From Smithellaceae bacterium (GTDB lineage Bacteria; Desulfobacterota; Syntrophia; Syntrophales; Smithellaceae), in assembly GCA_030690945.1 (NCBI GenBank), contig JAUYFM010000002.1, forward strand, positions 62,001 through 126,000: a stretch of DNA of 64,000 nt, read 5' to 3'. The translations under genes were made by a program, and so were the position numbers. Every line of letters begins with the position of its first letter. The stretch's first letter is position 1. Positions 1-64,000 of the stretch are shown here, piece after piece. The notes beneath the pieces were generated by a model. That model was not told the origin of the DNA. It saw only the letters and a program-made list of their open reading frames with translations, and did no database searches.

Positions 1-127
1 GGCTCTGGCCGCGCAATACCCAATTATTCCGGATGTGGAAGAATATCCCTTCGCTGATGTGAACCGTGCGCTCTCCGAATTAAAAGCAGGCCAAATCCGT
101 GGCGCAAAAGTATTGAAGATGGAATAG
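1..127 (+). CDS. Zinc-type alcohol dehydrogenase, 3' end only
   Basis: Only the last 41 codons are in the window, read from base 2 to the TAG at 125-127. The peptide contains YPFADVNRALSELKAG and ends GAKVLKME. This is the usual C-terminal tail of zinc-dependent medium-chain alcohol dehydrogenases (a 'F.DVN.AL..LKAG...G..VL' pattern). The zinc ligands and NAD-binding fold lie upstream of the window, so the substrate cannot be judged. The last 22 codons recur at 5734-5799 with mostly third-position changes, showing that a second, broken relative exists nearby. Confidence 0.75.
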   Translation, partial: ALAAQYPIIPDVEEYPFADVNRALSELKAGQIRGAKVLKME

Positions 128-223
128 CCCAGTATACGGGGCACAAGACGCTCTCTCAGATATAACTTATATTAATAGGCAAGACCAAACTATACGCGCT
201 ACTAGGGCAAGTAACGAACTCTG

Positions 224-1078
224 TCATATACATTCCAGAATTCCTTTCAACCATTTGACTGCTTCTGGAAAATAATTTGTGTCAAGAATGAACTCCTGCC
301 CCCTGCCAACGGTATTCAGTTTTGTACCTCGTTTGGTTTGTTGCCATCGGGTTAAATTAGAATGATACGTTAATGGGCATTTTCCATTACGCGGATAAAA
401 CCATTCTGGCAATTCCCATTGGCTCGGTGTTTTGGCATCTTGAGCAGTCAATACCAAACTTTTTGAATACCTCTGAAACACTCCAGCTCCATCCTGCTTT
501 GGTAAAGATAAACCTAATAGCGATAGGTACTTGGATGCAACATACAGTGTGTTATTCTTATCGGAACTACGGTGGAAATGCGGGTGATACTCAGCCCATT
601 TATAATCGGATGGTTTACAACTATCAATTTTCAGAACATGGCCAATTTGCAGCCAACCCCATAGTATGTGGCGCAATGGCGAGCCTTTGTCCCACAAGAA
701 TTTCCCATTTCTAGTCAGGGTATTCCGGAATAGACCAAAAAACAAAAAAATATCGTCAGCTTGTACACCATTTTTTTGTAAGTGCCCTTGGGCTGCACCT
801 GTTTGTCCGAATATTGGTTTCCATTCAGAATGACGAGGAAGACTATAACGATTGATGTCAGGATCCAGATGCGCAAAGTGTGAGGCCGGTTTACGCCCAT
901 TTGTCAAATCAGAAACGAGCGAGCCAAGATTATATTCCTGCCAGTGAATATCCTCATAACGTATTGATGACTGACTGTCGGGTATTGGAAACGATAACAT
1001 CCGTCCGTCCGGGAGTATCGGGCTTGGTTTTCTGCCAGACGAGGAGTCAAAACCTTTTCTGCTAAATATAATTCTCAT
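224..1078 (-). CDS. Nmad3-family protein (nucleotide modification associated domain 3)
   Basis: This 284-residue protein begins MRIIFSRKGFDSSSG, followed by PDGRMLSFPIPD, an AHLDPDI motif, FGQTGAAQGHL, a DDIFLFFGLF strand and a C-terminal RGQEFILD. I recognise this order as the Nmad3 family, named from computational surveys of base-hypermodification loci. The family's catalytic role is not established to my knowledge. The ATG at 1078 is preferred over the TTG at 1084 because AAGGA sits seven bases before it. The gene follows the Nmad2 gene by a few bases, so the two are almost certainly co-transcribed. No signal peptide or membrane segment is visible, so it should be cytoplasmic. The family call is from memory of the sequence pattern. 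Confidence 0.75.
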   Translation of the reverse strand: MRIIFSRKGFDSSSGRKPSPILPDGRMLSFPIPDSQSSIRYEDIHWQEYNLGSLVSDLTNGRKPASHFAHLDPDINRYSLPRHSEWKPIFGQTGAAQGHLQKNGVQADDIFLFFGLFRNTLTRNGKFLWDKGSPLRHILWGWLQIGHVLKIDSCKPSDYKWAEYHPHFHRSSDKNNTLYVASKYLSLLGLSLPKQDGAGVFQRYSKSLVLTAQDAKTPSQWELPEWFYPRNGKCPLTYHSNLTRWQQTKRGTKLNTVGRGQEFILDTNYFPEAVKWLKGILECI

Positions 1079-1089
1079 GATCAAGTCCT

Positions 1090-1677
1090 TTAATCATCAT
1101 TGCTCGGCCAACAGGTGGGCGGTGCATTGATTCCGACCTTTTGCTGCTTTATAAAAGCGATAAAAGTCGAGACTACTTCTGGGGGGAATTTGCACTTGTG
1201 AGCCCTACCGACCTTCAAATCACGCAAAAAATGGGGGAGATTAATTGGTTTAGAACCGAAATAGTAGAAAGTATTTGCAATAAGAACGTACTTACCCCCT
1301 AAATCGCGAATTTTCGTTTTCGGATTTTCAAATGTTCCGTTAGAGTGCATTGATTGAAGTTGCAGGAAGTCACCATTAGGTAATGGTTTGTATATATTGT
1401 CGCCACGCTTATTCACGACTTTCCCTTTTGAAAAATCAGGTATTTTTAGTGCGTACTGACTGTCACGGTAATAGTCGGCAAACGGAATTTTTCTTTCGAT
1501 TTGCATGGCATAAATGATTTTATTACCGCTTCGCTTTGGGCTCAATCCGACGACCCAATCTCCAACCTTCGCTGTCCTTCGTATTACTGGCTTGCAGTCC
1601 GCTAGAGTACAGCACCCCCAGAAAGGGTTTGGCGAGAATCCTGTATCATGAGTGACAACGTATGAATAGAGCTTCAT
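1090..1677 (-). CDS. Nmad2-family protein (nucleotide modification associated domain 2)
   Basis: This 195-residue protein opens with MKLYSYVVTHDTGFSPNPFW, then CTLADCKPVIRRTAKVGDW and VVGLSPKRSGNKIIYAMQ. That is the characteristic N-terminal half of the Nmad2 family. The middle has GDNIYKPLPNGDF and the end a KYVLIANTFYYFG strand. Nmad2 was defined in computational work on DNA base modification systems; a role in recognising or processing modified nucleotides is proposed for such families but not shown here. It directly precedes the Nmad3 gene and follows an unknown gene and a WYL regulator on the same strand. A pair of two different Nmad domains supports a nucleic-acid-directed system. Confidence 0.75.
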   Translation of the reverse strand: MKLYSYVVTHDTGFSPNPFWGCCTLADCKPVIRRTAKVGDWVVGLSPKRSGNKIIYAMQIERKIPFADYYRDSQYALKIPDFSKGKVVNKRGDNIYKPLPNGDFLQLQSMHSNGTFENPKTKIRDLGGKYVLIANTFYYFGSKPINLPHFLRDLKVGRAHKCKFPPEVVSTFIAFIKQQKVGINAPPTCWPSNDD

Positions 1678-1834
1678 TTGCAGTCATCCTTCCCACTGAC
1701 GAGAAATCAGCTAAAGTGTAGCTAAAGGAAGATCTTATGGTTCGTTGACATATGTCAAAATGTTAAAAGCTTTTTTCACACTATTGCCCGCTATCATACT
1801 ACCAACTTAGAATCTTAAGGGATATTCCAATAAC

Positions 1835-2392
1835 CTACCCAAAGCGTTTATTGAATAGTTCAAGTTCCCACTCAGGAATTGACAGTTGCTGCTCAGTGGC
1901 TTTTTCTTTTATTGCTTCTATGATCTTCTGATACTCAGATCTTTCTCTAATTTTCGTCCACTTAATTTCATCCTTATACTTAGTTTGATTTATAACAATA
2001 CTGTCTACAGGGCAATGTGGCGGGGCATTAATTTCCCCTAAGCACCAGTAATATTTCAGTGCCAAGTTAAGTAATTTTTGTGCAATACCATACCTATAGC
2101 TTCCATCAGTCAAAATGTTCTGACCAACATCTTCTTTTGCTTGCTCAATCAGGCTTTCTATGTTGCCATAATGTTGTTCTTCGCTACAGCCCTCAAAATA
2201 TTGCGGAATAAGATGAGCCTTGATGTATTTTATGAGACTATCACGAAATCGTTTTACGTCTTCTGAATTTATGTCAGCATTTTTTTTATATAGATTTGCG
2301 CGCTGAACAGATCCAGCCCATGCCATAGTCCATAGCTCATTCATGACAAATAGTTTTTGGTTGCGGCGGATCAACAAATTTTTACATGCCAT
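1835..2392 (-). CDS. Conserved hypothetical protein in the Nmad operon
   Basis: This 185-residue protein is not assigned to a family. The start at 2392 is supported by AAAGGA a few bases upstream; a later Met at residue 17 (MNELWTMAWAG) is an alternative. It is largely helical and charged, with a central KLLNLALKYYWCLG segment followed by INAPPHCPVDSIVI. I have seen that pattern in accessory-region proteins of unknown function. There is no signal peptide or membrane segment. It lies between the WYL regulator and the Nmad2 gene on the same strand, so it is probably part of the same system. Base composition is AT-rich. Confidence 0.6.
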   Translation of the reverse strand: MACKNLLIRRNQKLFVMNELWTMAWAGSVQRANLYKKNADINSEDVKRFRDSLIKYIKAHLIPQYFEGCSEEQHYGNIESLIEQAKEDVGQNILTDGSYRYGIAQKLLNLALKYYWCLGEINAPPHCPVDSIVINQTKYKDEIKWTKIRERSEYQKIIEAIKEKATEQQLSIPEWELELFNKRFG

Positions 2393-2526
2393 ATTTATCC
2401 TTTATAATCCTGAATGCTTTTTCCAACACAGTTAGATGGGTATTCTTATCACCAATAATAATGGAAACTTTAGTCATATGTAAGCATTTGTTTAATTAAC
2501 AAAAGTTAACTACTCTTTCTACATTA

Positions 2527-3537
2527 TTAAGTAATAGCGTACATGTCCGCCAACGACTTTATTCTTGTTACCATTTCCTTAACCAGCCAATCCGGCTTGA
2601 TTATTTTCGCTTCTGCACCCAACGATAACAACCAGCCGATCAGCTCCGGCCTGGAAGATGCCGTAAGTTTAAGGATAATCCTGTCTTTACCTTTTTGGAT
2701 AATTTCCTGATTTGGGCTCCATCGCCGCTCCGCAACGTATGCAGCAGCCCACCCGGCGAAGGCCACCTCTACTTCAAATGCTTCTTCTTTAATGACACCG
2801 AAATGCTGATTGAATGTTTTCTCAAAATCGAATTTATCAGGCTGGAACGTGACATCCGTCATAGCCACCGACTTCATGCGGTGGACAGCCAGCAGGGGAT
2901 CATACTTCGGAGGCCTATAGGGTTTTCCCGGTTCCTTGGCTTTCTGCGCGTGGAGATAGATCGCGTCGTGATAAGAAAAGAGCTTCAGTGGTTTGATATG
3001 GAATGTTTTCGGCCGTGGCGCTTCGATGGCCTGGTAGGTCAGCTTGCAGACCTTTTGCTTTTCCATGGCGTCGATCAATGTGTGGATGATTTGATGCTGC
3101 GGCGTGTAATCTATGGTGCCGGGACGAAACGCGGCAAAATGGCATTCGCCCATCTGTTGACCATTGGCAAGCGCGGTCTTGCTCTTCAAAATCGCCTGCG
3201 TTGCCTCCTCATAGAGCTTTTTCCCGACAAGATGCTGTGTAAAGGCCTTGCAAAGTTGCAGAGATTGAAGTTCGGCTTCGGTCAATGGAATATTTTTGAG
3301 TGAAGCAGGTGATTTCTTGATTCGAAAATAGCTCCTGTTGCCCTGTTTGGTCTCTTCAATGGCCATACCGTAGGATTTATGGATATTGTCAATCAGTCTC
3401 AGGACAGTCTGCTTGGAGCAGTTTAGGGTTTTGGCCAGTTCTGTCAGTGAATGACGCTCGCCGGAAAAAAGCAGGCGGACAAACAGGCTGATGAGCTTCT
3501 CTCCATAGCTTTTGTAAAGATCACGTTTTGCAGGCAT
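2527..3537 (-). CDS. WYL-domain transcriptional regulator
   Basis: This 336-residue protein has an N-terminal winged helix-turn-helix (about residues 10-70, HSLTELAKTLNCSKQTVLRL) and a WYL ligand-sensing domain (about 140-235). The WYL core reads LTYQAIEAPRPKTFHIKPL and then DAIYLHAQ, with Ile in place of the usual Trp. A C-terminal WCX-like region follows. Proteins of this layout control phage-defence and DNA-damage loci (for example BrxR-type regulators) by binding DNA and sensing nucleic acid or nucleotide ligands. AAGGAG lies five bases before the ATG. It is divergent from the DnaA-domain gene and leads the leftward Nmad set, so it probably controls the shared intergenic region 3538-3769. 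Confidence 0.85.
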   Translation of the reverse strand: MPAKRDLYKSYGEKLISLFVRLLFSGERHSLTELAKTLNCSKQTVLRLIDNIHKSYGMAIEETKQGNRSYFRIKKSPASLKNIPLTEAELQSLQLCKAFTQHLVGKKLYEEATQAILKSKTALANGQQMGECHFAAFRPGTIDYTPQHQIIHTLIDAMEKQKVCKLTYQAIEAPRPKTFHIKPLKLFSYHDAIYLHAQKAKEPGKPYRPPKYDPLLAVHRMKSVAMTDVTFQPDKFDFEKTFNQHFGVIKEEAFEVEVAFAGWAAAYVAERRWSPNQEIIQKGKDRIILKLTASSRPELIGWLLSLGAEAKIIKPDWLVKEMVTRIKSLADMYAIT

Positions 3538-3769
3538 GTTTTCTCCTTGATTCTGTGATTCGGCAAATAAAAACAGTGAATTAATAGTAATGCATCACTC
3601 CAGTAATGTAAATGAATAAATTACAAATCATACCGCAATATGGAACGATGATGTGAGATAGTACCCCCTGCTTTGCAAATCCTTTTCGATAACACAGTGA
3701 AGGATAAAGCCATGCGCGGAAAGGATGAAATAATATGATGACTGTGTACGTTCAAAAAAGGGGGGAAAG

Positions 3770-4510
3770 ATGTCTTGCCTGAATAAAAATTATACCTTCG
3801 ATCGGTTTGTTGTCGGGCCATGCAATGACTTTGCACAGGCTGCTGCCATTGCTACAGCTAAGGCGCCGGCTAAAAACTATAATCCGCTTTTTATTTACGG
3901 GGGTACCGGCCTGGGGAAAACGCATCTGCTCCATGCCATTGGCTTGATGATAGCAGCATCTCAACCGGATTGCAGGGTCATGTACGTATCGGCGGCAGAA
4001 TTGACGACCGAATTGATTAATGCCATTCGCACTGATCGCATGCCCCTGTTCAGGGAAAAATATCGCAACGCTGGTTGCCTGCTCGTTGACGATGTTCATG
4101 ATCTGTCAGGAAAGGATAGAACTCAGGAAGAACTTTTCCATACTTTTAACACCTTGCATGATTCAGACAGGCAGGTGGTCATTGCCGGAGGCAAATTTCC
4201 AAAAGATATAGCCCACTTGGAAGAACGGCTGCGGTCCCGTTTTCAATGGGGCTTGATTGCCGAGGTCAAGCCCCCGGATATAGAAACGCGCACCGCCATC
4301 ATCAAAAGAAAATTGCAGGATAGCAAAACAGGCATATCCGATGAGGCTGCTCATTACATCGCGGAGCTGGTCACGTCAAATATCGGAGAACTGGAAGGGT
4401 TTCTGGTGCAAGTCAGCTCGTATTCCGCTTTTGCCGGAAGTGAAATCAACATTGATCTACTTAAGCGGGCCATAAAAATATTTCAGAAATTTGATCCTAA
4501 AACAGAGTGA
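3770..4510 (+). CDS. Stand-alone DnaA AAA+ domain protein
   Basis: The 246 residues match DnaA domain III from its first residues (NYTFDRFVVGPCN) onward. Walker A is GGTGLGKTHLLHAIG (about 43-57), Walker B LLVDDVHDL (about 104-112), and the RLRSRFQWGL arginine-finger box and PPDIETR follow. The DnaB-contacting N-terminal domain and the DNA-binding domain IV are both absent, so it cannot act as a normal initiator. It resembles Hda-type or Cdc6-like regulators more than DnaA. In the sensor II helix the usual RELEG reads GELEG, so Gly206 replaces the arginine needed for hydrolysis in DnaA. A strong AGGGGGGAA site precedes the ATG. Two small genes follow in the same direction. Confidence 0.85.
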   Translation: MSCLNKNYTFDRFVVGPCNDFAQAAAIATAKAPAKNYNPLFIYGGTGLGKTHLLHAIGLMIAASQPDCRVMYVSAAELTTELINAIRTDRMPLFREKYRNAGCLLVDDVHDLSGKDRTQEELFHTFNTLHDSDRQVVIAGGKFPKDIAHLEERLRSRFQWGLIAEVKPPDIETRTAIIKRKLQDSKTGISDEAAHYIAELVTSNIGELEGFLVQVSSYSAFAGSEINIDLLKRAIKIFQKFDPKTE

Positions 4511-4530
4511 TGATTGTTCAGGAGGGTAGG

Positions 4531-5019
4531 ATGAACATTACCGAATTGGTCATTGTAGCCGGCAAGGCAAATACATTGTTTAAGAAAATCAAAGAAAAAT
4601 ATCCGAAGCTGCCAGGTTATCTGGTCTATTCATCACCTCACGGTCAGTGCAATTTAACGACTGATCTTTTTGAAATATTAAAAGCGTTCCCTGCCATGAT
4701 CGTTGCTTCCAGTCAAAAAGAAAAAACCGTGGCCCTTGTGCAAAGCATCGTGTCGCTGGAGAAAGAAAAGAAAGATAACGTGAATGCAAAAGAAACCGTG
4801 GCGGATAAGATCAAACAGCTTAAAAACGATTTGTCACAAATGATCGATGAACTGGTGCTGCGGGATGATACCTTTGTGGAAATTCGCTTCGATGAAAAAA
4901 AAGTCAACCTGCCCTTGATTTATGAGCTACAGAAAGACGAACTGGTCGCCCGGGTGCATACTCCTCAAACAAAGGCATCCATCAGGATAGTTTTAGGAAC
5001 GCTGCGGGATTTGCAGTAG
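4531..5019 (+). CDS. Hypothetical protein following the DnaA-domain gene
   Basis: This 162-residue protein is not recognised. An upstream in-frame ATG at 4507 overlaps the preceding gene, but GGAGGG at 4521-4526 points to the ATG at 4531. The N-terminal part alternates short strands and helices (MNITELVIVAGKANTL). Residues about 75-110 are rich in Lys, Glu and Asp and look like a coiled coil, and the C-terminus is a small beta-rich part. There is no signal or membrane segment. It starts 20 bases after the DnaA-domain gene, so the two are probably made together and may interact. Confidence 0.55.
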   Translation: MNITELVIVAGKANTLFKKIKEKYPKLPGYLVYSSPHGQCNLTTDLFEILKAFPAMIVASSQKEKTVALVQSIVSLEKEKKDNVNAKETVADKIKQLKNDLSQMIDELVLRDDTFVEIRFDEKKVNLPLIYELQKDELVARVHTPQTKASIRIVLGTLRDLQ

Positions 5020-5051
5020 TTATTCAAGAACCACTAATATTGAACGGCGGT

Positions 5052-5651
5052 ATGCTCATGATTATGGACAAAACTTCCATTATTCTTGATGATAAAAACG
5101 CGCACTATGTTTTAATCAGCAAAGTAATACGCATTGTAAAAGATAAATACAATAACAAGTTCAGAATCAGCGACATCACTTCTCTTAAAGAATTCACGAT
5201 CACTGAAACGAAATATTTAAGAAAAATATTTTCTCCCGACATTACCGGTTTATACGCCTGGGAACATCATTTCTGTTTCATTGGAAACATGTGGCATTAC
5301 GATGAATCAGATCAATATGATTACAGAAAGATAATCAGATATATTCTGCTGCTGCTCAATAAGGGCAAAATTCCAATTGGAGAAACAATTAAGACAAATG
5401 ATTATCGAGTCGTAAAAAGTATTTATTATGACTGGTTTAATTTATTGGACTGTGAATCGCGGTGGTTATATGAAATAAACTTTAACGAAAGAGATTTTAT
5501 AATATTTATTTCACAGAACCTTAAAAACAGGCTTGGCAACATGAGCATTTATGATTTTGAATTCCTTAAAACCTTTATGGAGGCAAAACAAGATTATCAT
5601 GCAAAGAAGGTTCTTGAGGCCATTATGGGTGTAGAAAGTTGTAGCAATTGA
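5052..5651 (+). CDS. Hypothetical AT-rich protein
   Basis: This is an unrecognised protein of about 199 residues. In-frame ATG codons occur at 5052, 5058 and 5064; GGCGG just upstream favours the first. The sequence is rich in Ile, Tyr, Asn, Phe and Asp, with the motifs YAWEHHFCFIGNMWHYDE and SIYYDWFNLLDCE, and appears mostly helical and cytoplasmic. Its composition is clearly more AT-rich than that of the downstream metabolic genes, consistent with recent acquisition. It closes the three-gene rightward set begun by the DnaA-domain protein. Confidence 0.55.
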   Translation: MLMIMDKTSIILDDKNAHYVLISKVIRIVKDKYNNKFRISDITSLKEFTITETKYLRKIFSPDITGLYAWEHHFCFIGNMWHYDESDQYDYRKIIRYILLLLNKGKIPIGETIKTNDYRVVKSIYYDWFNLLDCESRWLYEINFNERDFIIFISQNLKNRLGNMSIYDFEFLKTFMEAKQDYHAKKVLEAIMGVESCSN

Positions 5652-5662
5652 AAGGAGAATTT

Positions 5663-5799
5663 ATGCGATCAATTCATATGGCTGGTGGAATGCTTACTTT
5701 CAATCTTGGCAAAGCCCGCAAGATTCTTCACACGACCGTGTGCTCCCAGAATTAAAAGCAGGCCAGGTCCGCGGCGCGAAAGTATTAAAGATCGATTAG
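5663..5799 (+). pseudogene. Chimeric remnant: intact gene start joined to an alcohol dehydrogenase tail
   Basis: AAAGGAG at 5651-5657 correctly positions an ATG at 5663. The frame from it gives MRSIHMAGGMLTFNLG and stops at 5753-5755 after 30 codons. In a different frame, 5734-5799 encodes DRVLPELKAG...GAKVLKID and a stop, homologous to the alcohol dehydrogenase tail at 62-127. The simplest reading is a deletion that joined the 5' end of one gene to the 3' end of an alcohol dehydrogenase paralogue. The differences from the left copy are mostly at third codon positions, so both copies evolved as coding sequence before this one broke. Confidence 0.6.
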
Positions 5800-5802
5800 C
5801 CG

Positions 5803-5830
5803 CGAAATACGAACGACGAGATGCGCGATC
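5803..5830. repeat. Heptamer repeat, four imperfect units
   Basis: Four consecutive 7-bp units (CGAAATA, CGAACGA, CGAGATG, CGCGATC) lie between the broken alcohol dehydrogenase tail and the nitroreductase gene. They resemble the longer array at 56648-56791 and the one at 33571-33598. Confidence 0.5.
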
Positions 5831-5834
5831 CGTC

Positions 5835-6680
5835 TTATCCGTCTGCCTGCCAGCTTGCGACATACTCCAGTGGCTTCAACTGAGGTGCGGCATCGTCTTT
5901 ACGCCATGACCCTTTCAATCCCAACTCGTTTGCTGTGAGCCCAAAGTGGCACATGGCGATGCCCATGTCGATATCCTGCAAAGAAACCTCCCGCAGCTGC
6001 CGGTAACCGATGGCGCGCGAGATATAGAAGGAAAAGGTTTTTCGCGTTTTGTCGCAGACAATGCGCCAGGGTTGCTTATTGGAAGCTGACGGCGCCAGAC
6101 GGACATTTTCCAGGACTTCGGCATAAGGACCAGCCTCATCAGGGGAGAGCGGCCAAGAGAGACTGCCGTTGAAAAATAATTCCGGCCAGGGTTTGCGATG
6201 GTCGGAGCCAACAACGCGCCGCATAATCCGTTCCGTCAGGCTTCTGCGATCCGCCGCATAGCCTATGGGGCTGACACTGGGCAGCGTTTCCTTTTCCCGT
6301 ACACCGGCCGCCCGGCCAAATGCACTGATCGCAAACGTGCCGCCCAGCCAGCAGGTTCCCAGACCCAGTTCAGTTGCCTTCAGAATGAGTTTTTCCTTGC
6401 AGTAGCCGTAATCCTCTGCGGCCATCGGTGCTGGCAGGAAAATCCCCGCGAGAAAAAGGCGCGCGTTTTTAATCACGCCGTAGGTGCCCAGCTTTTTCCA
6501 CTCCTCCCGGGACATGGACGCGATGGAGATGAGCTCAAATCGTGGCTGATGACCAAAGGGCCCAAGATGGGGGCCATGAACTGTGTCTGAAAATTGTCGC
6601 AGGATTGAATCTTCGATGGGCCTGTCCGCATAGGACCGGCACGAATAGCGTTTTAGAATGACATCCGATACAGGCGCCAT
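5835..6680 (-). CDS. Nitroreductase-family flavoprotein
   Basis: This 281-residue protein begins VSDVILKRYSCRSYADRPI, the RxSxRxY/F start of FMN-dependent nitroreductases. It has ELGLGTCWLGG near the middle and LAPSASNKQPWRIV in the C-terminal half, where the FMN-contacting S-x-x-NxQPW motif is usually found. The length and the two-part arrangement fit the TM1586-type nitroreductase subgroup, in which a duplicated half-fold makes a pseudodimer in one chain. Such enzymes reduce quinones, nitroaromatics or flavins with NAD(P)H; the substrate is not predictable. It is divergent from the NAD(P)HX repair gene across 102 bases. Confidence 0.85.
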   Translation of the reverse strand: MAPVSDVILKRYSCRSYADRPIEDSILRQFSDTVHGPHLGPFGHQPRFELISIASMSREEWKKLGTYGVIKNARLFLAGIFLPAPMAAEDYGYCKEKLILKATELGLGTCWLGGTFAISAFGRAAGVREKETLPSVSPIGYAADRRSLTERIMRRVVGSDHRKPWPELFFNGSLSWPLSPDEAGPYAEVLENVRLAPSASNKQPWRIVCDKTRKTFSFYISRAIGYRQLREVSLQDIDMGIAMCHFGLTANELGLKGSWRKDDAAPQLKPLEYVASWQADG

Positions 6681-6782
6681 AATGCCTCCTTTAAAATTAC
6701 TGTTGTCAATTATAGCACGATTACTCTATACTGAATGCGAAAAATTACATCACCATTCTTGAATTCGGAGGAATACAGATAT

Positions 6783-8351
6783 ATGAAACTGGCCACCGTT
6801 GAACAAATGCGCGGGATGGATCGCCACGCGATCGAAACATTGGGCATTGCCGAAGAGATCCTTATGGAGAACGCGGCGCTGGCGTCCGCCGCGCTGTTGA
6901 AAAGCCAAGTCGGCATTTGCGGCAAGAAGTTTGTGATCTTCTGTGGTGCGGGTAATAACGGCGGCGACGGCCTGGCGGTGGCGCGCCTGATCAACTCCTG
7001 CGGCGGAAGTGTAAAAGTGTTTCTGGTGGCGTCGCCTAAAAAATATGCCGGTGCCGCTAAAACGAACTATGAGATAGCCTGCAATATTTCTCTGGATGTT
7101 CAACTGTTGACAAAAGCCGAAGAAGCAAGAATCGAAACGTTACATTGCGATGTCGTTGTTGATGCGATTTTCGGCACGGGCCTGGATCGCGATGTTAAAG
7201 GCCTGGCCGCCGATGTGATCGCGCTGATCAATGCTTCCGGACGGCAGGTGTTGAGCCTGGATATTCCCTCCGGTATCAACGGCGATACGGCACGGGTCAT
7301 GGGTGTCGCGGTCAAGGCTGATTACACCGTTACGTTTGGCCTGCCGAAAATCGGTAATCTGCTCTACCCCGGCTATGATCATTGCGGGGCGCTCACCGTG
7401 ACGCATATTTCTTTTCCGCCATCGCTTTATAACAGACGGGATCTGGCGGTACAGACCAATGACAGGGTTTTGTTGCCACCCCGACCTGCCGAAGCTTACA
7501 AAGGCTCAACGGGGGATGTTTTGTTTATTGCCGGAGGCGCCAACTACTTTGGTGCGCCGTATTTTTCCGCCATGTCGTTTTTGAAGGCTGGTGGAGGCTA
7601 CGCAAGGCTTGCTTCGCCGGCATCGATTATTCCATTTGTCGCGCAGTCAGGCCGCGAAATCGTTTATCTGCCGCAAAGAGAAACGGCGGCGTTCAGTCTG
7701 TCGCTTAAGTCCAAGCCGGAGTTGCTCGCGCATGCAGAAAAGGCCGACATGGTGGTGATAGGCCCCGGCCTGTCTTTACAGGAAGAAACGACGAAGCTGG
7801 TGCGGGAGCTTGCCGCGGCTATTTCCAAACCGCTTTTGATTGACGGCGACGCTTTGACGGCCATCGCAGAGCGGCCCGAAATTTTGCTCAAAAGAAAAGC
7901 CGCGACGATTCTGACGCCTCACGCAGGCGAAATGGCGCGGCTGTCCGGCAAAAAGATTACGGAAGTGAATGCTGATAAAATCGGTGTTTTGACGGAGACC
8001 GCTCAAAAACTCAACGCCGTCATCGCGCTGAAAGGTGCGCATACGCTAATTGGCATGGCGGACGGACGGGTGTATGTCAATTTAAGCGGCAATCCCGGCA
8101 TGGCGACAGCCGGAAGCGGCGATGTACTAACCGGCTGCATCGCGGCCATGCATGGCCAGGGATTGAGCCCGGAACTGGCGGCGCGTAAAGGCGTTTTCCT
8201 GCACGGTTACGCCGGAGACCTGGCCGCAGCAGCAAAAGGCCAGGACGGCATCACCGCGTCTGATATTTTGGAATACTTACCCTTGGCGCTCAAGGATGAC
8301 CGGACGGGGAATATCGATGCAAAATATTATGAACCGCCGGTAATGTTGTAG
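6783..8351 (+). CDS. nnr: Bifunctional NAD(P)HX epimerase / ADP-dependent NAD(P)HX dehydratase
   Basis: This 522-residue protein repairs hydrated NAD(P)H. The N-terminal YjeF_N epimerase domain (about 1-215) has VEQMRGMDRHAIE, FCGAGNNGGDGLAVAR and the DAIFGTGL/DIPSGINGDT motifs. The C-terminal kinase-like dehydratase domain (about 230-510) has VIGPGLSLQEET, LIDGDALTAIAE, LTPHAGEMARL and NPGMATAGSGDVLTG. Length matches the fused bacterial form. An upstream ATG at 6735 is in frame, but CGGAGG before 6783 and the family's usual MKLAT/V start favour 6783. The enzyme is cytoplasmic and housekeeping. Confidence 0.95.
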   Translation: MKLATVEQMRGMDRHAIETLGIAEEILMENAALASAALLKSQVGICGKKFVIFCGAGNNGGDGLAVARLINSCGGSVKVFLVASPKKYAGAAKTNYEIACNISLDVQLLTKAEEARIETLHCDVVVDAIFGTGLDRDVKGLAADVIALINASGRQVLSLDIPSGINGDTARVMGVAVKADYTVTFGLPKIGNLLYPGYDHCGALTVTHISFPPSLYNRRDLAVQTNDRVLLPPRPAEAYKGSTGDVLFIAGGANYFGAPYFSAMSFLKAGGGYARLASPASIIPFVAQSGREIVYLPQRETAAFSLSLKSKPELLAHAEKADMVVIGPGLSLQEETTKLVRELAAAISKPLLIDGDALTAIAERPEILLKRKAATILTPHAGEMARLSGKKITEVNADKIGVLTETAQKLNAVIALKGAHTLIGMADGRVYVNLSGNPGMATAGSGDVLTGCIAAMHGQGLSPELAARKGVFLHGYAGDLAAAAKGQDGITASDILEYLPLALKDDRTGNIDAKYYEPPVML

Positions 8352-8426
8352 GGATACAAAATTTGTGCCTCTATATGGTTAACGAGCCTGTAGAATAAGT
8401 CATTTTTGCAATAAAGGAGATTCTCA

Positions 8427-9638
8427 ATTTCTGAAATAAACAAGCCTGGACTCTTCTATGGTTACATAATCGTATTGTGCAGTTTCCTGATACTGATGAT
8501 AGTTTGGGGAGCACAATACAGCTTCGGTGTCTTCTTCAAGCCGATGCTGAATGAATTTGGGCTCTCCAGAGCAGTCCTTTCCGGCGCCTATTCAATAAAC
8601 CTCGTAATACAGGCAGTAGCTTGTATTTTCACGGGTAAGCTCTGCGACAAGTACGGGCCGCGGTTAGTAGTGACTATCTGCGGGTCGCTTCTCGGAATCA
8701 GCTATTTATTGATGTCCCAGGCACAGGTAGCTTGGCAAATTTATATCATTTTTGGAATTCTTGCGAGTATTGGTGCCGCCGGCACTTGGGTTCCCCTACT
8801 TTCAACGATAGCCAGATGGTTTGTTTTCCGAAGAGGCTTGATGAGCGGCATTACTGCTGCCGGAGTTGGCGTCGGAGTCATGCTTGTGCCACCCTTGTCC
8901 AGCTACTTTATAGCAAGTTTCGGCTGGCGCACTTCGTATATCATTATCGGCCTCACCGTAATGATACTGGTCATTATCAGTGCACAGATGTTAAAACGTG
9001 ACCCATCCGAAATCGGACAATCCGCTTTGGGCATGTCCATGCAACATGAAGATAGCACTCTGCATTTTACCTTCAAAGAAGCACTCCAAACCAGGCAATT
9101 CTGGTTGATCTGTGGAGTCTTTCTCATGATGGGAACATGTTTGCAATCCATATTGGTGCATATCGTTCCTCATGCCACAGATGTCGGTATAGCGGAAGTA
9201 ACAGCCGCCACTATTATTTCCGTAATTGGCGGCGTCAGCATTATCAGCAAAGTATTTTTAGGTGTAGCTATGGACCGTTTGGGCAATAAACCGGTCGCTA
9301 TTATGATTGCCTCGCTGATGTTAATATCCCTCATAATCATACAACTATCAGATGCCCTCTGGGTGCTTTACGTCTTTGCAGTATTTTTTGCTTTCGGTTA
9401 TGGGGGATTTGCAGCTATACAATCACCTTATCTGGCTGAACTTTTCGGCCTGAAATATCATGGAACTATCTTCGGATTTACGTTGTTTATAATTGGGGCA
9501 GGAGCATTTGGACCATTTGTCGCCGGTAAAATATTTGATGCGACTTTAAGCTATCGTCTGGCTTTTACTATGCTGGCAATAATGAGTTTTCTTGCAATCC
9601 TGTTTGCCATTGGAATAAAAAAAACGCGCCATGCCTGA
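8427..9638 (+). CDS. Major facilitator transporter (oxalate/formate-antiporter-like), probable ATT start
   Basis: This MFS carrier has about 12 membrane segments, with the loop motif GKLCDKYGPR between helices 2 and 3 and a second-half counterpart MDRLGNKP. The pattern FYGYIIVL...WGAQYSFGVFFKPML is typical of the monocarboxylate/oxalate-formate group. The open frame reaches back only to 8415 and has no ATG, GTG or TTG before a TTG at 8475, which would cut into helix 1. An ATT at 8427, seven bases after AAGGAG, would give the expected N-terminus (SEINKPGLFYGY), so I place the start there. A sequencing or frameshift error is the alternative. The cargo is unknown, likely a small carboxylate. Confidence 0.8.
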   Translation: MSEINKPGLFYGYIIVLCSFLILMIVWGAQYSFGVFFKPMLNEFGLSRAVLSGAYSINLVIQAVACIFTGKLCDKYGPRLVVTICGSLLGISYLLMSQAQVAWQIYIIFGILASIGAAGTWVPLLSTIARWFVFRRGLMSGITAAGVGVGVMLVPPLSSYFIASFGWRTSYIIIGLTVMILVIISAQMLKRDPSEIGQSALGMSMQHEDSTLHFTFKEALQTRQFWLICGVFLMMGTCLQSILVHIVPHATDVGIAEVTAATIISVIGGVSIISKVFLGVAMDRLGNKPVAIMIASLMLISLIIIQLSDALWVLYVFAVFFAFGYGGFAAIQSPYLAELFGLKYHGTIFGFTLFIIGAGAFGPFVAGKIFDATLSYRLAFTMLAIMSFLAILFAIGIKKTRHA

Positions 9639-9735
9639 AAATGAAACTGCTTTCCTGAAAGTTTATGCCAACTGGATGAACCAGCAATAATGCCATCAAA
9701 GAAAAATTCGGGCCGTAATCGATAGAGGTATGATA

Positions 9736-10710
9736 TTATGTTTTTCGAGAAAGGATATACTCGGCGACGGCGAGCAGATGGTCTTTTCCCGGGCTGTCGG
9801 CAAAGACTTTCAGCCCGTCTTTTGCCTCCCCAATGAACTGCTGTGCACGATTCAGCGAATAATCAATGCCACCGGATTTTTGTATCAAAGTGAAAATATC
9901 CCGGATGGTATCAGGGGAAAAAGCCTTTTTCTCGATGGTCTTTCTGGTTTTGTCGCGTTCGGTCTCAGTGCATTTAGCTAGTGTGTAAATCAGCGGCAGC
10001 GTCATTTTGCCTTCTTCCAGATCCTTGCCGATGGACTTACCAAAATCTTCTTCTTTAGCCATGTAATCGAGTGTGTCGTCCGTGATCTGAAAAGCCATGC
10101 CGATTTTGTAACCGTATTGTTCAAGCGCTTCAATCTGCGTTGGTGACGCTCCGCCCAGGACGGCGCCGCTTTCGCAGGCGGCGGAAATGAGCACGGCGGT
10201 TTTCTTTTCGACAATGCTCAAATACTCCGCTTCCGTGAGGTTCGTGTCGCCGCATTTCATCAGTTGGAATACTTCGCCCTCCGACATAATGTTGGTCATC
10301 TTCGACATGAGCTGAACAATCTTAATGTCGCCGATTTCGGACAGCAGCTTGAATGCTTTGGAATACAAAAAGTCACCGACCAGAACGCTCGCTGCATTTC
10401 CCCAGACGTTGTTAGCGGAGGTCTTGCCGCGTCGGATGACGGCTTCATCGATGACGTCGTCGTGCAGGAGGCTTGCGGTATGGATGAATTCAATGGAGGC
10501 AGCAAGCGGAAAACGATGTTCTCCCGAATAGCCGCACAGTCTGGAGCTGATCAACTGCAACAGGGGCCGAAACCTTTTGCCACCGCTGTCAATCAGATGA
10601 TGGGCGACTTCGGGAATCAATTTGACGTCGGACGTGATGTAGCGGTCGAGGTGAATCTCGATTTGGCGCATCTCATCGGAATAGGCGGCGAAGACGTCCT
10701 GGATTTGCAT
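9736..10710 (-). CDS. ispB: All-trans polyprenyl diphosphate synthase
   Basis: This 324-residue class I prenyltransferase elongates the isoprenoid tail of menaquinone or ubiquinone. The first Asp-rich motif is LLHDDVIDEA, followed by RRGKTSANNVWGN and GDFLYSKAF. The second Asp-rich site is FQITDDTLDY, followed by GKSIGKDLEEGKMTLPLI. Chain length (C40 or C35) cannot be read safely from the residues near the first motif. It is the last gene of the plsC-ftsK-rimO-ispB run, 25 bases after rimO, and meets the MFS gene tail to tail with no clear terminator between them. Confidence 0.93.
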   Translation of the reverse strand: MQIQDVFAAYSDEMRQIEIHLDRYITSDVKLIPEVAHHLIDSGGKRFRPLLQLISSRLCGYSGEHRFPLAASIEFIHTASLLHDDVIDEAVIRRGKTSANNVWGNAASVLVGDFLYSKAFKLLSEIGDIKIVQLMSKMTNIMSEGEVFQLMKCGDTNLTEAEYLSIVEKKTAVLISAACESGAVLGGASPTQIEALEQYGYKIGMAFQITDDTLDYMAKEEDFGKSIGKDLEEGKMTLPLIYTLAKCTETERDKTRKTIEKKAFSPDTIRDIFTLIQKSGGIDYSLNRAQQFIGEAKDGLKVFADSPGKDHLLAVAEYILSRKT

Positions 10711-10735
10711 ATTTTAGTTTTCCCTATTATTAGCT

Positions 10736-12076
10736 TTAGCCTTTTATAATCTCCCCAAACAGATCATAGTCGTCGGCGGATACGATTTTACATTTCACGA
10801 TCCTGCCGATTTTAGCGCCGGTTTTTTTGATATAAGTAACGCCATCGACTTCCGGAGCTTGCCTGCGGCAGCGCCCGACAAACTGGTCATCGGCACGGTC
10901 GTTTTTTTCTTCAATCAGGACTTCCTGAATAGTCCCTATTAATCTCTGATTGATCGCATGTGAGATGTCGGCCTGTTCGCTCATAATGACATCACGTCGG
11001 CGTTCCTTTTCTTTTTCCGAAATCCGTGGCGGAAGTGCTGCCGCGGCAGTGCCTTCTTCTCGCGAATAGATAAAAACACCCAGATGGTCAAATCGTATTT
11101 CGCGGATAAAATCAAGCAGACGTTCAAACCGCTTTTGCGTTTCGCCGGGAAAGCCCACTATTAGCGATGTGCGAAGCGCAACGTCGGGCATAATGCTTCG
11201 GGCTTCTCCAATAATTTCCACAATGCGGCTGGCGGACACTTTACGGTTCATCGCGGTAAGGATGTTGTCGTCAATATGTTGAACCGGCAGATCGATATAG
11301 CGGCAGATTTTTTTATGGCTGGCGATGGCTTCGAGCACATCGGTCGTGATATGTGCCGGATGCGCATAAAGCAGGCGGATCCATGAAATGCCTTCGATGG
11401 CTGCCATCTCGCCCAATAAGTCTGACAACTTCGGGCGGTTCTTTAAGTCCCGGCCATAGGCGGTGGTGTCCTGGCCGATCAGGATAATTTCTTTGACGCC
11501 TCTGTCTGCCAGCGTTTGAGCTTCCCGCAGGATGTCGGCAGGCGTTCGGCTGCGGGCAGAGCCTCGGATGGAAGGAATGGCGCAGTAGGTGCAACAGTTG
11601 GAACAGCCATCGGAAATTTTCAGATAAGCGCTGGCCGTATGGGGCGGCAATACCCTTTCATGATTGGCGGACATTAAAAAATCCGGTTTTGTGATCACAG
11701 CGGCGCGTTTTGATTTTTTTAAATGGCTGACGATGTTTCCGACTTCCCCTGTGCCGATAAATAAATCCACTTCCGGAATTTCGGCAAGTAACTCTTTCCC
11801 ATAGCGTTGGGCCAGGCAGCCGGCCACGACCAGCTTCAGATCGCGCCCGCGTTTCTTTTTTTCTTCGGCCAGCGACAGGATAACTTCCAGAGCCTCTTCC
11901 TTTGCCGGTTGAATGAAAGCGCAGGTGTTGACGATAATGACGTCGGCCTGATCGGGATGGTCCACAATCGTCATGCCGGACGAAAAAGCCTGGCCGCCCA
12001 TGACCTCCGAATCGATCTGATTCTTGGAGCAGCCTAATGAAATGATATGAAGTCTGGAGGGGATGTTATTTTTCAC
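10736..12076 (-). CDS. rimO: Ribosomal protein S12 methylthiotransferase RimO
   Basis: This 446-residue radical SAM enzyme methylthiolates an aspartate of ribosomal protein S12. It has the N-terminal UPF0004 domain (IISLGCSKNQIDSEVMGG), which holds three cysteines for an auxiliary [4Fe-4S] cluster. The radical SAM motif is CSNCCTYCAIP, and a C-terminal TRAM domain occupies about residues 375-446. SLGCSKNQIDSE and IRGSARSR favour RimO over MiaB. The start codon overlaps the ftsK stop (ATGA arrangement), so the genes are translationally coupled. Confidence 0.95.
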   Translation of the reverse strand: MKNNIPSRLHIISLGCSKNQIDSEVMGGQAFSSGMTIVDHPDQADVIIVNTCAFIQPAKEEALEVILSLAEEKKKRGRDLKLVVAGCLAQRYGKELLAEIPEVDLFIGTGEVGNIVSHLKKSKRAAVITKPDFLMSANHERVLPPHTASAYLKISDGCSNCCTYCAIPSIRGSARSRTPADILREAQTLADRGVKEIILIGQDTTAYGRDLKNRPKLSDLLGEMAAIEGISWIRLLYAHPAHITTDVLEAIASHKKICRYIDLPVQHIDDNILTAMNRKVSASRIVEIIGEARSIMPDVALRTSLIVGFPGETQKRFERLLDFIREIRFDHLGVFIYSREEGTAAAALPPRISEKEKERRRDVIMSEQADISHAINQRLIGTIQEVLIEEKNDRADDQFVGRCRRQAPEVDGVTYIKKTGAKIGRIVKCKIVSADDYDLFGEIIKG

Positions 12077-14313
12077 TTTGGAAGCTTTCTGATGAGAACC
12101 TTGCGGGGTTTCGCGCCGTCGGAGGGGCCGACAATGCCTTCGCGTTCCATCTGCTCGATCATGCGCGCGGCCCGGTTATAGCCGATCTTCATGTAACGCT
12201 GTACCAGCGAAATGGAGGCCTGCCCCAGTTCGCCCACTAAGGCTACTGCCTCGTCATATTTTTCGTCAGAACCATCATCTTCGTGCTGGCCTTGCGCGGA
12301 CTCGAATTCAAATTTTTCAATGGAGGCGTCGTAAGTCGGTTGGGCCTGCATCTTGATGAACTCGACGATTCGGGATATTTCATCATCCGACACATACGCG
12401 CCGTGAATTCGGGAGAGTTTGGACGTGCCCGGCGGAATAAAGAGCATATCGCCCGCGCCCAGCAACTGTTCCGCGCCCGGTTGATCAATAATGGTGCGTG
12501 AATCAATTTTGGACGAAACCTTGAAAGAGATACGCGTAGGAAAGTTGGCTTTGATGAGTCCGGTGATGACATCCACGGACGGCCGTTGGGTGGCGAGAAT
12601 CAGGTGAATGCCCGCCGCTCGCGCCATCTGTGCCAACCGGGTAAGGGATTCTTCCACGTCCCGCGATGCCACCATCATCAGGTCGGCCAGTTCGTCGATC
12701 ACCACAACAATATAGGGAAGCTTGACGTGTTGAAACGGTGGCGTATTTTGGGCGGAACTATCCGCCACGTCGGCATCCGGCTGGGTTTCATTTTTGAGAT
12801 CCTTAAACACGGCATTCATTTTACCTTTGGGGCCGGTGAGAATCATCTCGTTGTATGCATCGATGCTTTTCACGCCCAGTGTGCTGATGACTTTATAGCG
12901 GCGTTCCATTTCTTCGACCGTCCAGCGCAGCACCTGCGATGCTTTTTTCGGGTCCACCACTACCGGGTGCATCAGATGAGGAATGCCTTCATAGGAAGAC
13001 AGCTCCAGACGTTTGGGATCGACCATCAGAAACTTGATGTCGTCGGGCTGCGCTTTAAAAAGGATGCTGCAAATCATGGCGTTGAGCGCGACGCTCTTGC
13101 CGGAACCGGTGGTCCCGGCGATGAGCAGATGTGGCATTTTAGCCAGATCGGCAATGACCGGCGTGCCGACAAAATCGACGCCCAGCGCGATGGGCAGGCG
13201 CAGGGGCGATGCGGTAAACGCGTCGTTGTCCAGGACATCCTTCAGAAAAACCGGATCTCTTTTGAGGTTGGGGATTTCAATGCCGATGACGGATTTGCCG
13301 GGAATCGGCGCCAGAATGCGGATGCTGGGCGCCATCAGCGCCAGGGCCAGGTCGTCTGACAGATTGGTGATACGGTTGATCTTGACACCGGACGCGGGTT
13401 CCAGTTCATACATGGTAATGACCGGACCGGGCATCACGTCAACCACGCGTCCTTCGACGCCAAAATCCGCCAGCTTCTTTTCGAGAATGCGCGAATTGGT
13501 AACCAGATGATCGCGTTTGACGCGCATATCCTTCTGGGGAGCTTCTGCAAGCAGGGTGAAAGGCGGCAGTTGAAACTTGCCGTCGGACTTGAGTTTGGAA
13601 AATTCAAAATGCGTCTGTTCGACTTTCTTCGGTTTTGCTTTTTTGGGCGGTGGATCGACCTCTTCGATTACGGGCTGGGGATTTTTTTTAATTTTGAACC
13701 GGGAAAAAAAATGGATGAAAAAAGAAAAAATCCGATCTTTGATTGCTTTAATAAATTCGTGGGCCGATTGCGAGAATTTTTCCGCAACAGTGACGAGAGA
13801 AAACTCAATGATAAAGAAAAGCGAGACAATAAAAATAAAAATCAGAATAATATAGGTTCCCGCCGGATTGAAATAACCAAGCAGGAATTGGACAATGCCC
13901 GCGCCGATCAATCCCCCCGCTTTGAGTGTTTCTCCGTAAAAAATAACACCTCCTTTAATCAAAGCGCCAAGCAGCCCGGCGCACGCCAGCGTAAAGAAGG
14001 AGAAGCCGAAGATGCACGGGGCGTTGACCACAAAAGCCGGACGCAGAAAGTATTGAAACGCGCAGAGTGCAAGCGCCAAAGGTAGAAGAAAAGAAGCGAC
14101 GCCCAGCAGGCGGATGACGGAATCAGCGGCATAGGACCCAACCTTGCCTGTTAGATTATGCGTCGAGGGTTCATCCGCCACAAAGCGCGTGAAAGAAGGA
14201 TCCAGCGGCGAGTAAGAAAATAGGCATAAAAAAAGAAAGATGGCCAGGGCCAGGCAGACGACGCCTTTGATCTCTCTGGTTCTTTTATAATGATCCTTGG
14301 GGTTTTCTTCCAT
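12073..14313 (-). CDS. ftsK: DNA translocase FtsK/SpoIIIE
   Basis: This 746-residue septal DNA pump coordinates chromosome segregation with division. The N-terminal part (about 20-175) carries four to five membrane segments. A short charged linker follows, much shorter than the E. coli FtsK linker. The motor starts near residue 260, with Walker A GTTGSGKSVALNAM and Walker B YIVVVIDELADLM. A C-terminal gamma winged helix (ASISLVQRYMKIGYNRAAR) reads KOPS-type polar sequences. The size fits the compact form common in deltaproteobacteria. It overlaps rimO downstream and touches plsC upstream. Confidence 0.95.
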   Translation of the reverse strand: MEENPKDHYKRTREIKGVVCLALAIFLFLCLFSYSPLDPSFTRFVADEPSTHNLTGKVGSYAADSVIRLLGVASFLLPLALALCAFQYFLRPAFVVNAPCIFGFSFFTLACAGLLGALIKGGVIFYGETLKAGGLIGAGIVQFLLGYFNPAGTYIILIFIFIVSLFFIIEFSLVTVAEKFSQSAHEFIKAIKDRIFSFFIHFFSRFKIKKNPQPVIEEVDPPPKKAKPKKVEQTHFEFSKLKSDGKFQLPPFTLLAEAPQKDMRVKRDHLVTNSRILEKKLADFGVEGRVVDVMPGPVITMYELEPASGVKINRITNLSDDLALALMAPSIRILAPIPGKSVIGIEIPNLKRDPVFLKDVLDNDAFTASPLRLPIALGVDFVGTPVIADLAKMPHLLIAGTTGSGKSVALNAMICSILFKAQPDDIKFLMVDPKRLELSSYEGIPHLMHPVVVDPKKASQVLRWTVEEMERRYKVISTLGVKSIDAYNEMILTGPKGKMNAVFKDLKNETQPDADVADSSAQNTPPFQHVKLPYIVVVIDELADLMMVASRDVEESLTRLAQMARAAGIHLILATQRPSVDVITGLIKANFPTRISFKVSSKIDSRTIIDQPGAEQLLGAGDMLFIPPGTSKLSRIHGAYVSDDEISRIVEFIKMQAQPTYDASIEKFEFESAQGQHEDDGSDEKYDEAVALVGELGQASISLVQRYMKIGYNRAARMIEQMEREGIVGPSDGAKPRKVLIRKLPK

Positions 14314-15074
14314 TAGAGCGCCGTTTTAATTTCTGGCTGGATGTCTTTGATACTCACTGTGCCGGCATTCCGATAGGCGTCATAATTTTTAATAATGACC
14401 TGCCGGACTCTATCGATCAGTTCCTGCCGATCTTCCAAGGTGTAGCCTTTCACAACAATCGGTTTATCAATAACCAGTTTTATTTTCCCCGGTTTGATCT
14501 TCAGCGATCGCTTCGGCATGATGTTGCCGCTGCCGATGATCGTGATTGGGACAATCGGCACGCCGGACTGAATGGCCAGGTGAAAGGTTCCCTGTTTGAA
14601 GGCTTTGATTTCGCCGTTCCGGCTGCGAGTGCCTTCGGGGAAGGTCATGACCGATTTGCCCTGACGGATGCGCAGTGCTGCCATATCCAGGCTCTGCATG
14701 GCTTTTTCGTGATTTTGCCGGTCGATTTCAATATAGCCCGCGGCTTTCATCGCCTGGCCGAAGATGGGAATTGTGAATAATTCTTTTTTCGCAATCCAGC
14801 GGAATTGGCAGGTGACATGCGCCAGCGTAATGAGAATATCAAAATCACTCTGATGGTTGGCCATGAATACCTGCGGCTTACCGCGCAGAATATTTTCTCT
14901 GCCGATCACTTCTACTTTTGTGGCGCAAATGAAAAGCAGAACTTTACTCCACAGGCTGGCAACTTTATGGACGTTGTTTTCCGCGTTGGCAAAAAAAGAA
15001 AAGACGACGCACCAGAATGAGACAAATGCGGTAATAGCTACGCCTAAAGTGACTAAGAGTGCCGAACGAATCAT
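14313..15074 (-). CDS. plsC: 1-acyl-sn-glycerol-3-phosphate acyltransferase
   Basis: This 253-residue membrane-associated enzyme adds the second acyl chain to lysophosphatidate in phospholipid synthesis. The acyltransferase boxes are FMANHQSDFDIL (catalytic NHxxxxD) and FPEGTRSRNGEIK, followed by a VPIVPITIIGSG strand. One N-terminal membrane segment (about 5-28) is visible. GAGGAAAG precedes the ATG at 15074. It heads the operon with ftsK, the stop and start sharing a base. A possible minus-strand promoter (TTGACT near 15135-15140) lies upstream. Confidence 0.92.
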   Translation of the reverse strand: MIRSALLVTLGVAITAFVSFWCVVFSFFANAENNVHKVASLWSKVLLFICATKVEVIGRENILRGKPQVFMANHQSDFDILITLAHVTCQFRWIAKKELFTIPIFGQAMKAAGYIEIDRQNHEKAMQSLDMAALRIRQGKSVMTFPEGTRSRNGEIKAFKQGTFHLAIQSGVPIVPITIIGSGNIMPKRSLKIKPGKIKLVIDKPIVVKGYTLEDRQELIDRVRQVIIKNYDAYRNAGTVSIKDIQPEIKTAL

Positions 15075-15442
15075 CTACATTCTTTCCTCGATCATGTTAT
15101 TTAAAACTGAGGTTGTATTTTTTACTTGATAATGCGGTTGAAGTCAACTGTGAATTATATTTGTCTCCATCTCATTTTGAACACGAAATAGGCGAGCAAG
15201 AGCAGATTTTTGTTGACCGCTGGTCATGCCCCATTCCAGGCGGGCTCTGAGATTGGTGAGGTTTGGGAATTTGTGAAAAAATGGCATTAAAAAAAATTTT
15301 CCCTTGACAAAAAATCATCACTCATTTATGAACGCTGCCAAAGCTGTTTAACCTAAGTTTGGCCGAAAATTGAACGCTGCATGCCCCTGAATGATTCACC
15401 GACAAGGTGCTAGGCTGCGTCATTATGGGCGATGGAGTCTCA
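15075..15442. other. Divergent intergenic region between plsC and livH
   Basis: These 368 bases separate plsC (leftward) from livH (rightward). They hold a recognisable rightward promoter at 15304-15332 and a weaker leftward TTGACT box near 15140. I see no RNA gene or conserved small reading frame. A frame open from GTG 15407 merely extends livH upstream. Confidence 0.5.
15304..15332 (+). promoter_or_regulatory. Sigma-70-type promoter for livHMGF
   Basis: A perfect TTGACA (15304-15309) is followed after 17 bases by TATGAA (15327-15332), four of six matches to the -10 consensus. The spacing and the position about 110 bases before the livH start are right for the operon. No operator is obvious. 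Confidence 0.55.
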
Positions 15443-16312
15443 ATGGAACTATTTTTACAACAGGTGTTTAATGGAGTCATGTTGGGCAGTACATATGCCA
15501 TCGTCGCCTTGGGACTGACGATGGTTTATGGCATTCTGCATGTGCCGAATTTCGCCCACGGCAGTATGTACATGCTTGGCGCGTATGTCTGTTTCTTTTT
15601 GATCACGATTTTCGGTTTCGCCTACTGGCCCGCCGTGGCGGTTTCCGCCATTGTGCTGGCTCTCGGCGGAATCGTACTTGAGTTTCTGGTTTATAAACCG
15701 TTGCGTAATGCTCCGGGCGTAAACCCGTTCATCGCCGCGCTCGGCGCCCTCATTATTTTGGAAAACGCGGTCGTGGTACTCTGGGGACCGGAGGGTCACC
15801 GCATTCCGAATCCTTACCCCGGCATTATCGATGTCATCGGCATCACCATGTCGCAGCAGCGCCTGCTGGTTATAGCCGTTGCGTTTACGATGATTTTTCT
15901 GCTTCAGCTTTTTATCAAAAAGACGACAATGGGCAGCACTATTGAAGCAGTTGCCCAGAACAAAGAAGGGGCCACGCTCGTCGGCATCAATGTTAACCGT
16001 GTATCCGCGATGACCTTTGCCATTTCCACCGGTCTGGCCGCGATAGCCGCCTGCATGGTCGCGCCGATCTTTATGATCTCACCCAGTATGGGCGCTTTGG
16101 TCGGGCTCAAAGCTTTTGTAATTGTTATCCTCGGTGGAATGGGCAGTATTCCTGGCGCCATTGTCGGAGGTATTATTCTGGGACTGATTGAAGCCATCGG
16201 CGGCGGCTACTTTTCGGCGGCATATAAAGATGTGTTCGGATTTGGTGCGCTGGTGCTGATCCTCGCTATAAAGCCAACCGGCTTGTTCGGGAAGGAGATT
16301 AAGGGCAGATGA
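15443..16312 (+). CDS. livH: Branched-chain amino acid ABC transporter permease LivH
   Basis: This 289-residue inner-membrane permease is one half of the channel of a HAAT-family importer. It shows the hallmark N-terminus FNGVMLGSTYAIVALGLTMV, then GILHVPNFAHGSMYMLGA, and a C-terminal ILGGMGSIPGAIVGGIILGL loop that contacts the ATPase. About eight membrane helices are visible. The ATG at 15443, with TGGAG five bases upstream, gives the family's normal start. A GTG at 15407 is in frame but less likely. It overlaps livM by four bases. Confidence 0.93.
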   Translation: MELFLQQVFNGVMLGSTYAIVALGLTMVYGILHVPNFAHGSMYMLGAYVCFFLITIFGFAYWPAVAVSAIVLALGGIVLEFLVYKPLRNAPGVNPFIAALGALIILENAVVVLWGPEGHRIPNPYPGIIDVIGITMSQQRLLVIAVAFTMIFLLQLFIKKTTMGSTIEAVAQNKEGATLVGINVNRVSAMTFAISTGLAAIAACMVAPIFMISPSMGALVGLKAFVIVILGGMGSIPGAIVGGIILGLIEAIGGGYFSAAYKDVFGFGALVLILAIKPTGLFGKEIKGR

Positions 16313-17286
16313 TGAAGTGGTTGAAAGCAAATTGGTTTTATCTGGTTGTACTGGTTATTGCCCTGGTCGTTCCTTTCCTTATAACGAATCGGTATTATTC
16401 ACAGGTCATTACCATGAGTTGCCTTTTCGCCATAGGTGCTCTGAGTCTTAATCTGATCCTGGGTTATACGGGGCAGGCATCCCTGGCCCATGGTGGTTTT
16501 TTCGCCATAGGCGCTTACGGCGTCGCCATCCTGACCTATACACTGGGCTGGAATTTCTGGCTGGCCCTTCCTGCAGCGGCGCTTTTATCGGCTTTTATCG
16601 GCTTTCTGGTTGGGATGCCGGCGCTGCGTACGCGGGGGTCATATTTTGCCATTACTACGCTTTGTCTGGGGGAAATCATTTATCTGGTCGCGGGCAACTG
16701 GATGGAACTGACGGGTGGACACAACGGTATCGTGGGAATTCCCGTACCCAGTCCGATCATTATTCCCGGCGTCGGCAAACTGACGTTCGAAACTCAGATC
16801 ATGCAGTACTATCTGGTTTTATTTTTCCTGCTGGTCACTTTATTCGTCATGAATCGTCTGGTCAAGTCTTTAAAGGGATTAACTTTCATGTCGATTCGCA
16901 ATAATGAAGACTTGGCGGAAGCTGTTGGAATCAATACCTTTCGCACCAAGTTGCTTTCGTTTGTTGTCGCCAACTTTTTTGCCGCTCTGGCCGGCGGTCT
17001 GTATGCAAGCCTGATCGGCAGCATCAGCCCCAGTGTCGCGTCTATTGCGCTCACATTCAACTTCCTGATGTATGCGCTGCTGGGTGGTATTGCAACGCTG
17101 GCCGGCCCGATCCTTGGCGCGTTTGTTATGCCGATCTTGCTAGAATATATGCAGTTTCTCCAGGATTATCAAATGATCCTGTTTGGCGCGCTGCTGATCG
17201 TCGTGATTATTTACTTCCCCAGAGGCTTTATGGGATTGTTTACAACATTACGTGACAAGTTAAAGAAAATAAAGGTGGGGGCGTAA
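16309..17286 (+). CDS. livM: Branched-chain amino acid ABC transporter permease LivM
   Basis: This 325-residue permease is the partner of LivH. Diagnostic segments are GYTGQASLAHGGFFAIGAYG, RTRGSYFAITTLCLGEI and LLGGIATLAGPILGAFV, with about nine to ten membrane helices. The start overlaps the livH stop and the gene ends two bases before livG, so expression is coupled. Substrate may be branched-chain amino acids, but related importers carry aromatic or short-chain organic acids and urea. Confidence 0.93.
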   Translation: MMKWLKANWFYLVVLVIALVVPFLITNRYYSQVITMSCLFAIGALSLNLILGYTGQASLAHGGFFAIGAYGVAILTYTLGWNFWLALPAAALLSAFIGFLVGMPALRTRGSYFAITTLCLGEIIYLVAGNWMELTGGHNGIVGIPVPSPIIIPGVGKLTFETQIMQYYLVLFFLLVTLFVMNRLVKSLKGLTFMSIRNNEDLAEAVGINTFRTKLLSFVVANFFAALAGGLYASLIGSISPSVASIALTFNFLMYALLGGIATLAGPILGAFVMPILLEYMQFLQDYQMILFGALLIVVIIYFPRGFMGLFTTLRDKLKKIKVGA

Positions 17287-17287
17287 A

Positions 17288-18052
17288 GTGCTGCTAAAAG
17301 GTGAAAATCTGGTCAAAAGTTTTGGCGGCACAATCGCTGTCAATGATGTGACCTTCGAAGTCAATGAGGGAGAAATCCTCTCCATTATCGGTCCCAATGG
17401 CGCCGGAAAATCAGTTCTCTTCAGTTTGATTAGCGGTTCGGGCAAACCGACATCGGGCAGTATCAAGTTTGCAGGTGAAGAGATTGCCGGCTTAAGTGCT
17501 AATCGGATATCCCGGAAGGGAATAGCGCGGACGTTTCAACTTACGGCTCTCTTTGACCAGTTGCAGGTTGTTCATAACCTTGCGCTTGGTTATCAGAAAA
17601 AGACTAAAAACAGTTTTTGGGGAACCCTGTTTCACTCGCCGCGCTGGAATTCCGATAAAAAAGCGATGGAAGCCAAGATACTGGAGATGCTGGAATTCCT
17701 CGGTATGGGTACTAAGGCCTTCGATTTCGTATCGACTCTCTCTCAGGGTGAACAAAGGCTCTTATCGATCGGCATCGCGCTGATCAGCGAACCCAAAATG
17801 CTTTTGATTGATGAGCCGACAGGCGGTTTGATTCAGGAAGATACGGAGTTGATCACACAGCTTATCAGGAAGATCAATAAAAAGGGTGTGACCGTTTGTC
17901 TCATCGAGCACAAGATGCGGATGGTTATGGATTTGGCGGACAGAATTATTGTATTAAATTACGGTAAAAAAATTGCTGAAGGAAAACCGGCGGATGTTGC
18001 CGCGGATCCGCAAGTAATCGAAGCCTACTTAGGAAGAAAAAAGGATGCTTAA
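17288..18052 (+). CDS. livG: Branched-chain amino acid ABC transporter ATPase LivG
   Basis: This 254-residue ABC ATPase starts at a GTG. Walker A is GPNGAGKSVLFSLIS, signature LSQGEQRLLSIG and Walker B MLLIDEPTGGL. The signature begins LSQGE rather than the canonical LSGGQ, as is common in LivG, and the final Thr/Ser of Walker A is replaced to read GKSV. A C-terminal VIEAYLGRKK tail is typical of the family. It overlaps livF by eight bases. Confidence 0.92.
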   Translation: MLLKGENLVKSFGGTIAVNDVTFEVNEGEILSIIGPNGAGKSVLFSLISGSGKPTSGSIKFAGEEIAGLSANRISRKGIARTFQLTALFDQLQVVHNLALGYQKKTKNSFWGTLFHSPRWNSDKKAMEAKILEMLEFLGMGTKAFDFVSTLSQGEQRLLSIGIALISEPKMLLIDEPTGGLIQEDTELITQLIRKINKKGVTVCLIEHKMRMVMDLADRIIVLNYGKKIAEGKPADVAADPQVIEAYLGRKKDA

Positions 18053-18749
18053 ATTAACAAATGTAACCACGATGATTGGCGAACACCAGGTCATCAACGA
18101 TGTATCGATGCAGATTGCCCAGGGTGATTTTGTCGCACTGCTCGGAGGCAACGGCGCTGGAAAGACAACATTATTCAAGACGATCGTCGGTGTGCTGCCG
18201 CCTTCGAAAGGTAAAATAGAGTTCAAGGGGGAGGAAATCAGCCATCTGCCCGCCCACAAAATAGTGGGAAAAGGTTTATCGCTTTGTCCTGAGGGGCGAC
18301 AGCTTTTCCCGCAACTTCCTGTTTATAAAAATTTAATGTTGGGCGCTTTTCATCGCAAGGACAAGAAGGAAATTCAAGAAACGCTGGAGCAAGTTTACAC
18401 GCTGTTCCCGATATTAAAGGAAAGATACAAGCAGATGGCCGGCACATTCAGCGGCGGTGAGCAGCAGATGCTGGCCATTGGACGGGCGATTATGTCCAAG
18501 CCGGAAATGCTGCTTTTGGACGAACCCTCCATGGGATTGGCGCCGCTGGTTGTCGAAGGCATTGCCGATACAATCACGCAACTCAATAAAATGGGTATTA
18601 CGATATTTTTATCTGAACAGAATGCGCAAATTGCTCTGATGATTACGCGTCACGGCTATGTCCTGGAAAACGGACACATGGTTCTGGAGGGATTGAGCAA
18701 GGATTTGATCCATAACGATAAAGTGAAAAAAGCCTACCTGGGAACATAA
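18045..18749 (+). CDS. livF: Branched-chain amino acid ABC transporter ATPase LivF
   Basis: This 234-residue second ATPase of the importer has Walker A GGNGAGKTTLFKTIVG, signature FSGGEQQMLAIGRA and Walker B MLLLDEPSMGLAPLVVE. Length and the PEGRQLFPQLPVYKNLMLGA segment identify LivF. No periplasmic binding protein gene (livJ/K) follows. A strong hairpin terminator comes about 55 bases after the stop. Confidence 0.93.
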   Translation: MLKLTNVTTMIGEHQVINDVSMQIAQGDFVALLGGNGAGKTTLFKTIVGVLPPSKGKIEFKGEEISHLPAHKIVGKGLSLCPEGRQLFPQLPVYKNLMLGAFHRKDKKEIQETLEQVYTLFPILKERYKQMAGTFSGGEQQMLAIGRAIMSKPEMLLLDEPSMGLAPLVVEGIADTITQLNKMGITIFLSEQNAQIALMITRHGYVLENGHMVLEGLSKDLIHNDKVKKAYLGT

Positions 18750-18804
18750 AAACAGCTTTTAGCCGTTCTGATCGAGAAGAAAAGCGCCAGCCAAACAAAC
18801 CTAT

Positions 18805-18845
18805 AAAAAAAGAGCTCTTACCCTCACGGGTGAAGAGCTCTTTTT
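18805..18845. terminator. Bidirectional intrinsic terminator
   Basis: The 11-bp arms AAAGAGCTCTT and AAGAGCTCTTT enclose a small loop with an inner ACCC/GGGT pairing. There is an A-run before and a T-run after, so it can stop transcription from both sides. It separates livF (rightward) from the flavoprotein gene (leftward), which converge here. Confidence 0.85.
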
Positions 18846-18863
18846 AGTTTTCCTGATCAGTTG

Positions 18864-20426
18864 CTAGCTCCAGCTTTTATCCTTGGCCGCGTTTTGACCG
18901 GCGATCCGGCCGAAAATGAGACAATCCAGTGTCGCACAGCTGCCCAGACGGACCGCACCATGCACGCCGCCTGTCACTTCACCGGCCGCATATAGGCCGG
19001 GGATAGGTTTGTCCGTCATGATATCCATAGCTTGTGCTTTGACATTCATGTGAACGCCGCCCATACAGTGATGAATCTTGGGCGTGAGCCGCAGAGCATA
19101 CCAGGGGCCGGGTCCGAGAGGCTTTTGGTTTTTCTGCAAATACCTGCCCCATTCAGCATCTTTGCCGGCCAAAACTCCTTTGTTGAATTTTTCGATCTCC
19201 TCTTTGAGGGGTTCCACAGGGCAATTATGCGCCGCTGCCATCTCCTCAATCGTTTCATATTTCTTGACCACGCCTCTTTCCATCAGTTTAGGCAAGGCCT
19301 CTGCAATGGCTTTCTGTCCAAAGGCATAACCAGAAGCATCCGTAAAGGCAATGCATTTGTTGCCAACGCGTATAATTGCATCTGCGCGGATTTTTCGGTC
19401 GGCCAGTTCGTTAACAAATCGCTTGCCGGTTTTGGTGTCAATCCAGAGGCCATACATGGCGGCGCAGAGTTGCGCGAAGAAAGGTGATAGTCCCATTCCC
19501 TTCTCGTCAGGGCTACCCCACGGACCCAGCTGAATCCAGGAAAGCTGAACGGGTGTGCAGCCGATACGCAGGGATTCACGCAAAGCTTCCGAGGTGGCGC
19601 CGGGCTGATTGGTGCTCGGGAAATCGGCGTTCAGACGGGGGTCTTGGATGGTTCGGAAAGCAACATCATTGCCGAACCCACCTGTTGCCAGAACGACGGC
19701 TTTTCTGGCCTTGATGTTCTTTAATTTACCGCTGTCTGCGTTCGGGAAAACGTACTTATCCCGGATCTGAACGCCTTTGACCCGTCCATCTGCATCGCGA
19801 TAAATTTGGGTTAGAAAACTTTGTGTTTTAGGTTCCACGCCCAGTTCTTTGAGTTTGGCAAGTTGTTGGGTGACAATGGCCGAACCGCTCTGGTTGTGAG
19901 TGCTGTACATCCGGGGAACGGAGTGTCCGCCTTCTTGCGACAGTTTGTCCTTATACTGAACGCCGAGTTCCGTCATCGTCCACTGAACGGTGGCATTGGA
20001 ATTGTCGGCGACCATTTTGGCCAGTTCCACATGGTTTAAATTCAGACCGGCTGTCAGCATATCCTTGAGCAGCAGTTCCGATGAATCCTTGACACCTTGT
20101 TTTTCTTCCATGGGCGAGCCCGCCGCCGAAATGACGCCGCCGTTGATGATCGAATTGCCGCCGGGTGTGCGCATTTTTTCCAAAATGACTACGGATGCCC
20201 CCGCTTTTTTTGCTTCGTAGGCCGCTGCCAATCCGGCAAAACCGCTGCCGATGACAACCACGTCATAGGTTTCATCCCATTTTTTGGGTATGGCGGCCGC
20301 TTCTGCCTTCCAGGGCGTCAAAGCCACGCCACTCGAAGCCAGTCCGGCGACTGCTGCCGCTGTGCCTGCGGTTTTTAGAAAATTCCGTCTGGTTAATGAT
20401 TTTGTGATTTTTTTGTCTTCTGCCAT
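18864..20426 (-). CDS. Tat-exported FAD reductase of the fumarate reductase/flavocytochrome c family
   Basis: This 520-residue periplasmic flavoprotein has a twin-arginine signal (SLTRRNFLKTAGTAAAVAG), then the FAD-binding VVVIGSGFAGLAAAYEA. The C-terminal catalytic part has HHCMGGVHMNVKAQ and GEVTGGVHGAVRLGSCA, which keep the His and Arg used by soluble fumarate reductases. The usual IQ.HPT segment instead reads IQLGPWGSP, so one substrate-binding His is absent and the true acceptor may be another 2-enoate. No haem motif is present, so electrons must come from a separate cytochrome. The start at 20426 has an AGGAGG-type site. It is a paralogue of the flavoprotein at 22597-24150. Confidence 0.85.
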   Translation of the reverse strand: MAEDKKITKSLTRRNFLKTAGTAAAVAGLASSGVALTPWKAEAAAIPKKWDETYDVVVIGSGFAGLAAAYEAKKAGASVVILEKMRTPGGNSIINGGVISAAGSPMEEKQGVKDSSELLLKDMLTAGLNLNHVELAKMVADNSNATVQWTMTELGVQYKDKLSQEGGHSVPRMYSTHNQSGSAIVTQQLAKLKELGVEPKTQSFLTQIYRDADGRVKGVQIRDKYVFPNADSGKLKNIKARKAVVLATGGFGNDVAFRTIQDPRLNADFPSTNQPGATSEALRESLRIGCTPVQLSWIQLGPWGSPDEKGMGLSPFFAQLCAAMYGLWIDTKTGKRFVNELADRKIRADAIIRVGNKCIAFTDASGYAFGQKAIAEALPKLMERGVVKKYETIEEMAAAHNCPVEPLKEEIEKFNKGVLAGKDAEWGRYLQKNQKPLGPGPWYALRLTPKIHHCMGGVHMNVKAQAMDIMTDKPIPGLYAAGEVTGGVHGAVRLGSCATLDCLIFGRIAGQNAAKDKSWS

Positions 20427-20951
20427 AATTTCCTCCTGATATCTTTTTTTTGTGGTTAGATTGTTAAATAACATCTTCTTGCCATAATGATCGAAGATAA
20501 ATTGTAATGAATAGAATCATAAAATTTATCATTATTTAAAATGAAGGCATTAAAATCCTTATGCGGCATCAGTGTATCGGATTGATATTCACGAATGACA
20601 GCGCGGGAAATGGATGCGATAAAGCCAGATCTAAGAAGAAACGACGAACTGCGATAACGTAATAACTTCATATACATAAGCATAAACATGAACCTTGTCG
20701 TAACTGTAGCATAAACAGAAAATAATGCAAGATATTCCGATTGACCCGAGTATTGCATGGATAATCAGATTATTTTGGAGACCTCTTGACGTTTATCTGA
20801 TGAAATTTGCAACAGGAAGAGACTGTTGGAACAAAAAGGTGGAACAAAAAGGTTGTTTTCAGATAAAACGTATTATATCATAGATACAGATGGTTTGCTC
20901 GGAATCGCCAATAAGTTATATTTCGAATGGTTACCATTAAATGAGGTTTTT
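20427..20951. other. Divergent intergenic region with a 13-bp tandem repeat
   Basis: These 525 bases lie between the leftward flavoprotein and the rightward selenocysteine-type cytochrome. A perfect tandem copy of TGGAACAAAAAGG occupies 20827-20839 and 20840-20852, followed by an AT-rich TATTATAT stretch at 20871-20878 that could be a -10 element. Frames open on either strand here show no family features. I see no RNA gene. Confidence 0.45.
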
Positions 20952-22208
20952 ATGAGGAATCAAAGACGATTGACATTCAGCCTGCTGTTTATCGCTTTTT
21001 TGCAACTGTTTTTCACTCAGGCAATCTGGGCTGCTGTCGACAGCAGTTGCGTCACCTGCCATACCAATGAATCGCTGATGAAAACTCTTCACAAACCGCC
21101 GTCCATGCCGGAAGGTGAAAGCGGAGAGGGGTGAGCGGGTGCTCCTCCGCCGGTCCGGGCGGAAGAAATGTATAAGGGATACGTTGTAGATCGCGACCTT
21201 CTTAAGAAAGATCAACATTTTATCCTGGCGTGTCCCCAGTGTCATCAAGGGAATGCCGGGATACTAAAAAAGGATGAGGCACATAAAGGCCTGGTCAAAA
21301 GACCTTCGGACAATATGGCCAACTGCGCAACGTGCCATAAGTCGGTAACGGACAAGTACTCAAAATCGCTTCATTATACAACGGCCGGCCTGAGAAATGG
21401 GGTGATGCCGCGTTTTTCCAAGGAAGAATTAAAAACGTTTGATGAAAAAGTCTTTGAAAAGTCATGTCGCAGTTGTCATGCGTCCTGCGGCGATTGCCAT
21501 GTGAAGTCCCCGGCGGTGGGTGGTATCAGCACCGGGCTTTTGGCCAAACACAAATTCGTAAAAAAAGATGAAGGCAAGACCTGTTCATCGTGTCATGGTG
21601 GCAGGGTCTATCCCGAATATACGGGAGAGTATAGTGGCGCTCCGGATGTGCATTATCAGAAAGGGATGCTGTGCATGGACTGCCATAAGAAAGCGGAATT
21701 TCATGGAGACGGCAAGGCGTATGAATCTAAAAACCAGGTGAAAGACCGTCCGGCTTGCCGCTCCTGCCACAAGCCAGGCAGCGAAAAGAATCCGGCAGCC
21801 AAGATGTCGCATGAGATGCATGCAGACAAGGTATCCTGTTATGGTTGCCATTCTGGAGCAGAATACCGCAACTGCCAGCAATGCCACGCAGGCACCGGCG
21901 CGACAGCCAAGCCGGAAATGATCCTGGGCAAAAATCCGCGGGATAAAAAGACGCTGACCACTCTGCGGTTGATTCCGACGGTTCGTGACACGTTTGCCAA
22001 AGTGGGCATCAAAATGGAAAACTATGATGCGTTACCCAACTACTGGGATACGCCCGCCCATAATATTCGTAAGCGGACGGATCGCACCCGTTCCTGCGAT
22101 ACCTGTCATGTTGAGAGAAAGAACTTTTTGACGAAAGAGAGGTTGATCAAGGATGGTTCCAGGGCTAATGAGGGTTTGATCATGGTACCAAAACCAATTA
22201 AGCGATAG
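20952..22208 (+). CDS. Eleven-haem periplasmic cytochrome c with in-frame UGA (candidate selenoprotein)
   Basis: Read through the TGA at 21132-21134, this is one 418-residue protein with a Sec signal peptide (MRNQRRLTFSLLFIAFLQ...), and the TGA is codon 61. Haem motifs are CVTCH before the TGA, then CPQCH, CATCH, CRSCH, CGDCH, CSSCH, CMDCH, CRSCH, CYGCH, CQQCH and CDTCH after it: eleven CxxCH in all. Downstream codons are in the same frame with no other stop, the downstream part alone would have no signal peptide, and a SECIS-like hairpin follows the TGA at the right distance. The local context is GEG-Sec-AGAPPP. GAGG precedes the ATG at 20952. It probably passes electrons to or from the flanking flavoproteins. 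A simple nonsense mutation is the alternative. Confidence 0.7.
21132..21166 (+). promoter_or_regulatory. UGA codon and SECIS-like hairpin
   Basis: After the TGA, 17 bases lead to the loop GGTCCG (21152-21157), closed by the six-base stem TCCGCC/GGCGGA (21146-21151 with 21158-21163), with two more pairs after one mismatch. The bacterial SECIS element of E. coli fdhF has a GGUCU loop about 18 bases after its UGA, so both the distance and the GGU loop start agree. SelB binding is inferred. Confidence 0.6.
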
Positions 22209-22219
22209 GAGAAAAAAGC

Positions 22220-22358
22220 ATAAAAAAGAAATTATGGACAAGTTTGTTTGTGTTTAATTTTATGACCGGTGGTGGCGTTGATTCAGATTTTCGGCCCGAT
22301 TGTTTCCACGGATGATCTGGCAAAGAATTTAGCCAATCCCAAAGCGCATCTTGCCTGA
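22220..22358 (+). pseudogene. Remnant of a secreted rhodanese-like gene
   Basis: AGGAG at 22207-22211 is followed by codons reading KKKLWTSLFVFNFMTGG, a signal-peptide-like start whose first codon is ATA. With a one-base frame change near 22272 it continues VALIQIFGPIVSTDDLAKNL and ANPKAHLA before a TGA. 'VSTDDLAKNLANP' resembles the first strand and helix of rhodanese domains, and everything after it is gone. Rhodaneses are common neighbours of multihaem cytochrome loci. The fragment is short, so the family call is tentative. Confidence 0.4.
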
Positions 22359-22431
22359 ATGTCGGCATAGTCTCTCCTGATCCCAAGTGTTTGTTAAATG
22401 AGATGTTTTGTGACGTTTCATGAAAATGGCG

Positions 22432-22463
22432 TTGACAAAAATAAAGATAAGGGTGTATATAAT
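22432..22463 (+). promoter_or_regulatory. Sigma-70-type promoter for the flavoprotein/cytochrome operon
   Basis: TTGACA (22432-22437), an 18-base spacer and TATATA (22456-22461, overlapping a perfect TATAAT at 22458-22463) lie about 135 bases before the flavoprotein start. It is the best promoter match I found in the window. The rest of the 388-base gap (22209-22596) holds the rhodanese remnant and nothing else recognisable. Confidence 0.65.
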
Positions 22464-22596
22464 TACAAATTAGTGCGATCTTGAATTTGAGCGCCTGCAT
22501 CATATGCAAAGCATGTCGTAATTCAACGCTCACGTCACGCATTATCAGCTCTTAACCGTCTGTTGCTTAAAGAACAATACATTTAGGAGGCCTCAT

Positions 22597-24150
22597 ATGA
22601 AAAAAGACGATCAATCAGAAAAAACATTATCACGACGAAATTTTTTAAAGACAACGGGCGGCGTAGCTGCCACGGCGGCTGCCATGGTGGGAGGCCTTAA
22701 TCTTCTTCCTGCGAAAGCCGAAGCGGCTTGCGATGCCCTGCCGAAAAAATGGGACGACACTTATGATGTTGTGGTGATCGGCAGTGGTTTTGCGGGACTG
22801 GCCGCAGCTATTGAAGCGAAGAACGCGGGTGCCAATGTTCTGGTGATTGATAAGATGGTTCTTCACGGCGGCAACTCAATTATCAACGGCGGAGATTTTT
22901 GCGCGCCCGGCACAAAATTGCAGCAGGAAAACGGTGTTCAGGATTCAGCCGAACTCATGTTGAAAGACATGCTCAGAGTGGGAGCTTACCTGAATCATCC
23001 CGACCTGGCCAAAATGGTGGCTTTCAACGCCAAGGGAGCGCTGGAATGGACGGAATCCTACATCGGCGCAAAATATACAAAACTCAATTTTCACGGCGGC
23101 CATTCCGTCAAGAGAGCCCACGGGACGATCAATTCCTCGGGGTCTGAACTGGTTAACAAGGAGCTGGCAAAGGCCAAGGAAATTGGCGTTAAAATTCAGC
23201 TGCGCACCAAGCTGGTAAAATTCCTCTCGAATAAAGATGGCCGAATCGTCGGCGTGGAAGTGCGCAAAGATTACAAATTTCCTGATGACAATTCCGGGAA
23301 AGCTGCATTCATCAAGGCGAAAAGAGCCGTTGTACTCAGTTCAGGTGGTTTTTCTCGAGATACCAGACTGCGTCAGGTGCATGATCCTCGTCTCACTGAC
23401 CGCTTTGAATCCACTAATCAGCCCGGCGCCACAGGCGAGGCGTTGCTGGCTGCGTGTATGGCTGGTGCGATGGATGTTCAGATGGACTGGATTCAGCTTG
23501 GTCCCTGGACAAGCCCGGATGAAAAAGGGTTCGGATATGTGCCGCTCTTCTGCGAGCGGTTGGTTGGTTATGCTCCCATGATCAATCCCAAAACAGGCAA
23601 GAGATTCTTTAAGGAAACGGGAAACCGCAAGGAACGGGCTGACGCCATTATTCTGATCGGCGACCCGGTCATCATTATGGGGGATTCTTATGCTGTCAAT
23701 AAGCAGATATTCCCTATGGCGCTGCAGAAGGGGATGGAAGCGGGCGCCATTAAGAAATTTGATACGCTCGAAGCCCTGGCTAAGGAATATAACATTCCCG
23801 TTGACGTCTTCCTTAAAGAAATCGAGCGATGGAACTCCTATGTGGAAAAGAAGAAGGACGATGATTTTGATTGTATGATCTTCAAAGATGCCCAACCGAC
23901 CGTCGCCGGGCCATTCTACGCCGCGAGACTCTGGCCCAAGGTTCATCATACGATGGGCGGATTGAACATTAATACGGACGCCCAAGTCATTGGCTTTGAT
24001 TTCAAACCCGTCAAAGGTCTTTATGCCGCCGGTGAAGTAACCGGCGGTGTGCATGGCGCTGTTCGCCTGGGCGGCGTGGCCATGGCCGACTGCATCGTCT
24101 TCGGTCGTGTTGCGGGTACCAACGCAGCAAAAGAAAAACCATGGGGTTAA
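22597..24150 (+). CDS. Tat-exported FAD reductase, fumarate reductase-like (second paralogue)
   Basis: This 517-residue protein has Tat signal SRRNFLKTTGGVAATAA, FAD-binding VVVIGSGFAGLAAAIEA and KMVLHGGNSIINGGDF. The catalytic region has GKRFFKETGNRKERADAI, HHTMGGLNINTDAQ and GEVTGGVHGAVRLGG. The Arg and His of the fumarate reductase site are kept, but IQ.HPT is IQLGPWTSP as in the paralogue at 18864-20426. AGGAGG precedes the ATG. The next gene encodes a cytochrome whose C-terminus matches the haem domain of flavocytochrome c3, so the two together correspond to one split flavocytochrome. The acceptor is probably fumarate or another unsaturated acid. Confidence 0.87.
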   Translation: MKKDDQSEKTLSRRNFLKTTGGVAATAAAMVGGLNLLPAKAEAACDALPKKWDDTYDVVVIGSGFAGLAAAIEAKNAGANVLVIDKMVLHGGNSIINGGDFCAPGTKLQQENGVQDSAELMLKDMLRVGAYLNHPDLAKMVAFNAKGALEWTESYIGAKYTKLNFHGGHSVKRAHGTINSSGSELVNKELAKAKEIGVKIQLRTKLVKFLSNKDGRIVGVEVRKDYKFPDDNSGKAAFIKAKRAVVLSSGGFSRDTRLRQVHDPRLTDRFESTNQPGATGEALLAACMAGAMDVQMDWIQLGPWTSPDEKGFGYVPLFCERLVGYAPMINPKTGKRFFKETGNRKERADAIILIGDPVIIMGDSYAVNKQIFPMALQKGMEAGAIKKFDTLEALAKEYNIPVDVFLKEIERWNSYVEKKKDDDFDCMIFKDAQPTVAGPFYAARLWPKVHHTMGGLNINTDAQVIGFDFKPVKGLYAAGEVTGGVHGAVRLGGVAMADCIVFGRVAGTNAAKEKPWG

Positions 24151-24244
24151 CACTTGAATGGCCTTGTTTTTGTTTCAATCCAGCAGTTCAAAGTAAATCG
24201 GATACGGTGTTGTCCGGCAATTATGATTCGTTGAGGTAAATCGT

Positions 24245-24796
24245 ATGAAAAACAAAAAGACAAAAAAACTGTTACTTGCCGTCTCACTTATTTTATTTCT
24301 GGTCGCGCTTTTATCAGGCGGCATTGATGCTGCGCCCAAAGAAAAGAAGGCGGCACCCAAGGCGAAAGCCGCTGATGTGAAAGCCTGGGATTGTGCAGGC
24401 TGCCACAAGGATAAAAAGGTTCTCCCCGACAGTCATGTGCCGATCAAGGAGATGCCTTATGAAGGTTGCCTGGTCTGCCATATTCCGGGTGAAAAAAACG
24501 CGGGTACACTCAGAACCAAAATACCCGGCAGCCATCTTCATGCGCTCAAAGGTGTTAAATGTGCACAGTGCCACGGCAAGGTTAAGAAGCCCGCGCCGGT
24601 GGAGATGAGCAAATGCGTGGCCTGTCATGGCGAGACGGCTAAACTGGCGGAAAAGACGGCGAAGGTAAAGCCGCAGAACCCGCACGAATCGCCGCACTAT
24701 GGCACGTCCGCCGACTGCAATCTCTGTCATCATCAGCATGCAAAGTCGGAGAATCTTTGTGCCCAGTGCCACAAGTTCGACTATATTGTTCCTTAA
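24245..24796 (+). CDS. Six-haem periplasmic cytochrome c, flavocytochrome c3 haem-domain type
   Basis: The 183 residues have a signal peptide (MKNKKTKKLLLAVSLILFLV, then to about residue 29), a Lys/Ala-rich linker, and six CxxCH motifs: CAGCH, CLVCH, CAQCH, CVACH, CNLCH, CAQCH. The C-terminal half, with CVACHGETAKLAEKT and CAQCHKFDYIVP, closely follows the tetrahaem domain of Shewanella flavocytochrome c3, which ends CHSFDF. It is therefore the likely electron donor to the preceding flavoprotein. The two extra haems extend the usual four. It lies between the flavoprotein and the NrfD-type quinol oxidase gene. Confidence 0.85.
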   Translation: MKNKKTKKLLLAVSLILFLVALLSGGIDAAPKEKKAAPKAKAADVKAWDCAGCHKDKKVLPDSHVPIKEMPYEGCLVCHIPGEKNAGTLRTKIPGSHLHALKGVKCAQCHGKVKKPAPVEMSKCVACHGETAKLAEKTAKVKPQNPHESPHYGTSADCNLCHHQHAKSENLCAQCHKFDYIVP

Positions 24797-24833
24797 CTGG
24801 AGTCTGATCTAAATCGGTATAAGGAAAAAGATC

Positions 24834-26078
24834 ATGGGTTGTTCGGAAGAATCAACATTTCCGGGGTGTGTTAAGGATGCAGCTGGCCGCGTGATACACG
24901 GCGGCCCGGTGTATCTTGTCTTTTTGAGTTTTTTTATTGTTCTATTTCTCGCCGGTGTCGTTTCAGGCGTTTATTCTTTATTTATTGAAGGCAGCCGCCA
25001 TGCTTACGGCACCTACCGCGAAATTCCGCTGGCGCTCTTAATTGCCACGTATATTTTTTTCGTTGTGGCGTCCACCGGGCTTTGCCTGGTTTCCTCCATC
25101 GGACACGTGTTCGGCAACCGCGATTTTCTGCCGATTGCCAAGCGTTCCGTGCTTCTAGCCCTGATTACGATCATATCAGGGTTTCTCGTGATCGGCCTGG
25201 AGATCGAAAACCCCTTCCGCATGATGCTCTATCTGTTTACTTCTGCTAATTTATCCTCAAACATCTGGTGGATGGGCACTTTGTATATGCTGTACATGAT
25301 ATTCATGGCGGTGGAATTTATTTTGCTGATGCGCGAATCTCATAGGATTGCCGCTTTTTTTGGATTCTTAAGCGTTCTTGCCGGTGTGTCGGCGCACAGC
25401 AATCTGGGCGGCATTTTTGCGATGCTGAGCGGCAGAGACGTCTGGTACGGGCCTTTTCTTCCTGTCTATTTTATATTGTCGGCGATGATGACGGGAAGTG
25501 CTTTCATTATCCTTTTTAGTATCGTGGCGCAGAAACTCCGCGGGCAAGGCATGAATGAAGACGAACAAAAGTCGCTTGCGCTCGTGAGTAAGTTGGCCAT
25601 GCTGATGATTGCCGCTGTGGCTTTTCTGACCATCTGGAAAATGATTACCATGACGACCGGCGGCGAAACCCGACTGATTACGCTGCATGAAACGATCAGT
25701 GGGTCCCATGCATTCAGTTTCTGGGTGCTGGAAATTGCCTGTGGACTGGTCATTCCCTTTGCCCTGTTGTTGTGGTCACGCGGCACGAAGCGAGGATTGA
25801 TGCTGGTTGCCTCGGGCCTTATGATTTTTAGCATTTTCTTCATGCGCCTGGATCTGGTGGTCATGGCTCAAATTGTTCCTTTGTATTGGGAGCTTGGCGT
25901 CAGGGAGTTTTCTCAATTGCATACTTACTCTCCCACGTGGAAAGAAATTCTTGTTGCCTTCGGGGGGATTGGGTTTTGCGGTATGGCATTTTTACTGGGA
26001 GAAAAGGTATTCAACGGGTTTAGCGGCATCCGTTGTGCAAACGCGGTCGAAAACGGAAAGGCTGAGAGTGAACCATGA
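24834..26078 (+). CDS. NrfD/PsrC-type membrane quinol-interacting subunit
   Basis: This 414-residue polytopic membrane protein has about nine to ten helices. VYLVFLSFFIVLFLAGVVSG, GLCLVSSIGHVFG and the conserved helix ends fit the NrfD/DmsC family, which exchanges electrons with menaquinol without haem. AAGGAA precedes the ATG. The start of the ferredoxin gene overlaps its end by four bases, matching the known pairing of NrfD with a four-cluster FeS subunit. It probably oxidises menaquinol and sends electrons outward to the cytochromes. Confidence 0.88.
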   Translation: MGCSEESTFPGCVKDAAGRVIHGGPVYLVFLSFFIVLFLAGVVSGVYSLFIEGSRHAYGTYREIPLALLIATYIFFVVASTGLCLVSSIGHVFGNRDFLPIAKRSVLLALITIISGFLVIGLEIENPFRMMLYLFTSANLSSNIWWMGTLYMLYMIFMAVEFILLMRESHRIAAFFGFLSVLAGVSAHSNLGGIFAMLSGRDVWYGPFLPVYFILSAMMTGSAFIILFSIVAQKLRGQGMNEDEQKSLALVSKLAMLMIAAVAFLTIWKMITMTTGGETRLITLHETISGSHAFSFWVLEIACGLVIPFALLLWSRGTKRGLMLVASGLMIFSIFFMRLDLVVMAQIVPLYWELGVREFSQLHTYSPTWKEILVAFGGIGFCGMAFLLGEKVFNGFSGIRCANAVENGKAESEP

Positions 26079-26824
26079 TTTTCAATCCGTTTGATACAGA
26101 AAAAATTTTGGAAAAATCGGAAACGGTTTCCGGGTTTGACCGCCGGGAATTTCTGAAAATCGGGCTTACGATTACCGGTGTATTTGCCGGCGGTTCGATC
26201 GCGTCTGTTGTATCTGCGGCTGAAAAGATATTTCCACGCGGTTCTTATGCGGAGAAGTATCCCTATAAACCGCATTACAGCATGGTGGTCCGGGTGGACC
26301 AGTGCATCGGATGCCGCCGTTGCGAAAAAGCGTGTGTGACCACCAATGCGGTGCCTGACTACGGTTGGCGCACGAAGGTTCTGGAACGGGAAGTTCCGGA
26401 AGCGATCGGTCAAAAAAGAGAGTTCATTCCGGTGCTTTGTAACCAATGCAATAATCCCCCCTGTGTCCGCGCCTGTCCTGTTCGGGCAACCTACAAGGAT
26501 AAGACCCATGGCATTGTGATGATGGACAACAAAAAATGCATCGGCTGCAAAATCTGCATGGTGGCCTGCCCTTATAATGCCAGGTATTTCAATGAAGAAA
26601 AACATGCCATCGACAAGTGTGATTTTTGTTTTGAATCGAGACTTTCCAGAGGAGAGAAAAATACCGCCTGTTCGGTTTATTGCCCGGCGGATGTCCGTGT
26701 GTTCGGCGATCTGTCCAATCCAAAAGATCGCGTATATCAATTGATTCATCAGTTGCAGAAGCCCGTCTGGGTTCTTAAAAAGGAAACAGACGCCAGGCCC
26801 AACATTTTTTACATGAAAGGGTAG
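26075..26824 (+). CDS. Tat-exported ferredoxin-like subunit with four [4Fe-4S] clusters
   Basis: This 249-residue protein has a Tat signal (DRREFLKIGLTITG) and four cysteine groups: CIGCRRCEKAC, CNQCNNPPCVRACP, CIGCKICMVACP, and a split CDFCFESRL...ACSVYCP. This is the NrfC/DmsB/HybA pattern. It relays electrons between the NrfD subunit and periplasmic cytochromes. The Tat signal places it outside the inner membrane. It overlaps the NrfD gene and is followed 11 bases later by the 12-haem cytochrome. Confidence 0.92.
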   Translation: MIFNPFDTEKILEKSETVSGFDRREFLKIGLTITGVFAGGSIASVVSAAEKIFPRGSYAEKYPYKPHYSMVVRVDQCIGCRRCEKACVTTNAVPDYGWRTKVLEREVPEAIGQKREFIPVLCNQCNNPPCVRACPVRATYKDKTHGIVMMDNKKCIGCKICMVACPYNARYFNEEKHAIDKCDFCFESRLSRGEKNTACSVYCPADVRVFGDLSNPKDRVYQLIHQLQKPVWVLKKETDARPNIFYMKG

Positions 26825-26835
26825 GCACGGGAGAA

Positions 26836-27921
26836 ATGTACAAACGGCTTATCGTCACCATCACTTTGCTTTTGATCTGTTTTGTATCGTCCGGTGTCAA
26901 GGCGGCGCAGCCGGCTAAAGGCATTCTATATACCAAACCGCTGGAATCCGTTATTTTTAGTCATCAGGACCATACAGGGAAAGATGTTTCCTGCGCCACC
27001 TGTCACAGCGGACTTTTTGAGATGGAAGCCCAGCACGTCCAGAATGCAAAAGACTTCACTATGGGCTCCCTGTACAAGGGGAAGTACTGCGGCGCCTGTC
27101 ATAATGGTAAAAAAGCGTTTGCGTCGAATACCCAATGCGCGCGTTGTCATCTCGGCTCCACTGCACAAGCACCGCAAAAAGAAACGACGACTTATAAAAT
27201 GTCCGTCACCTTAGGTAAGGGTGATAAAGGTGTGATCTTCAACCATGAAAAGCATATCAAGAAAGCAAGCTGCCGAAGCTGTCATAATTCCTTATTTCAA
27301 CCGAAAGAGGGAGCGGCCAAAATTAACCTGGCCGATCACACCAAGCAGCAGTATTGCTTTACCTGTCATGATCAGCAGGGGAAAAACGGTTTTACATCAA
27401 ATGATTGCAGCCGTTGTCATAAGAAGTCCATCACAGCGCCTGTGGAAACGATAAAATACGGTAAAGGCGCCAAAGCTGTTTCATTTAAACATGAAAGTCA
27501 TCAGATCAAAGGTGGTTGCAAGGCCTGTCATTCTCAGACATTTTCTTATCGCAAGGCTGAGACTAAAATTGATTTCAATGATCATGTTAACGGCAAATCC
27601 TGCTTTACCTGTCATGCTCCCAAAGGAGGATCTGCATTTTATGACTGTAATCGTTGCCATAAGGATAAGCCCGCCGCTAAGACGCCCGCTTATTATCCGG
27701 ATACGCTGAAATATAAAACCCCCATGCAAAATGTCTATTTCCACCACGCAAGCCATGCGGTCTTTGCATGTAATTCATGTCATCCCCAGACATTTGCCGT
27801 TAAAAAAGGCAAGACAAAAATGATTATGTCGGAAATGTTGCATGGCAAGACCTGTGGTATGTGTCACAACGGCAGTAAAGCATTTCCCGCGCAGGATTGC
27901 GCCAGGTGCCACAAGAAGTAG
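26836..27921 (+). CDS. Twelve-haem cytochrome c of four three-haem c7-like modules
   Basis: The 361 residues start with a signal peptide (MYKRLIVTITLLLICFVSSG). Twelve CxxCH motifs follow in four repeats of about 80 residues, each with a 'F.H..H' distal-His motif before its first haem (for example VIFSHQDHTGKDVSCATCH, VIFNHEKHIKKASCRSCH). The pattern is that of polymeric cytochromes made of c7-type triplets, which act as periplasmic electron wires or stores. It follows the NrfD and FeS genes and precedes the haem-attachment genes, so it is the likely acceptor of the quinol-oxidising module. Confidence 0.9.
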   Translation: MYKRLIVTITLLLICFVSSGVKAAQPAKGILYTKPLESVIFSHQDHTGKDVSCATCHSGLFEMEAQHVQNAKDFTMGSLYKGKYCGACHNGKKAFASNTQCARCHLGSTAQAPQKETTTYKMSVTLGKGDKGVIFNHEKHIKKASCRSCHNSLFQPKEGAAKINLADHTKQQYCFTCHDQQGKNGFTSNDCSRCHKKSITAPVETIKYGKGAKAVSFKHESHQIKGGCKACHSQTFSYRKAETKIDFNDHVNGKSCFTCHAPKGGSAFYDCNRCHKDKPAAKTPAYYPDTLKYKTPMQNVYFHHASHAVFACNSCHPQTFAVKKGKTKMIMSEMLHGKTCGMCHNGSKAFPAQDCARCHKK

Positions 27922-27949
27922 ATATTAATATCTTCAGGAGAAAATTCAT

Positions 27950-29338
27950 TTGAGCAAAAACAAATCCGGCATCTGGTCATTCTTTTCATCTGTTCGACTG
28001 GCTATTGTTTTACTTTCACTGATCGCTTTTTTTGCTTTGATTGGAACGCTGGTCCCTCAGCGGGAAGCGGCTGCGGAGTTGGCGGGCCTTATATCGCCTA
28101 GGCTTTTTTCCCTTCTGGATAAGATGCAGTTTTTCGATCTGTACCACTCCGTCTGGTTTTTCCTTTTAATGGGTCTTCTGACTGTTAATCTGCTTATCTG
28201 TTCACTGGATCGCTTACCAATGGTCTGGCGGCGTTTCCGTATGCGTCTATCACCACAAAATGATGATGTATTTAAAGACTGTCCCGAAGAAAATTCTATT
28301 CGGGCGAAGGCCGATATGGCGCAGGCGGCGGATGCAGCTGCCTCACTATTGAAAAAGAGATACCGAAAATTTGTACGAACGGATGAAGCAGGCCGCGCTT
28401 TCCTTTGCGCCGATAAGGGGCGCTTCTCTCTTTTCGGCGTGTATATCGTTCACCTGAGCATTCTGGTCTTAATTGCCGGCGTCATTATCGGATCGGTTTT
28501 CGGCATGGAGGCTTACGTCAATATCACTGAGGGCGAGACGGTAAACACCGTCAATCTGCGCAGGGGCAGCCAGAGTCTTCCCCTGCCTTTTTCCGTGCGC
28601 TGTGACAAGTTCACCGTCGATCTCTATGAAAGCGGCGCGCCGAAAACCTTTCAATCAGATTTGACATTTTTTAAGGATAACCAAATCGTCCAGCAGGGGA
28701 AGCTTCTCGTCAACCATCCCATCGAGATTGAAGGGTTCCGTTTTTATCAGGCCAGTTATGGCGCGGCTCCGGGCGGGAAAGCGACACTGGCTTTATTGCG
28801 AGCCGATGGCCGCCGTGACATCATAAATGTCGGCGCGGGCTACGCGTTTGAACTTCCGGGCAAAGAAGGAACCTTTAATATTTTGCGGATGGAAGAAAAT
28901 CTGATGAAAATGGGGCCCGCGATCAAAGTCGTTGTTCGTTCCAAAAAGGAAGAAGTCTCCTTCTGGGTGTTTCAGCAGATCGATAAGATCAAACAAACAA
29001 ACCCGGATATCATTCAACAGGTAGCTATTTTCAATCCCGGTCTTTTCCGCCCATACACGTTTGTGCTATTAGGATTGGAAGAAAAGTATTTCACCGGCCT
29101 GCAGGTGAGTAGGGATCCGGGGACGCCCGTGGTTGCCGCCGCCGCGTTGCTGCTGATTTGCGGATTGATGATGGTTTTGTTTTCTTATTCCCGGCAGATC
29201 TGGATTCGGATCGATCAGAAAAAAGAAGGTGTGCGCATTTGCATTGCAGGGCGCAGCTACAGGAACAAGACCGGTCTGGAACGGGAACTGCAATATCTCA
29301 TCGCTGAGCTTAAAGATAATCTGGAGAAGTCCAAATGA
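27950..29338 (+). CDS. resB: Cytochrome c biogenesis protein ResB/CcsB-like
   Basis: This 462-residue protein starts at TTG, with AGGAGA upstream. Helices occur at about 15-40, 65-85 and 165-190, then a large periplasmic part (with ITEGETVNTVNLRRGSQSLP) and a last helix near 395-415. The SVRLAIVLLSLIAFFALIGT start is the family hallmark. With CcsA it forms the system II cytochrome c synthase that carries haem across the membrane and attaches it to CxxCH. Its place directly after the cytochrome genes suggests dedicated maturation. It overlaps ccsA by four bases. Confidence 0.9.
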   Translation: MSKNKSGIWSFFSSVRLAIVLLSLIAFFALIGTLVPQREAAAELAGLISPRLFSLLDKMQFFDLYHSVWFFLLMGLLTVNLLICSLDRLPMVWRRFRMRLSPQNDDVFKDCPEENSIRAKADMAQAADAAASLLKKRYRKFVRTDEAGRAFLCADKGRFSLFGVYIVHLSILVLIAGVIIGSVFGMEAYVNITEGETVNTVNLRRGSQSLPLPFSVRCDKFTVDLYESGAPKTFQSDLTFFKDNQIVQQGKLLVNHPIEIEGFRFYQASYGAAPGGKATLALLRADGRRDIINVGAGYAFELPGKEGTFNILRMEENLMKMGPAIKVVVRSKKEEVSFWVFQQIDKIKQTNPDIIQQVAIFNPGLFRPYTFVLLGLEEKYFTGLQVSRDPGTPVVAAAALLLICGLMMVLFSYSRQIWIRIDQKKEGVRICIAGRSYRNKTGLERELQYLIAELKDNLEKSK

Positions 29339-30180
29339 TTAATACAACCATTCTGAGTTGGGTGACCTTCGTCTATTTTGCCGCTTTTGTTTTTTATCTA
29401 TTCCGGATGATTCTGGGCCGGGAGTTCTGGGGAAAGCTCGCGACGTGGACGGCGCTTGCGGGTCTTGTCGCCCAGAGTGTTGCATTAATTATCCGCTGGA
29501 AAACGTCATACGACCTCGGCATGGGCCATGCGCCTTTATCCAACTTTTACGAGTCTCTGATCTTTTTCGCCTGGACGATCGTGCTTCTGTATCTGCTGAT
29601 GGAGTGGCGTTTGAAAAATCGCAGTATCGGCGTTTTTGTGATGCCTGTGGCGTTTCTGATCATGGCTTACGCGTCCATCGCGCCCGGCATCAACAATCGC
29701 ATCGAGCCGCTTATTCCTGCATTACAGAGCAATTGGCTGACCTCGCATGTGCTGACCTGCTTTATGGGCTATGCCGCATTTACCGTGGCATTTGCACTGG
29801 GTATCATGTTTTTTATCAAGCAGGCGGCGGGCAATGATTCGTCGAAATCCGGTGCTTTTATCCGACGGCTTCCATCCGAATATCAGATGGACGAACTGAT
29901 GTATTCCTGTGCCGCTTTGGGTTTTATCTTCTTGACGCTGGGCATTGTGACCGGTTCCGTCTGGGCGCACTATGCCTGGGGGTCTTACTGGAGTTGGGAT
30001 CCGAAGGAAACTTGGTCGCTGATCACCTGGCTCGTCTATGCCGTCATGCTGCACACCCGCCTGGTGCGCGGCTGGCGCGGGCGGCGGATGGCGATCATGG
30101 CAATTGTCGGCTTTGCCTGCGTTTTGTTCACCTATTTGGGCGTGAATTTCCTGCCAAGTCTGCACAGCTACACGAATTGA
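29335..30180 (+). CDS. ccsA: Cytochrome c synthase subunit CcsA/ResC
   Basis: This 281-residue polytopic protein has about eight helices and the haem-handling WWD motif, here WGSYWSWDPKETWSLITW near residues 222-239. Conserved His are in GMGHAPLSNFYESL and later in helices (HVLTC, HTRLVRG). It pairs with ResB to export and ligate haem. The gene ends the rightward electron-transfer set, and a palindromic element follows before the convergent peroxiredoxin gene. Confidence 0.92.
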   Translation: MINTTILSWVTFVYFAAFVFYLFRMILGREFWGKLATWTALAGLVAQSVALIIRWKTSYDLGMGHAPLSNFYESLIFFAWTIVLLYLLMEWRLKNRSIGVFVMPVAFLIMAYASIAPGINNRIEPLIPALQSNWLTSHVLTCFMGYAAFTVAFALGIMFFIKQAAGNDSSKSGAFIRRLPSEYQMDELMYSCAALGFIFLTLGIVTGSVWAHYAWGSYWSWDPKETWSLITWLVYAVMLHTRLVRGWRGRRMAIMAIVGFACVLFTYLGVNFLPSLHSYTN

Positions 30181-30190
30181 TGACATGCTT

Positions 30191-30240
30191 CGTAGGGAAC
30201 AGTCTTGCCACCCGCAGGGGTGGTCGCGACTGTTCACTAC
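30191..30240. repeat. Palindromic element, CGTAGGGAAC family
   Basis: Outer arms CGTAGGGAACAGTC and GACTGTTCACTAC enclose an inner CCACCC-GCAG-GGGTGG hairpin. The outer sequence is shared with the elements at 33597-33626 and 60667-60693. It sits between convergent genes and could also damp transcription, but there is no T-run. Confidence 0.6.
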
Positions 30241-30698
30241 TGTTTCTTTAAGAAATCCAGAACCTCGTTAATATCCGGTAATTCGCGAATCGGATAGACT
30301 TTCACAAAAATCGCTTTTCTTTGCTCGTCAAGAATGACGTTGGCTCGTTCCGAGAAACCGAACTTATCGATGAACAAACCAAGCTTTGCGGCCATGCCGC
30401 CGTGCGGCCAGAAATCCGCCAGCAGATCGACTTTTTCAATTCCCAGATTTTTCGCCCACGCTTTCTTGCAGGGCACGGAATCCACTGAAAATCCCAGCGG
30501 CACGGTATTGAGCAACTGAAAGGTTTCAAAGTTGGTTTCCAGCGATTGCATCTGTTTGGCGCAAACTTCCGTCCAGGCCAGCGGATGAAAAGAGAGCAGA
30601 ATCTTTTTGCCTGAAAGCTGTACCGTATCAACTGCCGCTTCCGTATGACTCTTTAATGAAAAATCCCCAAATACATTACCGACTTGAATTCTGGCCAT
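30237..30698 (-). CDS. Peroxiredoxin (AhpC/TSA family)
   Basis: This 153-residue thioredoxin-fold protein reduces hydroperoxides. The active-site region reads FHPLAWTEVCAKQ, a variant of the classic PLAFTxVCTxE box with the peroxidatic Cys near residue 46. A second Cys lies at SVDSVPCKKAW and could be resolving. The downstream FWPHGGMAAKLG matches the family. There is no signal peptide. It is convergent with ccsA and separated from the next leftward gene by about 200 bases of repeats. Confidence 0.85.
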   Translation of the reverse strand: MARIQVGNVFGDFSLKSHTEAAVDTVQLSGKKILLSFHPLAWTEVCAKQMQSLETNFETFQLLNTVPLGFSVDSVPCKKAWAKNLGIEKVDLLADFWPHGGMAAKLGLFIDKFGFSERANVILDEQRKAIFVKVYPIRELPDINEVLDFLKKQ

Positions 30699-30729
30699 GT
30701 TATTTTCTCCTTTTCTTTAATGAAGTGCG

Positions 30730-30803
30730 CTGGTTCAAATCTTTGATTTGAACCAGAATGCTCAATGCCAAATCCACAACGGTTCAAGTCTGAGACTTGA
30801 GCC
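30730..30803. repeat. Two palindromes of the GGTTCAA family
   Basis: CTGGTTCAAAT...ATTTGAACCAG spans 30730-30756, and GGTTCAAGTCT...AGACTTGAGCC spans 30781-30803. Both follow the scheme GGTTCAAnTCT-loop-AGAnTTGAACC, which also appears twice at 60698-60779. They are small hairpins in non-coding DNA, like REP elements. Confidence 0.65.
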
Positions 30804-30866
30804 AACGAGCCTTTGACATTTGTGTCCGGCATTCGCCGGATTCTGTCCCGCTGTGGCGGGACTCCA

Positions 30867-30894
30867 CCTTCGGCCTTCAGTCTTCGGTCTTCAG
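30867..30894. repeat. Heptamer repeat (CCTTCAG type), four units
   Basis: The units CCTTCGG, CCTTCAG, TCTTCGG and TCTTCAG run without a gap up to the end of the leftward glyoxalase II-like gene. They are the same heptamer as in the array at 33633-33674. Confidence 0.7.
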
Positions 30895-30897
30895 CCT

Positions 30898-31596
30898 CTA
30901 ATCTATTGTCATCAGTGACTGCCAACGTTCCCATTCGGTTGCGTGCGGCAGGTCGTGATCTTTAATCAGTTTTAAAATGGGTTCCTCATTGAACCTCAAA
31001 TAGGGATTGACCTTACGTTCATCAGCCATCGTGGAATAGACAAAGTCCGGGTCGTAGCATTTCCGGAAACGTTCGATGTCTTTATTATCCGGCTCCAGAT
31101 GTCTGGCGAAGGCCAGTGAATCGCGGACATAGTCGTGTCCCGCGAAAACCCGGGTATCATCCGGCAGAGTCATCAGACGTTTGATTGATTCAAAGAAGCC
31201 TTTTGGGTCACCGGAAAAACAATTGCCAATGGTCGCGTTAAATAGCGTGTCGCCGGTAATCAGATTGCTGCCTGCGTGAAAACAAATAGAGTCTTTGGAA
31301 TGACCGGGTGTCCGGTAAACAACAACGGGCTCATGGTCAATCAGGATGTTTTCGTTATCGGGCAGTGTTGTGCAATCCAGAAATTGGGCTTTTGTTTCTC
31401 TGAGCAGATAGTCGTTACCCGGTGTGTGATCGAAATGCTGATGAGTATTCGTGACATAAGTCAGCGTCAGGGAATACTTGTTCAGAAAAGCCAGTATTTC
31501 CTGCCATGCGCCGCCGTCGATGGCCAGGGCGTCGGTCTTGCCGTAAAGAAGATAGGCCAGATTGTCACCGTATCGAAACTGTTCAATGTTGAGCAT
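30898..31596 (-). CDS. Metallo-beta-lactamase-fold hydrolase, glyoxalase II-like
   Basis: This 232-residue MBL-fold enzyme has the two-metal motif TNTHQHFDHTPGN (HxHxDH), GHSKDSICFHAG with the next His, and GDTLFNATIGNC with the bridging Asp. The region from about 165 (FAGHDYVRDSL...) and the end resemble hydroxyacylglutathione hydrolases (GloB), which split S-lactoyl-thiols. In an anaerobe the thiol may not be glutathione. It is followed upstream by an isochorismatase-like gene on the same strand, 10 bases away. Confidence 0.85.
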   Translation of the reverse strand: MLNIEQFRYGDNLAYLLYGKTDALAIDGGAWQEILAFLNKYSLTLTYVTNTHQHFDHTPGNDYLLRETKAQFLDCTTLPDNENILIDHEPVVVYRTPGHSKDSICFHAGSNLITGDTLFNATIGNCFSGDPKGFFESIKRLMTLPDDTRVFAGHDYVRDSLAFARHLEPDNKDIERFRKCYDPDFVYSTMADERKVNPYLRFNEEPILKLIKDHDLPHATEWERWQSLMTID

Positions 31597-31606
31597 GTTG
31601 GTTCCT

Positions 31607-32146
31607 TTATTTCACAATTTTAAAAATTTCTTTGGCTTTCGGGTCGGCGGCGGTGCGTAGGAGTTCGAATAAAACCATTTCCGTAGAGGTGATCTGCGCG
31701 CCGGCGCTTTTAATGGCCTGAATGCCCACCTCGCGGTTTTCCGGCGTGCGCGACGAAACGGCGTCCGCGACCAGATGAACCGTGTAACCGTTCGCCATTA
31801 AATCCAATGCGGTCTGATAAACGCAAACGTGGCATTCGATGCCGGTCAGGACCACATGCCGGCGGGTGACGGATTCCAACTGATCATGAAATAAGGCGTT
31901 GGCCCAGCAGCTGAAAGATTCCTTGGCAATCGGCCGGACGCCTTCGAGCTCTCCTGACAGTTGGGGAATGGTCGGCCCCAGTTTTTCGGGGATTTGTTCC
32001 GTCACCATGATTGGCAGGTTCAGCGCCTTGAATCCCTGAATCAGCTTGGCGCTGTTGGCAAAAAGGTTTTCTTTGTCAACCATGACCCGGGCCAGATTGC
32101 CCTGAAAATCGATCATAATTAATACGGCGGCGGTGCGGCTGAGCAT
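31607..32146 (-). CDS. Isochorismatase-family hydrolase
   Basis: This 179-residue cysteine hydrolase has the family triad in order: Asp in LIMIDFQGNLA, a central Lys in PEKLGPTI, and the nucleophile Cys in LTGIECHVCVYQTALDL, preceded by the usual cis-peptide region. The end has the ADAVSSRTPENREVGI motif. These enzymes hydrolyse amides, imidates or enol ethers (nicotinamidase, isochorismatase and YcaC types). The substrate is unknown. It probably shares an operon with the glyoxalase II-like gene. Confidence 0.87.
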   Translation of the reverse strand: MLSRTAAVLIMIDFQGNLARVMVDKENLFANSAKLIQGFKALNLPIMVTEQIPEKLGPTIPQLSGELEGVRPIAKESFSCWANALFHDQLESVTRRHVVLTGIECHVCVYQTALDLMANGYTVHLVADAVSSRTPENREVGIQAIKSAGAQITSTEMVLFELLRTAADPKAKEIFKIVK

Positions 32147-32174
32147 GGTTCCTCCATCGTTATCTATTTTCGTT

Positions 32175-32214
32175 TTGACAAGACAATCTAGTTAATTTGC
32201 TTAATTCTTGTCAA
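32175..32214. promoter_or_regulatory. Nine-base inverted repeat over the fdhD promoter
   Basis: TTGACAAGA (32175-32183) and its perfect reverse complement TCTTGTCAA (32206-32214) are separated by 22 bases. The left arm contains a TTGACA -35 box. The arrangement suits a dimeric regulator covering the promoter. It makes an in-frame TTG at 32208 an unlikely start. Confidence 0.45.
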
Positions 32215-32237
32215 TCATTATTATTGCTGGTAAAAGA

Positions 32238-33038
32238 ATGAAGAAAATGGGAAGAGAAATGACTTTACCTACTTGTGAAAATGTTCTGTTGCATGAATAC
32301 CGTGACGGCGCTTTAACTGAAGTGTCGCTGCCGTTTTCCACGGAATATGCTGTGCTCCTCAAAATCAACGGCAGCGCTTACATTACGATGGCCTGTTCAG
32401 GCAATTACCTGCAGGAACACATTACCGGTTATTTAATAACGGAAGGAATTATCAATAGCATTGATCAAATTGAAAAAATGGAAATTGACGAAGCCAATTT
32501 AATAATCAATGCTGTTTTGGCCAAAGATAAGGTCATTGATGAAAAACTCGAACGCATTAAAACCATTTCCGCCGCCGGCGGCAGAAGCAGAAAAAATCTG
32601 CCTTCCTGTGACCTGATCCGCAAAGATCTGCCGCAGGTCCGGGCGGAGGTTATCCTGAAATCCATGAGTGAATTCCTGACCTATTCACGGGAACATGAGT
32701 CCACACACGGTGTCCACAGCGCCGCGCTGTATTCGCTCACAGGCAAGCGCCTGGTTTTCTTCGACGAGATCGGCAGGCACAACGCCATCGACAAAGTCAT
32801 CGGCAATGCGGCGATCAATCACCTAACGATTGAAGACAAGATGATCTGCTCGACCGGACGCATCTCCAGCGAAATCGCTTTTAAATTCATTAACGCCCAT
32901 GCGCCAGTTCTGATCACGCGTGCGTCGCCAACTACGCTGAGCGTCAGGCTCCTGCGGCAGTATAACATTCTGAGCATCATCCGCGCAGTGAACGGCCGGT
33001 TTTATGTCGTGAATGGCAGAGAAAAAATTATTCTGTAA
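32238..33038 (+). CDS. fdhD: Formate dehydrogenase accessory sulfurtransferase FdhD
   Basis: About 266 residues. FdhD moves sulfur from a cysteine desulfurase to the Mo/W-bisMGD cofactor of formate dehydrogenases. Recognisable blocks are EHITGYLITEGII, STHGVHSAALYSL, FFDEIGRHNAIDKVIGNA, STGRISSEIAFK and VLITRASPTTLSV. The mobile loop normally holding CxxC has a single Cys (LPSCDLI), so sulfur transfer may use one thiol. ATG codons at 32238, 32247 and 32259 are all possible starts with weak ribosome sites; I chose the first. No formate dehydrogenase gene lies in the window. Confidence 0.9.
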   Translation: MKKMGREMTLPTCENVLLHEYRDGALTEVSLPFSTEYAVLLKINGSAYITMACSGNYLQEHITGYLITEGIINSIDQIEKMEIDEANLIINAVLAKDKVIDEKLERIKTISAAGGRSRKNLPSCDLIRKDLPQVRAEVILKSMSEFLTYSREHESTHGVHSAALYSLTGKRLVFFDEIGRHNAIDKVIGNAAINHLTIEDKMICSTGRISSEIAFKFINAHAPVLITRASPTTLSVRLLRQYNILSIIRAVNGRFYVVNGREKIIL

Positions 33039-33125
33039 ATCTAAAACGGGTCATGGATTATGGGTATGGGTGACGGGACGAAGTTATCCGGTCAGCAGGT
33101 AGAGAAGGATAAGAGAATAGCGGAG

Positions 33126-33139
33126 CCTTCAGCCTTAAG
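33126..33139. repeat. Heptamer repeat (CCTTCAG type), two units
   Basis: CCTTCAG then CCTTAAG lie between the end of fdhD and the end of the convergent epimerase gene. Confidence 0.45.
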
Positions 33140-33149
33140 CCTAGAATCT

Positions 33150-33551
33150 CTATTTCTTCTCGCTCAGTTCCAGCAGGATGCCGCCGGTGGATTTGGGATG
33201 CACGAAAGCGATTTTTGCGCCGCCTGCACCGTAGCGTGGTTTTTCATCAATCAGACGAACGCCTTTGGCTTTAAGTTCGATAAGCGCCGCCTCCAGATCA
33301 TCCACGCGCAGCGCCAGATGCTGAAGGCCTTCGCCATTTTTTTCAATATATTTGGCAATGGGTCCGTCCGGCGATGTGGATTCCAGAAGTTCGATTTCCG
33401 AATCCCCCACGGGGAAGAAACAAACCTTTACTTTCTGTTCGGCCACTTCCTCCACGCCCGCCGATTTGATGCCGAGCATTTCATAAAGCTTGGAACTTTC
33501 TGCCAGGTTCTTCACCGCGATTCCGATGTGATCAATTTTTAAAATGTTCAT
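33150..33551 (-). CDS. mce: Methylmalonyl-CoA epimerase
   Basis: This 133-residue VOC-fold enzyme interconverts (R)- and (S)-methylmalonyl-CoA in propionate metabolism. Metal ligands are in [12 protein letters not shown] (His), EIELLES (Glu), [11 protein letters not shown] (His) and ILLELSEK (Glu). [27 protein letters not shown] and [14 protein letters not shown] are near-diagnostic. It lies downstream of meaB on the same strand, supporting a methylmalonyl-CoA pathway, although the mutase itself is not in the window. Confidence 0.95.
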
Positions 33552-33570
33552 GATATTCTCCTGCGTAATA

Positions 33571-33674
33571 TATCTCGTTGTTCGTATCTCGTGGCTCGTA
33601 GGGAACGCTCGCGAGCGCTCCCTACGTTTATTCCTTCAGCCTTCAGCCTTCAGCCTTCAGCCTTCAGCCTTCAG
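33571..33674. repeat. Mixed repeat island: two heptamer arrays around a palindrome
   Basis: Three repeats are stacked in the gap between the epimerase and meaB. Four heptamers (TATCTCG, TTGTTCG, TATCTCG, TGGCTCG) occupy 33571-33598. A near-perfect 30-base palindrome CGTAGGGAACGCTCG-CGAGCGCTCCCTACG lies at 33597-33626. Six perfect CCTTCAG copies lie at 33633-33674. Confidence 0.85.
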
Positions 33675-33689
33675 TCTATTCGCCTTTTC

Positions 33690-34682
33690 TCAAAACCTCT
33701 GCCCCTTCAAGCACGCCAGTATGCGGGCGGCGGCTGTGGTAGGCGTCACCATTCCTGCTTCAACCTCCGCAAGCGAGGCGATCATTATATCGGCGGCGGG
33801 GCTTTCGTAAAACCATTCCTGAACCCCTTCGCGCACCATAAATTTCAACCACTCTTTGGCTTGTTCTTGTCGGTTTTTTTGTAGTTCGCCGCTTGCTGTT
33901 AGTTTTTCGCGATGATCGAGAATAATATTTAAAATGTTTTCCAGTCCGGCCATAGTGATGGCACTGCAGGTCACCACCGGTGGCGACCAGTTTTTGTAAG
34001 GGGGTGAAAGCAGATGAAAAGCCATTTCATACTGGCGGCGCGCCATCTTGGCGCGCTCAATGTTGTCACCGTCTGCTTTGTTAACCGCCACGGCATCGGC
34101 CAATTCCAGAACGCCTTTTTTGATGCCCTGCAATTCGTCGCCGCCTCCGGCGATCATCAGCACCAGAAAGAAATCAACCATCGAGGCCACAGTGACTTCG
34201 GACTGGCCGACGCCGACCGTCTCGACCATCACTGCGTCAAATCCTGCCGCTTCGCAGACCAGCAAAGATTCGCGTGTCTTGCGGGCGACGCCGCCAAGGG
34301 TTTTACCCGAGGGAGAAGGGCGGATAAAGGCTTTATCGTTTACGGCCAGCTTTTCCATTCGCGTTTTGTCGGCCAGGATACTGCCGCCCGTTTTGGGAGA
34401 GCTGGGGTCAACCGCCAGAACAGCCACATGGTAACCTTTCTGCGTCAGCATGGTTCCGAAGCTTTCGATAAATGTACTTTTGCCCGCGCCCGGAAGCCCC
34501 GTGATGCCCAGACGCAAAGCCTTGCCCGTGTATGGCATCAGCGAATCCAGAATTTGCCTTGATAATTCCTGATCGGCAGGCAAAGAGCTTTCGATGAGGG
34601 TGATCGTTTTGGCCAGCATTCGCCGGTCCCGATCCAGCACACCTTGAACGTAGGGCTGTAGATCTCTTTTTTCCATAGGCAT
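33690..34682 (-). CDS. meaB: MeaB/ArgK-type GTPase, cobalamin mutase chaperone
   Basis: This 330-residue G3E-family GTPase protects and reloads adenosylcobalamin-dependent acyl-CoA mutases such as methylmalonyl-CoA mutase. Walker A is GITGLPGAGKSTFIESF, followed by VAVLAVDPSSPKTGGSIL, DAVMVETVGVGQSEV (switch II) and AVNKADGDN (guanine specificity NKAD). Length is typical. It is in line with the MerR regulator upstream and the epimerase downstream. Confidence 0.94.
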   Translation of the reverse strand: MPMEKRDLQPYVQGVLDRDRRMLAKTITLIESSLPADQELSRQILDSLMPYTGKALRLGITGLPGAGKSTFIESFGTMLTQKGYHVAVLAVDPSSPKTGGSILADKTRMEKLAVNDKAFIRPSPSGKTLGGVARKTRESLLVCEAAGFDAVMVETVGVGQSEVTVASMVDFFLVLMIAGGGDELQGIKKGVLELADAVAVNKADGDNIERAKMARRQYEMAFHLLSPPYKNWSPPVVTCSAITMAGLENILNIILDHREKLTASGELQKNRQEQAKEWLKFMVREGVQEWFYESPAADIMIASLAEVEAGMVTPTTAAARILACLKGQRF

Positions 34683-34889
34683 CTCACTTCCAGGTTTGTC
34701 CTGCGTTTAGTTGATTTGTACTTTCTGGAAAAATCTCATTGGCTTTACGCGGCAATATGTTTAATCGCTTCATACGCAGTTTCATCAATCTGATTGATTT
34801 GAATTATGGTGATTATACCGAAAGGTGGTGTGGTAGGCAATTCAAATTTCAAGCTTTTAAATTTCAGGCGATGGTCCATCGCCTATCTT

Positions 34890-35270
34890 CTATTTTGCAA
34901 TTTTTGCTTGAATCCGGTCCTGATATTCGCTGATTTCGTGGCGCAGGATATCCAGATCGGCAATGCGGTCATCGAGCCGCTTCAAGTGACTGCCGAGCAG
35001 CTCCAGAAGACGTTTGAGTACTTTTTCGCTGGATTTTTCATAGGTCCACATCGCTTCCAGTTCCTGCATTTCCGATAACGTCATGCCCATGATTTTCAAC
35101 CGTTTGATCAGTTTCAGGCGGCGCAGATCTGCGTCCGTATAAATTCTGCGGCCTCCTTCGACTCGTTTGATGGAATTGAGCAGGCCGATTTCTTCGTAAT
35201 AGCGGATGGTTCTCTGGCTCATCTCCAGATTTTTAGACATCTCTCCAATGGACGTAAATTCGTCGCTCAT
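34890..35270 (-). CDS. MerR-family transcriptional regulator
   Basis: This 126-residue protein has a MerR winged helix at its N-terminus (SIGEMSKNLEMSQRTIRYYE, then EGGRRIYTDADLRRLKLIKR) and a long coiled coil (about 75-120). There are no cysteines for metal sensing, so it is not a metal sensor. Regulators of this size next to acyl-CoA ligase and propionate genes often control acyl-CoA metabolism. The start at 35270, with GGAG seven bases before it, is better than the upstream ATG at 35312. The gene follows an acyl-CoA ligase on the same strand. Confidence 0.88.
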   Translation of the reverse strand: MSDEFTSIGEMSKNLEMSQRTIRYYEEIGLLNSIKRVEGGRRIYTDADLRRLKLIKRLKIMGMTLSEMQELEAMWTYEKSSEKVLKRLLELLGSHLKRLDDRIADLDILRHEISEYQDRIQAKIAK

Positions 35271-35305
35271 GGTTTGCTCCAGATTTTTTGAAATATTTTG
35301 TAGAT

Positions 35306-35327
35306 GGGGCACGCTGCTGCGTGCCCC
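35306..35327. repeat. Perfect short hairpin
   Basis: GGGGCACGC and GCGTGCCCC enclose TGCT. The following CTAC resembles the end of the CGTAGGGAAC-type elements. It lies in the gap between the acyl-CoA ligase and the MerR gene. Confidence 0.6.
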
Positions 35328-35333
35328 TACCTC

Positions 35334-36887
35334 TTAGGATGTGCTGTATTTTTCTTTCAGTTCCCGCTTCAGGATTTTCCCTGACGGATTCTTAGGCAGC
35401 TTGTCGGCGATGATGATTTTTTTGGGGCATTTAAACCCAGCCAGTTTTTCCTTGCAATGGGTGATAATCTCTTTTTCGCCAAGCACTACACCCTTCTTCG
35501 GCACAACGACGGCCGCCACGATTTCTATCCATTTGGGGTCGGGCAGGCCGATTACGGCCACCTCTTCGATGCCCGGATACTGGTAAAGCAATTCCTCGAC
35601 TTCGCGCGAGGCGACGTTTTCGCCGCCGGACTTGATCATGTCCTTCTTGCGGTCGACTACGTAGAGATAGCCATCCTCGTCAAACCGGCCCAGATCGCCG
35701 CTGTGGAACCAGCCGAATTGGAAAGCCTCTGTGGTTTTCTCAGCGTCGTTGAGATAACCGGTCATGACATGGCCGGAGCGATGAACAATTTCTCCGACGG
35801 TTCCGACGGGGATAAACTTTCCGTCGTCGTCCATCAGCCGGGTCTCGACGTTTAAAACCGGTTTGCCTGCGGACCCCGGTTTTAAAAGCTGATCCTCGGG
35901 CTTCAGGATGGTAGCCACCGGCCCCATCTCGGTCTGGCCATAATAGTTCCAGAGCTTCAGGCCACGGAACGTGACAGCAAGTTGTTTGATAATTTCCACC
36001 GGCATGATGCTTGCGCCATAGGCCGCCTTTTTCAGGCTCGCATGGTTGTATTTTTTAAATTCCGGATGATTCAAAATCCCGATCCAGACCGTGGGCGGGG
36101 CGAACATATGTGTGATCTGGTATTTTTCAATGAGCTTGATCATTTCCAGGGGATCCGCCTTGTGCAGGATGACATTGGTGGCTCCGATATAAAGATAGGG
36201 CATGAGGAAGCAGTGGAGTTGGGCGCAATGGAACAGGGGTAAGGCATGAAGGCTCACATCGTCGGTTTCGTATTGCCCATCAAAAATGCAACTGTGATAT
36301 TGTGACATGAGTGCCCTGTGCGAGAGCATGGCGCCCTTGGGTTTGGATTCTGTCCCGCTGGTGTAAGGAATTTGTACGATATCCTCTGCGCTGACTTCCA
36401 CCTGGGGCTCGTCGTAGGGCATGGTCTCCATTTCCTTGATCATGTTGAAAAAACCCTCAGGAACCATGGAATCACCCAAAGGGATGAAACCCCACTGCTC
36501 CACAGTGGCGAATTTATCACGGTCTTTGGCAATGATCGGGTACAGGATGTCTTCCACAATAAAGATCCGCGATCCGGAATGATTGATGACGTAGGCGATT
36601 TCATCGGCGTTGAGCATGTAGTTAATGGGAACCTGGATGGCGCCGATCTTAGCCAGACCGATCATGCTGATGGGGTAGTAATGCGAGTTGTATGCGTAGA
36701 TCGCCACCCGGTCGCCCTTCTGAACGCCATAACTGGTCATGAGATTGGCAAAGCGCCTAGCCTGCCGCTCGAGTTCATAAAACGAAAGCTTCAGGTCGCG
36801 AAAAATGATGGCAGTTTTGTCGCCGTATTTTGTTGCGGCCCTCCGGGCCATATCGCCGATGGTGTCTCTGTAGCAAATGTTGCTCAT
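35334..36887 (-). CDS. Acyl-CoA synthetase (AMP-forming)
   Basis: This 517-residue ANL-family ligase activates a carboxylic acid as acyl-AMP and then acyl-CoA. The ATP loop is IPYTSGTESKPKGAMLSH, A5 motif YGQTEMGPVA and the A8 hinge VDRKKDMIKSGGENVASRE. The catalytic Lys is in PKNPSGKILKRELK. Medium- or long-chain fatty acid and aryl substrates are both possible. It is transcribed toward merR and meaB. The start is an ATG at 36887. Confidence 0.9.
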   Translation of the reverse strand: MSNICYRDTIGDMARRAATKYGDKTAIIFRDLKLSFYELERQARRFANLMTSYGVQKGDRVAIYAYNSHYYPISMIGLAKIGAIQVPINYMLNADEIAYVINHSGSRIFIVEDILYPIIAKDRDKFATVEQWGFIPLGDSMVPEGFFNMIKEMETMPYDEPQVEVSAEDIVQIPYTSGTESKPKGAMLSHRALMSQYHSCIFDGQYETDDVSLHALPLFHCAQLHCFLMPYLYIGATNVILHKADPLEMIKLIEKYQITHMFAPPTVWIGILNHPEFKKYNHASLKKAAYGASIMPVEIIKQLAVTFRGLKLWNYYGQTEMGPVATILKPEDQLLKPGSAGKPVLNVETRLMDDDGKFIPVGTVGEIVHRSGHVMTGYLNDAEKTTEAFQFGWFHSGDLGRFDEDGYLYVVDRKKDMIKSGGENVASREVEELLYQYPGIEEVAVIGLPDPKWIEIVAAVVVPKKGVVLGEKEIITHCKEKLAGFKCPKKIIIADKLPKNPSGKILKRELKEKYSTS

Positions 36888-36926
36888 GTACAGATGCCTC
36901 TCTCAGTGTATTTTTAGGTTCAAAGG

Positions 36927-37076
36927 CCGAAGGCTGAAGGCTGAAGGTCATGCGGAAGCCTTCGGTTCCCCTGCACTGAGGTTTCCCCTGTAGAATGACC
37001 TTTTTGATGCCTGAGCGAAGCTTCCCTTCAGTCTTCAGTCTTCAGCCTCGCGCCCCCTCGTGTGACCTTTAGGTCA
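36927..37076. repeat. Heptamer arrays and a small palindrome
   Basis: CCGAAGG, CTGAAGG, CTGAAGG (36927-36947) and, in the opposite sense, CCTTCAG, TCTTCAG, TCTTCAG (37025-37045) flank about 75 bases of unassigned sequence. TGACCTTTAGGTCA at 37063-37076 is a small palindrome. The arrays face each other as inverted repeats between two acyl-CoA ligase genes. Confidence 0.7.
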
Positions 37077-37085
37077 GCAAGGGGG

Positions 37086-38729
37086 TTAACCTTCTTTATA
37101 TTTTTTCTCAAATATCTCTCGCATCTTAAACTTCTGAATCTTGCCGCTGGCCGTCATCGGATAGCTGTCCACAAACTCCCAATGCTTCGGAATTTTGTGC
37201 CGGGCGATTTTTCCTTTGCAGAATTCGACAAACTCTTCTGCCGTTGCCGTCTGTCCGTTTTTCAACTGGATAGCCGCCAGAACCTGCTCTCCGTATTTTT
37301 TATCGGCAATTCCGACGACCTGAACATTGACGACCTTTGGATGTGTGAAAAGAAATTCTTCCAACTCGCGGGGATAAATATTTTCACCGCCCCGAATGAT
37401 CATGTCTTTAATCCGACCGGTTACTTTAAAATACCCGTTTTTGTCCACGACGCCCAGATCGCCCGTGTGCAGCCATCCGTCCTGGTCGATGGTGTTAGCC
37501 GAGGCGTCGGGCATTTTGTAGTATCCCTTCATCACGCAGGCGCTGCGTGTGACGATTTCACCCTGCGTGCCTGCGGGCAAATCTTTGCCGCTTTCAGAAT
37601 CAATGATTTTGCCTTCGATGTCCGGCAGCAGACGGCCAACGGTTGCGACGCGCAGCTCAACCGGATCGTCGCGCCGCGTCATCGTCATGACCGGCGAGGA
37701 CTCGGTCTGGCCGAAGGCAATGACAATTTCGGAGCAGTGCATCCTTGTGTTTACTTGATTCATGGTTTCGATGGGGCAGGGTGCGCCTGCCATAATGCCG
37801 GTACGCAGAGACGTCAAATCGTAGTGATCGAAATCGGGATGATGCAAAATGGTTACAAACATCGTGGGCACCCCGTTGACAGCCGTGCATTTTTCTTGCG
37901 CAATCATTTCCAGCGCTTTTTGCGGATCGAAGAATTCCAGAAGTACCATGGCCGAGCCATGATACACGCAGTTGAGCGTGCTCATGACGCAGCCGAAGCA
38001 ATGAAAGACAGGCACCTGAATCAACAGGCTGTCTTTTTCGGTCATGCCCATCACATCACCGACCATACGGGCGTTGTTGACAATGTTGTGGTGCGTCAGC
38101 ATAACGCCTTTTGGAAAACCGGTTGTCCCGGAGGTGTATTGCATATTGATCACGTCATCATCGGTGAGAGAGTTCATCCGGTCATCAAGCTCCTGCTCCG
38201 TTATTTTCTCTCCCATTTTGATCAGATCGGAAAATTTGAACATGCCGGGCGGGTTTTCTTTTTCCCCAATATAAATGACGTTTTTCAAAAGCGGTAATTT
38301 GGCGAAAACAAGCTTCCCCGGCTCGGTAGCGTCGAGTTCCGGTACAATTTTACGCACCGTGTCGTAAAAACTGGTGTCGCGATACGTATCGATGAGAAAC
38401 AATGTGGTGGAATCGGATTGCTTGAGAATGTATTCCAGTTCATGCGACTGGTAATTGGTATTGATGGTGACCAGAACGCCTCCGACCATACCCAGCGCAT
38501 ATTGCAGATAAACCCATTCCGGAACATTGGTCGTCCAGACGGAAACGTGATCGCCGCGCTTAATGCCCAACGCCAGGAGACCTCTGGCTGTCCTGCGGCA
38601 TTGGTCATATAACTGACTGTAACTATAACGAACATTAAATTGAGGACATACAAGAGCTGGATTGTCTGGATAATGATTAGCCGTTTCTTTAATCACTTCC
38701 CCTATCGTTTTGTTCACAAAACCCGACAT
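37086..38729 (-). CDS. Acyl-CoA synthetase (AMP-forming), second
   Basis: This 547-residue ANL-family ligase has MQYTSGTTGFPKGVMLTHHN, FGQTESSPV, VTGRIKDMIIRGGENIYPRE and the catalytic Lys in TASGKIQKFKMREIF. It resembles the broad fatty-acyl-CoA synthetases of the FadD/AcsF type. The ATG at 38729 has GAGGTG before it. The GTG at 38738 overlaps that site and is less likely. It is not closely similar to the ligase at 35334-36887, so the two probably differ in substrate. The upstream gap 38730-39006 holds AT-rich direct and inverted AAGTG/TTAAG motifs but no clear promoter. Confidence 0.9.
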   Translation of the reverse strand: MSGFVNKTIGEVIKETANHYPDNPALVCPQFNVRYSYSQLYDQCRRTARGLLALGIKRGDHVSVWTTNVPEWVYLQYALGMVGGVLVTINTNYQSHELEYILKQSDSTTLFLIDTYRDTSFYDTVRKIVPELDATEPGKLVFAKLPLLKNVIYIGEKENPPGMFKFSDLIKMGEKITEQELDDRMNSLTDDDVINMQYTSGTTGFPKGVMLTHHNIVNNARMVGDVMGMTEKDSLLIQVPVFHCFGCVMSTLNCVYHGSAMVLLEFFDPQKALEMIAQEKCTAVNGVPTMFVTILHHPDFDHYDLTSLRTGIMAGAPCPIETMNQVNTRMHCSEIVIAFGQTESSPVMTMTRRDDPVELRVATVGRLLPDIEGKIIDSESGKDLPAGTQGEIVTRSACVMKGYYKMPDASANTIDQDGWLHTGDLGVVDKNGYFKVTGRIKDMIIRGGENIYPRELEEFLFTHPKVVNVQVVGIADKKYGEQVLAAIQLKNGQTATAEEFVEFCKGKIARHKIPKHWEFVDSYPMTASGKIQKFKMREIFEKKYKEG

Positions 38730-39006
38730 ATAAAGCACCTCGCCATAAAGTGTATTTTAAGCATTAAGTTCTTCTCCGAACCTTGTTCAGTTTCGGCTTA
38801 ATGTTTAATTTCAAATTAAGTGCTACTTTAAAACCACTTAACGTAAACTGGGTTGAGTATAGCCGGTTTTTTTATTCTGTCAATTAATTTTATGCGAGAG
38901 CTATATCGCAGAATACCACCCGACGGCAGCTGGAAGTCGCCCGGGGATGTCTGCAACGAAGCGGTGAACCCCTGAACCGGTAGAGATAAGTCTGTCCGAA
39001 TTAATT

Positions 39007-40500
39007 CTACTTAAAAGTTGGTCTGCGGTCAAACCAGGGCCGAGCCCGCTCCAATTGGCCGGCCAGTTGAAACAAGAGCGACTCCTCTCCGAAACGTCCG
39101 ATAAATTGCACGCCGCAGGGTAGTCCTTCCTGGCTCCAGTGGAGCGGCACCGACATGGCCGGCTGGCCAGTCAGATTGGCCAATTGGGTAAAAGGCATTT
39201 TGGAAAGGCCTTTGGTGGCCATCATGTCGGCGATACCCGATGCCTTGAGCAAGCCGCCCAAATTCATGGTGTTGATGATTTTCAAAATGAATTGTTCGTA
39301 TGGTTTTTGCTGAAGCTCGCCGATCCGTGGTGGAAGAGAAGCGATGGTGGGCGTCAGATAGAGATCATAGGTTTCATGAAATTTCGCCATCTGCCGCGAG
39401 AAGGTATTCCACTGACGCATGGCAAGGACGAAATCACCCGCCGAAAAAGCCTTCCCCAGCAGGTTTAACGCCCAGGTGGCTTCTTCGGTGTCATGATGAT
39501 TGAGCGGCCTGCCGACAACGCTTTTCAGTTCCTCGATGTCCGCCGCGACTTCGCCGAAGTACATCATCATGTAGCTTTTGCCCAAAGCTTCTCCATTAAT
39601 GCCGGGCTGGGCTTCTTCCACAATATGCCCGAGACTTTCCAAAAGCTTTGCCGCGTTGAGAACGGCTTCTACGCATTCGGGATGAACATCGGCTTTAAAG
39701 GGCGATTGAACCGTAAAAGCGATTTTCAATCGGGATGGGTCTTGCTTTGTGTCTTCCAGAAAAGGCCGCTTTGGCGGAGGGATAACATAGGGTGAGCCGG
39801 GGTCCGCGCCATTGGTCACATCCAGCACGGCTGCCGAGTCGCGCACTGAACGAGTGAGCACGCCTTCCACCACCGCGCCCTGCCAGATTTCGCCCGATTC
39901 GGGTCCAAGCGGATTGCGGCCGCGTGTGGTCTTCATGCCGAACAACGCGCAGCACGACGCGGGAATGCGGATCGATCCGCCCCCGTCGCCGCCGGAGGCC
40001 ATGGGCACAATGCCCGAAGAGACAGCTGCTCCCGATCCGCCGCTGGAGCCGCCGGGCGTATGATCGAGATTCCAGGGATTGCGTGTCGGGCCGTGCAGTT
40101 CCGGCTCGGTAACACCCATCAGACCGAATTCCGGCGTGTTGGTTTTTCCCAGAACGATGAGCCCTGCGGCTCTTTGACGCCTGGCCATTTCACTGTCCTC
40201 AGTCGGCACATAATTGCGGCAGGATTTACTACCCTTGTTCATAGGGATGCCCGCGATGGCGGAGACAAGGTCCTTGCACAAAAAGGGCACTCCGGTAAAT
40301 GGCCCCTGCGGAATCAGGCCGGCGGCCGCCGTGCGCGCTGCATTATCCATGCGGTAAATGACCGCGTTGATCTTCGGGTTGATGCCGTCGATGCGCGTGA
40401 TCGCTTCTTCGCACAATTCCGACGCGGTGACTTCTTTTTTTCTGACCAGTTCGGCCAGCCCCAAACCATCATATTTTTCATATTCGGTGAATCGTGACAT
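39007..40500 (-). CDS. Amidase (amidase signature family)
   Basis: This 497-residue enzyme has the Ser-Ser-Lys triad of the amidase signature family: Lys in [14 protein letters not shown], the Gly/Ser-rich loop [16 protein letters not shown], and the nucleophile Ser in [13 protein letters not shown]. It is closer to general amidases and GatA-like hydrolases than to a tRNA amidotransferase, since no gatB or gatC is present. It hydrolyses, or may transfer, carboxamide bonds. It is the third gene of a leftward set headed by the aryl/acyl ligase at 41057-42439, so it may serve the polyene cluster. Confidence 0.9.
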
Positions 40501-40541
40501 ATTGCACCTCCTGCGGACAACGGATGATAAGAATCTGACTA

Positions 40542-41048
40542 TCAGATTTCTTCGGTCAATTTTTCGATGAGTGTTTTACGGTCGGGATGTTGCAAAATGA
40601 GCGTTTGGCGATCGCCCGATTCGTAGTCGTTGTAGTCGAATCCCGGACACATCGTCGCGCCCATCAAGGCGAATGTGCCGCCGGCGGTAAGATACGCGCC
40701 CTGCCAGCAACCGCGCGGAACGAGCGCCTGGAGAATCTGTCCGTTTTGAATATCCTGTCCCAGCGTGAGAATCTCCGATGTGCCGTCGGGATAAAGTAAA
40801 AGGAGGTTTACCGGTGCTCCCAGATAAAAGTGAAATAGTTCATCGGTCGGCAACCGGTGCATCCGCGAGCAGCTTTTGGGTGTCAGCATGTAGTAGATCG
40901 CCGAGCCCAGAGAATGCGGTCCGTCGTAGCGCCTCGGAAGCGCCGTGGCCGACAGAATGTCCGATGAGCGATAGGACGATTTGAAAAACACGCCTTCTTC
41001 CTGAAGGGGTTCTAGCCCGAAGAGATCAATGATTTCCTGCGCTGTCAT
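40542..41048 (-). CDS. Cupin-family protein (DUF985)
   Basis: This 168-residue beta-barrel protein has RSSDILSATALPRRYDGPHS, SAIYYMLTPKSCSRMHRLPTDE and PRGCWQGAYLTAGG, the DUF985 cupin layout. It has the histidine and glutamate positions of a small-molecule binding cupin, but the role of the family is unknown. It is eight bases after the ligase gene and 41 before the amidase gene, so all three are likely one operon. Confidence 0.88.
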   Translation of the reverse strand: MTAQEIIDLFGLEPLQEEGVFFKSSYRSSDILSATALPRRYDGPHSLGSAIYYMLTPKSCSRMHRLPTDELFHFYLGAPVNLLLLYPDGTSEILTLGQDIQNGQILQALVPRGCWQGAYLTAGGTFALMGATMCPGFDYNDYESGDRQTLILQHPDRKTLIEKLTEEI

Positions 41049-41056
41049 TTTTACCT

Positions 41057-42439
41057 CTAAGCGGTTTTATCTTTTTCACTCAGGAACATCTGTTCAACGC
41101 GGCGGAAGTCGATTTTGCCGGTGGCGGTTTGGGTGATGGCTGAAACAATCTTGATGCGTCGGGGCATGGCGTAAGGTTCGAGCTTTTCCAAAATCATTTT
41201 TTTGAGCTGCATTTCAGTGAGATCGCAGGCAACCAGCGCGGCAATCACGCTTTCGCGGCCCTTTTCAGCGGGGAGCGCAATGACGACTGCGTCGCGCACG
41301 GTGGGTAACGTCTTAATTTTGTTCTGGACATCCAGAAGATCGACGCGTTTACCGGCAACCTTGACAATGCCGTCGGCACGCCCCAGCAGAATAAAACGGT
41401 CGTTTTTATCCGGCTGAACTTCGTCGCCGGTCACGCAAAAGCCATCGGCGTCCATTTCCATTTCGCGGGACACAAAATCCGAACGCACGGCCAATCGCTT
41501 ATCGGACAGTCGCCAGGATACCACATCGGCGGGCTTCCAGCTGTTCGTGTTTTCTCTGATGCTGCGCGAGGCGATGCCTCCCGTTTCAGTCGAACCATAG
41601 ATTTCCGTAATGCCCAGGCCGGTTTTTTTCAGGAAATGTGTCGCGTCGGAATGGTTTAAAACGCCGGAAGAAGAAAATGCGATTTTGAGCGACGGCGTGG
41701 ACAGATTCTCGACTTTTAAAGAGCGGTAGTGAATCGGAACGCTGACCAGCACGGTGGCCTTATGCCGGTTGATGGTGGAGATAATTTCCTGCGGGAAGGT
41801 GTATATTTCCGGCATAACCCTGGCGTGGGCCAGAAAAGGCGTTAGAATGGAAAACAGCAGGCCGTAAATGTGATAAGGTGGAACGGTCGATATAAACAGA
41901 TCTTTGGGCGTCAGATCGAATTTATCTTTTATGTACAAGGCCTCCGCCAGTAAATTGCGGGGCGATTTTGACCAGACTCTGGGTTTGCCGGTTGAGCCGC
42001 CGGTAAAAAGGCTCAAAAAAGGCTCGTCAGGATTGCGCATGCTTTCTGGATTTAAATCGTCGGGGTTTCCAGCTATTGGTGTGATGATTTCCACGCCGGG
42101 CATTTCTTCGGGATGATCGGCGATGGCGGTGTCGAAACCAACCGCGTCATACATTTCCATCAGGGCGTGCGTAGAAAACGAATGAGGCAGGATCAGTTTG
42201 CAGGCACCCGCAAGCGAGGCCAGAACGGAAGCGGCGACCACAGCTTTATTTTCCGTGCACAGACAAACTGATTTTTCCACGCCACGCCTGGTTAAAGTTT
42301 TTTTTAACCCGGCGGCCAGCTCAAAAATTTCACCGTAGGTATATCCGGAATACGTGAACTCTTTCCGGCAGAGCGTTTTAGACGGAACCAGAATTTTCTT
42401 ATAAGCAGTGATAAAATGGTCTTTTTCTTCGATGGCCAT
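41057..42439 (-). CDS. Acyl/aryl ligase of the aryl-polyene cluster (AMP-forming)
   Basis: This 460-residue, rather short ANL ligase has SLFTGGSTGKPRVWSKSP as ATP loop, TEIYGSTETGGIA as A5 motif, LGRADGIVKVAGKRVD as hinge, and the catalytic Lys in TQTATGKIDFRRVEQ. Comparable short ligases in aryl polyene clusters load the aryl starter acid onto the ACP rather than CoA. It is divergent from the dehydratase gene over 270 bases. The proposed substrate here is the cinnamate-type product of the ammonia-lyase at 52966-54516; this is an inference. Confidence 0.82.
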   Translation of the reverse strand: MAIEEKDHFITAYKKILVPSKTLCRKEFTYSGYTYGEIFELAAGLKKTLTRRGVEKSVCLCTENKAVVAASVLASLAGACKLILPHSFSTHALMEMYDAVGFDTAIADHPEEMPGVEIITPIAGNPDDLNPESMRNPDEPFLSLFTGGSTGKPRVWSKSPRNLLAEALYIKDKFDLTPKDLFISTVPPYHIYGLLFSILTPFLAHARVMPEIYTFPQEIISTINRHKATVLVSVPIHYRSLKVENLSTPSLKIAFSSSGVLNHSDATHFLKKTGLGITEIYGSTETGGIASRSIRENTNSWKPADVVSWRLSDKRLAVRSDFVSREMEMDADGFCVTGDEVQPDKNDRFILLGRADGIVKVAGKRVDLLDVQNKIKTLPTVRDAVVIALPAEKGRESVIAALVACDLTEMQLKKMILEKLEPYAMPRRIKIVSAITQTATGKIDFRRVEQMFLSEKDKTA

Positions 42440-42488
42440 AATGATTTTAATTTATAAAATGCTTTTTTGACTCTCTCCGGGTCATATT

Positions 42489-42545
42489 CCCCGAAGCTTG
42501 CTTCGTGCCTTGCCGTCTTGGATACCCCGTAGCTTGTTGCAGGGT
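42489..42545. repeat. Two hairpins of the CCCCG-AGCTTG type
   Basis: CCCCGAAGCTTGCTTCG (from 42489) and ATACCCCGTAGCTTGTTGCAGGGT (two parts, 42522-42545) are related imperfect palindromes around an AGCTTG core. They lie in the divergent promoter region 42440-42709 between the ligase and the dehydratase. A weak TTGACT box at 42657 may serve the rightward genes. Confidence 0.45.
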
Positions 42546-42709
42546 GGTTCATTATCTATAAGAAATAAAGAAAAAAAGCAATGTTGGTTTTTTTGAGGAA
42601 AACCCCATGTCCGAATCTCCGGTTATTTGATGCAGGAGCAGTCAAAATGTTTTTTGTTGACTTCTGAACCATTTTCTCATTAATTCGGAAAAAAAGAGGG
42701 AACAAGCCG

Positions 42710-43132
42710 ATGATCGATATCGAATCGTTGATTCCGCATCGTGAACCGATCAGAATCATCACGGACATCATAGAACTAAAGGATAATTCCGGCATTGCCG
42801 CCGCTGTGGTCAATGAGCACTGGCCTCTTTGCGACGGCCGGACGGTTGGTTCGCTTATTTTAATTGAAGCGATTGCCCAGACTGCCGCCCTGGTGGAAAG
42901 TTACAAACGGAAAAAAGAAGGTAAAGATAGTGTTAAAGGTTGGCTGGTCGGTATCAAGTCTGCCGAATTTAAAAAGGATTTCATCCCTCTGGGCACACGT
43001 ATCACGGTAGCTGTCAGAAGTTTATATGCGTTTGATGAATATGGTGTGATCGAAGGTGAAGTGAAATCCGGTGACGATATCCTGCTTACGGCGATACTTC
43101 AGGCCATACGCCTGAATCATGATGTGTCCTGA
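42710..43132 (+). CDS. 3-hydroxyacyl-ACP dehydratase, hotdog fold (ApeP-like)
   Basis: The 140 residues open IESLIPHREPIRIITDIIEL, where PHR carries the His found in ApeP/FabZ-like dehydratases. The hotdog helix SLILIEAIAQTAALVES has the matching acidic residue. GVKSAEFKKDF-type strands complete the fold. It would make the trans double bonds of the polyene after each reduction. Only one dehydratase is seen, whereas typical aryl polyene clusters have two. AGAGGG precedes the ATG. Confidence 0.82.
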   Translation: MIDIESLIPHREPIRIITDIIELKDNSGIAAAVVNEHWPLCDGRTVGSLILIEAIAQTAALVESYKRKKEGKDSVKGWLVGIKSAEFKKDFIPLGTRITVAVRSLYAFDEYGVIEGEVKSGDDILLTAILQAIRLNHDVS

Positions 43133-43158
43133 AATGAAATAAGGAGATCATTAAGATC

Positions 43159-43893
43159 ATGGGTGAAAAAAAGATAGCTATTGTGACGGGGGCCAGCCGG
43201 GGTATCGGCCGCGCGACGGCGGTGGAGTTGGCCAGAACCGGTTACTATGTCGTGATCAATTACAACGCCAACGAGGCGGCGGCGGCTGAAACGCTGGCGC
43301 AGGTTCAAGCCGTGGGGCAGGCGGGTGAAATACAAAAATTCGACGTGGCCAACGCTGAAGAAGTGAAAGAAGCGCTGGCGAAAGTTATTGAGGAACATAA
43401 AAGAATTGATGTCCTGGTCAATAATGCCGGCGTCACCGCCGACGGTCTCTTTATGCTGATGGGAGAAGAGGAGTGGCACAGTGTTATTAATACAACACTC
43501 AATGGGTTTTTTAATGTAACAAAGCCCGTCTTGCGCGAAATGGTCAGGAAGAAACGCGGCGCGATTGTCTCTGTTTCTTCCATCTCGGCCATGATCCCCA
43601 ACCGCGGCCAGGCGAATTACGCGGCGGCCAAGGCCGGGGTCAACGCCGCCACGCGTTCCCTATCCAAAGAGGTGGCGCGTTTCGGCATTCGTGTCAATGT
43701 GGTTGCGCCGGGTCCCATCGAAACAGATATGCTAAGCAGTCTGCCAATGGACGCAAATATGATTAAAAGCGCCATCCCGATGGCGCGGGTGGGGAAACCC
43801 GAAGAAGTCGCCCGTGTGATCCGCTTTTTGTGTTCTGATGATGCTTCATATATCACGGGGCAGGTCATTGCCATCAACGGAGGGATGTTTTAA
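43159..43893 (+). CDS. 3-oxoacyl-ACP reductase (FabG-like ketoreductase)
   Basis: This 244-residue short-chain dehydrogenase has VTGASRGIGRATAVEL (NADPH site), NNAGVT, the Ser of VSVSSISAMIPNRGQ, and the YAAAKAG Tyr-Lys pair. It ends SYITGQVIAINGGMF. It reduces the beta-keto group in each elongation round. It follows the dehydratase by 26 bases and precedes the LolA-like gene by two, so it is part of one operon. Confidence 0.93.
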   Translation: MGEKKIAIVTGASRGIGRATAVELARTGYYVVINYNANEAAAAETLAQVQAVGQAGEIQKFDVANAEEVKEALAKVIEEHKRIDVLVNNAGVTADGLFMLMGEEEWHSVINTTLNGFFNVTKPVLREMVRKKRGAIVSVSSISAMIPNRGQANYAAAKAGVNAATRSLSKEVARFGIRVNVVAPGPIETDMLSSLPMDANMIKSAIPMARVGKPEEVARVIRFLCSDDASYITGQVIAINGGMF

Positions 43894-43895
43894 TC

Positions 43896-44525
43896 ATGAT
43901 TCTGGTTGCTTCTATGAAAAAAACATGGCCGGTTTTGCTGATTTGGCTGATGCTTCTGCCGGCGAGTGTGCGTGCGGACGACTTTGAACAGCTGCGCAGG
44001 GATTCGGCGCGCATTTCGACCATTTCCGCCGATTTTGTGCAGAAGAAATTTATGAAAATTCTGGCCAGACCGCTGATCTCGGAAGGGAAGTTTTATTATG
44101 CCGCGCCTTCTTCCATCCGCTGGGAATATAGTAAACCCATCAAGAGCGTGGTCATTTCCGGCCGCGGGAATACGAAACGCTATATTGCCTCCGGGGGTAA
44201 AATGGTTGAAGATAAAACCGGCGGCGCGCAGGCGATGAAAATTGTGCTTGATGAAGTGGCAGGCTGGATGAGCGGCAAGTTTGATTCCAATCCCTCCTTT
44301 ACCGCCACGCTCAAGGAAGGACCAAGCACGCAGATTACTCTGACGCCGGTGGGAAAAAGCATGGCCGGTATGATCGAAAAAATTGAAATTACGGTTTCCC
44401 GCAAAGATGCGGCGGTCAAATCCGTGCGGATTGTAGAAAGCGTCACCGCCGAAACCCAGATTGACTTTCAGCAGGTCATCATCAATAAAGGCATTCATCC
44501 TTCCGTGTTTCAGGACGTTCAATGA
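43896..44525 (+). CDS. LolA-like outer-membrane lipid/lipoprotein carrier
   Basis: This 209-residue periplasmic protein has a signal peptide (after the start, KKTWPVLLIWLMLLPASV). The LolA fold is suggested by ISADFVQKKFMKILARPLIS and GKFYYAAPSSIRWEYSKP. Aryl polyene clusters regularly carry such a dedicated LolA paralogue, thought to ferry the hydrophobic product across the periplasm. GGAGGG lies 11 bases before the ATG at 43896; an ATG at 43914 would also leave a full signal peptide. It overlaps the next lipoprotein gene. Confidence 0.82.
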   Translation: MILVASMKKTWPVLLIWLMLLPASVRADDFEQLRRDSARISTISADFVQKKFMKILARPLISEGKFYYAAPSSIRWEYSKPIKSVVISGRGNTKRYIASGGKMVEDKTGGAQAMKIVLDEVAGWMSGKFDSNPSFTATLKEGPSTQITLTPVGKSMAGMIEKIEITVSRKDAAVKSVRIVESVTAETQIDFQQVIINKGIHPSVFQDVQ

Positions 44526-45178
44526 AAGGGCTCCTTTTGCTGATAGGCTCTTTTCTACTCGTGTCTTGCGCGGCATTGCCGGCGGTTCTGCCACCCTCAG
44601 ATCAAACAATGACGTGCCCGTCTCCGTTTTTCACGGGAAAAACCCGCTTCATCCACGCGATTGAAGCGCGCATGTCCGGCGAGATCAAAGCCGTCATGAT
44701 CGGCGTGACGCTTGCAGATCCCGCTTTGCGGACGCTTTCCTGCGCCATCATGAGTCCGGAAGGTATGGTGCTGTTTGAAGCCTTCTTCGGGCCTTCCGGC
44801 ATGATCGTCAACCGGGCGCTGCCGCCCTTTGACGCGGCGGACTTTGCAGGCAACATGATGGACGATATTGCGCTGATATTTTTAAAGCCCTCAGGCGCGG
44901 TCACGCAGAAGGGCGTTTTGGCTGCGGGCGAGGTAGTCTGTCGCCGGCACAAAGATCAGGGGGGATGGATTGATGTATTGCAACGTCGTGATGGACGCAT
45001 CCAGGTTCGGCGCTACTCGGAAGGCGGTAGCTTGAAGCGTAGCGTGACGCTGGCGGGAGGTGCGTTCAACCCCTATTCAACCATAGAACTTCACGCGTCG
45101 GAACTGGTCAATTACACGCTGATGATGACGTTGATCGAATCCGAGGCGGTTCAAGACGAGCCGCAGCTTAGGGAATAA
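44522..45178 (+). CDS. Outer-membrane lipoprotein (DUF3261-like)
   Basis: This 218-residue protein has a lipoprotein signal (LLLIGSFLLVSCAALP, lipobox Cys near residue 16). The mature part has FTGKTRFIHAIEARMSGEIK and a late strand-rich region. In aryl polyene clusters a small DUF3261 lipoprotein regularly follows the LolA-like carrier, probably as the outer-membrane acceptor. The assignment rests on position plus lipobox more than on sequence. Its ATG overlaps the LolA-like stop. Confidence 0.7.
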   Translation: MKGLLLLIGSFLLVSCAALPAVLPPSDQTMTCPSPFFTGKTRFIHAIEARMSGEIKAVMIGVTLADPALRTLSCAIMSPEGMVLFEAFFGPSGMIVNRALPPFDAADFAGNMMDDIALIFLKPSGAVTQKGVLAAGEVVCRRHKDQGGWIDVLQRRDGRIQVRRYSEGGSLKRSVTLAGGAFNPYSTIELHASELVNYTLMMTLIESEAVQDEPQLRE

Positions 45179-45195
45179 GTCAAAGGACCCCATCC

Positions 45196-46671
45196 ATGAG
45201 AAATCCGGTTGAAGGGAAGAATATTGTTGTCATCGGCGCAGGCGTTGGCGGTTTGTCCACGGGCATTCTGCTGTCGCTTCTGGATTACCACGTTACGATT
45301 GTGGACAAAAATCGGGAGCCGGGCGGCCTGATGCGTTCTTATTCGCGACGGGGGATCGATTGCCCTGTGGGCGTGCATTATGTCGGCGCGCTGGATACTT
45401 TCGAGCCGCTGGGTAAAATGTTTGGCGTCCTGGGCATTTCCGTGGATGATTTGTTTTACCGCATGGGGGACGAGTGTGTAACCGACCGCTACATTTTTGA
45501 TGATTTTGTTTTCGACCTGCCGGTTGGTATTGACGCGTATGAAAAAAATATGAGGAAGGCGTTTCCGCTCGACAGCGCTGCGCTGGATGTTCTGATGAAA
45601 AATTTACGCGAGATTGCCGGAACCATGATGGCGCCATCTTTTTTTCTCAATTCGGGCGATCCCTTTCAGCATATGGATCATTTCCAGCCGATGGGAGAGT
45701 TGCTCGATGACCTTGCGGCGTCTCCGCGATTGCGTGCCGTTCTGGCGGTGCCCTGCCAGCTCATCGGCGTCCAGCTTAACGATTGTCCGGTGATCTTTCA
45801 TCACATGGTGGTGGCCGGGTATTTATTTTCGTCGTGGCGGTTAAAAGATGGTGGCGCCAAAATGGCGGATGTCTTTGCCGCGCGTTTTACCGAACTGGGT
45901 GGAAATCTTATTCTTAATAAATCCGTCCGGAAAATTAATCTCGAAAAAGGCAAAGTAGTCGGGATCAGCTTGGATAAGGGTGTTGATTTACCTGCGGACG
46001 CGGTGGTAGCGGCAATCCATCCGAAGACATTACTCGGCCTGCTGGATGAAAGTGCTCTACGTGCGTCTTTGCGCGAGAGAATTGTAGCGCTTGAGGAAAC
46101 AGACGGCGTGATTGCCGTGCAGGCAAGCGTTGATGCCGCGGCGCACGGGGAAGTCGATTACAATATTTACCGGATGCATCACGACGAACGGGGTTTCCTC
46201 GATGACGGCATTTTTTATCAGATACGGCGCGGCGATGATCAGGGAACCAATTTGCTGTCTATTATTACCCGTTCGCTCTATAGCGATTGGAGCCCCTGGG
46301 AAAATACGTTGACCGGACTGCGCGGGGCGGCCTATGAGGAAAAGAAGCTGGCCATGGCCCGCGACTTGTTGCGGAAAGCCGAGGAAATATTCGGGCCCCT
46401 GAAAAATGCACGGATCCTGGATGTGTTTACGCCTTTGACGCTGCGCGATTACGGAAATTGTCCCGAAGGGTCCTGTTACGGCGTGTTGCGCTCCACCCGT
46501 CAACTGCTGAAAATAGCCTCTTTGAATAATTTGCCCATTGGCGGACTCTGTCTGGCCGGACAAAACGCTATGGCGCCGGGGGTGATGGGCAGTATCATGG
46601 GATCATTCAACGCGGTGCGGCAGCTCATCGGCGATCAGCGTTTTGCCGGAGAGTTTCACCGGCAACTCTAA
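45196..46671 (+). CDS. FAD-dependent oxidoreductase, phytoene desaturase (CrtI)-like
   Basis: The 491 residues begin with a dinucleotide fold (NIVVIGAGVGGLSTGILLSL) and then PGGLMRSYSRRGIDCPVGVH, as in the CrtI/CarC group that desaturates, isomerises or saturates polyenes. The C-terminus has the second FAD motif GLCLAGQNAMAPGVMGSIMG. In a pigment cluster it may oxidise the polyene or a linked lipid. The substrate is unknown. It runs in line with the lipoprotein gene 17 bases upstream. Confidence 0.87.
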   Translation: MRNPVEGKNIVVIGAGVGGLSTGILLSLLDYHVTIVDKNREPGGLMRSYSRRGIDCPVGVHYVGALDTFEPLGKMFGVLGISVDDLFYRMGDECVTDRYIFDDFVFDLPVGIDAYEKNMRKAFPLDSAALDVLMKNLREIAGTMMAPSFFLNSGDPFQHMDHFQPMGELLDDLAASPRLRAVLAVPCQLIGVQLNDCPVIFHHMVVAGYLFSSWRLKDGGAKMADVFAARFTELGGNLILNKSVRKINLEKGKVVGISLDKGVDLPADAVVAAIHPKTLLGLLDESALRASLRERIVALEETDGVIAVQASVDAAAHGEVDYNIYRMHHDERGFLDDGIFYQIRRGDDQGTNLLSIITRSLYSDWSPWENTLTGLRGAAYEEKKLAMARDLLRKAEEIFGPLKNARILDVFTPLTLRDYGNCPEGSCYGVLRSTRQLLKIASLNNLPIGGLCLAGQNAMAPGVMGSIMGSFNAVRQLIGDQRFAGEFHRQL

Positions 46672-46784
46672 TGCTGGACGGCGACGCTGATTTATGCTAA
46701 TTTTTACGGCACTTTCGGGTCAAGACGAAACCATCCGGAGCTTGCGTGAAGGATATACAATAAATAAGGAGTTATCCAAATTCA

Positions 46785-47060
46785 ATGACACGTCAGGATA
46801 TTGAAAGAGAAGTTCGCGATATTTTTCTGAGAGCGTTTGAAATTGAGAATCCCGAGATGGATGTCAATCTGCGGGAAGCCTATGGTTTTGACAGTATCGA
46901 TGCCATTGAACTGTTGCTGGAAATTGAAAAGTTTTTGGGTTCGGAATTGACGCAGGAAGAAAAAAAGCAGGCGATGGACATCCGTACCATGAAACAGATT
47001 ATCGACTATATTGAAATGCTGGCCGCAAAACGCAAGACGCCCCCGGAGAAAAATAAATGA
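46785..47060 (+). CDS. Acyl carrier protein
   Basis: This 91-residue helical protein has the phosphopantetheine site in GFDSIDAIELLLEIEKFLG; the Ser of DSID carries the arm. Acidic helices and size are typical. Canonical aryl polyene clusters have two ACPs; only one is seen here. AAGGAG lies 13 bases before the ATG, an unusually long gap. The stop overlaps the first ketosynthase start. Confidence 0.92.
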   Translation: MTRQDIEREVRDIFLRAFEIENPEMDVNLREAYGFDSIDAIELLLEIEKFLGSELTQEEKKQAMDIRTMKQIIDYIEMLAAKRKTPPEKNK

Positions 47061-48298
47061 GAGAACGCAGGGTTGTTATCACGGCCTGTTCGGCCATATC
47101 GCCCATTGGTTACGGCAAGGAACAAATCGTCGAAAGCCTTGTTAAGGGCGTCTCCGGCGTGAAAACGCTGCGCGAAGATGATCTGATCAGCCCCTTTATT
47201 CATTCTCGTGTTTATGGCACGGTGAGCTATCCGATAGCGTATGATTTTAGCCGACAGCACCGCAAGACCATGGGGCCGGTGGCTTATTATGCCTGTCAGG
47301 TTGCCAAGGACGTGTTGGAGCAGGCGGGGCTTCCCCCTGAATTTGTAACGGGAGGCAGGCTTGGCGTCGCGTTTGGTTCGATTCACGGTTCTCCCACCGT
47401 GCAACGCGATATTTACCGCATTTTTTTTGAAGCCAAAGATAAAGCGTCTTTTCAGGGGATCGGCGCGGTCGATTACCTGAAATCCATGGTGCACACCACC
47501 ACCGTCAATATTTCCAAAATGTTCGGCATTACGGGCCGGATTATTTCTTCAGGGACAGCCTGTACGACCAGCAGCCAGTCTATTGGTTACGGCTATGAGG
47601 CTGTCAAGTATGGCTTGCAGGATGCCATGATCTGCGGTGGCGCAGATGAATATGACACGATCACGGTGGCGGTTTTTGATAATCTGCTGGCCTGCTCCAC
47701 CGCTTTCAATGATCAGCCCCAGCAAACGCCCCGTCCGTTTGATAAAGCGCGCGATGGTCTGGTTGTCGCCGAAGGCGCGGGCGCCGTCATGCTGGAGGAA
47801 TATGAATTTGCAAAGAAACGTGGCGCGACGATTCTGGCTGAAGTGATCGGTTTTGCCTGCAACTCGAACGGCGGCGATCTGATCTTGCCCAATTTGGCCG
47901 GCATTACCAAAACGCTTCAGTTGAGTCTCGAAAACGCGGGGATCAACGCGCAAGAGATCGATCTGGTGAGCGCTCACGCCACGGCCACCAAGATGGGCGA
48001 CATCATAGAAGCTCAGGCCGCAGGAGCGGTCTTTGGCCCCGAACCCTACGTGGTGGCTCTCAAGAGCTATATGGGACACACCATGGCGGCCTGCGGCGCC
48101 ATCGAGACGGTTTTGACGCTTTACATGATGCAGGAAGGTTTCATTGCGCCGACGCTCAATCTCGAAGATATTGATGAACGCTGCGCGATGATTCATCACG
48201 TCCAAAAACTCATTGAACATCCGGTTAAAACTGCAGCCATACAGAATTTTGCTTTTGGCGGCGTCAACACCAGTCTGCTGATTCGAAAGTTGACCTGA
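47057..48298 (+). CDS. Beta-ketoacyl-ACP synthase 1 (type II PKS)
   Basis: This 413-residue thiolase-fold condensing enzyme has Cys169 in SGTACTTSSQSIGYGY, His in VSAHATATKMGD and the second His in KSYMGHTMAACGAIE. The Cys-His-His triad is complete, so it should be active. The N-terminal VVITACSAISPIGYG is normal for FabF-like enzymes. It overlaps the ACP gene. With the chain-length-factor-like protein at 50404-51654 or alone it would extend the polyene with malonyl units. Confidence 0.92.
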   Translation: MRERRVVITACSAISPIGYGKEQIVESLVKGVSGVKTLREDDLISPFIHSRVYGTVSYPIAYDFSRQHRKTMGPVAYYACQVAKDVLEQAGLPPEFVTGGRLGVAFGSIHGSPTVQRDIYRIFFEAKDKASFQGIGAVDYLKSMVHTTTVNISKMFGITGRIISSGTACTTSSQSIGYGYEAVKYGLQDAMICGGADEYDTITVAVFDNLLACSTAFNDQPQQTPRPFDKARDGLVVAEGAGAVMLEEYEFAKKRGATILAEVIGFACNSNGGDLILPNLAGITKTLQLSLENAGINAQEIDLVSAHATATKMGDIIEAQAAGAVFGPEPYVVALKSYMGHTMAACGAIETVLTLYMMQEGFIAPTLNLEDIDERCAMIHHVQKLIEHPVKTAAIQNFAFGGVNTSLLIRKLT

Positions 48299-48305
48299 AA
48301 TTAAA

Positions 48306-49139
48306 ATGGCCCTTCTTCGACCACTCCAGCGCATGATCGGGTTTTGCCTCACGGTTGTTTTGTGGGGATATTTTATGTTTGGCTACCTCTTTATTTTATT
48401 GTTTCTGTTTGTGCCTTATTATCTGGTGGCCAGGGGCGGGACAGCGGCTTTACAGAAACTGAACCACTTGCATCTGAAAGGGTTCTTCATGCTGACGCGG
48501 CGGCTGATTCCCCGCACAACATACGCCATCGACCCGAAAGTGCGCGAACTTCGGTCGTCCATTATCATCTGCAACCATATCTCGTATCTTGATCCGATTC
48601 TGCTGGTGTCGCTTTTCCCGCAACAGACGACCATCGTAAAAAACACGTTTTTCCGCGTACCCATATTCGGCTGGTTTTTGAGGAGGGCGGGCTATGTGCC
48701 GTCGTCACCCGCTGAGATGCTTGGGGAGGCCATGATTAAAAATCTGGAGAACGTCAAGGCACATCTGGCGGCGGGTGGCAATTTTTTTGTTTTTCCCGAA
48801 GGCACGAGAAGCCGCGACGGCAATCTCTCGACTTTCAACCGGGGTGTGTTCAGTATCGCGCGCTATTGCGGCGCCAGTCTCGATCTGGTTTTTATCACCG
48901 GCACGGATCAACTCTTCCGCCCCGGAACGTTTTCATTTAATACGCGCAAAGATAATGTCATTACCCTGGAGTTGATTGCATCGATCCACCCTGACTATCA
49001 GGCCCGGAATTTTTCAATCAGCTCGGTTTTGGATCAGGCCCGACAGGTTTTCGAACAAAAAATCGCCGATGTTAAAGGGGACGAGAGGTCGAAGGCTGAA
49101 GACCGAAGACCGAAGGATAAATTGAAGGCAAGATTTTAA
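48306..49139 (+). CDS. Lysophospholipid acyltransferase (PlsC-like) in the pigment cluster
   Basis: This 277-residue membrane protein has helices near residues 12-40, then the acyltransferase boxes ICNHISYLDPILL (NHxxxxD) and FVFPEGTRSRDGN. Aryl polyene clusters contain such an enzyme, thought to place the polyene or a fatty chain on a glycerolipid anchor. The last 20 or so residues (DERSKAEDRRPKDKLKARF) are encoded by a CTGAAGA-type heptamer array and are probably not part of the fold. Confidence 0.88.
   Translation: MALLRPLQRMIGFCLTVVLWGYFMFGYLFILLFLFVPYYLVARGGTAALQKLNHLHLKGFFMLTRRLIPRTTYAIDPKVRELRSSIIICNHISYLDPILLVSLFPQQTTIVKNTFFRVPIFGWFLRRAGYVPSSPAEMLGEAMIKNLENVKAHLAAGGNFFVFPEGTRSRDGNLSTFNRGVFSIARYCGASLDLVFITGTDQLFRPGTFSFNTRKDNVITLELIASIHPDYQARNFSISSVLDQARQVFEQKIADVKGDERSKAEDRRPKDKLKARF
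49089..49116. repeat. Heptamer repeat inside coding sequence, four units
   Basis: TCGAAGG, CTGAAGA, CCGAAGA and CCGAAGG (the reverse-strand form of the CCTTCAG array) lie in the 3' end of the acyltransferase gene. They are translated as a Lys/Arg/Asp-rich tail. Confidence 0.75.
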
Positions 49140-49160
49140 AGTATTGGTGAAAAATTCCGC

Positions 49161-50411
49161 ATGAAAAAAAATAAGCGCATTGTCATCACGGGCTTAGGAA
49201 CAAAAAATGCTATTGGCGGCGATGTCGCGCAATTTGCCGCTGCACTAAGGCAGGGCGTCTGCGGTATCTCCGAGATTGACCTGTTTGATACGAGCGAGTT
49301 CCGAACCCATAAAGGCGGGCAAATTAAGAATTTTGATCCCCGCCGATCGATCCCGGGAGAATTTTCCATCAAGCGCATGTCGCGGGCCGATCAACTTTCT
49401 TTTGCCGCGACGGTGGAAGCGCTGACGGATGCCGATCTTTATCCTTTGCCCGAATCTTATAAAGAAAATATGGGTGTGGCCATCGGCGGTGGCTCCGGCG
49501 GACTTTTTGAGGCGGAAAACTTTTATGTGGAGCTCTTGAAGAAAGGTCTCGACCGGTCGAGGTTTTCCCGGTTGTCCACCATTTATTGCGCATCGTCCGC
49601 CGATCGGATTGCGTCCAATCTGGAACTTTTGGGCCCTAAAACCACATTTATGACGGCCTGCTCCGCGGGTGCTACCGCGCTGGGTTATGCGAGGGATTTG
49701 ATTTTAAACGGTCAGGCCTCCATCATGCTCGCCGGCGGTGTGGAACCGATGTGCCGTATTACCTATGCCGCTTTTAATGCCCTGAAATCCGTTGACGATG
49801 ATGTCTGCCGTCCCTTTGACAAGACTCGCGCTGGTCTTTCACTGGGCGAGGCGGCTGCCATTCTGGTGTTGGAACCTCTTGAGGGGGCGCTTGCACGCGG
49901 GGCAAAAATTTACGGCGAGATTCTGGGTTACGGCGTGACCTGTGATTCGTTTCACATGACGGCGCCGGACGAAAAAGCCTCCGGCGCCGTGCGCTCTATG
50001 CAGGCCGCCCTGAAAGACAGCGGACTCGCCGCTTCCGATATTGATTACATCAACGCCCATGGGACTGCCACGCCGGTTAATGACGTGACGGAGACCAAAG
50101 CCATTCGGGACGTTTTCGGTAAACGCGCCTATTCGATTCCGGTGAGTTCAACAAAATCCATGCATGCTCACACGCTGGGCGCGGCAGGGGCGCTCGAAGG
50201 GATTGTCAGTCTGCTGGCTCTGACGCACGGGTTTATTCCACCGACCATCCATTGTGTTACGCCCGATCCCGACTGCGATCTGGATTACGTTATAGAAGGT
50301 TCACGAAAGGCCGACCTGCGCGTAGTTCTTTCCAATTCTTTCGCTTTTGGCGGAAACAATACCACGGTTATTTTCGGCAAATATGAAGGGCAGGGTGCGG
50401 TCCATGGGTAA
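49161..50411 (+). CDS. Beta-ketoacyl-ACP synthase 2 (type II PKS)
   Basis: This 416-residue condensing enzyme has Cys167 in TACSAGATALGYA, His in INAHGTATPVNDVTE and the second His in STKSMHAHTLGAAGALE. All catalytic residues are kept; the usual Gly before the second His is Ala. Its end overlaps the start of the next ketosynthase-like gene by eight bases, so the two may form a KS/chain-length-factor pair as in other type II systems. Confidence 0.92.
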   Translation: MKKNKRIVITGLGTKNAIGGDVAQFAAALRQGVCGISEIDLFDTSEFRTHKGGQIKNFDPRRSIPGEFSIKRMSRADQLSFAATVEALTDADLYPLPESYKENMGVAIGGGSGGLFEAENFYVELLKKGLDRSRFSRLSTIYCASSADRIASNLELLGPKTTFMTACSAGATALGYARDLILNGQASIMLAGGVEPMCRITYAAFNALKSVDDDVCRPFDKTRAGLSLGEAAAILVLEPLEGALARGAKIYGEILGYGVTCDSFHMTAPDEKASGAVRSMQAALKDSGLAASDIDYINAHGTATPVNDVTETKAIRDVFGKRAYSIPVSSTKSMHAHTLGAAGALEGIVSLLALTHGFIPPTIHCVTPDPDCDLDYVIEGSRKADLRVVLSNSFAFGGNNTTVIFGKYEGQGAVHG

Positions 50412-51654
50412 CTATCGCGACAGACCGGACAATCAACGCGTTGTCGTGACCGGCCTGGGAATGGTGACGCCTCTGGGTGTGGGGAAAGACGAATTTTCCC
50501 GAAGGCTTTTTGAAGGCGATTGCGGTATTGACACGGTGCAGGCGTTTGATACGCAAGCGGTGACGTCGCATCTCGCCGCGGAAGTTCGTGACTTTACGCC
50601 GCGCGATTTCATCTCGGTAAAAAATCTGCGGCGCATGGATAAAACGTCGCTCATGGCTGCTGCTTCGGCGCGACTGGCGCTCGATGATGCGGGCATCAGC
50701 GTGAACTTGGACAACCGCGACCGCATCGGTATCCTTTTGGGTACGGCGTTCGGCGCGACGGACGTAACGGTGCAGTTTGCCGGCGCCCTGCTTGGTGAGG
50801 GGCCATCGTCGGTCAATCCGATCCTGGTGCCCAACACGGTGATGAATGCGCCGGCGGGACATACCTCCATTGAACTCGGATTTCGCGGCGTCAATACGAC
50901 CATTACGCATTTTGCCGTTTCCGCCGAAACCGCCATCGCTTATGCCGTCTCGGAAATTCGGCGCGGCTCGGCGGATGTGATCCTGACCGGCGGGGTGGAC
51001 ATTCTGTCAAAATTTTATTATGAGTCCCTGACGAAGTTTCGCGGCCTGTCGCCGGATAACGGACAGCCAGAAGGCGCTCGTCCTTTTGACCTGCAGCGTA
51101 ACGGTTATGTGGCCGGGGAAGGCTGCGGTATTCTCTGCCTGGAGTCTCTGGCTGCGGCTCGCGAGCGCGGCGCAAGGGTTTATTGCGAAATTACCGGCGC
51201 CGGTTTGGGATCGTCGCCCACAGCGCCTGTTGCCTGGCCGGAAAATACGGAGGGCATTGTGCGGACCTGCAAGCGGGCGTTGAATAACGCGGGTGTTGCG
51301 CTCGCGGATATATCGGCGGTGATGGCGGCGGCCAATGGCGGCAGGATTTTGGATCAGGTGGAAGCCCTGGCTTATGATGAACTGTTCGCCTCGTGTGAGC
51401 AAAAGCCGCTCGTCACGTCCATCAAAGGCGCGATCGGCGAGAGTTTTTCCGGAGGCGGGATTCGGGCTTGCGCTCTGGCATTATCTGTGGAAAAGGGATG
51501 GATGACGCAGACAATCGGACTTGAACTGCCGCTTGCCCCAATAAATTTTGTGATGGGAGAGAAAAAAGAAGCTGAGATAAAGCAAGCGGTTTTGGCCGGT
51601 ATTTCGTTTGGCGGAACTTATGCTTATCTTGTTCTGAGTCATTGTGCAAGGTAA
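50404..51654 (+). CDS. Chain-length-factor-like protein (degenerate ketosynthase)
   Basis: This 416-residue protein has a ketosynthase fold (VVVTGLGMVTPLGVGKDEFS) but a dead site. The active Cys is Val172 (THFAVSAETAIAY), the first His position reads AANGGR, and the second reads SIKGAIGESFSGGG without His. Such proteins act as the CLF partner that shapes the pocket and decarboxylates or positions malonyl-ACP. The start at 50404 (overlapping the previous stop) fits the family length. ATG 50383 and a TTG at 50347 are in frame upstream. Confidence 0.88.
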   Translation: MGNYRDRPDNQRVVVTGLGMVTPLGVGKDEFSRRLFEGDCGIDTVQAFDTQAVTSHLAAEVRDFTPRDFISVKNLRRMDKTSLMAAASARLALDDAGISVNLDNRDRIGILLGTAFGATDVTVQFAGALLGEGPSSVNPILVPNTVMNAPAGHTSIELGFRGVNTTITHFAVSAETAIAYAVSEIRRGSADVILTGGVDILSKFYYESLTKFRGLSPDNGQPEGARPFDLQRNGYVAGEGCGILCLESLAAARERGARVYCEITGAGLGSSPTAPVAWPENTEGIVRTCKRALNNAGVALADISAVMAAANGGRILDQVEALAYDELFASCEQKPLVTSIKGAIGESFSGGGIRACALALSVEKGWMTQTIGLELPLAPINFVMGEKKEAEIKQAVLAGISFGGTYAYLVLSHCAR

Positions 51655-51702
51655 AGAGGAAAAATTCTGAAACAGCGAATTGAGTAATTGTAAAGAGGAC
51701 TT

Positions 51703-52932
51703 ATGAAATTTAAATTAATTTATCCCCAATGGGAAAAACTGGAGCGCCAGACACGCTTTACCCTGCCGCCGCACGGACCGGTGGTAATGGCCGCCGCGCT
51801 GCCTGCTGATGTGGACGTGGAATTTATCGATGAGAATATTCAGCCGATTGATTTTGACGCGGGAGCCGATTTTGTCGGGATATCGATGATGCTGAGCGCG
51901 CAGGTGAAGCGTGGCTGGGAAATCGCCGATGCCTTTCGCGCCAGGGGGATCAAGGTGATTTGCGGCGGGATTGCCACGATGCTGCATGCCGAAGAAAGTC
52001 AGGAGCATGCGGATGCTGTTTTCCTGGGGGAGGCCGAAGGTCGGATGGAGCAGGTCTTTACCGATTTCAAAAACAATAATCTGCAAAAAGTCTATGACTA
52101 CATGCAGAATTTTCCGCTGATTGAAAGCGTCGGAACGGCAAGGCGTAGTATTCTCAACCGCGAGATGTATAATTACAAGGGCGTGCAGATGGTCGATCTG
52201 GTGCATGCCTCCCGCGGTTGCCGCTTCAATTGTTATCCCTGCTGTGTCAGCTTCTTAGGCGGCCGGAGTTTCCGTCCCAGGCCGTACGACAAAGTTGTTG
52301 AAGAAATGGCCAGCATTAACAACAACCGCCTTTTCCTTGTTGATAATTCTCTGGCGCAGGATAAGGAATGGGAAATGGGTCTGTTCAAGGAAATGATCCC
52401 TTTGAAAAAGAAATGGTGCTGCCATCCGATTGAAAACGACGACAAGGTGCTGGATCTGGCGGCGCAGGCCGGGGCGTGGTTTGTCTATCAGGCTATTTTT
52501 GATTCATCCGATTTTATCCGCGAACGCGTCAAGCGCTATCACGATTACGGCATCGGCGTGGAAGGCAGTATTTTACTGGGTCTGGATTATCATACCGAAG
52601 ATTATATCAAGAAGCTGGTTGACTTTTTACTGGAAATCGAACTGGATATGGCAGAGTTCACAGTGCTCACGCCATTTCCACACACCCGGACTTTTGACGA
52701 TCTGCATAATGCCGGCAGAATTTTCTCCTATGACTGGAACGATTACACCTGCGGTAAAGTGGTGTTCCAGCCCAAATTGCTGACGCCGGAACAATTGCAA
52801 TCTCTTTATTATTACGCCTGGGATAAGTTTTATGAAGAAGAGCCGCAGAATTATAAAATGTTCAAGATGCTCAAGAGGGTTATTGATAAAGAAAAACAAG
52901 ACGGCACTTACAAGCAGCGCGTCCGTCGGTAA
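51703..52932 (+). CDS. Cobalamin-binding-type radical SAM protein
   Basis: This 409-residue protein has an N-terminal region resembling a B12-binding (Rossmann) domain (about 1-140, with ADFVGISMMLSAQVKRGWEI and GIKVICGGIATMLHAEE). The radical SAM motif follows in ASRGCRFNCYPCCVSF (CxxxCxxC). GGRSFRPRPYDKVVEEM and LTPFPHTRTFDDL are seen later. Such enzymes methylate, rearrange or couple unactivated carbons in lipids and natural products. The B12 domain lacks an obvious DxHxxG motif, so cobalamin may be bound base-off or not at all. It lies between the CLF-like and ammonia-lyase genes. Confidence 0.87.
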   Translation: MKFKLIYPQWEKLERQTRFTLPPHGPVVMAAALPADVDVEFIDENIQPIDFDAGADFVGISMMLSAQVKRGWEIADAFRARGIKVICGGIATMLHAEESQEHADAVFLGEAEGRMEQVFTDFKNNNLQKVYDYMQNFPLIESVGTARRSILNREMYNYKGVQMVDLVHASRGCRFNCYPCCVSFLGGRSFRPRPYDKVVEEMASINNNRLFLVDNSLAQDKEWEMGLFKEMIPLKKKWCCHPIENDDKVLDLAAQAGAWFVYQAIFDSSDFIRERVKRYHDYGIGVEGSILLGLDYHTEDYIKKLVDFLLEIELDMAEFTVLTPFPHTRTFDDLHNAGRIFSYDWNDYTCGKVVFQPKLLTPEQLQSLYYYAWDKFYEEEPQNYKMFKMLKRVIDKEKQDGTYKQRVRR

Positions 52933-52965
52933 AAAGTGAAAAGGGTGGAAGGAGAGGTTAAGGTC

Positions 52966-54516
52966 ATGAAGAGAATTGGCAAGGGGGCCGCCGTCGTCAT
53001 CGATGGCGACCGTGTCAGTTTTGAGGATATAATTGCCGTCGCGCGCGACGGGGCGCAGGTTTCCATCAGCAAATCGACGCGTTTTGTGAAGCGGATGGCG
53101 CTGACGCAAAAAATGCTCATGGATTCGATGAAAAAGGGCGTTGCAGTTTACGGCGTGAATACCGGCTACGGCAAATCCTGCGGCAGCCGGATCAGTATGA
53201 ATATTGCCCTGAAAAACGGCGAAAATATTTTTCGTTTTCACGGCTGCGGCACCGGAGAACCCATCGGCATTGAGGAGACAAGAGCCGCCATGCTGTGCCG
53301 GATCATCTGTCTGGCGCGCGGCTATTCCGGGGTTTCGATCGCGCTGCTTCAACAGATGGCTGATTTTTTGAACTGCGGCCTTACGCCCGTGGTGCCTTGT
53401 GAAGGCTCGGTCGGCGCGTCCGGCGATCTGACGCCGATGTCCTATATTGGCGCGGCTCTGGCGGGCGACCGCGACGTGTTTTATCAGGGTGACATTTGGC
53501 CTGCGGCCCGGGCGATGAAGAAAGCCGGATTAAAGCCCTACAAATATCTGCCGAAAGAACCGCTGTCGATGGTGAACGGCACAACGACGATGACGGGCAT
53601 TGCTGCGCTGAATGTGGATCGGGCCGAACGCATTTTGTCCGCCGCGATCTATGCGACAGCCCTCAGCGTTCACGCAATGAAGGGCAATGCCCATCATTAT
53701 CATCCGGTTATTTCAGAGGCCAAACCGTTTCCCGGTCAGAGGTTTGTCGCGCAAAAGATTGCCCGGCTTCTACAGACCAGAGTGTCGGCGCGTCAACTGG
53801 AAGACGACGCGCTCGAAACGCTGCAGGATCCCTACTCGCTGCGCTGCGCCCCGCAGGTTCTGGGTGTGTTGTCCGACGCGCTTTCCTGGATTAAGCAATG
53901 GGTGGAAGTCGAAGCCAACAGCTCCAACGACAATCCGATTTTTGATCCCGCCACGGGACAGATTTTAATGGGCGGTAATTTTTACGGCGGCCATATCGCC
54001 TTTGCGATGGATGGGCTAAAAGCCGCGCTGGCGTCGGCTGCGGATATGTGCGACCGTCAGATCATGCTGCTGGTGAATCCAAATCTCAATCGGGGATTGC
54101 CGGGCGATCTGGTTCGTCTCAACGGCGGCCAAACCGGCCTGCATCACGGCTTTAAGGCCATGTCGATTTCTTCATCGGCTCTGGCCGCCGAAGCCCTGAA
54201 AGCCACCATGCCTGCCGCGTCTTTTTCGCGTTCGACGGAGTCCCATAACCAGGACAAGGTTAGCATGGGCACTATCGCGGCGCGTGACGCCGAACGGGTT
54301 TGCACGCTCACCGAACGGGTGGTCGCCATTCATCTGCTGTCGGCGGCGCAGGCCTGTGACATCCGGCAAAATGTCAACGTCCGGCCGCTTCTGGCTAAAG
54401 CGCTGCAAAAAATTCGATTGGTCAGCGATCCGGTCATTGAAGACCGGCCGCTGGATGAGGATATCGAAAAGATGTGTTTGGTAATCCGATATACAGATTT
54501 CTACAGGATGAAATAA
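52966..54516 (+). CDS. Aromatic amino acid ammonia-lyase (HAL/PAL/TAL family)
   Basis: This 516-residue MIO enzyme has the self-made cofactor triad Ala151-Ser152-Gly153 in GSVGASGDLTPMSYIG. VNTGYGKSCGSRIS and SSNDNPIFDPATGQ are standard. At the substrate-selectivity pair (His89-Leu90 in Rhodobacter tyrosine ammonia-lyase) it has Phe91-His92, where Phe is typical of phenylalanine enzymes. The product is therefore probably cinnamate, possibly 4-coumarate, as starter for the aryl polyene. The ATG at 52966 with GGAGAGG upstream is preferred over GTG 52936. Confidence 0.9.
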   Translation: MKRIGKGAAVVIDGDRVSFEDIIAVARDGAQVSISKSTRFVKRMALTQKMLMDSMKKGVAVYGVNTGYGKSCGSRISMNIALKNGENIFRFHGCGTGEPIGIEETRAAMLCRIICLARGYSGVSIALLQQMADFLNCGLTPVVPCEGSVGASGDLTPMSYIGAALAGDRDVFYQGDIWPAARAMKKAGLKPYKYLPKEPLSMVNGTTTMTGIAALNVDRAERILSAAIYATALSVHAMKGNAHHYHPVISEAKPFPGQRFVAQKIARLLQTRVSARQLEDDALETLQDPYSLRCAPQVLGVLSDALSWIKQWVEVEANSSNDNPIFDPATGQILMGGNFYGGHIAFAMDGLKAALASAADMCDRQIMLLVNPNLNRGLPGDLVRLNGGQTGLHHGFKAMSISSSALAAEALKATMPAASFSRSTESHNQDKVSMGTIAARDAERVCTLTERVVAIHLLSAAQACDIRQNVNVRPLLAKALQKIRLVSDPVIEDRPLDEDIEKMCLVIRYTDFYRMK

Positions 54517-54932
54517 TGGGGATGGAAAAGAAAACATTTGAAGTGAAAATGAGCGTGCCTTTTTTTGATCTGGATCCCATGCAGATCGTCTGGCACGGCA
54601 ATTACCTGAATTACTTTGAACTCGCTCGCGCGGCGCTTTTTAAACATTATTGCGTCGATCTTTACTCTTATTATGAAAGGGAACAAATTATTTTCCCCAT
54701 CATTCGGACATCGACCAAGCATATTTTCCCGCTGCGCCACCGCGATGAGGTGATCATCAAGGCAACCCTTGTGGATGTCAATATTAAGCTGGTGGTGGAT
54801 TTTGAAATTCGGAAAGCGGCGGACGGCAGCGTTTGCGCGCGCGGGCGCACGGAACAAGTGGCGGTCAAAACGCCGGGAATGGAAACCCTGTTCAGTATTC
54901 CGCAGGATATTCGTAATGGATTAGGAGTTTAA
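54516..54932 (+). CDS. Acyl-CoA/ACP thioesterase, 4HBT hotdog family
   Basis: The 138 residues contain VPFFDLDPMQIVWHGNYLNY, where the Asp in DPMQIVWH is the 4-hydroxybenzoyl-CoA-type catalytic residue. This YbgC/4HBT layout is used for releasing or proofreading acyl chains and a copy is usual in aryl polyene clusters. The start shares a base with the ammonia-lyase stop (TAATG), and its stop overlaps the next gene start, so translation is coupled. AGGATG-type spacing before the start is weak, consistent with coupling. Confidence 0.9.
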   Translation: MGMEKKTFEVKMSVPFFDLDPMQIVWHGNYLNYFELARAALFKHYCVDLYSYYEREQIIFPIIRTSTKHIFPLRHRDEVIIKATLVDVNIKLVVDFEIRKAADGSVCARGRTEQVAVKTPGMETLFSIPQDIRNGLGV

Positions 54933-56647
54933 TGATGAATGATCTTCTGAAAAAATCTTTTGTGGCTGGTGTGGAGCGTGTCGCGGCCTGGTCGGATTTG
55001 CTCGACGCGATTAATGTGTTTCCTATAGCGGATGGCGATACAGGCAGGAATCTGGCCATCAGTCTTTCTCCGCTGCGTGCGCCGGATCGGGACACAGACC
55101 CTGTGGTGAGAAAACTTCTGCTTTCGGCGCGCGGCAATTCCGGTAATATCGCGTCCCGTTATTTTTCGGCATTTTATGCCGTTGATTCCTTATCCAATCT
55201 GACAACGGCCGCACAAGAGGGAAATGCCAGGGCCTGGAAGGCGGTGAGTGATCCTCGTCGGGGAACCATGCTTTCCGTCTTTGATGCCTTGGAGGAAATC
55301 CTCTGCCGGCAGGGTTTTACACCCGATCAAAAAAGCGCGGATCAGATCATTTTACACTTGGAGCAGGCCGTGCACGAGACGCACGACCTATTACCGAAAT
55401 TAAAGGAGGCCGGTGTTGTTGATGCAGGGGCTCTGGGTATGTATATTTTTTTCGAGGGCTTTTTCTATACGCTGGCCGGCTATACCCATCATTATCGTCC
55501 CGTGACGGAAGTATTTCAAGACCGTCTCATGATTTCATCGGCCTTTAAGGAGATTTCAGAGGCCGGCTACTGTGTTGACTTTGTGGTTAAAGCAAATACG
55601 TCGTTCCCCGATGATCTGACAAAAATTGCACGCCAGCAGGAAAGCGCTGTTATCATCAATGAAGGCGATCTTTACAAAATTCATCTGCATACGGGAGACA
55701 AGGAAAAAATTAAAGCTCAAATGGCGGCGTTGGGCAGCGTGGTCCATTGGGAAGAAGATAATCTGGCGGCACAGATTAATGAGTTTATGAACGCGCCCGC
55801 CGATTCCAGGCTGCATATCATGACCGATGCCGCCGGTTCGCTGACGCGTCAGGATGCCAAAAAATACGGCTTTACCCTTTTGAATAGTTATCTCAATATC
55901 GGTGAAAAATCTCTGCCGGAGACCTTTTTTCATCCCGATGAGCTCTACAGCGCCATGTGCGCGGAGGTGAAGGTTTCCACGTCGCAATCCTCCGTTTTTG
56001 AAAGACATCAGTATTACGAAGCCTCGCTGGCGCGGTTTGAGAAAGTTCTATATTTGTGCGTCGGTTCCATTTTTACCGGTAACTATCATGTGGCCCTCGA
56101 TTGGAAAAAGGAGCATGATCCGCAAAACCGTTTGCTGGTGATCGATACGGGCGCCGCCTCGGGCAGGCTGGGAACGATTGTTCTGTCCACAGTCAGCTAT
56201 CTGGCGAAAACAGGCGATATGGAAAAAGCTTATGCGTTTGCTCAAAAAGCCGTAGAAACCTGTGAAGAGTACGTTTTCCTGGAAAAGCTGCAATATCTGG
56301 CCGCCGGCGGCAGGCTTTCCAAAACCAGCGCTTTCTTTGGCGATATGCTAAAAATGAAACCGGTGATTTCGCCGCAGCCGGAAGGCGCCAAGAAAGTCGG
56401 TGTGGTGAGAAACCGCAAAGACCAGATCAAAATGGCGCAAGAAAAGCTGGCGGCGACGCTCAACAAAGAATCTCGCGCACTGATCATGCTGGAATATTCG
56501 GACAATGTCGAACAGGTGTCTGAAATTCGAGAAAAAGTTCGCAAACTCTATCCGCAGGCGGAAATTATTTTGCAACCCATTTCTTTGACATCCGGCGCGC
56601 ATTATGGCCCGGGGACGTGGGGCGTGGCCTTTCTGCCGTTGGAGTAG
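54932..56647 (+). CDS. FakA-FakB fusion: DhaL kinase domain joined to DegV lipid-binding domain
   Basis: This 571-residue protein has three parts. Residues 1-190 are a DhaL-type kinase with the ATP-metal motif ADGDTGRN, ARGNSGNIAS and GVVDAGALGMYIFF. Residues about 205-285 match the middle domain of FakA (YCVDFVVKA, then LYKIHLHTGDKEKI). Residues about 293-571 are a DegV/FakB domain with DAAGSLT, STSQSSVFE, VGSIFTGNYH and YLAAGGRLSK. FakA phosphorylates fatty acids held by FakB in Gram-positive bacteria. One chain with both parts inside a polyene cluster suggests acyl-phosphate formation on the pigment acyl chain; this function is inferred. Confidence 0.85.
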   Translation: MMNDLLKKSFVAGVERVAAWSDLLDAINVFPIADGDTGRNLAISLSPLRAPDRDTDPVVRKLLLSARGNSGNIASRYFSAFYAVDSLSNLTTAAQEGNARAWKAVSDPRRGTMLSVFDALEEILCRQGFTPDQKSADQIILHLEQAVHETHDLLPKLKEAGVVDAGALGMYIFFEGFFYTLAGYTHHYRPVTEVFQDRLMISSAFKEISEAGYCVDFVVKANTSFPDDLTKIARQQESAVIINEGDLYKIHLHTGDKEKIKAQMAALGSVVHWEEDNLAAQINEFMNAPADSRLHIMTDAAGSLTRQDAKKYGFTLLNSYLNIGEKSLPETFFHPDELYSAMCAEVKVSTSQSSVFERHQYYEASLARFEKVLYLCVGSIFTGNYHVALDWKKEHDPQNRLLVIDTGAASGRLGTIVLSTVSYLAKTGDMEKAYAFAQKAVETCEEYVFLEKLQYLAAGGRLSKTSAFFGDMLKMKPVISPQPEGAKKVGVVRNRKDQIKMAQEKLAATLNKESRALIMLEYSDNVEQVSEIREKVRKLYPQAEIILQPISLTSGAHYGPGTWGVAFLPLE

Positions 56648-56791
56648 GCTATAGGCTAAGGGCGATAGGCGATAGGTTCAAAGTTCAACGGTTCAAGAAC
56701 TATCAGCTATGAGCTATGAACTGCGAGATACGAGTGACGAGCAATGAGTGACGAGCAACGAGATACGAAATACGAGATACGAACGACGAGA
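56648..56791. repeat. Long heptamer-periodic region (about 20 units)
   Basis: From the end of the FakA-FakB gene, the sequence can be cut almost entirely into 7-base units: CTATAGG-like units, then TTCAAAG/TTCAACG, then AGCTATG, then AGATACG, AGTGACG, AGCAATG, AGTGACG, AGCAACG, AGATACG, AAATACG, AGATACG, AACGACG. Units change gradually along the array. Its second half is translated as the N-terminus of the next gene. Confidence 0.8.
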
Positions 56792-57499
56792 AATGTCAGC
56801 CGCTTTGCTTTTATTATTCCGGTTTACAATCATGCCGCGACTGTGGCGCAGGTGGTAAGAGAGGCGCTGGCTTTGAACTATCCCGTCTTTGTTGTGGATG
56901 ACGGATCGACCGATGAAACGCCTCAGCGTCTGGCCCAAATCAAAGGAATCACTCTCTTGCATCATTCAAAAAATGAAGGCAAGGGCGCGGCGATTTTGAC
57001 CGGTTTTATGGCCGCGTCCTATGTGGCTGATTATGCCATTACGCTCGATGCGGATGGGCAGCACTATCCCGAAGACGCTTTGACGTTGATTGACGCTATC
57101 CCCGCAAAAAAGCGTCCCATCGTTGTCGGGGCGCGCGAAGGCATGACCGCGAGCCTCGGCGCTCATATTCCATGGACCAGCCGGTTTGGTCGGAAATTTT
57201 CCAATTTCTGGGTTTGGATATCCGGCGGACCAAAGCTTTCGGATTCCCAAAGCGGTATGAGAATTTATCCGTTGCCGGAAGCTTTGAGCCTCAATACGCG
57301 GGCGCGGCGTTTTCAATTCGAGGTGGAAATTCTGGTGCAGGCCAAAAGAAAAGGCATACAGGTGCTGGAAGCGCCGATACGCGTGTTTTATAATCTTGAC
57401 GGCTCAAGAATTTCCCATTTCCGTCCGTTTGTTGATTTTGTACGTAACTCCAAAACGTTTACCCGTCTGATTTTTACCCGGATTTTCTGCAGGCACTGA
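56744..57499 (+). CDS. Family 2 glycosyltransferase (dolichyl-phosphate mannosyltransferase-like)
   Basis: This 251-residue GT-A enzyme has FIIPVYNHAATVAQVV, VDDGSTDETPQRL (nucleotide-sugar site), LDADGQHYPED (DxD) and SDSQSGMRIYPL. Aryl polyene clusters usually hold one glycosyltransferase, thought to decorate the head or anchor. The first 17 or so codons (MSDEQRDTKYEIRTT) are heptamer repeat; the conserved fold starts at RFAFIIPVY, and no in-frame ATG lies between, so the start at 56744 is forced unless an unusual codon is used. No membrane segments are visible. Confidence 0.87.
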   Translation: MSDEQRDTKYEIRTTRNVSRFAFIIPVYNHAATVAQVVREALALNYPVFVVDDGSTDETPQRLAQIKGITLLHHSKNEGKGAAILTGFMAASYVADYAITLDADGQHYPEDALTLIDAIPAKKRPIVVGAREGMTASLGAHIPWTSRFGRKFSNFWVWISGGPKLSDSQSGMRIYPLPEALSLNTRARRFQFEVEILVQAKRKGIQVLEAPIRVFYNLDGSRISHFRPFVDFVRNSKTFTRLIFTRIFCRH

Positions 57500-57548
57500 G
57501 CTTAAAGTTGCAGCTTGTATTTATAATGGTTTTAATTTAAGGGCTTGC

Positions 57549-60500
57549 ATGTCATCAGAAAAACACTCCATAAAATGGTCGATTGTCATTATTGTTGCTT
57601 TGATTGTAGGACTGCTTTTTTTCTGGGAAACCAACCACTTAAAAATTGAAACCGATATTCTGGAATCCATGCCGCACCATGATCCGGTGCTGGCGTCGGC
57701 GCGCCAGGTGATCAGCCATCTGCCCATCCAGGACAAAATATTTATTGATCTGGAACAGGTGTCCCCTGATCGGGATAAGCTGGTCGGCGCGGCGTCTATG
57801 CTTACAGACAAATTGAATAAGAGCGGTTTGTTTGCCAAAGTGGGCGTCAGCGATGAAGCCAATCATGTCCCGGAACTGATCGCGCATGTTATAAGCAATC
57901 TGCCGTCGCTCTTGAGCGCGTCGGATCTGGAACAGAAAATTCAGCCGCTTCTCACGCCTGCAAAAATACGGGACGCCATGGCGCAAAACCGGCGGGGCCT
58001 GGAGCAGTTGGAAGGGATCGGCCGCAGTGAAATGATCGCCAAAGACCCGCTGGGATTCGCAGGCGTTGTTCTGGGACAAATGTCTTCTTTGCTCCCGGCC
58101 AATAAGGCTCAGTTCTATCGGGGGCAGCTCATTTCCGCCGACGGCAAGCACGCGCTCATCATAGCCCGCATTGCCGGTTCGGGAACGGACACGTCAAGAG
58201 CTGCTCAAATTGAAAAACTTCTAGAAGATTGCCGGCAGGAGTTAAAGACCAATGCGGATTTAAAAGATCAATATATCCTGTCGTCGGTGGGGGCCTACCG
58301 CGCGGCGCTGGATAACGAAACTATCGCCAAACGCGATGTGCAGTTGGCCATAACGTTTACGACCGTGTGCATCATTCTTCTGATTCTTTTCGCTTTTCCC
58401 CGTCCCCTGATCGGTCTTCTGGCGCTTTTGCCCTCCATGGTGGGTGCCATTGCCGCCTTGTTTGTCTGCTCTTTTTTGTTCAAATCCATGTCGATACTGT
58501 CTGTCGGTTTCGGCGGCGCCATTATGGCCTTTACGGTGGATATGGGAATGGCGTATCTGCTTTTCCTGGATCAGCCTTACACCACTTACGGCAAGAAGGT
58601 GGCGCGCGAGGTTTGGTCGGCGGAGCTCATGGCGACGCTGACCACCGTTGGCGCATTTTTGCTGCTTTTGATCAGCGATTTTAAAATCCTGGCCGAAATC
58701 GGTGTCTTTTCCGCGCTGGGCGTTGCTTTTGCCCTGTTGTTCGTCCATTTTGTGTTTCCAAAAGTATTTCCATCGATGCCGCCTTCCAAACGCCTTCCCA
58801 ACCGTTTCCTGTTTAATGCGGTTATCAAAGTTGCCGCCCCGGCAAAGTGGAAACTGGTCGCCGCGATTATCTTTGGCTTGATCATGCTGATGTTTGCCAA
58901 ACCGGTCTTCAATGTCGATTTGCAGGCGATGAATTCCATGAGCAAGGAAACCATAAGCGCCGAAAAAAAATTGCAGGAGACCTGGGGCAATCTTTCCGGC
59001 AAATGCTACGTTCTTCTGGAAGCATCCAGCATGGAAGAATTGCAGAAAAAAAATGAGCAATTGATGACGCTTTTGGCAACTGATGTGCAGAAAGAAAAAC
59101 TTGCCCCGGTATTTCTACCCTCCGTTTTATTTCCCTCTCAACCATCGGCTCAAAGTAATTTTGATGCCTGGCGAAGTTACTGGAATCAAGATCGTGTGGC
59201 GGCCCTGAAGCGGGATTTAGACACGGCGGCGAGGGAAAACGGCTTTGCGCCCGATGCTTTTGCACCCTTCTGGAAAATCGTTGATCAAAGAGACCCCGGC
59301 GTCTTTGCAATACCTGCAAAATATTTTGAAATACTGGGCATTGCCAAAAGTCCGGAAGGTTTTAAGCAGCTGAGTCTGCTGGTTGCCGAAAAAAATTATA
59401 ACGCGGATGATTTATTTGACAGCATTTCCGCCACGGGGCTCGTCAAACTCTTCGATGCGGATTTGTTTAACAAAAGGCTTAGCGATTTTCTGAAAAACAT
59501 GTTTCTGGAAATTGCCCTGATCATCAGCATCGGGCTTGTTTTCATCACCTTTTTACATTTTCTGGACTGGCGTTTGTCGCTTGCGGCGCTGGCGCCGGTT
59601 GTTTTCGCGCTTTTTGCGACGCTTGGCACAATGAAGCTTATCGGCCATCCGCTGGATATTCCCGGTATCATGCTGTGGATTATCATTATGGGCATGGGAG
59701 ATGATTACGCGCTTTACTATATCTGCCATTATCAGCGTAACTTTGATGAAAAGCGTCCGGCCATGCACACCATCAAGTTTTCGATGTTTTTGTCTGCCTG
59801 CACCACCCTGATCGGTTTTGGCGTTCTGATTTTTGCCGACCATGCGCTGTTGAAGAGCATCGGGATTGTCTCATTTTTAGGCATCGGCTATGCGTTAATC
59901 GGGGCTTATTTTATTTTGCCGTATTTGATGGAGAAAATATTTGCCCCAATTCAATATCCAACAGGCCCATTGGCGATTGGCTCCAAAGAGCACCTGCGCC
60001 GGACGCTTTTACGCTACCGCCACCTGCCCGGCTATCCGAGAGTCTTTGCTCGATTTAAAATGTTGATGGATCCGATGTTTCGGGAGCTCGATCAGTATGT
60101 GAAGAATCCCCGCCGGATCATTGATATCGGTTGCGGCTATGGCGTTCCGGCCACCTGGCTTCTGGAAATTTATCCTGAGGCGCAAGTGTTCGGCCTGGAG
60201 CCGGATGAAGAAAGAGTTCTGATTGCCAATCGTGCTATCGGTGAGCGCGGCCGTGTGCAGGGGGGGCTTGCGCCTGATCTGCCGGAAGTCGACGGCCCGG
60301 TGGATTATGTGATGATGCTGGATATGATGCATCTGATTACCGATGAAGAATTACAGCTTGTTTTGCGGCGGATTTACGATAAACTGGAAACCGGCGGCAC
60401 GCTGCTGATCCGCGCGACCGTTCCTTCGGCAAGAAAGGTCCCGTGGAAGAGATGGATTGAAGCGACCCGCTTAAAAATCACGGGCATGCGGGAACGTTTC

Positions 60501-60614
60501 CGTCAGGAAAAAGAAATGGCTGGTTTTATGGCCACAGCCGGATTTACTGTCCAGGTTCATACGTCACCGACGGCCGGTGTCGAAGAAAAGTGGTTTGTGG
60601 GGAAAAAGTCGTGA
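57549..60614 (+). CDS. MMPL-family exporter fused to a SAM-dependent methyltransferase
   Basis: This 1021-residue protein has an RND/MMPL exporter of about 12 helices: helix 1 near residues 8-26, helices about 260-415, a second periplasmic domain, and helices from about 640 to 800 with IMLWIIIMGMGDDYALYYIC. A class I methyltransferase occupies residues about 815-1021, with its SAM motif IIDIGCGYGVPATWL and GLEPDEERVLIANRAIG. MMPL exporters and methyltransferases occur separately in aryl polyene clusters; here they are one chain. The exporter would move the finished lipid outward and the cytoplasmic tail methylate it first. The stop codon lies in a heptamer. Confidence 0.88.
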   Translation: MSSEKHSIKWSIVIIVALIVGLLFFWETNHLKIETDILESMPHHDPVLASARQVISHLPIQDKIFIDLEQVSPDRDKLVGAASMLTDKLNKSGLFAKVGVSDEANHVPELIAHVISNLPSLLSASDLEQKIQPLLTPAKIRDAMAQNRRGLEQLEGIGRSEMIAKDPLGFAGVVLGQMSSLLPANKAQFYRGQLISADGKHALIIARIAGSGTDTSRAAQIEKLLEDCRQELKTNADLKDQYILSSVGAYRAALDNETIAKRDVQLAITFTTVCIILLILFAFPRPLIGLLALLPSMVGAIAALFVCSFLFKSMSILSVGFGGAIMAFTVDMGMAYLLFLDQPYTTYGKKVAREVWSAELMATLTTVGAFLLLLISDFKILAEIGVFSALGVAFALLFVHFVFPKVFPSMPPSKRLPNRFLFNAVIKVAAPAKWKLVAAIIFGLIMLMFAKPVFNVDLQAMNSMSKETISAEKKLQETWGNLSGKCYVLLEASSMEELQKKNEQLMTLLATDVQKEKLAPVFLPSVLFPSQPSAQSNFDAWRSYWNQDRVAALKRDLDTAARENGFAPDAFAPFWKIVDQRDPGVFAIPAKYFEILGIAKSPEGFKQLSLLVAEKNYNADDLFDSISATGLVKLFDADLFNKRLSDFLKNMFLEIALIISIGLVFITFLHFLDWRLSLAALAPVVFALFATLGTMKLIGHPLDIPGIMLWIIIMGMGDDYALYYICHYQRNFDEKRPAMHTIKFSMFLSACTTLIGFGVLIFADHALLKSIGIVSFLGIGYALIGAYFILPYLMEKIFAPIQYPTGPLAIGSKEHLRRTLLRYRHLPGYPRVFARFKMLMDPMFRELDQYVKNPRRIIDIGCGYGVPATWLLEIYPEAQVFGLEPDEERVLIANRAIGERGRVQGGLAPDLPEVDGPVDYVMMLDMMHLITDEELQLVLRRIYDKLETGGTLLIRATVPSARKVPWKRWIEATRLKITGMRERFRQEKEMAGFMATAGFTVQVHTSPTAGVEEKWFVGKKS

Positions 60615-60779
60615 AGCGTGAAGAGTGAAACGTGAAGCGCAGGGGCGCGAGACTGAAGGTAAAAAACGTAGGGAACGGTCGCGACCGTTCCCTCGCTGAT
60701 TCAATCATCTTGATTGAATCGTTTATTTGACGCTTCGATAAATGCAGAAATGCATAGGTTCAATCTGCAAGATTGAACC
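60611..60779. repeat. Repeat island: heptamers, CGTAGGGAAC palindrome and two GGTTCAA palindromes
   Basis: GTGAAGC, GTGAAGA, GTGAAAC, GTGAAGC occupy 60611-60638. The perfect palindrome GGGAACGGTCG-CGACCGTTCCC lies at 60671-60692. GATTCAATCA-TCT-TGATTGAATC is at 60698-60720 and GGTTCAATCT-GCAA-GATTGAACC at 60757-60779. All three repeat types also occur between 30 and 34 kb. Confidence 0.85.
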
Positions 60780-60808
60780 AGCAAAGAATCAAAAAATCAT
60801 GGAGTTAC

Positions 60809-61699
60809 ATGAAAAAACTTACTTACAAAATTGCCCTTTATCTTTCCCGAAAGCTGGGGGTGTGGTTTTTCCGTACATTTTCCTGGTGTATCGCTACCGG
60901 TTATTTTTTCCTTTTCCCGGCGCGTGTGGCGGATAGTCTGAAATTTTACCGTGCGCTTTTTCCGGGACGCGGCTTTTTCTGTCATCTCTATTGCACCTGG
61001 AAGCAGTTTCATAACTTTACCGATGTCTATATCCACCGCTTCATTCCCTGGGCGGCGGATCAGGCCGAATTCAGGCACGGAGGCTGGGAGCATCTGAATG
61101 AAGCAGTGGCCAAAAAGACCGGCGCGATTGTGGTGATGTCGCATATCGGCAATTGGGAACTCGCGGCACAAAGGCTCAACCGGAAAGGTCTGCCGATCAT
61201 GCTCTTTCTGGGCGCCAAGCACAAGGAGCAGGTCGAGCGTATTCAAAAAGATAATCTGGCGAAAAAAGGCATCAAAATCGTGACGACGGATGAAAAAGAA
61301 AAATCGCCGTTCGCTCTGCTGGAGGGTATCAACTTCCTCCGCGAAGGCGGCATTGTTTCGATGACGGGCGACCGTCTCTGGGGTGAGCAGACGCATGTAA
61401 CAGTGGACTTTCTGGGTCATGAGGCGCGTCTGCCGGATATGCCGCATTTATTTGCCCTGATGACGGGTGCGCCGCTGATGACTTTTTTCGTCTATCAGGA
61501 GGCTATAGGAAAATATTGCATCAAAGTTTCCAAAGGCCGAAAGGTTTTCGCCGCCACGCGCGCGGATCGAAAAAAAGCGGTGCTGGAATCCGTCCAGGCT
61601 TATGCCGACGATCTGGCCCGTTTCGCTTCGGAGCATCCTTTCGAGTGGCATCATTTTGAGCCGTTTCTTGGGGAAAAAATAAATAAAAACAATAAATAA
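60809..61699 (+). CDS. LpxL/HtrB-family acyltransferase
   Basis: This 296-residue inner-membrane-associated acyltransferase has an N-terminal hydrophobic stretch (VWFFRTFSWCIATGYFF) and the catalytic MSHIGNWELAAQ (HxxxxE). It continues with MLFLGAKHKEQVERI and GIVSMTGDRLWGEQTHVTVD. The family acylates lipid A late in synthesis; cluster-encoded relatives attach special acyl chains to lipids. GGAG four bases before the ATG at 60809 fixes the start. It likely uses the aryl polyene or a fatty acyl-ACP as donor; this is an inference. Confidence 0.88.
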   Translation: MKKLTYKIALYLSRKLGVWFFRTFSWCIATGYFFLFPARVADSLKFYRALFPGRGFFCHLYCTWKQFHNFTDVYIHRFIPWAADQAEFRHGGWEHLNEAVAKKTGAIVVMSHIGNWELAAQRLNRKGLPIMLFLGAKHKEQVERIQKDNLAKKGIKIVTTDEKEKSPFALLEGINFLREGGIVSMTGDRLWGEQTHVTVDFLGHEARLPDMPHLFALMTGAPLMTFFVYQEAIGKYCIKVSKGRKVFAATRADRKKAVLESVQAYADDLARFASEHPFEWHHFEPFLGEKINKNNK

Positions 61700-61760
61700 G
61701 AATGGATACAGAATTTTCTTTGCGCTGTGTTCATTTTAGTATAAGAAATAAAGGTTATTA

Positions 61761-62183
61761 ATGATGACTGGGCAGGAGCCGGCAATGAAAGTAAACGAAG
61801 TGCCACAGGACATTACGTACTATGAAGGCGTGAAGCGAGCATGTTTTGCTCTCAATGATGAAGGGAAATATGTTGTTGTAGCCAGCATCGGCTGGGATGA
61901 TGAAGCCGTTGTTAACGGTCTGGCTGTTGACGACCTTGCAGCGACGCTTGAGGACACCAGGAAAGCCGTACTGGCCGGGGTGAAAAGCCCACTTTGTTAT
62001 CATATGGAACGGCGGCAGATGAACCCGGAGATTCTGGCGAAAACAGCAGGCATTGCTACCTTCAGGGTTAAAAGGCATTTTCGCCCCGAAATTTTCGCCA
62101 AATTGAAATTGTCTGTTTTAGACCGTTACGCTCAAGCACTCGCCATAACCAAACAGGAATTAATGACCGTACCACAAAAATAA
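61761..62183 (+). CDS. Small conserved protein paired with the BtrH-like gene (copy 1)
   Basis: This 140-residue protein is not assigned to a family. The N-terminal 65 residues are strand-rich (VKRACFALNDEGKYVVVASIGW). The C-terminal half, KSPLCYHMERRQMNPEILAK then TAGIATFRVKRHFRPEIF and KLKLSVLDRYAQAL, looks like a compact helix-turn-helix and is strongly shared with the copy at 63238-63645. There is no signal peptide. It directly precedes a BtrH-like gene, as does its paralogue, so the two proteins probably work together, for example as partner or carrier-recognition factor. Alternative: a DNA-binding regulator. Confidence 0.6.
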   Translation: MMTGQEPAMKVNEVPQDITYYEGVKRACFALNDEGKYVVVASIGWDDEAVVNGLAVDDLAATLEDTRKAVLAGVKSPLCYHMERRQMNPEILAKTAGIATFRVKRHFRPEIFAKLKLSVLDRYAQALAITKQELMTVPQK

Positions 62184-62206
62184 ACAAGGAAGGTAAACAG
62201 TTATCA

Positions 62207-63241
62207 ATGAGTTCAGAAGTAACAGCAGCCGGTAAACCATTTATCCATCATCATTCCGCACATTGCGAAAGTGGCGCCACATCGGCGTTGTTTCGGGACA
62301 AAGGTGTGGAAATCTCCGAATCAATGATTTTCGGTATCGGTAGCGGCATTTACTTCGGCCATCTGCCGTTTATTAAGTGGGTGGGACTGCCGATTACAAC
62401 CTTTCGATCTCGTCCGGGAACGCTTTTTGCCAAAGCCGCCAAACGCATTGGAGGAAAGTTCTTCACTAAAAGATACCATAGTGCGAAAAAAGGCATGGCC
62501 GAGCTGAGGCGTGTGCTTTCCGAAGGACATATTGTCGGTTTGACAACCAACATCTACTGGCTGACGTATTTTCCCAATCGTTTCCGCTTTCAGTTCAACG
62601 GTCATAACATCGTCGTTTTGCGCGAAATTGAAAATGGCTTCCGGGTGAGCGATCCGGTGCTGGAGTATCCGGTGGATTGCCTGACCGAGGATATGGAGCG
62701 GGCGCGATTCGCTCGAGGGCCGCTGGAACCGCGTGGTTTTATGTATTACGCGGAAAACGTCCCGTTGAATCCTGATTTACGTCTGGCCTGCATTGCGGCG
62801 ATGAAAGATACCTGTAAGATGATGCTGAGAACCCCTTTCCCTTTTGTCGGTATCAGGGGAATGCGCTATCTCGCCAAAAAAACTATTTCCAGTCCCGACA
62901 AGCTGGGATTTAAAGAGGCCTGCCGGCGTCTGGCCAATATTGTCCGCATGCAGGAAGAAGTCGGCACAGGCGGCGCGGGGTTTCGCTTCATGTATGCAGC
63001 CTTCCTGCAGGAAGCAGCCGATCTGTTCGCCTCCGCTGAACTTTCGCAATTATCTAAAGAAATGACCGCTATCGGCGACATCTGGCGAGAGTTTGCCGTG
63101 GTTTCCGCGCGTATTATCAAGCAAAGAGGCCAGCCTGAGGAGACATTTGAAAAGGCGGGCGGCCTGATGCTGATCTGCGCGGGGCGTGAAGAACAACTGT
63201 TTCGTGATCTCGACAAGATTGCAAGGACACTCAAGGCATGA
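62207..63241 (+). CDS. BtrH-like acyltransferase (copy 1)
   Basis: This 344-residue protein has the BtrH_N pattern FIHHHSAHCESGATSAL with catalytic-type Cys20 after His19, then MIFGIGSGIYFGHLPF, and a GHIVGLTTNIYWLTYF strand with later DPVLEYPV. The C-terminal half is the helical DUF4872-type region. BtrH of butirosin synthesis moves an acyl group from ACP to an amine through a cysteine-protease-like fold. In this cluster it could amidate the polyene acyl chain with an amine head. AAGGAAGG precedes the ATG; the next gene overlaps its stop (ATGA). Confidence 0.83.
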   Translation: MSSEVTAAGKPFIHHHSAHCESGATSALFRDKGVEISESMIFGIGSGIYFGHLPFIKWVGLPITTFRSRPGTLFAKAAKRIGGKFFTKRYHSAKKGMAELRRVLSEGHIVGLTTNIYWLTYFPNRFRFQFNGHNIVVLREIENGFRVSDPVLEYPVDCLTEDMERARFARGPLEPRGFMYYAENVPLNPDLRLACIAAMKDTCKMMLRTPFPFVGIRGMRYLAKKTISSPDKLGFKEACRRLANIVRMQEEVGTGGAGFRFMYAAFLQEAADLFASAELSQLSKEMTAIGDIWREFAVVSARIIKQRGQPEETFEKAGGLMLICAGREEQLFRDLDKIARTLKA

Positions 63242-63645
63242 AGGCTCAAAAGGAACTGACCATGGAATTAGAAGATGAAATTTTTAATGATGGGTTGCCG
63301 AAAGCGTATTACAAGCACAACGATAACGGGCAATATGTCCTTGAGACAAACGCTCCCTGGGCGGAAAAAGTATCTTGTGCCCTGATTATTGCTGGTAATC
63401 GCGCCAATCTCGAGGAAATCAGAAAAGCAGTGCTTGCCGGTCAGAAAAGCCCGCTTTGTTATCATATGGAAATGCGGCAGATGGATCCGGGGATGCTGGC
63501 TAAGGCGGCGGGGATAGCGGGATTTCGGGTCAAGAGACATTTGCGCCCCGAGATATTTGCCAAACTTAAACTATCTGTTTTAAATCGTTATACAAAGGCT
63601 CTGAGGGTCACACTGGAAGAATTAAAAACCGTGCCGAATAGCTAA
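63238..63645 (+). CDS. Small conserved protein paired with the BtrH-like gene (copy 2)
   Basis: These 135 residues are a paralogue of 61761-62183. The shared C-terminal block runs from KAVLAGQKSPLCYHMEMRQM through AGIAGFRVKRHLRPEIFAK to RYTKAL with few changes, while the N-terminus is divergent (MKAQKELTMELEDEIFND). The start overlaps the stop of the first BtrH-like gene; an ATG at 63262 is an alternative. Conservation of the C-terminal block but not the front suggests that the block makes the functional contact. Confidence 0.6.
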   Translation: MKAQKELTMELEDEIFNDGLPKAYYKHNDNGQYVLETNAPWAEKVSCALIIAGNRANLEEIRKAVLAGQKSPLCYHMEMRQMDPGMLAKAAGIAGFRVKRHLRPEIFAKLKLSVLNRYTKALRVTLEELKTVPNS

Positions 63646-63670
63646 AATTAAGGAAGGATGCTATTTTTTC

Positions 63671-64000
63671 ATGACTACAGAACTCGCAGCCAATGGCAAA
63701 CCATTTGTTCATCATCATGGTGCACATTGTGAAACAGCAGTGACATCCGCCCTGTTTCGCTATCAGGGTGTGGATATTTCCGAGCCGATGATTTTCGGCA
63801 TCGGCAGCGGTATTTTTTTTGGTTATCTGCCGTTTATAAAACTGGTACATTTGCCGGTCACTGCTTTTCGCTATAAACCCGGAGCGGTCTTTCACAAGGC
63901 GGCCAAAAGGCTGGGCGGAGATTTTGTGATCAAGACTTATCGCGATCCCCAAAAAGGCATGGATGAGTTAAGGCAGGTGCTTAAAACCGGTCAGATTGTC
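63671..64000 (+). CDS. BtrH-like acyltransferase (copy 2), 5' part
   Basis: The first 110 codons are in the window and the gene runs off the right edge. It repeats copy 1 closely: FVHHHGAHCETAVTSALF with Cys20 at the same position, MIFGIGSGIFFGYLPF and KAAKRLGGDFVIKTY. It has diverged well beyond a recent duplication, so the two enzymes may transfer different acyl groups or use different acceptors. AAGGAAGG lies 12 bases before the ATG. Confidence 0.8.
   Translation, partial: MTTELAANGKPFVHHHGAHCETAVTSALFRYQGVDISEPMIFGIGSGIFFGYLPFIKLVHLPVTAFRYKPGAVFHKAAKRLGGDFVIKTYRDPQKGMDELRQVLKTGQIV

Follow-up and report, generated by a model that had tools for sequence, protein, structure and literature searches.

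A total of 119 prokaryotic selenoprotein families or subfamilies were tabulated in 2026, and the cytochromes in that table, according to the accessible text, are ExtKL (NF040886) and an octahaem family (PMC13188914). ExtKL is the proposed selenocysteine (Sec) cytochrome of Geobacter, in a cluster linked to selenite and tellurite reduction (PMC5877670), and its N-terminal part binds five haems (PMC1914089, PMC5877670). A Sec 'cytochrome c family protein' is given by accession in PMC9312934, and the table in PMC13188914 uses that name for ExtKL. The same review states that the Sec form of the octahaem tetrathionate reductase (OTR) family is annotated in GenBank (PMC13188914). TsdA and SoxXA use an active-site Cys, sited at a c-type haem, on which a covalent sulfur adduct is formed (PMC5146829).

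Here we describe a gene in the window (the whole 64,000-nucleotide stretch that was analysed) that is predicted to encode a Sec-containing cytochrome with eleven haems. The first-pass annotation of the locus had expected a notable selenoprotein class, and this stands in part: in the text accessible to us, the 119 families tabulated in 2026 do not include the eleven-haem family, but Sec multihaem cytochromes as such were already known in the form of ExtKL and the octahaem family (PMC13188914). No published listing naming an eleven-haem Sec family was found in the accessible journal literature on selenocysteine or selenoproteins and cytochromes. Within that literature, and as far as could be searched, we are dealing with a real, widespread and apparently undescribed selenoprotein family.

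An eleven-haem cytochrome gene with an in-frame TGA

With the TGA read through, positions 20952-22208 form a single frame of 418 residues, with its sole TGA at residue 61 and eleven CxxCH motifs, one ahead of the TGA and ten beyond it. The elements of the gene are as follows.

20943-20946, + strand: GAGG, possible ribosome-binding site of the gene
20952-22208, + strand: predicted eleven-haem selenocytochrome gene with one TGA as Sec (translation, CxxCH scan, TGA-containing homologues)
20952-21035, + strand: N-terminal signal peptide, residues 1-28 (sequence inspection; cleavage site placed by eye)
21048-21062, + strand: haem 1 motif, C33xxCH, the only one upstream of the TGA (invariant in alignments of 30 and 38 rows)
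21132-21134, + strand: TGA codon, predicted Sec61, in the motif GEG-U-AG (TGA in 109 distinct homologous genes)
21231-21245, + strand: haem 2 motif, C94xxCH (CxxCH scan)
21324-21338, + strand: haem 3 motif, C125xxCH (CxxCH scan; aligned to haem 1 of OTR)
21465-21500, + strand: haem 4 and haem 5 motifs, C172xxCH and C179xxCH (aligned to OTR haems 2 and 3)
21582-21887, + strand: haem 6 to haem 10 motifs, at C211, C241, C269, C296 and C308 (CxxCH scan)
22095-22109, + strand: haem 11 motif, C382xxCH (CxxCH scan)
22206-22208, + strand: stop codon TAG

The first-pass annotation had described one continuous frame split by the TGA, with a signal peptide and one haem before it and ten haems after it, and the translation agrees, with the signal peptide recognised by eye. 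It had also remarked that the 3' part has no export signal of its own; this part is the listed ORF at 21168-22208, which starts MYKGYVVDRDLL and in which we likewise see no signal by eye. A standard ORF listing thus cuts the selenocytochrome gene at the TGA. Pfam models matching the window protein are those of general multihaem cytochrome families only.

The TGA is conserved across three subfamilies

When 59 genomes (relatives together with the window's own) were searched, 32 matched the family, with 33 full-length matches, and TGA is present at the site in 32 of these, the exception being in G051. Among named genomes, all 80 loci retained among 128 relatives have TGA at the site, 79 of them as aligned together and L108, which falls in a gap of that alignment, on separate inspection; the titles of the holders include Syntrophaceae, Smithella, Syntrophus, Geobacter sp. 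OR-1, Desulfonema magnum, Spirochaetes/Treponema, Bacillota and others. When 395 genomes of the phylum were searched with a profile, a second and a third subfamily with TGA at the same place came to light. The motif is GEG-U-AGAPPPVR in subfamily A, GEG-U-GG followed by APLEP or EPLAP in subfamily B, and VAG-U-GVSAPQVR in subfamily C, and there are subfamilies with 30-37% identity to the window protein. In a further profile search that covered all subfamilies and was centred on a genome of the window's own phylum, TGA occupies the site, by hand count, in 49 of 50 long matches, defined as those running from model position 50 or earlier through 391 or later. In this search 63 of 395 genomes match at E ≤ 1e-20, weak relatives included, and many have full-length TGA-containing members.

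After reduction to a pairwise identity of no more than 97% over the compared stretch, and with each gene scoring at least 163 bits with the family profile, there are 109 distinct TGA-bearing genes (86 in A, 18 in B and 5 in C). Partial matches without the N-terminal part, the G059 gene, which is cut by a contig end, and G373 contig 28, which has fragments with stops, were excluded from the counts. Both G60 and U61 are invariant across the 92 rows of the A3 alignment. Four members (L084, L097, L103 and L090) have additional CxxCH motifs within their reading frame, N-terminal to haem 1, resembling a fused cytochrome.

Two relatives have a sense codon at the Sec site, TGG (Trp) in G051 (L039) and TAC (Tyr) in G388 (L166), and both retain eleven haem motifs. 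At L039 a B-type hairpin still folds despite the Trp codon (6931-6975, z -2.06), which suggests that Sec was lost recently or that the base call is wrong. The first-pass annotation had reckoned with either UGA or Cys at codon 61 among homologues, and the alignments bear out the former, with TGA in 109 distinct genes, but not the latter: no Cys form was seen among the genomes sampled, and the sense-codon relatives have Trp and Tyr. The chemistry of the Sec therefore cannot be read off a Cys/Sec pair. Selenoproteins without Cys homologues are considered scarce, according to the accessible text of PMC1914089, and searches that rely on Cys/Sec pairs would miss them.

A conserved hairpin follows the TGA

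Downstream of the TGA there is a stem-loop resembling a SECIS element.

21146-21163, + strand: SECIS-like stem-loop with an 11-base spacer, a 6-bp stem and the loop GGTCCG at 21152-21157 (hairpin tests; the stem at the same position covaries in subfamily B)

The stem is formed by pairing of 21146-21151 with 21158-21163. A hairpin with a GGTCCG loop had been predicted to start 17 bases after the TGA; the hairpin and its loop are real, but 17 bases is the distance to the start of the loop, and the stem begins 11 bases past the TGA. Taken alone the window hairpin is unremarkable, with z of -1.50 against dinucleotide shuffles and -1.82 against synonymous shuffles, and it is because of its conservation in homologues that we regard it as more than chance. 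An Rfam search gave no model matching the element, which therefore lies outside the curated Rfam families.

Three kinds of comparison bear on this conservation. Within subfamily A, GT is present at bases 19-20 past the TGA in 86/86 genes, and codon choice downstream is strongly skewed relative to the background in the same genes: the Pro4 codon is CCT in 77/81 genes (19% background), the Ala9 codon is GCG in 67/67 (24% background), and the Arg8 codon is CGG or AGG in 51/51 (46% background). This extreme synonymous choice falls where a base must pair. Using protein-preserving synonymous shuffles, the mean z of the local hairpin is -1.93 for A (n=86), -3.48 for B (n=18) and -1.28 for C (n=5), as compared with 0.0 to -0.22 at seven control offsets in the same test. 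Single-gene significance is modest, p ≤ 0.05 being reached by 41/86 A, 16/18 B and 0/5 C genes. A broader 45-base test gave a mean z of -0.80 against 0.04 to -0.43 for controls; it used 101 genes, some of them present twice, and the local test used the cleaned set of 109, and the results agree. In subfamily B, five of the eight stem pairs have changes on both sides in 17 of the 18 B-type genes (L189 was excluded for a one-codon shift), although these counts come from related genes and hence are not independent events. Pairing is seen in 91.2% of the cells of this stem, against 35-51% when the partners are slid by 1-3 columns. Glu-Pro-Leu-Ala and Ala-Pro-Leu-Glu are exchanged across the B loop, such that the stem stays paired. 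Judged from these alignments and shuffles, a hairpin under RNA-level selection is retained in subfamilies A, B and C, with its distance from the TGA unchanged.

Selenocysteine machinery

We searched the window's own genome for selA, selB, selC and selD, as the first-pass annotation had proposed, and all four were found. SelA is present, SelB scores 362 bits, above its cut-off, and selD is present and itself contains a TGA. The tRNA-Sec has the anticodon TCA (UCA) and scores 73.5 bits, with ARAGORN in agreement; an additional match, marginally above the gathering score, is a tRNA-Ser. SelB is above its cut-off in 55 of 59 relatives, so that co-occurrence within the order tells little. Among 31 further holder genomes, SelB matches at E ≤ 1e-60 in 29, of which 19 exceed the curated cut-off, and SelA is present in all 16 holder genomes tested, including both that have no SelB match at E ≤ 1e-60.

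A rhodanese protein is the usual neighbour

Downstream of most family members is a protein with two rhodanese domains (Pfam). Among 102 testable genes (distinct genes followed by 1.1 kb or more of sequence), 81 have a same-strand match within 2.2 kb to a rhodanese profile that was built from the neighbours of these very loci; by subfamily these are 65/82 in A, 11/15 in B and 5/5 in C. The rhodanese frame starts within 300 bases of the cytochrome stop in 65 of 65, 10 of 11 and 1 of 5 of these, respectively. No match lies within 2.2 kb for the remaining 21, which include the window gene and that of Desulfonema magnum (L096); the window's genome has one rhodanese match, 73% identical, on another contig. 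The neighbour rhodanese scores 98.8 bits with 3-mercaptopyruvate sulfurtransferase (MST) and 74.8 bits with ExtH, below both cut-offs. In three relatives the rhodanese is fused to the cytochrome, with the two domains N-terminal in G296 (L167) and C-terminal to the cytochrome part in G388 (L166) and G059 (L171).

The window gene has other redox genes around it. Downstream, at 22597-27921, are a Tat-signal flavoprotein of the flavocytochrome-c type (TIGR01813), a small cytochrome matched by a c3-type Pfam model, an NrfD-like membrane protein, a TtrB/DsrO-like FeS protein and a c7-type cytochrome, and a comparable NrfD/FeS/c7 set is found near several homologues. Upstream, on the opposite strand (18864-20474, -), is a second Tat-signal flavocytochrome-c-type flavoprotein.

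The core resembles octahaem tetrathionate reductase

An AlphaFold model made with 92 diverse homologues has a pLDDT of 86.2 and a pTM of 0.82, with low confidence in the stretch around the Sec; with 30 close homologues instead, the pLDDT is 46. A Foldseek search of the model against the PDB returned no significant match. When the 44 top Foldseek chains were compared structurally with the model, OTR (1sp3) ranked first (Z 9.5, rmsd 4.4, 262 aligned residues, 18% identity), followed by hydroxylamine oxidoreductases and others with Z of 4.5 or lower. Profile comparison with 22 OTR proteins using hhalign gave a probability of 98.2 and an E-value of 4.8e-14 over 188 columns. In this alignment, haems 3-9 of the family pair with OTR haems 1-7 (C211, C241, C269 and C296 falling on OTR haems 4-7), and Sec61 together with haems 1 and 2 is outside the aligned part. 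By sequence, the window protein has no match to TIGR04315 at E ≤ 1 (curated cut-off 375 bits), and only 2 of the 92 family members match that model at 1e-5, the best with E 1.1e-8. Solved structures searched by sequence gave nothing for the window protein, and with the family profile gave six weak cytochrome matches. We infer that the core of the window protein is a relative of OTR, extended by a segment with haems 1 and 2 and the Sec.

We take Cys64 and Lys153 of 1sp3 (numbered by hand count on the alignment) to be part of the OTR active site, and OTR haem 2 to be its catalytic haem. In the profile alignment, the window protein has Asp and Tyr opposite these two residues. With Cys64 and Lys153 lacking a counterpart and Sec61 lying outside the aligned part, the family has not kept the OTR active site in any simple way. 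By conservation, we count nine invariant or nearly invariant His residues outside the CxxCH motifs for the eleven haems, which leaves two haems with no conserved distal His.

The OTR family itself also contains TGA. By hand count, 30 of its 77 above-cut-off matches in the 395 genomes carry one TGA. In 29 proteins inspected among the top 30 matches, the residue preceding haem 2 (NNF-C/U and similar), which by hand count is residue 64 of 1sp3, is Sec 13 times and Cys 16 times. The Sec forms are L218, L222, L223, L228, L229, L232, L234, L236, L239, L241-L243 and L245, such that there are OTR Cys/Sec pairs at the putative active site. In G411 (L231) an OTR match ends about 310 bases ahead of an eleven-haem family match on the same strand.

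Proposed role of Sec61 and alternative explanations

Sec at residue 61 was the main inference of the first-pass annotation, and the TGA in 109 genes, the conserved hairpin and the full machinery support it strongly. As judged from sequence comparisons, the window protein is almost certainly a selenoprotein. Decoding of the TGA as Trp, or by some other near-cognate tRNA, would be in keeping with the Trp codon of the G051 relative, but we consider it very improbable. TGA ends ordinary genes in the window's genome, and within the window there are ORF pairs that overlap by four bases as ATGA (16309-16312 and 26075-26078); a conserved, covarying hairpin would be unneeded for Trp decoding; and its persistence in the Trp form is what a recent change from TGA to TGG, or an error in the base, would lead one to expect. 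The holder genomes, moreover, possess SelB or SelA. Still less credible is a pseudogene, a sequencing error or a pair of separate genes, for which the stop codon itself speaks and nothing further. The identical TGA recurs in independent genomes, those of Geobacter sp. OR-1 and Desulfonema magnum 4be13 among them, which makes sequencing error untenable; both flanks are conserved at full length with invariant haem motifs, and a separate 3' gene would have no export signal for its product. The Trp-decoding, pseudogene and two-gene readings were thus rejected on the conserved TGA, hairpin and flanks.

As for function, with a sulfur-carrying rhodanese as its usual neighbour the family probably represents a new selenium enzyme involved in sulfur respiration. 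That the window protein is a sulfur-compound oxidoreductase appears reasonably likely, and for Sec61 as its reactive nucleophile we judge the case to be evenly balanced. In the mechanism that we propose, UGA would be decoded as Sec by SelB and tRNA-Sec, and the protein exported, its eleven haems being attached once it has reached the periplasm. Sec61, located in the glycine-rich loop that separates haems 1 and 2, would be the reactive group, attacking the sulfane sulfur of a persulfide on the rhodanese partner, of polysulfide, of thiosulfate or of tetrathionate. The seleno-sulfide adduct formed at Sec61 could then be cleared by electrons passing along the haem chain, or the reverse, such that either reduction or oxidation would be served. 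Taken as a whole, a periplasmic eleven-haem selenoprotein acting as a sulfane-sulfur oxidoreductase with Sec61 as its reactive group is the interpretation towards which we lean, if only slightly.

Two other roles have to be weighed against the sulfane-sulfur oxidoreductase. The protein might be a Sec cytochrome that serves the reduction of selenite, tellurite or a metal, functionally analogous to the Ext proteins, with the Sec binding the chalcogen or metal or reducing it. The window protein has weak profile similarity to ExtM/ExtN/ExtO (37-43 bits), the neighbour rhodanese also scores with ExtH, and ExtKL, as a proposed Sec cytochrome, belongs to a selenite/tellurite-linked cluster (PMC5877670). 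However, those scores are far under the curated cut-offs of 200-800 bits and ExtKL itself is unmatched, both fold and profile indicate OTR, and the rhodanese scores higher with 3-mercaptopyruvate sulfurtransferase than with ExtH; we consider this role unlikely. We find it similarly doubtful that the protein is a non-catalytic electron carrier in which Sec61 has a structural or electron-transfer function, such as axial ligation of a haem. The two haems without a conserved distal His offer a possible place for a Sec ligand, and the Trp and Tyr relatives keep eleven haem motifs without Sec, but Met or other residues could likewise fill both ligand sites, and the rhodanese pairing and the OTR-like core suggest an enzyme rather than a carrier. 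Sec is usually retained for its reactivity, which also counts against a pure carrier.

A more specific form of the oxidoreductase proposal, and a speculative one that we think improbable, is a haem-selenolate enzyme, in which Sec61 would reach from the N-terminal extension to one of the haems that lack a conserved His ligand, such as haem 4, the counterpart of OTR haem 2 in the alignment, and selenium and iron would together cleave S-S bonds delivered by the rhodanese. To our knowledge, no other instance of haem catalysis by selenium and iron together at such a site is known. If true, this would be a novel haem catalysis in a Sec family for which no Cys counterpart has been seen so far. The family would connect selenium with sulfur or electron metabolism in the periplasm, in genomes with the labels Syntrophaceae, Smithella, Geobacter, Desulfonema and Spirochaetes, and the presence of the gene in named strains makes a test possible.

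Comparison with described selenoproteins and sulfur haem enzymes

The window protein is below every NCBIfam cut-off, and the other 91 A3 members have a best E-value to any NCBIfam model of 8.5e-14 (ExtO), a figure based on E-values and not on cut-offs. Membership of the ExtKL family (NF040886) was considered and rejected, as at E ≤ 1 there is no match to the window protein and none in its own genome; nor does NF040886 figure in the set of 11 families to which at least one of the 92 members has a match at 1e-5. There are nonetheless likenesses to ExtKL, which, in the accessible description, is also a multihaem c-type cytochrome with one TGA outside the CxxCH motifs, and whose cluster includes the rhodanese-like ExtH, recalling the rhodanese neighbour of the present family (PMC5877670). 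The two differ in that ExtKL has its five N-terminal haems and the window family eleven.

The closest relationship is with OTR (TIGR04315; 1sp3), with which, according to the model and the profile alignment, the eleven-haem family appears to have fold and haem order in common. In both families the Sec would be located between early haems. OTR has eight haems as compared with eleven, and its Sec replaces the Cys counted as residue 64, whereas Sec61 sits in the N-terminal extension. The likeness to TsdA and SoxXA is one of proposed logic, by analogy only, namely a chalcogen nucleophile at a c-type haem (PMC5146829, from the accessible text); these are other cytochromes, TsdA having two haems, and they use Cys instead of Sec. 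Finally, octahaem cytochromes clustered with rhodanese-domain proteins in Dethiobacter are, in the accessible text, sulfur-reduction candidates (PMC10376724), and these clusters fit the same sulfur theme as the eleven-haem family and its rhodanese partner.
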